Shown piece after piece: positions 1 through 20,100 of a stretch of DNA of 20,100 nt. Positions within the stretch are counted from its first letter, which is position 1; each line of letters starts with the position of its first letter. A model generated the notes under the pieces. That model was not told the DNA's origin. It did not search any database and worked only from the letters and a program-made list of their open reading frames with translations. The translations under genes and the position numbers were made by a program. The DNA lies in IMG/VR virus record IMGVR_UViG_3300010412_000103, positions 1 through 20,100 of that record. One strand, 5' to 3'. This DNA is from a virus.

Positions 1-2
1 AA

Positions 3-839
3 AACTTCAAGCGTATTGAAGCCGTTATAAATTCCGGCATCTTCTTCCCTATGTTTATCACTGGTCTGTCAGGTAATGGTAAAACCCTGATGATTGAACA
101 GGCATGTGCCAAGTTGAAACGCGAATATTTCCGCGTGAACATCACCATCGAAACCGATGAAGATGACCTGTTAGGTGGTTTCCGCCTGATTAATGGTGAT
201 ACCGTTTGGCAAGACGGACCTGTCATTGAAGCAATGAACCGTGGTGGTGTTTTGCTTCTGGATGAAATCGACTTGGCTTCAAACAAGATTATGTGTTTGC
301 AGTCTGTTCTTGAAGGCAAAGGCATCTTCCTGAAGAAGCTGTCTCGTTGGGTAAAGCCTGCGGCTGGCTTTACTGTGTTTGCCACTGCCAACACCAAGGG
401 TAAGGGCGATGTCAATGGTGGCTTCATTGGTACTAACGTACTCAACGAGGCTTTCCTTGACCGTTTCAAGCGTACCCTGTACCAGACCTATCCTACCAAA
501 GCTGCTGAGTTGAGAATTCTTGGCAAGGTTGCCAAGGAGCTTGGTGTCAATGATGACGGATTCACCAAGAATCTGGTCGAGTGGGCTATCGGTGTTCGTA
601 AAGCCTACGATGAACAAGCGGTCGATGAAGTTATCTCTACTCGCCGTTTGGTGACCATCCTTGAATCTTTCTCAATCTTCGGAGACAAGAAAGATGCTAT
701 CGAAGGTGCCATCGAGCGTTTCGATGATGATACCAAGGTTGCCTTGCTTGACTTCTACAAGGCAGTAGATGAAAACTTTGGTTCTGAAATCGCACAGGCG
801 AAAGCCGATGAACCAAAGGCAGATGTTCTCGACTGGTAA
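3..839 (+). CDS. CobS/MoxR-like AAA+ ATPase (5' end off the window)
   Basis: The reading frame is open to the left edge: codons from position 3 encode NFKRIEAVINSGIFFP before the first ATG at 51, so that ATG is internal and the true start lies outside. The visible part has Walker A GLSGNGKT (nt 63-86), Walker B VLLLDEID (about 250-273), a sensor-1 stretch FATANTKGKG and a likely arginine finger in AFLDRFKR. The layout and the GGVLLLDEIDLA context match the MoxR/CbbQ/NorQ/CobS branch of AAA+ proteins, which remodel partner proteins using ATP. CobS-like ATPases are known in T4-like phages of marine hosts, where the real substrate is unclear; cobalt chelation is not implied. The C-terminus is acidic and lysine-rich and ends at TAA, followed by a terminator. 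Fold confidence is high, role unknown. Confidence 0.82.
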   Translation, partial: NFKRIEAVINSGIFFPMFITGLSGNGKTLMIEQACAKLKREYFRVNITIETDEDDLLGGFRLINGDTVWQDGPVIEAMNRGGVLLLDEIDLASNKIMCLQSVLEGKGIFLKKLSRWVKPAAGFTVFATANTKGKGDVNGGFIGTNVLNEAFLDRFKRTLYQTYPTKAAELRILGKVAKELGVNDDGFTKNLVEWAIGVRKAYDEQAVDEVISTRRLVTILESFSIFGDKKDAIEGAIERFDDDTKVALLDFYKAVDENFGSEIAQAKADEPKADVLDW

Positions 840-866
840 TCGCCAGTCAGTAAAAAATCCTCACTT

Positions 867-894
867 GGCGTTTGGGAGACTAAACGCCTTTTTT
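867..894 (+). terminator. Rho-independent terminator after the AAA+ ATPase gene
   Basis: A perfect 7-bp stem, GGCGTTT at 867-873 paired with AAACGCC at 882-888, with an 8-nt loop, is followed at once by six T residues (889-894). It separates the ATPase gene from the gp1 gene, which starts 17 nt later. I see no convincing promoter between the two, so either readthrough or a promoter inside the upstream gene must serve the replication block. Confidence 0.88.
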
Positions 895-910
895 CACATA
901 AGGAGTAAAC

Positions 911-1450
911 ATGATAAAACTCATTGGTCTATCTGGTCTTGCCCGTAGCGGCAAAGACACCACAGGCAGGTTCCTGTCTGAACTTATTGGTTGCCCGACC
1001 TATGCACTTGCATCACCAATCAAGCAAGCCTGTAACGAATTGTTTGGCTGGGATTCGCGCCATAGTGATGGTGAACTGAAAGAGGTTGCAGACCCATTCT
1101 GGGGAGTGTCGCCTCGTTATGCTTACCAAACACTGGGAACCGAATGGGGAAGAAACCTGATACGCGATGACATCTGGCTTAAACGTGCTGAGATGATGCT
1201 GGACAAACATGGTTCACTTATCGTCACTGATGTACGATTCGAGAATGAAGCCAAATGGATTCGTGACATGGGAGGCAAGCTGATACACGTCAAGCGTGAA
1301 GGCATAGAGTCCGTATTGAAACATGCCAGTGAGAATGGTGTTGCAATCCAGCCTGAAGATGTGGTACTATACAACAACTGGTCAATCGAACAGTTGAAAG
1401 ATAACTGCAAAGACTTAGTAAAACTGTTAGCTGAAGGAGCTATAAAATGA
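911..1450 (+). CDS. 1: Deoxynucleoside monophosphate kinase (T4 gp1-like)
   Basis: This 179-residue protein opens with IKLIGLSGLARSGKDTTG, a P-loop (GLARSGKDT, residues 8-16) typical of the phage dNMP kinase family, and carries the family-like segment TDVRFENEAKWI near residue 105. T4 gp1 phosphorylates dNMPs to dNDPs to feed DNA synthesis; T4 gp1 itself is longer (241 aa), so this is a compact form. The start is supported by AAGGAG about 6 nt upstream of the ATG. It overlaps the clamp gene by four bases (ATGA), so translation of the two is probably coupled. A general adenylate-kinase-like role is the main alternative, but the position in front of the replication genes favours dNMP kinase. 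Confidence 0.85.
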   Translation: MIKLIGLSGLARSGKDTTGRFLSELIGCPTYALASPIKQACNELFGWDSRHSDGELKEVADPFWGVSPRYAYQTLGTEWGRNLIRDDIWLKRAEMMLDKHGSLIVTDVRFENEAKWIRDMGGKLIHVKREGIESVLKHASENGVAIQPEDVVLYNNWSIEQLKDNCKDLVKLLAEGAIK

Positions 1451-2118
1451 GTATGAAAATTTCCAATGAAACCGTACAACTGTTGAAGAATTTTTCGACA
1501 ATCAATAACAGTATCATGCTGCGAAATGGTGAGCCTCTGTCAACCATATCAGAAGCCGGTGGCATCTATGCCAAGGCAATGATTGCAGAAAACTTCCCTG
1601 AGAATGTTGCCATCTATGACCTGTCTGAGTTCCTCAGCACATTGTCACTATTCAATTCACCTGTACTGGAATTCAGCAAGGATACCGAAAGCGAATTTGT
1701 GACCATTCGTGAAGAGAAGGGTCGCGCATCGGTTCGCTATCGTTTCACTGATGTGAACAACATCACCTACCCAGAAGAAGAACTGGAAATCCCAAGCGTG
1801 GATGCAGAGTTCTCAATCACCAAAGACCAATTGTCATCATTGCAGAAAGCCTGTTCGGTCATGCAGCTTGAAGACATTGGTATCAATGCAGATGGACAAT
1901 CCATCACTCTGGTTGCCACCGACCCGAAGAACAAGTTCAGTAACCAATATGAACTGACTGTTGGTGAAACCGAGAAGACATTCAGTCATACAGTCAAGGC
2001 AGAAAACCTGAAACTGATACTGTCTGATTACAATGTAAAAATCTCTGATGAAGGTATGCTCGAAATCAGTAACTCCGATGGAAGCCTTACATATCTGGTT
2101 GCACTTGAAGAAGCCTGA
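1447..2118 (+). CDS. 45: DNA polymerase sliding clamp (T4 gp45-like)
   Basis: This protein has 223 residues, close to T4 gp45 (228). The N-terminus MKISNETVQLLKNFSTINNS aligns by eye with the T4 clamp N-terminus (KLSKDTTALLKNFATINSG), and later NVAIYDLSEFLSTLSLFN and the C-terminal YLVALEEA match the same protein. gp45 forms a trimeric ring that tethers gp43 to DNA and, in T4, also activates late transcription. I use the ATG at 1447 because AGGAG (1435-1439) lies 7 nt upstream; the ATG at 1453 gives the exact T4-like N-terminus but a 13-nt spacing. The gene overlaps gp1 by ATGA. A 37-nt gap follows before gene 44. Confidence 0.95.
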   Translation: MSMKISNETVQLLKNFSTINNSIMLRNGEPLSTISEAGGIYAKAMIAENFPENVAIYDLSEFLSTLSLFNSPVLEFSKDTESEFVTIREEKGRASVRYRFTDVNNITYPEEELEIPSVDAEFSITKDQLSSLQKACSVMQLEDIGINADGQSITLVATDPKNKFSNQYELTVGETEKTFSHTVKAENLKLILSDYNVKISDEGMLEISNSDGSLTYLVALEEA

Positions 2119-2155
2119 TTGTATTTCATCCACTGAGTTGTTGTAGGAGTTTATC

Positions 2156-3130
2156 ATGAGTATTACATTGAAGCCCAATGTGTGGGTCGATATCTATCGA
2201 CCACACAAAGTATCAGACTGCATACTACCATCCGAACCAAAGAAGTTCTTTGAGAAACTGGTTGAAGAGGGAACATTGTCTCAGTCACTTTTGCTCTATG
2301 GTAGTGCAGGAACAGGCAAGACCACAGTAGCACTCGCATTATGCGAAGAGCTTGGTCTTGACCATATGTTCATCAATGCCAGTGAAGACAATGGTATTGA
2401 TATGGTGCGTAACCAGATTCGCCGTTTCGCTACAGCCAAGAGTCTGAACACATCCAAGAAGGGAAAGGCTAAGGTCATCATTCTGGATGAAGCCGACTTC
2501 CTGAATATTAATTCGGCACAGCCTGCATTGCGTGGCGTGATGGAAGAGTTCTCGAAAATCGGATGCCATTTCATATTGACCTGTAACCATCGCAACAAGC
2601 TGATGGATGCTATCCAGAGTCGTTGTGCCAATGTGGACTTTACGATATCGTCTCAAGAGAAGAAGCATATGTTGGTGTCTTCATTGAAAGCCATCACCCA
2701 CATGCTAGACAGGGAAGGAGTCTCATATGACAAGGCTGTCATAGCCGAAGTTATCATGAAGTATTTCCCAGACCTGAGACGTTGTATACATGAGTTGCAG
2801 CGTTACTCGAAAAGTTCTGGTGGCAATATTGATACTGGCATACTATCTTCATTGAAGGATGTTCAGGTAGATGACCTGATTGAACACATCAAATCCAAGA
2901 AGTATGAATCTGTAAGGAAGTGGGTCTTTGCCGATAACCCAGACATAGACCCGTCAGTATTCTATGGTCGCCTGAGCAATGCATTGCATACCAAGCTGAA
3001 CAACCAGTCAAAGCCTATGGCAGACGTGTTGCTTGCCGACTATCAATACAAGTCCGCCTTTGTACCAGACCAACAAGTGAACCTGATGGCATTGCTTGTT
3101 GAAATCATGATGCAATGTGAGTTTGTGTGA
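2156..3130 (+). CDS. 44: Clamp loader ATPase, large subunit (T4 gp44-like)
   Basis: This 324-residue protein (T4 gp44 is 319) is an AAA+ ATPase of the RFC/DnaX class: Walker A GSAGTGKTT at residues 49-57, Walker B VIILDEAD at 107-114, sensor 1 LTCNHRNKL around 141-149 and the SRC box (155-157), whose arginine acts in trans on the neighbouring subunit. With gp62 it opens the gp45 ring and loads it at primer ends. AGGAG at 2145-2149, 6 nt before the ATG, supports the start. The stop overlaps the start of the next gene (TGATG), which fits the fixed 4:1 complex of gp44 and gp62 known in T4. Confidence 0.96.
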   Translation: MSITLKPNVWVDIYRPHKVSDCILPSEPKKFFEKLVEEGTLSQSLLLYGSAGTGKTTVALALCEELGLDHMFINASEDNGIDMVRNQIRRFATAKSLNTSKKGKAKVIILDEADFLNINSAQPALRGVMEEFSKIGCHFILTCNHRNKLMDAIQSRCANVDFTISSQEKKHMLVSSLKAITHMLDREGVSYDKAVIAEVIMKYFPDLRRCIHELQRYSKSSGGNIDTGILSSLKDVQVDDLIEHIKSKKYESVRKWVFADNPDIDPSVFYGRLSNALHTKLNNQSKPMADVLLADYQYKSAFVPDQQVNLMALLVEIMMQCEFV

Positions 3131-3525
3131 TGCCAAAATTAACTGACTACCTGACAAGCATAAACCAATCAAAGACGAACCTGATGGAAGGCGATTCGGA
3201 TGATGCCAGACAAGCCGTGAAGGAGTACCAACCATACATCATAAATCGTTGTATGGCAGGTCACCAAGATACCATCATGATTGCCAATGAGATGAACATG
3301 AGACCCTACATGAGCAAGAAAGCCCAGTATGGTTTCTATCTGGGCACAGTGAGACCAAGGAAGCGTTTTGCGCCATGGTTAAAGCCTGAGCAGGAAAAAA
3401 ATCTTGAATTAGTGAAACTGTTCTATCAATGCAGCAATACCAAAGCCAAGGATATCCTAAATATACTCACGCAGGATGATATTGAATGCATAAGAATAAG
3501 AACAGAAAAAGGTGGAAAATCATGA
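3130..3525 (+). CDS. 62: Clamp loader small subunit (T4 gp62-like, short form)
   Basis: This protein has 131 residues, against 187 in T4. The segment QYGFYLGTVRPRKRFAPWLKPEQE (residues about 60-83) resembles the conserved 'Q-x-x-F-L-x-x-x-(x)-R-x-(K/R)-R-(F/Y)-x-x-W-x-K' core of gp62, and YQPYIINRCMAGHQDTIMIANEMN precedes it as in short gp62 proteins of marine T4-like phages. gp62 has no ATPase motif; it bridges the gp44 ring. I choose the ATG at 3130, which overlaps the gp44 stop as TGATG, over the GTG one codon earlier. Position between 44 and regA is the same as in T4 (there in the order 44-62-regA). Identity rests on both the weak core motif and this synteny. Confidence 0.85.
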   Translation: MPKLTDYLTSINQSKTNLMEGDSDDARQAVKEYQPYIINRCMAGHQDTIMIANEMNMRPYMSKKAQYGFYLGTVRPRKRFAPWLKPEQEKNLELVKLFYQCSNTKAKDILNILTQDDIECIRIRTEKGGKS

Positions 3526-3935
3526 ACCATATTATTGACAAGATGCTTGAAGTGAAACTGAATGACCCCCAAGACTTTTTAAAGGTCAAGGAAACCCTGT
3601 CAAGGATTGGGATAGCATCAAAGAGGTCGAAGACACTTTATCAATCGTGCCATATACTGCACAAAAGAGGCAAGTATTATCTTGTACACTTCAAGGAAAT
3701 GTTTGCACTGGATGGACTTCCATCGAATTTCGTCGAGTCTGATTTGGCAAGGCGCAACAAGATAGCGAACCTTCTTGAAGAGTGGGGTCTACTGAAGGTC
3801 GTCAACAGACAGCCAGACGAGCCGGTCTCTACCATGGATGAAATTAAAATCATACCATACAAGACCAAAGACCAATGGAAGTTGGTCACCAAGTATGAAA
3901 TCGGGAACAAGAAACCCGATTCGGTCGAAGAGTAG
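3522..3935 (+). CDS. regA: RegA translational repressor
   Basis: This 137-residue protein matches T4 RegA (122 aa) very clearly: DPQDFLKVKETLSRIGIASKRSKTLYQSCHILHKRGKYYLVHFKEMFALDG near the N-terminus, then LLEEWGLLKVV and the C-terminal WKLVTKYEIGN, which ends T4 RegA almost exactly. An extension of about 8 residues (KKPDSVEE) follows here. RegA binds the start regions of early phage mRNAs and blocks their translation; in T4 it controls 44, 45, rIIB and itself. The start at 3522 overlaps the gp62 stop as ATGA and has AGGTGG about 7 nt upstream. An ATG at 3486 is in frame but inside gp62 and would add residues not found in the family. Confidence 0.97.
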   Translation: MNHIIDKMLEVKLNDPQDFLKVKETLSRIGIASKRSKTLYQSCHILHKRGKYYLVHFKEMFALDGLPSNFVESDLARRNKIANLLEEWGLLKVVNRQPDEPVSTMDEIKIIPYKTKDQWKLVTKYEIGNKKPDSVEE

Positions 3936-3954
3936 TCCAAACATTTTTGTTTGA

Positions 3955-3983
3955 TTGTAATCTGTTGGTTGCCATGTTATAGT
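3955..3983 (+). promoter_or_regulatory. Sigma70-like promoter in front of gene 43
   Basis: TTGTAA (3955-3960) and TATAGT (3978-3983) are separated by 17 bp. The -35 matches 4 of 6 and the -10 matches 5 of 6 consensus bases, and a TG lies one base upstream of the -10 (3975-3976), giving an extended -10. The expected start near 3990 would give gene 43 a leader of about 25 nt and would exclude the upstream GTG start. I judged this by eye only. Confidence 0.55.
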
Positions 3984-3990
3984 GGCAACC
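3967..3990 (+). promoter_or_regulatory. Perfect 8-bp hairpin upstream of gene 43 (possible operator)
   Basis: GGTTGCCA (3967-3974) and TGGCAACC (3983-3990) form a perfect stem around an 8-nt loop TGTTATAG. No T-run follows, so it is not a simple terminator. T4 and RB69 gp43 repress their own translation by binding a hairpin with an 8-nt loop just upstream of the gene 43 start; the place and loop length agree here, though the loop bases differ from T4. The same bases also cover the -10 box, so a DNA operator is the other reading. Confidence 0.55.
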
Positions 3991-4014
3991 CATCATATAT
4001 TATTGGATATTGAT

Positions 4015-6576
4015 ATGCGTTTTTATACCAATGCTAGAGCCTATGGAAACAAGATTCTTTATCGTTGGATAGAAAGCGGAGTTTCCCATTCACGCAAAGT
4101 GGATTTCCATCCTACACTCTATCTGGCTTCAAACACCCCAACCGAATTCAAGACCATCGATGGTCGATACGCCAAGGAAATAAAATGTGGCAATATCAAC
4201 GACTGCAAAAAATTCATGAAGCAATATGAAGACGTTCATGGTTTTGAAATCTTCGGTAATGCCAAATGGCAGTACCAGTTTCTTGGTGAAGAGTATCCTG
4301 ACAAACTTGTCAAGTGGGATATCAATCAACTATGCATAGCCGAACTGGATATTGAGGTTGATTCATCTTCCGGTTTCCCAAACATGCACACCGTCGATTC
4401 AGAGATAACCCTGATAGGTTGTCGAATGAATGGCATTACTTGGGTCTATGGAACAGGAGACTATAAACCCAAAGCCGATGATGTCAAATTTGTAAAGTGC
4501 CATAGCGAATATGACATGCTGATGTCATTCAAGAATCGATGGTCAGAACGCTATCCTGATATCATCACTGGATGGAATACAGACGGTTTCGACATACCTT
4601 ACCTGATTAGAAGGATGTACAAGGTTCTTGGTGAGAAGATGACCGAGCAAATGTCGCCTTGGGGAATCATCCATGAGAGAGAATACAAGTCGGCTTTCGG
4701 TAAAGATGAAACCAAGTATGAGTATGACATTCTTGGTATATCATCAATCGACTATCTGGCGGCATATAAAAAGTTCAGGTTGGTCATGCGTGAATCCTAC
4801 AAACTGGATTATATCGCTGAGGTTGAGCTTGGTGAGAATAAGGTGGACTACCAGTCACTTGGTTACAAGTCTTTACATGACCTGTATATCAGAAATTATG
4901 AATTGTTTGTCGACTACAACATCCAAGACGTTGCACTTATCGGCAAACTGGAACACACACTGAAAATCATCCAGACAATCCTTATGCTGGCATACATGTC
5001 AAAGATAAATCTGGAAGACCCATTCTTTCAGGTTCGCATGTGGGATGCTTTGATATACAATGAGTTAATGACACAGAACATTGTGATACCACAGCCGATG
5101 GAATCGTCGAAGGATTCTAAGTATGAGGGTGCCTATGTGAAGGAGCCTGTCGCTGGCTTATATGAATGGGTAGCCAGCTTTGACTTGGATGGTCTCTATC
5201 CTCACCTGATGATGCAATACAATATATCGCCTGAGACATTTGTTGAGCCACATGATGTCAATAAGATACTGAGAGCTGGTATAGGTTCTGTATCTGTTGA
5301 TTCATTGCTGAATGAAGAACATGACCTGTCGATGCTGAAGAAGTACAACCTGACCATGACCCCAAATGGTCAATTTTTTAGAACCGATGTTCAAGGTTTC
5401 TTGCCGAAGATGTTGCAGGGCATGTACAATGAACGTAAAGCCTACAAACAAAAAATGCTGGAAGCCGAAACCAATGCATTGAAGGCAACAACACCAGAAG
5501 AAAAACGCAGGTGGAAGGATGAACAGTCTCATTACAAGTTGTTGCAGAACGCAATGAAGGTCACTCTCAATTCGGCTTATGGTGCCGTTGGAAACAATTT
5601 TTTCCGATTCTATGATGTTCGTCAGGCTTCCGCTGTCACGACTGCGGGTCAGTTGTCGATTCGCTGGGTCGAGAAACATATCAACCAGTACATGAACAAA
5701 GTTCTGAAGACCGAAGGTGTTGAGTATGTCATCTATGTGGATACCGATTCGAACTATGTCTGCATGAAGTCTCTGGTTGACAGAACATTCGCCGGAAAGA
5801 ACCCAACAACAGAACAGGTGATAAACTTCATGGATAAGGTCTGTGAAGAAAAAATCAAGCCTGTGATAGATGCAGGCTATGACAAGTTGGCAGATTATGT
5901 CAATGCGTTTGAACAGAAAATGAGCATGAAACGAGAGTGTCTTGCCGATAAAGCAATCTGGCAGGGCAAGAAGCGATATATCATGAATGTCTATGACTCA
6001 GAGGGGGTTCGCTATGCTGAACCAAAACTGAAAATCATGGGTATCGAAATCATCAAGTCTTCGACACCGGCAGTCTGTCGCAGTTCGATGAAGGATGCGG
6101 TCAGGCTTATGTTGAATGGAACCGAGAAGGATGTTCAGAAATACATCAAGACATTCAAGAAGCAGTTTTTTGAAATGGCACCTGAGCAGATTGCCTTTCC
6201 TCGTGGTCTGAACAACCTGACAAAATATGTCAACAATACCAATAGTGGATTATATGTGAAAGGCACTCCAATACATGTCAGGGGAAGCATCCTATATAAT
6301 CACCTGTTGATAAAGAATGGTGTATCGAAAAAATACTCCAAGATAAACGAAACCGACAGGATTCGTTTTGTCTACATGAAGGAACCTAACCCGATTCGCG
6401 AAAATGTGTTGGCTTTTATCGACACGATTCCGCCTGAGTTTGGACTAGACAATTACATTGACTATGAATTACAATTTGAGAAAACTTACCTCGAACCCCT
6501 GAAAGCTGTTCTTAACTGCATTGGTTGGCAAGCCGAAGCAAGGGGAAGCCTTTTGAAATTCGCAAAGAAAAAATGA
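4015..6576 (+). CDS. 43: Family B DNA polymerase with 3'-5' exonuclease (T4 gp43-like)
   Basis: This 853-residue replicative polymerase has all expected motifs. Exonuclease: ExoI LDIEVDSSSGFP (about residue 110), ExoII GWNTDGFDIPYL (about 185), ExoIII YNIQDVALI (about 300). Polymerase: motif A FDLDGLYPHLMMQYNISPET (about 388), motif B LNSAYGAVGNNFFRFYD (about 520), motif C YVDTDSNY (about 575) with the two catalytic aspartates. Motif A has DGLYPHL where T4 has TSLYPSI. The short basic end GSLLKFAKKK may include the clamp-binding tail. I use ATG 4015 because MRFYTNARAYGNKILYRWIESG lines up with the T4 N-terminus (MKEFYISIETVGNNIVERYIDENG); an open GTG at 3982 lies inside the upstream hairpin. 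The SD is weak (GGAT, 4005-4008), which may suit translational control. Confidence 0.97.
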   Translation: MRFYTNARAYGNKILYRWIESGVSHSRKVDFHPTLYLASNTPTEFKTIDGRYAKEIKCGNINDCKKFMKQYEDVHGFEIFGNAKWQYQFLGEEYPDKLVKWDINQLCIAELDIEVDSSSGFPNMHTVDSEITLIGCRMNGITWVYGTGDYKPKADDVKFVKCHSEYDMLMSFKNRWSERYPDIITGWNTDGFDIPYLIRRMYKVLGEKMTEQMSPWGIIHEREYKSAFGKDETKYEYDILGISSIDYLAAYKKFRLVMRESYKLDYIAEVELGENKVDYQSLGYKSLHDLYIRNYELFVDYNIQDVALIGKLEHTLKIIQTILMLAYMSKINLEDPFFQVRMWDALIYNELMTQNIVIPQPMESSKDSKYEGAYVKEPVAGLYEWVASFDLDGLYPHLMMQYNISPETFVEPHDVNKILRAGIGSVSVDSLLNEEHDLSMLKKYNLTMTPNGQFFRTDVQGFLPKMLQGMYNERKAYKQKMLEAETNALKATTPEEKRRWKDEQSHYKLLQNAMKVTLNSAYGAVGNNFFRFYDVRQASAVTTAGQLSIRWVEKHINQYMNKVLKTEGVEYVIYVDTDSNYVCMKSLVDRTFAGKNPTTEQVINFMDKVCEEKIKPVIDAGYDKLADYVNAFEQKMSMKRECLADKAIWQGKKRYIMNVYDSEGVRYAEPKLKIMGIEIIKSSTPAVCRSSMKDAVRLMLNGTEKDVQKYIKTFKKQFFEMAPEQIAFPRGLNNLTKYVNNTNSGLYVKGTPIHVRGSILYNHLLIKNGVSKKYSKINETDRIRFVYMKEPNPIRENVLAFIDTIPPEFGLDNYIDYELQFEKTYLEPLKAVLNCIGWQAEARGSLLKFAKKK

Positions 6577-6577
6577 T

Positions 6578-7117
6578 ATGGCGACATACTTTATATCCGA
6601 CCTGCACCTAGACCATGAGAATATCCTGAAGTTTGCGGGAAAATATCGTGATGGTGCAACGGTCGAGGAACACAACCAGATTTTGATTGACAAAATCAAC
6701 TCGCGTGTACACAAGCATGACAAACTGTTTGTGTTAGGTGATGTTGCCATGTCGAGAAAGGGTCTGGCTATGCTCGACCAGTTGCGTTGTAGAGAACGAC
6801 ACCTTATCATTGGTAACCATGATGACTTCCCATTGCATGACTATCTGAGACACTTTAACAAGGTGCATGGCTTCATGTTCCATAAAGGTTTCTGGCTCAG
6901 TCACGCGCCCATACACCCGACCGAGTTGCGCGGGAGAAAAAACATCCATGGTCATGTACACCAGAACTACATAAACGACCCAAACTACATTTGTGTCTGC
7001 GTTGAACCATTAAACGGCTATCCCATTTCATTTGATGAAATCGTGGCGATTCATGGCAAGCCGCAACACTATGACAAAACCATCCAACAAAAATTTGACT
7101 TCGGAGAAATACAATGA
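6578..7117 (+). CDS. Calcineurin-like metallophosphatase
   Basis: This 179-residue protein carries the full set of metal ligands of the calcineurin-like phosphoesterase fold: DLH (D8, H10), GDV (D55), GNHD (N80, H81), SHAP (H109) and GHVH (H126, H128). It lacks extra domains, like the small phage phosphoesterases that are often annotated only as metallophosphoesterase. The substrate cannot be read from sequence; nucleic acids, cyclic nucleotides or phosphoproteins are all possible. It starts one base after the gene 43 stop and overlaps the uvsX start by four bases, so it is made together with the replication proteins. The SD is weak (A-rich AAAGAAA). Fold assignment is secure, role is not. 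Confidence 0.88.
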   Translation: MATYFISDLHLDHENILKFAGKYRDGATVEEHNQILIDKINSRVHKHDKLFVLGDVAMSRKGLAMLDQLRCRERHLIIGNHDDFPLHDYLRHFNKVHGFMFHKGFWLSHAPIHPTELRGRKNIHGHVHQNYINDPNYICVCVEPLNGYPISFDEIVAIHGKPQHYDKTIQQKFDFGEIQ

Positions 7118-8199
7118 GTTCATTCCTGACACGATTGATTAAATCGACCAACAACGAATTTGCTGGTCTGGCTAACGATAAGGAAAAGTTTGATACCCTT
7201 GGTTATATTGATACTGGCAGCTATGCATTGAATGCGTTATTGTCTGGTTCAATCTATAAAGGAACGCCGAACAACAAGATTATAGGATGGGCAGGCGAAG
7301 AATCAACCGGTAAGACATTCTTCACTTTGGCATGTGTCAAACACTTCTTGGATACCAACAAGACTGGTATTGTGGCATACTTCGATTCTGAAGCTGCAAT
7401 CGACACCGAAATGTTGGCTGACCGTGGGATAGATGTCAACCGATTCATGTTGATTCCGGTTGCTACTATACAGGAATTCAGAACACAGGCATTCAACATC
7501 CTCGAAGAAGTCAAGAACACTCCCGAAGAAGAACGCCAGCCTTTGATGTTTGCACTGGACTCTTTTGGTATGTTGTCAAGCCTTGCCGAAACACAAAAGG
7601 TATCTGAAGGTAATGACACCAAAGACTTCACCTTATTGCAGGTGGCTAAATCCACATTCAGGGTTCTGACTCTGAAACTGGGTCGATATCAAATACCGAT
7701 GTTCATCACCGCACACGCCTATGCCAACCTTGGTGGCTATGGTGAGTCCATGAAAATCAGTGGTGGTTCTGGTATGAAGTATGCCGCAAGCCAATTAGTC
7801 TACCTGAGCAAACGCAAGTTCAAAGATAACAAGGCTGATACCGAACAGTCAGGTTCTGAAATCACCGCCACGATGAAAAAGTCAAGGTTCACCCGCGAAG
7901 GAAGAAGCGTAGACATCCTGTTGCACTATGACCGTGGTCTTGACCGTTACTATGGATTGCTGCCATTGGCAGAAGCCTGTGGTGCATTCAAGAAGGTATC
8001 GACCAAGTATGAAATGCCCGATGGCACAAAACACTTTGAATCCGTTATTATCAAGAACCCAGAGAAGTTCTTCACCAAAGAAGTTCTGGACAAGATTGAT
8101 GAATATGCCAAGACCTACTTCCTGTATGGTAAGGGCGAAGCGCCGGAGTTTAGTGAGGATGGTTTTGATGAAATCAATGTTCAAGAAGAAAATAGCTGA
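7114..8199 (+). CDS. uvsX: UvsX recombinase (RecA-like)
   Basis: This 361-residue protein is a RecA-fold recombinase. It has Walker A AGEESTGKT at residues 60-68, the FDSEAAID segment at 90-97, Walker B LMFALDS at 144-150, and the later ITAHAYANLGGYGESMKISGGSG region that matches the DNA-binding loop region of T4 UvsX (AINHTYETQEMFSKTVMGGGTG). The N-terminus MSSFLTRLIKS also resembles T4 (MSDLKSRLIKA). UvsX forms filaments on single-stranded DNA and drives recombination-dependent replication. GGAG at 7103-7106, 7 nt before the ATG, supports the start, and the gene overlaps the metallophosphatase by ATGA. The C-terminal tail is acidic, as in many RecA-type proteins. Confidence 0.94.
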   Translation: MSSFLTRLIKSTNNEFAGLANDKEKFDTLGYIDTGSYALNALLSGSIYKGTPNNKIIGWAGEESTGKTFFTLACVKHFLDTNKTGIVAYFDSEAAIDTEMLADRGIDVNRFMLIPVATIQEFRTQAFNILEEVKNTPEEERQPLMFALDSFGMLSSLAETQKVSEGNDTKDFTLLQVAKSTFRVLTLKLGRYQIPMFITAHAYANLGGYGESMKISGGSGMKYAASQLVYLSKRKFKDNKADTEQSGSEITATMKKSRFTREGRSVDILLHYDRGLDRYYGLLPLAEACGAFKKVSTKYEMPDGTKHFESVIIKNPEKFFTKEVLDKIDEYAKTYFLYGKGEAPEFSEDGFDEINVQEENS

Positions 8200-8200
8200 T

Positions 8201-8458
8201 ATGTTCGAAATGGTGCCCGATGACAGGGCACCCAATTTCCTTTGTGTGAAGATTGTTCGTGGTCACTTCAAGGGCGTGTTGTATCATTATCTTCGAGTAA
8301 GGATGGGTGAAGGAAGATTGTCCTTTGAGAATTATATTCTTGACAACCCAAAGAATCGTGATGTACAATCTTCTGCATTTACTAAGATAACCGGAGACAT
8401 TCTGGTTCATCTTCTTACAGAAGAACAAGGCGAAATAAATGCTATCGAACCGTTTTGA
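8201..8458 (+). CDS. Small conserved-type protein between uvsX and gene 41
   Basis: This 85-residue protein has no motif I can name. Its sequence (PNFLCVKIVRGHFKGVLYHYLRVRMGEG, then FTKITGDILVHLLTEEQGE) suggests a beta-rich first half with a short helix at the end. Small proteins of this general kind sit between uvsX and the helicase gene in marine T4-like phages; T4 has gp40 at this place, but I see no clear similarity. The start is uncertain: ATG 8201 begins one base after the uvsX stop, while an in-frame ATG at 8177 would overlap uvsX. The SD is poor for both. The 3' end overlaps gene 41 by 20 nt in another frame, implying coupled translation with the helicase. Confidence 0.72.
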   Translation: MFEMVPDDRAPNFLCVKIVRGHFKGVLYHYLRVRMGEGRLSFENYILDNPKNRDVQSSAFTKITGDILVHLLTEEQGEINAIEPF

Positions 8459-9878
8459 ATCCATCATACTAAAATCCCTGATAGAGAGTGAGAGCTATGT
8501 CAGGGATGTCTTTCCATTCCTGAAAGCAGAATACTTCTCTGATGCAACCGAGAGAAGGATTTTCAACAAGATAAGGGATTACATCAACCAGTACAATATC
8601 AATCCCACAAAAGAAGCCATAGTCATTGCGTTCAATAATGATGAATTGATTGCTGAAGACTATGAGAACATCGTCAAGGAAATAGAATCCTTTTCTGATA
8701 TCGGCGTAAAGCAATCCAAAGACTGGTTGTTTGCTGAAAGTGAGAAGTGGTGTCAGGATGCTGCTATACACAATGCAATACAGGCAGCAATCAATGTCTA
8801 TGAAGGTATCGACAAGAAAACAAGCAAGAATGCCATACCCCAATTATTGAGTGATGCCCTTGGCGTTACGTTCGACACCAATATAGGTCATGATTATGTC
8901 GAGAATGCTGAACAACGATTCGAATCCTATTTCGAAAATCTTGGCAGGGTTCCTACTGATTTGGAAATGTTCAACAAGATTACCAATGGTGGTTTTCCTG
9001 AGAAAACTGTATCGGTCTTTCTGGCAGGAACCAACGTAGGTAAATCTCTTATCATGTCTGCCATGGCAGCGTCGTGGCTTGTGATGGGCAAGAATGTCCT
9101 GTATATCACACTGGAAGATTCGCAAGAAAAGATTGCCGAACGTGTTGACGTGAACCTGCTGAACCTGACTTCAGACGAACTACGCAAGACAGACAAGGTT
9201 ACCTACATGCATCGATTCGACAAGCGTGTCGCAACCAAGACCCATGGCAAGCTGATTGTCAAGGAGTACCCTACCAGTTCTGCTCATGTGGGTCACTTCA
9301 GGCATTTGTTGAATGAGTTGAAACTGAAGAAGAAATTTGTTCCGGATGTCATTCTTATCGACTATATCAATATCTGTTGCAGTTCGAGGGTCAAGTTGGG
9401 TGGTCAGGTTAATACCAATACCTATGTCAAGATGATAGCCGAAGAATTGCGTGGTCTGGCTATAGAATCCGAATTGCCAATTATCACTGCCACACAGACC
9501 AATCGTGGTGGTCAAAACAATAGTGATATTGATTTGGATGATACTGCCGAATCATTTGGTCTTCCACAAACGGTCGATATCATGTTGGCTGTTATCCAGA
9601 CGGAAGAACTTGAAGAACTGAACCAGTACCTGATTAAACAAATCAAGAACCGTATTCGAGACAAGGCAAAAGACAGGAAGTTTGTGATAGGTGTCGACAA
9701 GGAACACCAGAGGCTATATGACGTGGCACAACCCTATAATGGAATCATCGATGGAAGCGGAAAGACAAAAGAAAACGACGAAGATGTTCCTGCTTTCGAC
9801 AAGTCTGGTTTCGGTAGCAGGATGAAACGACATGGTGATACTAACCAATTTAAGGAGTTGAATTTCGATGACTGCTAA
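8439..9878 (+). CDS. 41: Replicative DNA helicase (T4 gp41, DnaB family)
   Basis: This protein has 479 residues (T4 gp41 has 475). An N-terminal helical domain (residues 1-150) begins with ESIILKSLIESESYVRDVFPFLKAEYF, which follows the T4 N-terminus. The RecA-like motor has Walker A AGTNVGKS (196-203), ITLEDSQEKIAERVD (about 223-237), Walker B DVILIDYIN (303-311) and TATQTNRGG, the polar strand that reads DNA and sensor residues. gp41 is the hexameric 5'-3' helicase that works with the gp61 primase; no primase gene is seen in this window. The start at 8439 lies within the upstream small gene, with AAGG 8 nt before it. The end overlaps the next gene by 11 nt. Confidence 0.95.
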   Translation: MLSNRFESIILKSLIESESYVRDVFPFLKAEYFSDATERRIFNKIRDYINQYNINPTKEAIVIAFNNDELIAEDYENIVKEIESFSDIGVKQSKDWLFAESEKWCQDAAIHNAIQAAINVYEGIDKKTSKNAIPQLLSDALGVTFDTNIGHDYVENAEQRFESYFENLGRVPTDLEMFNKITNGGFPEKTVSVFLAGTNVGKSLIMSAMAASWLVMGKNVLYITLEDSQEKIAERVDVNLLNLTSDELRKTDKVTYMHRFDKRVATKTHGKLIVKEYPTSSAHVGHFRHLLNELKLKKKFVPDVILIDYINICCSSRVKLGGQVNTNTYVKMIAEELRGLAIESELPIITATQTNRGGQNNSDIDLDDTAESFGLPQTVDIMLAVIQTEELEELNQYLIKQIKNRIRDKAKDRKFVIGVDKEHQRLYDVAQPYNGIIDGSGKTKENDEDVPAFDKSGFGSRMKRHGDTNQFKELNFDDC

Positions 9879-10323
9879 TAGCCAGAAGAAAAGTATCGTC
9901 AGGCGAAGTACAAAGCTGAAGTATCCCAAGATAGACTTTGACAAGATGGGTTTTACAGAGTCGGCAATTGATATCTATAAAATAGACGAGAGACTATGTT
10001 ATAGAGATTGGATGAAATACATGCCATACCTGAAAGTTCCTGCCGACTGCGAAATTCGCATATCTCCGCCCTTGGGAATGCAATTGGCAAAAATCAGTAT
10101 CAGGAGAGGTGAAGTTGAAGTTCATGCTATTCTGGAATGTGATATTGGTTTTGGTCTGGAACCCATCTGGACAATCTATCCCTATGGAGATGATACTGCC
10201 TGTGTCGATGCAGACCAACCAGACCGACTGATGGAACTTGTTGAACATGCACTTGACATGAATGACATCAAAAGAAACAAGCCAAACAAATGCAAAGAGG
10301 TGCCTCGATATGAAAACCTATAA
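9868..10323 (+). CDS. Hypothetical phage protein after gene 41
   Basis: This 151-residue protein is not one I recognise. The N-terminus is basic (KKSIVRRSTKLKYPK); the middle (ADCEIRISPPLGMQLAKISIRRGEVEVHAILECDIGFGLEPIWTIYPYG) reads as alternating beta strands, followed by one helix (DRLMELVEHAL) and a basic tail. AAGGAG at 9852-9857, 10 nt before the ATG, supports the start, which overlaps the gene 41 stop by 11 nt. The overlap and shared direction put it in the replication operon, but that alone does not show a replication role. Confidence 0.75.
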   Translation: MTANSQKKSIVRRSTKLKYPKIDFDKMGFTESAIDIYKIDERLCYRDWMKYMPYLKVPADCEIRISPPLGMQLAKISIRRGEVEVHAILECDIGFGLEPIWTIYPYGDDTACVDADQPDRLMELVEHALDMNDIKRNKPNKCKEVPRYENL

Positions 10324-10618
10324 ATCCATAACTCGTTGTGAACCCATGAATGTACTGGACACCATCACCTGCGACAGATGCATGACAGAATATAGTGCAT
10401 CGCAACAGACCGATGATGTAGCAGACTTCCTGCATGTGGATGTTAGAGTACATTCTGATAATGGCAATAATGGCAATAACGGCAACACTATCGGCAAGAG
10501 AATCATTGCAGACATCTGTGGGCATTGTGTTGTTGACTTGGTTTCTCCATTTTCCCAGAGAGGCAATGAAGTCATAAATATAAATCATGAAAAGAACAAC
10601 AATGAAATTAATGGCTAG
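10310..10618 (+). CDS. Hypothetical protein with two CxxC pairs (possible zinc-binding)
   Basis: This 102-residue protein has cysteine pairs at C21-x-x-C24 (TCDRC) and C70-x-x-C73 (ICGHC), spaced as in a small zinc ribbon; no DNA-binding domain can be named. Between them is an asparagine-glycine run (DNGNNGNNGN) coded by a short tandem repeat. I choose ATG 10310 because AGAGG (10296-10300) lies 9 nt before it; an in-frame ATG at 10262 lies deep in the previous gene. It overlaps the previous gene by 14 nt and the next one by 32 nt. The N-terminus MKTYKS resembles capsid-targeting leaders at first sight but lacks the (L/I)-x-E end. Confidence 0.68.
   Translation: MKTYKSITRCEPMNVLDTITCDRCMTEYSASQQTDDVADFLHVDVRVHSDNGNNGNNGNTIGKRIIADICGHCVVDLVSPFSQRGNEVININHEKNNNEING
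10459..10488 (+). repeat. Short 9-bp tandem repeat inside the cysteine-pair gene
   Basis: The unit ATGGCAATA is repeated with small changes (GGCAATAAT, GGCAATAAC, then GGCAACAC), coding for Gly-Asn-Asn. It looks like slippage-prone DNA in a surface loop between the two CxxC pairs. It stays in frame, so copy-number changes would lengthen or shorten the loop without breaking the gene. Confidence 0.6.
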
Positions 10619-11042
10619 TTCATTTAATAGCCAAGAGCGAGCCGAGTGCAGAGAGTTTATTCGTTTCTGCATGGATAGGCTTGGCATCAATGAATATCCC
10701 TATGTTGACATAAGGATAACCGTTAAGAAATATGTTCGTTTGGGCTGGCTTGGTTTCTGTGATAATAAAGACATGATGGAAGATGGAATAGTCAGGATAG
10801 AAATCAACAGGAACCAAGATTCAGTAAACCTGTACAAGACCATTGCCCATGAGCTGGTACATGCCAAACAGTACCTAACGGGTGACCTGTATGTCGTGAA
10901 CAACAAGGAATGGTGGAGAGGTATTGACACCAGCCTTATTGAATATGATGAACAGCCGCAAGAAATCGAAGCCTATGCCAAGGAAGAAAAGCTGTACCGC
11001 CAATGGTGTTACCACCAGAAGAAATCTGCCAAACGCAAATGA
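10587..11042 (+). CDS. Putative HExxH zinc metallopeptidase
   Basis: This protein of up to 151 residues contains TIAHELVHAKQYLTG, with a zincin HExxH motif at residues 88-92, and a later PQEIEAYAKE that provides a likely third ligand (E127), as in SprT-like and minigluzincin-type proteins. Such small domains are common in phages and their substrates are mostly unknown. The start is unsure: ATG 10587 overlaps the previous gene by 32 nt, and ATGs at 10602 and 10611 are in frame; none has a strong SD. The end is basic (KKSAKRK). No signal peptide is seen, so it would act in the cytoplasm or in the particle. The stop codon lies in a hairpin. Confidence 0.75.
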   Translation: MKRTTMKLMASSFNSQERAECREFIRFCMDRLGINEYPYVDIRITVKKYVRLGWLGFCDNKDMMEDGIVRIEINRNQDSVNLYKTIAHELVHAKQYLTGDLYVVNNKEWWRGIDTSLIEYDEQPQEIEAYAKEEKLYRQWCYHQKKSAKRK

Positions 11043-11059
11043 GAACTATTCTCATTTTG
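11037..11059 (+). terminator. AT-rich hairpin over the peptidase stop codon
   Basis: AAATGAGAA (starting at 11037/11038) and TTCTCATTT pair as a 9-bp stem with a 3-nt CTA loop, and the 3' arm runs into TTTTGC. The stop codon TGA is part of the 5' arm. It could be a weak terminator or an mRNA 3'-end protecting structure; the stem is AT-rich and the T-run short. Confidence 0.4.
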
Positions 11060-11088
11060 CCAAGAAAATCCCCAAAACAGAAACCCTC

Positions 11089-11131
11089 CCCAAAGCCCAT
11101 AGGAACGCTTTAGAGGCGTTTTGTCTTTGGG
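11089..11131 (+). terminator. Nested hairpin, probable terminator
   Basis: Outer arms CCCAAAG (11089-11095) and CTTTGGG (11125-11131) enclose an inner stem AACGC (11104-11108) and GCGTT (11116-11120) with loop TTTAGAG. The inner stem is followed by TTTTGTC, a short T-run. It lies about 50 nt after the peptidase stop and is the best place for the long replication transcript to end. Confidence 0.6.
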
Positions 11132-11231
11132 TAATACCATAGAGCCAGAATGCCTCCAAACGCTCTAAAAGCCTTGAAATAATTCCGCAAATAATGGTAC
11201 TATTGGTTCCAGTCTTGGTGCAAAAATAAAC

Positions 11232-11271
11232 CGCGCCAATCCTGAATGGAATCGCGCCAATATCGCGCCAA
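11232..11271. repeat. Three phased CGCGCCAA repeats
   Basis: CGCGCCAA occurs at 11232-11239, 11253-11260 and 11264-11271, so the starts are 21 and 11 bp apart, or close to two and one helical turns. The first two are followed by T. The reverse motif ATTGG occurs on each side (11203-11207 and 11286-11290 region, within CTATTGGTT). Phased copies on one face of the helix are typical of protein-binding iterons or operators. The GC-rich unit stands out from the AT-rich surroundings. Confidence 0.6.
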
Positions 11272-11329
11272 AGCAGGTTTCGCTATTGGTTATAAGAAAC
11301 CTATCCATTATGCAAAAATAATCTAAAAA

Positions 11330-11372
11330 AAGGATTATCCTGACTGGAAATCCTTCTGCCTTTGACTATAAT
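11330..11372 (+). promoter_or_regulatory. Promoter with operator-like inverted repeat for the small-gene operon
   Basis: A consensus -10 box TATAAT lies at 11367-11372. The -35 place has only a weak match (CTGGAA, 11344-11349, 17-bp spacer). That place is covered by an inverted repeat, AAGGATT (11330-11336) and AATCCTT (11349-11355), with an inner palindrome GGATTATCC (11332-11340). A weak -35 covered by a symmetric site suggests an activator- or repressor-controlled promoter. The expected start near 11379 leaves about 25 nt of leader before the ATG at 11404. Confidence 0.5.
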
Positions 11373-11403
11373 TGTACTGTGAATGAATGATTATGAGGTT
11401 AAT

Positions 11404-11655
11404 ATGAGTAATTATGGTCTGGTCGATGTGGGTGATAAAGTCAGGGCATACGACTTTGCCTCGCGTGAAGACTGCTATATTGAAGGCACCGTGGTTCGCG
11501 TTGTGCCGAAACGAGGTCATGATGGATATGAAATCCTTGTGTCAAAACGGGTTTGGTCTGGCGAAGATGAACCAGACAGCGCCGACATCGGCACTTACAT
11601 GAGAAATTTTTCCAACAATGTTGTTAAACTATCTGATATAGGGGTAGAAGCATGA
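11404..11655 (+). CDS. Hypothetical small beta-rich protein
   Basis: This 83-residue protein (MSNYGLVDVGDKVRAYDF at the start) has the pattern of a small beta barrel: VGDKVRAYDF, CYIEGTVVRVVPKRG, DGYEILVSKRVW. SH3- or KOW-like folds look like this, but I cannot assign one. I choose ATG 11404 because GAGG (11395-11398) lies 5 nt before it; the in-frame ATG at 11383 would leave almost no leader after the predicted promoter. First gene of the small-gene operon, overlapping the next by ATGA. Confidence 0.75.
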   Translation: MSNYGLVDVGDKVRAYDFASREDCYIEGTVVRVVPKRGHDGYEILVSKRVWSGEDEPDSADIGTYMRNFSNNVVKLSDIGVEA

Positions 11656-12194
11656 GTTACGCGATTTATGACCCAAAGAACCCCGACTCCTTGGCGAACC
11701 TTTTAACATTCGACGAAAGTCATGTCGACAATTCGACCGAGCCGAAAGCCAAGTATGAAGTGGGTGACACCGTTGCAATCAACGTGTATAACCACAAACA
11801 CAATGGCAAGATTTGCGTCGTCATCAAGGAAAACTATGGTTGCTATGTTGTAGAGCCATACAACGAGCCGTATTTCAATGACCCAAGGCATTTGACCAAG
11901 ATTGGTCCGCTATTGCACAGTGACTTGGTGAAGGTCAAAAAACCGAAAGGTGCGTCGACAGTCTATGTTCCTGTCGAGAAATCCAATACACTGTCACCTA
12001 TCAGTCAGTCTGAATTGCGTGATTTGGAAAGGGGCGGCAAGAAAGAAAAAGCTGAAGTCGAAAAACTGCGCGGCTTGTTCTCTGGTTCTTCTCAGGTCGT
12101 GACCAAGGTCGAGCCTGTTGCCAAGACCAAGAAAGCTGAACCCAAAAAAGTTGCATCTGGCTTGAAGTCTAAAGCCAAGAAGGTGAAAAAATGA
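11652..12194 (+). CDS. Hypothetical protein with lysine-rich tail
   Basis: This 180-residue protein has a folded-looking first part (KYEVGDTVAINVYNHKHNGKICVVIKENYGCYVVEPYN, residues about 34-72) that again reads as a small beta barrel, similar in style to the gene before it. After residue about 120 it becomes charged and low in complexity, ending in a basic tail rich in Lys, Ala and Pro (KTKKAEPKKVASGLKSKAKK). Such tails often bind nucleic acid without specificity. GGGG (11641-11644) precedes the ATG by 7 nt. It overlaps both neighbours by ATGA. Function unknown. Confidence 0.75.
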   Translation: MSYAIYDPKNPDSLANLLTFDESHVDNSTEPKAKYEVGDTVAINVYNHKHNGKICVVIKENYGCYVVEPYNEPYFNDPRHLTKIGPLLHSDLVKVKKPKGASTVYVPVEKSNTLSPISQSELRDLERGGKKEKAEVEKLRGLFSGSSQVVTKVEPVAKTKKAEPKKVASGLKSKAKKVKK

Positions 12195-12457
12195 GCAAAC
12201 TTGATTCGGGCAAGCGTTTGACTGCCCACCAAAAAGTTATACTTAACAAGTTGATTGAGTATCGTGGCGATTCGGATATCGGCTGTGCTGAATTATATTC
12301 GGCATCAACTGCCTTATTCAACAAGGCATGTTGCTATGTCTGGATTCGCAAGTGGGGCTATGAGAACCGCATCGGTCGTGGCAAGTATTCCTTGAAAGCC
12401 TTGTTGGAAATTGCCAATAAAGATGTTCCGGTCGTTAATGTGGAGGCTGTTGCCTGA
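12191..12457 (+). CDS. Hypothetical small basic protein, possibly winged-helix-like
   Basis: This 88-residue protein starts MSKLDSGKRLTAHQKVILNKLIEYRG and contains a helix-turn-like stretch (CAELYSASTALFNKACCYVWIRKWGY) followed by NRIGRGKYSLKALLEIANK. The order helix, helix, basic turn and strand is compatible with a winged helix, which would make it a candidate regulator, but this is only an impression. AAGGTG lies about 8 nt before the ATG, which overlaps the previous stop by ATGA. Confidence 0.7.
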   Translation: MSKLDSGKRLTAHQKVILNKLIEYRGDSDIGCAELYSASTALFNKACCYVWIRKWGYENRIGRGKYSLKALLEIANKDVPVVNVEAVA

Positions 12458-12705
12458 TGGATGTCGGTGACCTTATTGAGCTGCTGAAGACCTATCCAAA
12501 GAATGCCAAGGTCTATATCGAGACTTCGCGCACATTTGAAAACTATGGTGAGGTGGCGTCTATCGAGAAAGGATATGTAATAGGTTCGCCATGTGGCAGT
12601 TCATTCAAGCCAGCCGGTTCAATCACCAATGTCAATCCAGACTTCTATGACAAGGTGATTGTGCTGCGTGACAGATGGCACAATTCATCTTTTGGGGGAA
12701 TGTAA
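12457..12705 (+). CDS. Hypothetical small protein
   Basis: This 82-residue protein opens MDVGDLIELLKTYPKNAKVYIETSRT, a form seen in many small phage proteins in which a short 'L-x-x-L-x-x-(Y/F)-P-x-(N/D)-A-x-V' element is followed by beta strands. No catalytic motif is seen. GGAGG (12442-12446) lies 10 nt before the ATG, which overlaps the previous stop (TGATG). Its stop shares one base with the next start. Confidence 0.7.
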   Translation: MDVGDLIELLKTYPKNAKVYIETSRTFENYGEVASIEKGYVIGSPCGSSFKPAGSITNVNPDFYDKVIVLRDRWHNSSFGGM

Positions 12706-12941
12706 TGGCTATAGAGTATGGCTACTGTTCGAAGCATGGCAAGGTTCCTGACATTTATGACGGGAGTTGTCCAGAGTGCTTTAACCACCTGACGTTTGTG
12801 CCGGTTGACCCCGACAGTCAGATGCCAGTGTGTTTTGGTCATGATGACTGTTCTGCAATGATGTTGGCACGTTGCCCATTCGCAAAAGAGTGTGGCGAGA
12901 TTGCCGAGAAAGAATTCAAGAACCAAACCGGAGAAGACTAA
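12705..12941 (+). CDS. Hypothetical cysteine-rich small protein (possible zinc ribbon)
   Basis: This 78-residue protein carries C8-x-x-H11 and C22-x-x-C25 (SCPEC), a likely zinc knuckle pair, and four more cysteines (C43, C49, C57, C63) in the second half. I place the start at ATG 12705, which overlaps the previous TAA and follows GGGGGA about 8 nt upstream; the longer in-frame start at 12675 lies inside the previous gene. The role is unknown; a structural metal site or a host-protein binding module are both possible. Confidence 0.72.
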   Translation: MAIEYGYCSKHGKVPDIYDGSCPECFNHLTFVPVDPDSQMPVCFGHDDCSAMMLARCPFAKECGEIAEKEFKNQTGED

Positions 12942-12942
12942 C

Positions 12943-13059
12943 ATGTTTTCTGTGTATTATGTTTTGACCCTTGTGTATCTGGCTTATGAAGGCAGTTTGC
13001 TGAACATTCATCCGCACCACGCAATCGAGCTGGTCGTGAACTATGCAAACGGGGAATAA
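12943..13059 (+). CDS. Very small protein, 38 residues
   Basis: ATG 12943 to TAA 13057-13059 encodes MFSVYYVLTLVYLAYEGS, then LLNIHPHHAIELVVNYANGE. The first 15 residues are hydrophobic and could lie in a membrane, though the segment is short for a full span. GGAG (12930-12933) lies 9 nt before the ATG, and the ORF exactly fills the gap between two accepted genes, starting one base after the previous stop and overlapping the next start by 17 nt. Without it there would be an unusual hole in an otherwise gapless operon. Confidence 0.5.
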   Translation: MFSVYYVLTLVYLAYEGSLLNIHPHHAIELVVNYANGE

Positions 13060-13270
13060 GGTTTCCATCTACAGTAGCCAGTTGACTGGTGGAACCTACA
13101 AGACTGGTGGTCGGTATGGCAACAAGGTGTTTGTCAAGAGCCTTTTTGGTGAAGTCTATACCGAATCCAAGGTCTACAAGACGCTGGAAGACCTACTTGA
13201 ACAGCCAGACGTGTATTTCGTGCGGCATGAAGAAGTTGGTGAATCTGTATTGAGAGGTGATTTGCAATGA
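13043..13270 (+). CDS. Hypothetical small basic protein
   Basis: This 75-residue protein begins MQTGNKVSIYSSQLTGGTYKTGGRYGNKVFVKSLFGEVYTESKVYKTLEDLLEQ, a glycine- and lysine-rich beta pattern followed by one helix. I recognise no family. The SD is weak, so the start depends on coupling with the 38-residue ORF that overlaps it. It overlaps the Lar-like gene by ATGA. Confidence 0.68.
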   Translation: MQTGNKVSIYSSQLTGGTYKTGGRYGNKVFVKSLFGEVYTESKVYKTLEDLLEQPDVYFVRHEEVGESVLRGDLQ

Positions 13271-13497
13271 GTGAACAAGCCGCATGTGAAGAATTGAAGC
13301 CCTGCCCGTTTTGTGGTGCAGGAACATCCCAGATTAGGGAAAACACTTACTGGACTGGTATGCGTAACATTGTGCAATCGGTTTCAGTAATGCACTGGTG
13401 CGTCAGACCACAGGGTCACCAGCAAAACATCATAACCATATATGGTAAGACGCGAGAAGAAGCCATCGAAGCATGGAATAAGGGGGCAAAATCATGA
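13267..13497 (+). CDS. Lar-like zinc-binding protein (possible restriction alleviation)
   Basis: This 76-residue protein has the hallmarks of the Lar family: LKPCPFCG at residues 10-17, a second ligand region HWC (43-45) with H51, and a closing KTREEAIEAWNKG (61-73) that resembles the family's 'T-x-x-E-A-(I/V)-x-x-W-N'. Lar of the Rac prophage relieves type I restriction by modulating EcoKI; most phage members have no tested function and the second CxxC is often degenerate, as here. GAGGT (13254-13258) precedes the ATG by 8 nt. It overlaps both neighbours by four bases. Confidence 0.72.
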   Translation: MSEQAACEELKPCPFCGAGTSQIRENTYWTGMRNIVQSVSVMHWCVRPQGHQQNIITIYGKTREEAIEAWNKGAKS

Positions 13498-13760
13498 AAC
13501 GCTGCATTGTTGGCGATTGTGAACATGATGTCAAGGTGACCCGAATCAAAGGTGTTGGCTATGGCATTCGTGTATACCTGAATGGTGAGATAAACCAAGA
13601 GTGTACCGTTGAAAGCCGAGACCAGATTGGCAAGGCAATATACCAGATGCTGCGAATGGAAGACAAGTGTGGCAATATCAGCGACATGGCAAGCCGGTCA
13701 AGGCACAGGTACAACGAGAAACTGAACCGGCTGTATGCCGATAGGAAATCCCACCAGTAG
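13494..13760 (+). CDS. Hypothetical basic protein, last gene of the small-gene operon
   Basis: This 88-residue protein starts MKRCIVGDCEHDVKVTRIKGVGYGIRVYLNGEINQECTVESRDQIGKAIYQMLRMEDKCGN. The second half is helical and basic (ASRSRHRYNEKLNRLYADRK). It has three to four cysteines without clear spacing. AGGGGG (13481-13486) gives it the strongest SD of this group, and it overlaps the Lar-like gene by ATGA. Two hairpins follow its stop, marking the end of the operon. No function can be assigned. Confidence 0.7.
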   Translation: MKRCIVGDCEHDVKVTRIKGVGYGIRVYLNGEINQECTVESRDQIGKAIYQMLRMEDKCGNISDMASRSRHRYNEKLNRLYADRKSHQ

Positions 13761-13761
13761 T

Positions 13762-13795
13762 GTTATACCGCAAATGTTTCCTCTTGTGGTATAAC
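13762..13795. repeat. Inverted repeat after the small-gene operon
   Basis: GTTATACCGC (13762-13771) and GTGGTATAAC (13786-13795) pair over 10 positions with one G-U, around a 14-nt loop. No T-run follows. It stands just upstream of the strong terminator and could be an mRNA-stabilising hairpin or a protein site between the two convergent units. Confidence 0.55.
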
Positions 13796-13800
13796 TGTCG

Positions 13801-13824
13801 GGGCAGCGCAATGCTGCCCTTTTT
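13801..13824 (+). terminator. Strong rho-independent terminator between convergent genes
   Basis: GGGCAGC (13801-13807) pairs with GCTGCCC (13813-13819) around the loop GCAAT, followed by five T residues (13820-13824). The T-run touches the stop codon of the minus-strand gene. It works in the + direction only; the other side has no T-run. Confidence 0.92.
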
Positions 13825-14222
13825 CATTCTGGCAATGGGAAGAATGATGCCCTGAAAGGCAACCAGACATTCCTGAATGCCGCCCAATTGTCTTGGTTCA
13901 GGACAAGCGAATTGCCATTGGCAAATTTGAAGTTCACTGGCATACCGGCAAGAACCACACTCTCGATTGACGCCAATCCCCACTGGTCTTCTGCCGTGGC
14001 TGAACACATCACGCCTTGGAATTCGATTCCCATGTTTTTCAGTGTGTCGGTATTCTCCCTGAACTCCCATGTTCCATCCGATTTGGAATAGTGGTCTGGT
14101 GATGGTCTTTCCGAAACCATTTCAATAATGTTTCCATTAATGGGTGGCTTTTCCCTTGAAATAAAAAATGTATTTGTGTTATACACTGACCAGAACCTGT
14201 TATGTAGACTAATATTATTCAT
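13824..14222 (-). CDS. Small protein downstream of the tail-fibre gene (possible fibre assembly or tip)
   Basis: This 132-residue protein is read from the minus strand. Its C-terminal part (FQGVMCSATAEDQWGLASIE, then VNFKFANGNSLVLNQDNWAAFRNVW and FRASFF) resembles the small DUF4376-type proteins that often sit next to tail-fibre genes of tailed phages. The start codon is three bases after the tail-fibre stop, with AAAGGG upstream, so both are made from one mRNA. Roles proposed for such neighbours are fibre folding or attachment to the fibre tip; I infer this from position. Its stop touches the terminator of the opposite unit. Confidence 0.75.
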   Translation of the reverse strand: MNNISLHNRFWSVYNTNTFFISREKPPINGNIIEMVSERPSPDHYSKSDGTWEFRENTDTLKNMGIEFQGVMCSATAEDQWGLASIESVVLAGMPVNFKFANGNSLVLNQDNWAAFRNVWLPFRASFFPLPE

Positions 14223-14225
14223 CTG

Positions 14226-17138
14226 TTAAACCCTTTTTTTAGCAACAACTTTAATCCTGACATAAGCACTATACACAACACCCAATGCCGGTGAACCTTG
14301 ATATGTAGCATTATTTCCCGCTAATCCATTAGCACCAGAAATCAAATATAACTGACCGCCTCCATTACCATAAGTGAATTCTGCAAGTGTTGCTGTTAGT
14401 CCATAAACGGTGGTTCCTGATGAGAAATATGCCCATCTAGGATTAACCCATCTTGAATAAAATTGATTATAGTATTGTGCCTCTACGGATAGGATATCAT
14501 AGTTTTCTAGGCTATCGCCATTTGGTGTATTTATTGCATAAAGACCATCTGACCATGTATATCCCTGATAGAAAAATGTTGATGAAGATGCAGAAGTCTC
14601 AGGAAGCGGTGTTGATGGGTTATATGGGTCAACATAAAACACAAATGGTTCATTAGTATCCCTAAGTATTTTCCTTATTTCTCCTAGTGGAGAGAATACA
14701 ACAATATCACTATTTTTAATGATTCCACCTGTACTCAACAGTGGAGCTGGCATCCCTGATACAACAAATGCCTTTCCTTCTCGTTCTGATGGATATGAGT
14801 TAATGTCAACTTCACCCGATGGCTGTGGTGCGCCAAAGAACTGGGTAAAACCGGCAGGGAACATTGGAGTTGCTGGCATTGATACGCTGGCTGCACCTGC
14901 ACTCTCAGACCAAATCAACATACCAACCCTATTAATCGTACTAAGGTCAATAGAATATTGTAATGAATAGCTGTCTATTAATGTTCCATTTTTATATAGT
15001 TTCACTAATCCATTTCCGGTATTAGTAACAGATATACCTATTTCATCCGTTGGGGAAAATGGGAAAAATGCTGGTATAGATGTTTCCGCAGATGAATCAA
15101 CAGCGGGAGGAACAACATTACCCAGTTTATAGCTTAATGGGATTTCGGGAACCTCATCTTGTCCGTCCTGCCATGATGTCGCTGCACCGAAACCATAGGC
15201 TGCACCATAAACGTAGTATATTCCTAAATTACCTTCGGTTTCTGAATAGATTCTGAGTGTGTTTGAATTCAATTGAACAGCATACCACAAACCGGCGTAA
15301 ATATCATTAAAATCCTGCCTGAAGTCTCCCCATGTGGTGTCTGGGAACATTGGGTTTCCGGTATAAGTATGATAAAATCCTCCAGCAAGAGATGAATATG
15401 CCTGTACTGTTACCTGTCCGGTAATAAAGGTTCCATTATTAATATCGCTCAAGTTAGTAAATTGTATATCAATATAGGCATGAGTTGCAGCAACTGCATC
15501 CTGTTGTTGAATAAGCAAACCGAGACCATTGGTTGGAACACCAGCATTATCAATAAACCCAAACATTACATACTCTAGGTTTTGGGAAATCATATTCTGT
15601 ATATTGACGTTAAAATAGGTTCCTTGCTCTGTCGATGATATCGGAGAGATTGGGGCAGACCAAGCAAGCTGTTTGTTACTTTCAGTTACAGTTAATGAGT
15701 TTGATGTCAGTGTTCCGTATGATGAACTACCTGAAATAATTTGACTTTCAATTAATGCTGCTGGCTCAGGTGGTGTTAAATACTCATCGGGAGTCCAGTC
15801 ATTATCTTCCACAAAGCGATAATCTTCAAATGAAAATTTTCCAGCCAAAGCCCCAACAGAATCAAATACAACATAGTCTCCATTGGATAGAAGCCCAACA
15901 GTAGATATAAGTGGATATGCCATATTATTAATCATGTAAACGGAATTTTCCCTGTCTGTTGGGTATGATGTTTCATCAACCAAACCATTTGGTAAGGCAA
16001 TTTCTGTAACAATGCTTGTACCCGCTACAACCGGTATTCCATAACCTACAGGATTTGTTATTATTTTATAATTGATAGATTCATTTGATATAGAAATCGT
16101 CGCCATTTTTTCTATTGCTGGTAAATCCAGATAGGTTGAGCCTGATATCAAGAGAACATAGTTTGAACCAACTAACCTGTACAATTCGGTTGTAACTGTT
16201 GAATCGCCATTATTCTCAACAACAAATGAATAAACTGCCTGTGGGTCATTTTCTGAAAGTGGGATTGCAGTAAAACCAATAATACCTTCATCCACCTTTC
16301 CTATGCCATTCACGGTTCTTGGTAGTGAAATGAGTTCGAAATTATCTCCATTGGTAAATGACCCTATGAAAGTAATTTCATCATTTATGGTCAAATTATT
16401 ATCCGGTGAAAGGGCTATTGTATAATCAACACCGTATATCAATGGGGAAGTTTTTGATGGGTCTTGTGTGATATTGTATACTGCTACAGTATCAACATTA
16501 TATACACTTTGGAAAATTTGTCTGGTTTCATTATTTTGAACCACATTAAATAGTTCACTATTTCCTCCAGAATCATGACTATGAGCAGCAAATAAATTTC
16601 TCCCAATGCCAGTAAATGCTTCTTCGGGAAAGTTGACATTTTCAGCAAAGCCTATATAAATATATGAAAATTGAGATGTTGCTGGTACTCCACCAACAGG
16701 AAACGTATAGTAGATTGCCTTTCTTTCCCCAACAGGAAAATAAGGTGCCCCACTGGATTTTACCCTTGGATAACCGGTAATATATGGATAATCTGTAACG
16801 ATATCATCATAATTGGTAAGATGATTGACCGTTAATTCTCTGACTTCACCCGTTGCACCAATTGGTGTTTGTGTTGGTGTGATATTCTGTTCAATGGGTT
16901 CCCATAAATCTTTTGCAAAACCGCCAGAACCGCCTCCACCACCAGAAACAGTTTCCCATGAACCTGATGTTGCCCTGTGGCTTAAGCCAGTATCCTCTGC
17001 AATGAATATGGCACCTTCTTCTATACCCACCGGAGTCAATGGAAGAGTTGAACCACTGATGATGAGTGTTGAGCCTGAACCGTCTATGTGCTGGATTCGG
17101 ATGCCGGTCTTCGGGATTTTAAATGCTTGTTCTGTCAT
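14226..17138 (-). CDS. Large tail-fibre or adhesin-type protein with duplicated module
   Basis: This 970-residue protein has no enzyme motif and reads as a beta-rich virion surface protein: many Thr, Ser, Gly, Asn and Tyr, few Cys, no signal peptide. The N-terminal 75 residues (FKIPKTGIRIQHIDGSGSTL and so on) end in a flexible linker GGGGGSGG, suggesting a particle-binding head followed by a shaft or receptor-binding part. A segment near residue 387 (VDETSYPTDRENSVYMINNM) returns near 777 (VDINSYPSEREGKAFVVSGM), each followed by PL-x-ST-x-G and a D-x-VVF element, showing an internal duplication. Likely role: host recognition; this is inferred from composition, size, late promoter and the small neighbour. 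The gene lies opposite to all others and looks more AT-rich. The C-terminus ends in RIKVVAKKRV. Confidence 0.75.
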   Translation of the reverse strand: MTEQAFKIPKTGIRIQHIDGSGSTLIISGSTLPLTPVGIEEGAIFIAEDTGLSHRATSGSWETVSGGGGGSGGFAKDLWEPIEQNITPTQTPIGATGEVRELTVNHLTNYDDIVTDYPYITGYPRVKSSGAPYFPVGERKAIYYTFPVGGVPATSQFSYIYIGFAENVNFPEEAFTGIGRNLFAAHSHDSGGNSELFNVVQNNETRQIFQSVYNVDTVAVYNITQDPSKTSPLIYGVDYTIALSPDNNLTINDEITFIGSFTNGDNFELISLPRTVNGIGKVDEGIIGFTAIPLSENDPQAVYSFVVENNGDSTVTTELYRLVGSNYVLLISGSTYLDLPAIEKMATISISNESINYKIITNPVGYGIPVVAGTSIVTEIALPNGLVDETSYPTDRENSVYMINNMAYPLISTVGLLSNGDYVVFDSVGALAGKFSFEDYRFVEDNDWTPDEYLTPPEPAALIESQIISGSSSYGTLTSNSLTVTESNKQLAWSAPISPISSTEQGTYFNVNIQNMISQNLEYVMFGFIDNAGVPTNGLGLLIQQQDAVAATHAYIDIQFTNLSDINNGTFITGQVTVQAYSSLAGGFYHTYTGNPMFPDTTWGDFRQDFNDIYAGLWYAVQLNSNTLRIYSETEGNLGIYYVYGAAYGFGAATSWQDGQDEVPEIPLSYKLGNVVPPAVDSSAETSIPAFFPFSPTDEIGISVTNTGNGLVKLYKNGTLIDSYSLQYSIDLSTINRVGMLIWSESAGAASVSMPATPMFPAGFTQFFGAPQPSGEVDINSYPSEREGKAFVVSGMPAPLLSTGGIIKNSDIVVFSPLGEIRKILRDTNEPFVFYVDPYNPSTPLPETSASSSTFFYQGYTWSDGLYAINTPNGDSLENYDILSVEAQYYNQFYSRWVNPRWAYFSSGTTVYGLTATLAEFTYGNGGGQLYLISGANGLAGNNATYQGSPALGVVYSAYVRIKVVAKKRV
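14664..14810 (-). repeat. Protein-level repeat, copy 2, in the tail-fibre gene
   Basis: Codes for VDINSYPSEREGKAFVVSGM, then PAPLLSTGGIIKNSDIVVFSPLGE (residues about 777-825). It shares with copy 1 the pattern VD-x-x-SYP-x-(D/E)-RE, M-x-x-PL-x-ST-x-G and D-x-VVF-x-x-x-G. The DNA of the two copies has diverged, so the duplication is old. Confidence 0.72.
15838..15980 (-). repeat. Protein-level repeat, copy 1, in the tail-fibre gene
   Basis: Codes for VDETSYPTDRENSVYMINNM, then AYPLISTVGLLSNGDYVVFDSVGA (residues about 387-434). The distance to copy 2 is 390 residues, so the repeated unit may be as large as 350-390 residues, with the conserved part at its end. Confidence 0.72.
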
Positions 17139-17185
17139 GCCAGTATGCCTGTATTAATGAGTATTTCCTGAAAGTATTTATCAGG

Positions 17186-17193
17186 TATTTATA
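17186..17193 (-). promoter_or_regulatory. T4-type late promoter for the tail-fibre unit
   Basis: On the minus strand the sequence is TATAAATA, the T4 late consensus. T4 geometry places the box at -13 to -6, giving a start near 17180 and a leader of about 42 nt before the fibre ATG. A variant GATAAATA lies just downstream on the same strand (17182-17175). This promoter class is read by the gp55 sigma factor with gp33 and the gp45 clamp. Confidence 0.72.
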
Positions 17194-17197
17194 AATA
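17190..17197 (+). promoter_or_regulatory. T4-type late promoter for the right-hand gene cassette
   Basis: TATAAATA on the + strand, overlapping the minus-strand box by four bases so that 17186-17197 is the perfect palindrome TATTTATAAATA. The expected start near 17203 gives a 32-nt leader before the ATG at 17235. I find no other exact TATAAATA in the window on either strand. Confidence 0.72.
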
Positions 17198-17234
17198 ACC
17201 ATATCTACTTATCTATCCTTTCTTTGGGGTCATA

Positions 17235-18443
17235 ATGAAATCGTTCAATCAAGTTATAAAAGAAAATACCTATCTTGCCGAAGGTGGAAATGTCATCGTC
17301 AATGACAAGAAGGGTAATGTTATCCCCGCCGAAAAGATTGACATGGTGAAATTCAACAGAACCACATTTGTCAATGACATGACCAATGCATTCCTGAAGC
17401 TGAATGACATGTTCGAAGCGATTTATGGATATCCCATCTGGAAAAACAAGTCTGTACTAACCACAGGCATGGCGTTTAATGGAAGTTCCGATGTCATGTT
17501 CTCCAAGCAGGTCAGTGACGAGGACTTTATGAAAGTCAAACCGAAGGTCGGTGACATAGACCTTACTGTTCCTGATGAAATGAAAAGACCGCTATGGGAA
17601 TTCCTGAAAAAGATTCAGGGCAAGAAAATTACACCCAATGTGACCTATGTCGGAAACAACCGACCAAACTATTCACCAAGCAATGCCCAGATAAACTCTG
17701 TCTTTGAATATCGCCTTGGAAAAGAAAAGGTACATGCACAGGTTGACTTTGAATTGACACCGTATATGAATAACCTGCCATCGGAGTTCACAAAGTTTGC
17801 CCACAGTTCGGCATGGAACGACATGAGTGCCGGAATCAAGGGGGTGCATCACAAGTATCTAATGCGAGCCATGATAGGTGGTTCATCTATCCGCGAAGAT
17901 ATCGTGATTGCAACAAACACATCGACCCCAGAAAAGTTCAAGCAGTCGATGAACAAGACCAATCTGGTGCCATACCTGTTGAAGTTCTCTGTCGACAGAG
18001 GTGTTCGTGTTGCGTATCAGGCACAGTTTCTGCCAAGCGGAAAGCCATGGATGGAAGGCGGAAAACATGTCTACAAGGAAACCCCGACATCCGATTCGAC
18101 CTATGAACAGAACCTGACCAATATCTACAAGATGGTCTTTGGTGAACCCCAGAGCAAGGCAGACATTCAGGAGATGTGGTCATTCCTCGGATTGATTGAC
18201 CTTATCAAGAAACACCACACCAAGAAGCAAATTCAAGCCACACACGACAAGCTGATTGAACAGTATTGGGGAAGAGGTTCACAGGGATTCGAAAGAAACA
18301 ATCCAGAACTGGACAAACAAATCAAGTTAGCTGCCTATAATTTATTCATCAAGGCGTTTCCATTTGTAAAAAATGAAGCCAAACAGAAGAAGATGATGGA
18401 TGAATTCTATAAGAACTACCGTGTCACGGAGATAAACGTATAA
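17235..18443 (+). CDS. Nucleotidyltransferase-like protein with capsid-targeting-type leader
   Basis: This 402-residue protein begins MKSFNQVIKE|N, a leader ending in I-x-E like the T4 capsid-targeting sequence MKTYQEFIAE that the gp21 prohead protease removes. The body shows a pattern of the polymerase-beta-type nucleotidyltransferase fold: FNGSSD (GS at 83-84), VGDIDLTVP (D107, D109) and a third acid in AQVDFEL (D171). The gap between GS and DxD is longer than usual, so the assignment is tentative. GVHHKYLMRAMIGG (about 203-216) and a helical C-terminus follow. The SD is GGGG about 8 nt before the ATG. First gene after the late promoter; its stop overlaps the next start (TAATG). Substrate unknown; host tRNA, nucleotides or proteins are possible. 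Confidence 0.72.
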   Translation: MKSFNQVIKENTYLAEGGNVIVNDKKGNVIPAEKIDMVKFNRTTFVNDMTNAFLKLNDMFEAIYGYPIWKNKSVLTTGMAFNGSSDVMFSKQVSDEDFMKVKPKVGDIDLTVPDEMKRPLWEFLKKIQGKKITPNVTYVGNNRPNYSPSNAQINSVFEYRLGKEKVHAQVDFELTPYMNNLPSEFTKFAHSSAWNDMSAGIKGVHHKYLMRAMIGGSSIREDIVIATNTSTPEKFKQSMNKTNLVPYLLKFSVDRGVRVAYQAQFLPSGKPWMEGGKHVYKETPTSDSTYEQNLTNIYKMVFGEPQSKADIQEMWSFLGLIDLIKKHHTKKQIQATHDKLIEQYWGRGSQGFERNNPELDKQIKLAAYNLFIKAFPFVKNEAKQKKMMDEFYKNYRVTEINV

Positions 18444-19432
18444 TGATAAAATTCAAAGACTTGACAGAAAGCCTAAGCCTGAATGAATCAAAGACTCTTG
18501 ATGACATCAAGTCTATGTTGAAGAAGGCTATGAAACTGAAGGAAAGTGACTTCAAGGTCATCTCGAACAATAGGATTGCTGTCCTGACCGACAACAATCG
18601 CATCAAGACCATGGAACAAATTGCCAACCTTCTGGTTCCTATCGGATGGAAATGGAATCGAACCACAAAAATTTCATCCATTGGTCATTTGGAACTTGAG
18701 GAAGCAGTTATTCTCGTCAAACCAAAATCCAAACAGGGAAGCCTGTCTGCTGGTCTTGATAATGAAGCAAGGCTTGTTGGTGGAATAAACCAAGCCATCA
18801 TCCTGAATGGTGGTTCACTGGATGTCGTGTTTTCTTCGGGAAGAAACAAGGCACACTATACCGGAATAAAGAAGGCTGTTCAGGTTGGTTCAGATACTGC
18901 CAATAGAAAGAAGGCAGACCTTTTGCTTATTACTGAAAAAGGAAAGCAAATTCCAATAAGCCTGAAAAAAGACAATGCCAATATGTGGGAATCTGCTGAT
19001 AACCTATGGGGATTGACTGCCAACAAATTCATCAACAAACTGGTTCAGGAAAACAAAATCAAACTGGAACGCCAGAATGCTGGTCACTTCAAGATATCGC
19101 CTCAATTTGCTGTTAAGGCATCGCCGACCGAAGTCAAGGAAATTGTCTTTGGTTCAGATATCCTTTCCGGAAAGGGTTGCGTTATTGAGAGAACTTTTGT
19201 CGAAAAAGACTTTGAGTACGTTGCAGCAAAGAACCAAGTGGTCATTCAATGTTCGGCTATCATAAAATCTGTAGATGATATTCCAGCCAGTGCAACACCA
19301 TGGTTCCTTATCAGGAATGATTCAAGCCGACACAATCCGGCAATAGGCTATACCGGATTAAGGGTGTTGGCTGTCTATCAGGAAAGGATAAATCAAACTG
19401 TATTGAAAGTCCATCGCAATCTGGTGAAATAA
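18443..19432 (+). CDS. PD-(D/E)xK-like nuclease candidate with capsid-targeting-type leader
   Basis: This 329-residue protein starts MIKFKDLTE|SLSLNE|S, offering two (L/I)-x-E cleavage sites (after residues 9 and 15). Residues 16-95 form a small leading domain. From residue 100 the order GLDNEARLV (E108), NRKKADLLLI (D159) and IPISLKKDN (S173, K175) fits the PD-(D/E)xK nuclease core with E in the first helix and an SxK in place of ExK, as in some restriction enzymes. If real, it would cut DNA inside the host, or act on the host genome or incoming competitors. The C-terminal third is beta-rich and unassigned. GGAG lies 11 nt before the ATG, which overlaps the previous stop. A catalytically inactive relative cannot be excluded. 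Confidence 0.7.
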   Translation: MIKFKDLTESLSLNESKTLDDIKSMLKKAMKLKESDFKVISNNRIAVLTDNNRIKTMEQIANLLVPIGWKWNRTTKISSIGHLELEEAVILVKPKSKQGSLSAGLDNEARLVGGINQAIILNGGSLDVVFSSGRNKAHYTGIKKAVQVGSDTANRKKADLLLITEKGKQIPISLKKDNANMWESADNLWGLTANKFINKLVQENKIKLERQNAGHFKISPQFAVKASPTEVKEIVFGSDILSGKGCVIERTFVEKDFEYVAAKNQVVIQCSAIIKSVDDIPASATPWFLIRNDSSRHNPAIGYTGLRVLAVYQERINQTVLKVHRNLVK

Positions 19433-19983
19433 TGAAAAACTTTAAATCATTTACGCAACTCATTGAAAGCGTTAAACTTGCAACGATGGATGACCTGAAA
19501 AAGCACAAGGGCGTATATATATTTGTGATGGGTGGCAGTGCATCCGGAAAGAACTATTGGGCTGAGAAACATCTAGGGAACCTTAAACTGGTCGACACCG
19601 ATGCCGTGGTGAAAGACATTATGAAGCCCGAAGATGACCCAAGGAAACTGGTGAGTACCGCCATTGCCATCGTGAACAAGGAGATTGACAAATCCATTGC
19701 CAAGGGTATCAGTTTTGTTCAGACAGGAACCGGAGCCAACTACAAAGGTCTGTATAACAGGCTTGCGAGGGCGAAGGAAGCTGGCTATACGACCGCACTT
19801 GTATTGATAGATACTGACCCACAGTTAGCCATCAAACGTAATGCCGAGCGCGTAGCCGCAGGTGGGCATGGGGCAACACTGGAACCAGAAAAGATAATCA
19901 GAACAAACCGTTACGCCAAAGAGAACTATATACTCTTATTGAAATCCGGTATAGTTGACATTACCATGAAGGTTAAGCAATGA
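19432..19983 (+). CDS. Zeta-toxin-like P-loop kinase with capsid-targeting-type leader
   Basis: This 183-residue protein starts MKNFKSFTQLIE|SVK, with an L-x-E cleavage-type site after residue 12. The body is a small P-loop kinase: Walker A GGSASGKN at residues 34-41, an acidic pair LVDTDAVV (D55, D57), FVQTGTGANYKG (95-106), AGYTTALVLIDTDP (117-130) and a basic lid with R136, R140 and GGHGATLEPEKI (144-155). This arrangement resembles zeta toxins and related polynucleotide-kinase-like proteins; zeta toxins phosphorylate UDP-GlcNAc. Walker A ends in N rather than S/T, which is unusual and could reduce metal binding. No antitoxin gene is seen beside it. It overlaps both neighbours (TAATG before, ATGA after). 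Confidence 0.78.
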   Translation: MKNFKSFTQLIESVKLATMDDLKKHKGVYIFVMGGSASGKNYWAEKHLGNLKLVDTDAVVKDIMKPEDDPRKLVSTAIAIVNKEIDKSIAKGISFVQTGTGANYKGLYNRLARAKEAGYTTALVLIDTDPQLAIKRNAERVAAGGHGATLEPEKIIRTNRYAKENYILLLKSGIVDITMKVKQ

Positions 19984-20100
19984 AGTCATTCAGTCAGTAT
20001 CTTGTTGAATCCGTCAAGGATGATATGATGGATATATCTATCAAGGATATATCAAAGGATTTCGACACCACCAAAAAAATCCAGAAGTTGCTTGATACCA
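19980..20100 (+). CDS. Fourth leader-bearing gene, cut by the right edge
   Basis: Only 40 residues are visible: MKSFSQYLVE|SVKDDMMDIS followed by IKDISKDFDTTKKIQKLLDT. The leader ends in L-x-E after residue 10, the closest of the four to the T4 sequence MKTYQEFIAE. The start overlaps the kinase stop as ATGA. The body cannot be assigned from so little sequence. Confidence 0.8.
   Translation, partial: MKSFSQYLVESVKDDMMDISIKDISKDFDTTKKIQKLLDT

Follow-up and report, generated by a model that had tools for sequence, protein, structure and literature searches.

The late promoters of bacteriophage T4 have no -35 element and are transcribed by the gp55-polymerase, which is activated by gp45, the orientation of gp45 setting the direction of transcription (PMC2988020); the late box occupies positions -13 to -6 (PMC1524935). 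A late box of the form NATAAATA has been proposed for the cyanomyovirus S-PM2 (PMC2984593). The closest described counterpart of the locus considered here is the junction of baseplate genes 26 and 51 of T4, where two opposed boxes overlap within a short head-to-head gap. Divergent transcription of T4 base plate genes from overlapping promoters was reportedly described by Scarlato et al. in Virology in 1989. The 4/53 and inh/segE gene pairs of T4 resemble the present locus in having close opposed late boxes in a divergent gap but differ in that the boxes are crossed, the plus box lying upstream of the minus box (offset -14 to -15), and are not fused. The predicted starts at these two pairs (3350-3372 and 38022-38043 of the extracted T4 stretch) nearly coincide.

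The window, that is, the whole stretch of 20,100 nucleotides analysed here, is a 20.1-kb viral contig fragment that carries a T4-type replication block consisting of gp45, gp44, gp62, RegA, a family-B polymerase, a RecA/UvsX-like protein and a DnaB-like helicase. The polymerase (gp43) is nearest to those of cyanomyoviruses, with about 47% identity. The features that are relevant for the argument are as follows.

1447-2118, plus strand: gp45-type sliding clamp, the late activator in T4
2156-3525, plus strand: gp44 and gp62 clamp loader
13800-13820, plus strand: hairpin resembling a terminator, where the rightward replication-gene unit ends and ahead of the apparent late units
13824-14222, minus strand: 132-aa DUF4376-like ORF, separated by 3 bp from the end of the fibre-like ORF
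14226-17138, minus strand: 970-aa putative fibre-like virion protein, its identity suggested by the neighbouring ORF
17175-17182, minus strand: second candidate late box GATAAATA, predicted start 17169
17186-17197, both strands: palindrome TATTTATAAATA, two fused, opposed putative late boxes
17186-17193, minus strand: late box TATAAATA of the leftward unit, predicted start 17180
17190-17197, plus strand: late box TATAAATA of the rightward unit, predicted start 17203
17235-18443, plus strand: 402-aa Pol-X-like nucleotidyltransferase with a putative N-terminal packaging leader, MKSFNQVIKENTYLAE followed by GGN
18443-19432, plus strand: 329-aa phrog_12709 protein of unknown function with a leader-like N-terminus, LNE followed by S
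19432-19983, plus strand: 183-aa AAA_33/zeta-type P-loop kinase-like protein with a leader-like N-terminus, LIE followed by S

The palindrome is perfect over its 12 letters and consists of two opposed TATAAATA boxes that overlap by 4 bp and have the central TATA in common. It lies in the head-to-head gap of 96 bp (17139-17234, 69% AT) that separates the leftward fibre-like ORF from the rightward nucleotidyltransferase ORF, with 37 bp between the plus box and its start codon (17197 to 17235) and 47 bp between the minus box and its own (17186 to 17138). The palindrome, the two boxes with their overlap and the 96-bp gap between divergent genes had all been claimed in the sequence-only reading, and the starts it predicted are the same as those obtained by placing the box at -13 to -6. 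The statement that the window contains no other exact late box was wrong: a third exact TATAAATA occupies 16655-16662 of the plus strand, within the fibre-like ORF and antisense to it. Also missed was the minus-strand GATAAATA in the same gap, which sits 11 bp, or one turn, beyond the minus half of the palindrome. Altogether, the window contains 6 NATAAATA boxes; 3 of these are non-coding, and all 3 fall within the 96-bp gap, the non-coding DNA of the window totalling 1157 bp.

We consider TATTTATAAATA to be, in all likelihood, a bidirectional T4-type promoter dependent on gp55 and gp45, with two overlapping back-to-back late boxes. Several traits of T4-type late promoters are found here, namely, TATAAATA on both strands, no paired -35 element, and gp45, gp44 and gp62 encoded in the same fragment, as is the trait of the 26/51 type, two opposed boxes that overlap within a short head-to-head gap. 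Neither gp55 nor gp33 is among the ORFs scanned in the 20.1-kb fragment. The fragment also lacks structural genes whose late class is known, so the box consensus applied here is that of T4-type phages and is not independently established for this lineage. We infer that the boxes are used, that transcription starts at the predicted sites and that the phage possesses gp55.

Support for this interpretation comes from recurrence. Twelve T4-superfamily genomes (2.28 Mb) contain 8 copies of the 12-mer and none of the backward-read control ATAAATATTTAT, which is not fully neutral, being itself a palindrome that contains both boxes in crossed order. All 8 annotated copies are located in divergent gaps between head-to-head genes. 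The T4 copy (NC_000866, 116450-116461) lies between genes 26 and 51, which are 50 bp apart, and RB69 and Acj9 have the identical 12-mer at the same junction. T4 thus shares with the present locus the identical 12-mer, head-to-head late genes, a short gap and an adjoining minus-strand GATAAATA, but the flanking genes there encode baseplate proteins, in contrast to the fibre-like unit and packaged-enzyme cassette found here. At the same junction, the sequence is TATTTTATAAATA in RB49, nearly a copy, and TATTTAAATA in 44RR, where the palindrome is shorter; both have drifted, yet their boxes still overlap. Identical 12-mers between head-to-head genes are also present in the Vibrio phages pv27 (3 copies, at 1471, 11240 and 12462) and SRILMA (2 copies, at 118845 and 120068), in gaps of 63-70 bp; unlike in the window, there are several copies per genome and the flanking genes are others, mostly portal, head-closure and adaptor pairs, with one hypothetical pair. 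These two phages encode a homologue of ORF 17235 as well, but it lacks the packaging leader and is located away from the palindrome. An extra minus-strand NATAAATA box, at a distance of 9-11 bp from the palindrome's minus half, is found in the window (17175-17197), in T4, as GATAAATA (42442-42462 of the extracted stretch), and in pv27, as AATAAATA (1461-1482).

The exact palindrome is absent from S-PM2, P-SSM2, KVP40, RB43 and CP220; S-PM2 shares with the window the core octamer NATAAATA (PMC2984593) but, like P-SSM2, differs in lacking the exact palindrome. In IMG/VR, 15 stretches have the palindrome with a ribosome site on either flank, and ORFs are present on both sides in 11 of them, compared to 1 of the 7 backward controls; near-duplicates account for several of these 15, of which about seven are distinct. 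They include two gene 4/53 pairs and one stretch in which a portal gene flanks the palindrome on one side. The 14 IMG/VR contigs that encode the closest relatives of the polymerase contain no exact palindrome, and IMG/VR yielded no second copy of the 96-bp gap. Fifty IMG/VR contigs, mostly with relatives of ORF 17235, contain one copy of the palindrome and two of the backward control, indicating no enrichment outside T4-type phages. The palindrome precedes none of the ORF 17235 homologues, some of which are preceded by a single late box: NATAAATA occurs at -20 to -60 in 8 of about 70 loci, compared to 1 on the opposite strand. Comparison with T4, RB69, Acj9 and the Vibrio phages lends good support to the claim of a divergent, overlapping T4-type late promoter.

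Several other explanations of the palindrome can be considered. In an AT-rich gap such as this one, TATTTATAAATA might have arisen by chance; order-1 and order-2 Markov models both give an expectation of about 0.0016 occurrences per strand for the window, its frequency in base-shuffled copies of the gap is 8e-5, and it recurs elsewhere in the same context, so that this explanation deserves hardly any credence. We give equally little to the idea that the site serves a dimeric DNA-binding protein as its operator and is not a promoter at all, for which the perfect two-fold symmetry would speak, although the window has nine perfect 12-bp palindromes, so that symmetry by itself is common; both halves match the late octamer exactly, and the recurrence is bound to divergent late genes. 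It is very improbable that the site is a host sigma-70 -10 element, TATAAA, that directs early or constitutive divergent transcription. The match to TATAAT is 5 of 6 letters, but a sigma-70 scan detected no -35/-10 pair involving the boxes of the palindrome, the single match between 17000 and 17400 being away from the boxes and at chance level, and both flanking units appear to be late.

A somewhat more serious alternative, albeit still an unlikely one, is that the palindrome works one way only, towards the rightward cassette, the fibre-like unit being transcribed from GATAAATA at 17175-17182 or from elsewhere, and that the minus-strand TATAAATA is there only because the site is palindromic. 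In its favour, GATAAATA, which is 36 bp from the start codon of the fibre-like ORF, obeys the NATAAATA rule. Against this, in T4, RB69, Acj9 and Vibrio phages the identical palindrome separates divergent genes, and in RB69 and Acj9 no second NATAAATA is present near it in the gap. Under the favoured bidirectional reading, GATAAATA may instead add to transcription of the fibre side.

Both flanking units look to be of a type made late in infection. The product of ORF 17235 is likely a nucleotidyltransferase, given the match of its predicted fold (mean pLDDT 90) to family-X polymerases, at a middling Z of about 8; residues G83-S84, D107, D109 and D171 are invariant in the 20 relatives compared. 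In this ORF (17235-17290) and many of its relatives, a leader ending in (L/I)xE immediately precedes an invariant GGN (MKSFKTFIIE, MISFKTFLLE and MKLSELMFILE in relatives, each followed by GGN), and other relatives begin directly at MGGN, the would-be processed end. The T4 prohead protease, gp21, cleaves according to the (L/I)xE rule. The leaders of ORF 17235 and its relatives have the look of the T4 capsid targeting leader with a site of the prohead-protease type, and internal proteins of T4 are packaged via such a leader (PMC3012670). This suggests that the nucleotidyltransferase enters the capsid and that the prohead protease cuts it back, leaving a free GGN end. The two ORFs that follow, 18443-19432 and 19432-19983, also start with leader-like peptides, MIKFKDLTESLSLNE and MKNFKSFTQLIE, respectively, each ahead of S, and accordingly the three enzymes of the cassette may be injected together. 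A late promoter ahead of this cassette would support late expression of capsid-carried enzymes.

On the leftward side, searches of phages, Pfam, PHROGs, PDB and IMG/VR gave no homologue of the fibre-like ORF, so that its late class is proposed from its surroundings, and its single-sequence fold prediction has a pLDDT of 31. The 132-aa ORF downstream has a relative in a Vibrio phage, a DUF4376 protein placed after a large protein with a carbohydrate-binding domain, and by inference the pair 14226-17138 and 13824-14222 fits a fibre and its partner. The DUF4376-like ORF also hints at a Vibrio-like or marine host.

The following mechanism can be envisaged. Late in infection, RNA polymerase with a gp55-type sigma factor would bind the 8-bp box in either orientation, assisted by the gp45 sliding clamp. 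In the plus orientation, transcription would start near 17203 and proceed into the packaged-enzyme cassette (17235-19983); in the minus orientation, it would start near 17180, and perhaps also near 17169, and proceed through the fibre-like unit (17138-13824). The two orientations would be mutually exclusive on a given DNA molecule at a given moment, and with many replicating genomes, both units would be expressed. That two polymerases could not bind at once, as was originally proposed, follows from the geometry, but such exclusion is not special to the palindrome, given that the 4/53 and inh/segE pairs of T4 also have crossed opposed boxes. The accompanying suggestion of a fixed ratio between fibre and enzymes finds no support because in T4 the direction is set by the orientation of gp45 and because the minus side here has a second candidate box.

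Very probably, then, the window provides another example of the fused divergent late promoter already known from T4, extending that arrangement to an uncultured phage of the T4 superfamily. The same 12-bp solution recurs at differing gene pairs, including 26/51, portal/head closure, 4/53 and, in the present case, fibre/enzyme cassette, and this recurrence offers a simple test of whether the orientation of the clamp divides transcription between the two directions at one symmetric site. Speculatively, clamp orientation, that is, which strand carries the 3' end, would provide a natural rule for the direction taken at such a symmetric site. A further step, which we consider unlikely, is that evolution has repeatedly arrived at the fused palindrome as a two-way switch in which the strand of a nearby 3' end decides which late unit is transcribed; if so, the ratio of fibre to packaged enzymes would be tied to fork direction, both here and in T4-type phages generally.

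Two additional observations concern the surroundings of the locus. The hairpin at 13800-13820 (GGGGCAGC..GCTGCCC-TTTTT) is strong and terminator-like and closes the replication-gene unit. A second contig, 12.4 kb long and with an identical polymerase, reaches beyond the left end of the window. On it (877-2112), the AAA ATPase that the window start truncates is extended to an ORF of 411 aa, the N-terminal part of which resembles the small ORF at 12191-12457 of the window.

Follow-up and report, generated by a model that had tools for sequence, protein, structure and literature searches.

A cassette of four adjacent genes, P1 to P4, at the end of a T4-like phage fragment probably encodes internal (ejection) proteins with capsid-targeting sequences. 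A removable leader, a protease-site border between leader and body, a late-type promoter sequence, a gp21-type protease in relatives and the virion proteins of related phages are all found in the data. The sequence-only reading of this DNA had suggested a set of enzymes made late and packed in the head, and the leader module, its border, the protease of the relatives and the cyanophage virion proteins support it; on this reading, P1 to P4 would be packaged by the window phage, cleaved and injected. Capsid-targeting sequences were already known from T4, and what is new here is the enzyme cassette, the P1-family border rule and the agreement of leaders with published virion proteomes. Such leaders would provide a rule, applicable to genome sequences alone, for recognizing the proteins likely to be packed and injected by a T4-like phage; they would also account for unexplained enzymes in cyanophage virions, and would broaden the T4 concept, built on small anti-restriction proteins, to cover sets of enzymes acting on nucleic acids in marine, Campylobacter and uncultured phages. 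A natural experiment on leader presence is provided by the P1 family: since its body occurs with or without a leader and is always joined to it at a protease site, the rule is directly testable.

Genomic context and organization of the cassette

The window, i.e., the whole stretch of DNA analysed, is a complete virus record of 20,100 bases corresponding to a T4-like phage fragment, in which 27 genes were counted. Those named from their translations include an AAA ATPase, a dNMP-kinase-like protein, clamp, clamp-loader, RegA-like, polymerase, UvsX and gp41-type proteins, the polymerase being ~47% identical to cyanophage polymerases. A long minus-strand open reading frame (14226-17138) precedes the plus-strand cassette (17235-20100), which runs up to the contig end (Table 1). 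Neighbouring genes overlap by 1-4 bases, therefore their translation is likely coupled; all the reading frames and short leaders previously described for these four consecutive genes were found as claimed. The late promoter that had been proposed ahead of the cassette was recovered as an exact octamer match 37 bases upstream of the P1 ATG, which by analogy to T4 may function as such. A second copy of TATAAATA, on the minus strand (17186-17193), overlaps it, and the window holds three of these sites against 0.68 expected.

Table 1. Features of the cassette, with predicted products and leader cut sites.
Feature	Positions	Strand	Evidence or prediction
Putative late promoter octamer TATAAATA, T4-type	17190..17197	+	exact match
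P1, 402 aa, pol-beta/pol-X superfamily nucleotidyltransferase-like (phrog_19290)	17235..18443	+	phrog_19290 E=1.4e-66
P1 leader MKSFNQVIKENTYLAE	17235..17282	+	predicted cut E16/G17, from relatives' borders
P2, 329 aa, CviJI-like (PD-(D/E)xK type) endonuclease-like	18443..19432	+	phrog_12709 E=7e-56
P2 leader MIKFKDLTESLSLNE	18443..18487	+	predicted cut E15/S16 (E9/S10 also possible)
P3, 183 aa, P-loop kinase, polynucleotide-kinase-like	19432..19983	+	AAA_33 E=2e-11, zeta toxin E=8e-7
P3 leader MKNFKSFTQLIE	19432..19467	+	predicted cut E12/S13
P4, first 40 aa (then contig end), probable phrog_27149 member	19980..20100	+	homologue profile E=7e-4
P4 leader MKSFSQYLVE	19980..20009	+	predicted cut E10/S11

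Leader pattern and its specificity

The leaders are followed by GGN in P1, SK in P2 and SV in both P3 and P4. All four have F at position 4, a hydrophobic residue (V/L/F/Y) at position 7 and an (L/I)xE site. From them we derived a strict pattern, M-[KILRMNAV]-x-[FY]-x2-[FYIVLM]-x(0-8)-[LIV]-x-E, which was fixed ahead of the outside tests. In the window it matches 4/27 genes, exactly the last four, a figure whose p-value is post hoc since the pattern was written after viewing these leaders. Outside the cassette, matches were rare: 7/5739 internal methionines (~0.1%, pooled from nine phage sequences) and 0-1 matches per 137-262 genes in cassette-less phages (Moby, G006, G013 and CP220). In T4, the pattern finds IPII and IPIII together with one false positive, lysozyme. 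With a looser pattern, a leader was recognized in 52% of the genes located directly 3' of P2 relatives in IMG/VR loci, vs 1.9% of shuffled N-termini. This looser pattern also matches the clamp-loader gp33 in S-CREM2 and undetected genes in S-SCSM1; given its lower specificity, only the stricter one was used in the virion test.

Two other views of the leaders were discarded. The internal-methionine and shuffle controls ruled out a start-codon or composition artefact, and leader presence is not a whole-genome trait, as one P1 relative (L031) is leaderless and its neighbours are leader-bearing.

P1, a nucleotidyltransferase-like protein, and its leader border

The family to which P1 belongs, phrog_19290, is annotated as of unknown function. 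The AF2 model of P1 (pLDDT 91) matched DNA polymerase lambda by Foldseek (E=8e-4, probability 1.0, with a TM of only 0.29), and among solved structures the family X DNA polymerases come nearest to it in fold. Residues G83 S84, D107, D109, D171 and E173 are invariant among 25 sequences, so that both the fold and the G-S and D-x-D ... D/E motif of nucleotidyltransferases are found; the model thus points to a polymerase-X-type nucleotidyltransferase-like body, with the corresponding predicted activity. Sequence searches of P1-P3 against the PDB returned no match, nor did single-protein searches of IMG/VR with P1 and P3; by profile search, P1 relatives were identified in 72 IMG/VR loci. Others occur in phages of Vibrio, Campylobacter and Xanthomonas, and in Stenotrophomonas phage Moby.

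Both P1 and P2 have relatives with and without the leader, which therefore constitutes a removable module. In the P1 family, 14 distinct leaderless sequences begin M/GGN, and the leader-bearing ones, variable in leader length and sequence, display an [LIV]xE/GGN border in 46/46 distinct sequences, a count for which the borders of L051, L063 and L080 were read by eye. The 45 tabulated leaders span up to 17 residues. All of them have E at -1, and at -3 there are 26 L, 15 I and 4 V; in their interior E is scarce (5.7%). A quick maximum-likelihood tree built from the bodies shows 9 changes of leader state, of which no fewer than 6 fall on well supported branches, and one sister pair consists of a locus with a leader (L016) and another without it (L024).

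The sequence-only reading had located an (L/I)xE site followed by N or S at residues 9-12 of every leader. The presence of the site holds for all four proteins; in P1 and P2 a position further along is likelier, with borders at E16/GGN and E15/S16. Since the border rule of the P1 family places the cut of the window protein at E16/G17, cleavage after E16 (LAE/GGN) appears more likely than after E10 (IKE/N), and the latter was set aside; a mature N-terminus at N11, as previously anticipated, is probably wrong, G17 being expected from the 46 borders and the M/GGN relatives. The substrate preference of methionine aminopeptidase implies that the initiator Met of MGGN should be removed. This would leave GGN, so that leaderless and leader-cleaved relatives would converge on one mature N-terminus. 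In the AF2 model confidence is high from about residue 20 and poor at residues 1-16, which lends weak support to the border because the input alignment was trimmed at GGN.

P2, a CviJI-like protein

P2 corresponds to the N-terminal part of phrog_12709. Among the predicted viral structures of BFVD, those nearest to its AF2 model (pLDDT 90.5) beyond its own phage family include CviJI, a type II restriction enzyme (E=7e-9, TM 0.48), and Nt.CviQII (E=3e-7); no significant match was obtained in a fold search among the solved structures of the PDB. E108, D159 and S173-x-K175 are invariant in 33 sequences, and thus the fold and the conserved acidic/lysine set of CviJI-type enzymes are both present; the predicted activity is site-specific DNA cleavage. 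No partner methyltransferase gene was seen in the window. Leaderless relatives of P2 start at or beyond about residue 17 in the numbering of the window protein, with a border within 1-2 residues of LNE15, a picture that resembles that of P1 and is less sharp. An alignment of five P2 sequences was used, a set of seven being too diverse. A cut at E15/S16 (LNE) would coincide best with the starts of the leaderless relatives.

P3 and P4, kinase-like and ligase-like proteins

P3 contains the Walker A motif GGSASGKNYW. Its AAA_33 match passed the curated cut-off, and that to the bacterial Pnkp kinase domain TIGR04075 (E=1e-4) was far below it; from these profiles, P3 is assigned as a P-loop kinase, weakly polynucleotide-kinase-like. 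A tblastn search among annotated phages revealed no P3 relative; homologues were found at L016, with the leader MSFIGLLTE/S, and at L010, which starts MADITKLDK and is leaderless.

P4 is the sole window ORF matched by a profile of phrog_27149-type homologues (E=7e-4), a family in which an RNA-ligase-like domain is fused to a nucleotidylyltransferase domain. With the L010 homologue, RNA_ligase (E=1e-5) narrowly missed the curated cut-off, and the homologues carry KTDG/KIDG (the KxDG nucleotidyl-lysine motif), whose position in P4 would fall beyond the contig end. Some homologues bear a leader (MNFRNYLIE, MSFRTYILNE) and others do not. P4 is thus a probable RNA-ligase-like enzyme, on weaker evidence than that for P1-P3.

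The earlier statement that the bodies differ is borne out by structure comparison, which points to nucleotidyltransferase-like and nuclease-like proteins, and by Pfam, which indicates a P-loop kinase. In phrog_12709 the P2-like part is fused to a segment with weak similarity to a ligase-like protein bearing a KIDG motif, and at L010 P3 and P1 are encoded in one reading frame; these joined sequences hint at functional links. PADLOC gave no defence-system match for P1-P3 and a P4 relative.

Prohead protease and capsid genes in relatives

Fifteen of the 19 whole records holding P1 relatives encode a gp21-type protease (PF03420). Three of the four records lacking it are also devoid of gp23, the major capsid gene, and hence the head module is missing there; the fourth, G005, shows no more than a weak capsid match. 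In several phages with P1 relatives, the major capsid protein keeps the expected cut-site motif [LV]xE. For a Campylobacter relative, most virion protein masses reportedly agree with unprocessed proteins (PMC3322345), which speaks against the proposed cleavage.

Published cyanophage virion proteomes

In cyanophage S-CREM2, the strict pattern matches 3/219 CDS, namely the SAM hydrolase gp6, the APH-like kinase gp14 and the cytidylyltransferase gp154, and 3/3 appear in the authors' virion table (PMC10665884; Fisher test, p=0.013 for all CDS and p=0.002 for the non-structural ones). Detected proteins with looser leaders in the same material are the Cas9-like gp12 (LRFASFMAE-A), gp13 (MKDLHSFLTE) and gp136 (MQTFSMFFSE). 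In S-SCSM1, the single annotated start that matches the strict pattern is that of gene 91, an NMNAT (MKSFLQFLKE), which the record marks as a virion protein (1/1). It belongs to a contiguous block after gp41, genes 89-93, all marked as virion proteins; genes 89, 90, 92 and 93 have no recognizable leader, hence the leader is not the sole packaging route. No P1 or P2 relatives were found in the S-SCSM1 stretch searched. According to two further reports, a cytidylyltransferase was detected in S-SZBM1 virions (MRFRQFIIE-A; PMC9146016; matched by length and name), as was the citidylyltransferase T4-GC190 in those of S-SM1 (PMC3037559). Altogether, leaders among virion-associated cyanophage proteins include MKNFSSFLTE, VKRFDAFLTE, MKDFDSFLEE, MKSFLQFLKE and MRFRQFIIE. 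In the passages covered, this literature makes no mention of the leader, and its authors warn of possible co-purification (PMC10665884, PMC9602691).

Proposed mechanism and alternative explanations

Under the proposed mechanism, the P1-P4 genes would be transcribed late, and the amphipathic leader, hydrophobic at positions 4 and 7, would dock into the prohead's scaffold core, where a gp21-type protease would cut after (L/I)xE, freeing the mature enzymes (P1 from GGN). These would stay inside the DNA-filled head and be delivered together with the genome to the next host, ahead of any phage gene expression. The cargo would comprise P1 as a polymerase-X-like nucleotidyltransferase, P2 as a CviJI-like endonuclease, P3 as a polynucleotide-kinase-like P-loop enzyme and, probably, P4 as an RNA-ligase-like enzyme; its role is most likely the cutting of host DNA together with the processing or sealing of nucleic-acid ends during the first minutes after entry, and such early action may also blunt host defences. 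A more specific version, rather unlikely in our view, is a virion-delivered kit of endonuclease, end-healing kinase, nucleotidyltransferase and ligase, by which host DNA would be broken and phage genome ends or tRNAs repaired before phage transcription, with a prohead-protease safety catch on P1; this protein, whose GGN N-terminus is nearly invariant, would be active only after its leader is cut in the prohead.

The leaders could be capsid-targeting sequences on proteins that act inside the head during its assembly, in end trimming, packaging or completion, and not in the next cell. Nucleases, ligases and kinases could indeed serve packaging or genome-end repair, T4 IPIII influences head assembly (PMC9026906), and the cassette of the relatives lies near Hoc-like and baseplate genes. 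We nonetheless consider this improbable, as the T4 cargo with such sequences studied so far is ejected (IPI, IPIII; PMC9391042), and the loss of the leader in close relatives, as in the L016/L024 pair, speaks against a role indispensable to assembly. Other functions are possible for short amphipathic N-termini, and the leader might instead be a tag for the tail, baseplate, membrane or replication complex with an incidental LxE; this is very improbable given the invariable [LIV]xE border of the P1 relatives, the co-occurrence of a gp21-type protease with them, and the fact that the leader-matching S-CREM2 proteins are non-structural enzymes in virions. Least credible is that the likeness of the leaders reflects chance or start-codon bias (MK plus hydrophobic residues): the pattern is short and was composed after viewing four leaders, but its rarity in cassette-less phages and at internal methionines contradicts this, as do the strong positional enrichment beside P2 relatives and the P1 border rule, which is independent of the strict pattern.

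Comparison with known systems

In the T4 capsid-targeting sequence, residues 4 and 7 act in targeting and residues 8 and 10 in processing, with cleavage after L/I-x-E, and a review has proposed that these sequences may be a general T4-like device (PMC9026906); within the collection searched, this review was the only result for 'capsid targeting' and 'cyanophage' together. The T4 proteins IPI (MKTFKEFTSTTTPVSTITE), IPII and IPIII, with the sequence MKTYQEFIAE, share with the cassette an N-terminal leader (10-19 residues) that is hydrophobic at positions 4 and 7, an (L/I)xE border and late expression, the last represented in the cassette by a late-promoter sequence only. They differ in being small and non-enzymatic, whereas the window cargo would consist of several enzymes encoded in one coupled cassette, and in that the window-type families have the leader present or absent on homologous bodies. 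IPI inhibits GmrSD and IPIII is active in the cytoplasm of the newly infected cell (PMC9391042), so that both set a precedent for counter-defence proteins carried in the head; IPIII also affects head assembly (PMC9026906).

T4 Alt, an ADP-ribosyltransferase, resembles the proposed cargo as a packaged enzyme processed by gp21, although its enzyme class differs from those of the cassette and its propeptide is not known to be of the MKxF type. Further counterparts are enzymes detected by mass spectrometry in virions of S-CREM2, S-SCSM1, S-SZBM1 and S-SM1; they comprise cytidylyltransferase/NMNAT, kinase, SAM hydrolase and Cas9-like proteins, several with a cassette-like leader and some from a similarly placed cassette after gp41. 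Chlorovirus particles contain restriction enzymes to which the degradation of host DNA within 5 min is attributed (PMC7019647), a precedent for a packaged endonuclease; P2 shares its predicted fold with chlorovirus CviJI, at ~13% identity and in a different virus lineage. At L016, five consecutive genes bear a leader, those of P1, P3, a P4 relative and two others.

Late-promoter octamers upstream of the cassette

Two TATAAATA late-promoter octamers overlap on both strands upstream of the four-gene cassette, so that, judging from the sequence, this single spot could promote both the cassette and the minus-strand ORF. The 970-aa product of the latter appears to be a surface or fibre-type protein of the virion; it had no match in Pfam or NCBIfam, and no significant match in PHROG.

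Features adjoining the cassette in the window
Feature	Position	Strand	Joint sequence
970-aa ORF	14226-17138	-	
Two overlapping TATAAATA late-promoter octamers	17186-17197	opposite strands	TATTTATAAATA

Leaders and domain fusions in other phages

Relatives of P1, the pol-X-type NTase-like protein, also occur in larger proteins. In locus L010 (4006-5697), a single open reading frame holds a P3-like kinase and a P1-like NTase, with MGGN at the junction. In loci L045, L047, L052 and L064, relatives of P1 are extended into proteins of 1068-1758 aa that retain the [LIV]xE|GGN start; nucleotidylyltransferase-like or GP88 domains are present in some of them.

In phage sequence G010 (57529-60013), three paralogues of 258-266 aa lie in tandem. 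Each has the N-terminus MKTF(K/I)Q(Y/F)IQEAS, and together they possibly represent an expanded internal-protein set. DUF6267 proteins (L199 6864-8117 and relatives; HLEHLED start) carry leaders in uncultured phages and lack them in several cyanophages.

In cyanophage S-CREM2 (L232 3837-13331), leader-like N-termini were found on four virion-detected proteins, namely a SAM hydrolase, a Cas9-like nuclease, a small protein and an APH-like kinase. In the nuclease, LRFASFMAE-A lies at residues 17-25 of the annotated protein, whose true start may be downstream of the annotated one. Genes 89-93 of cyanophage S-SCSM1 (L238 7358-12836) are contiguous and follow gp41; all five are marked as virion proteins, and only gene 91 bears a leader matching the strict pattern.
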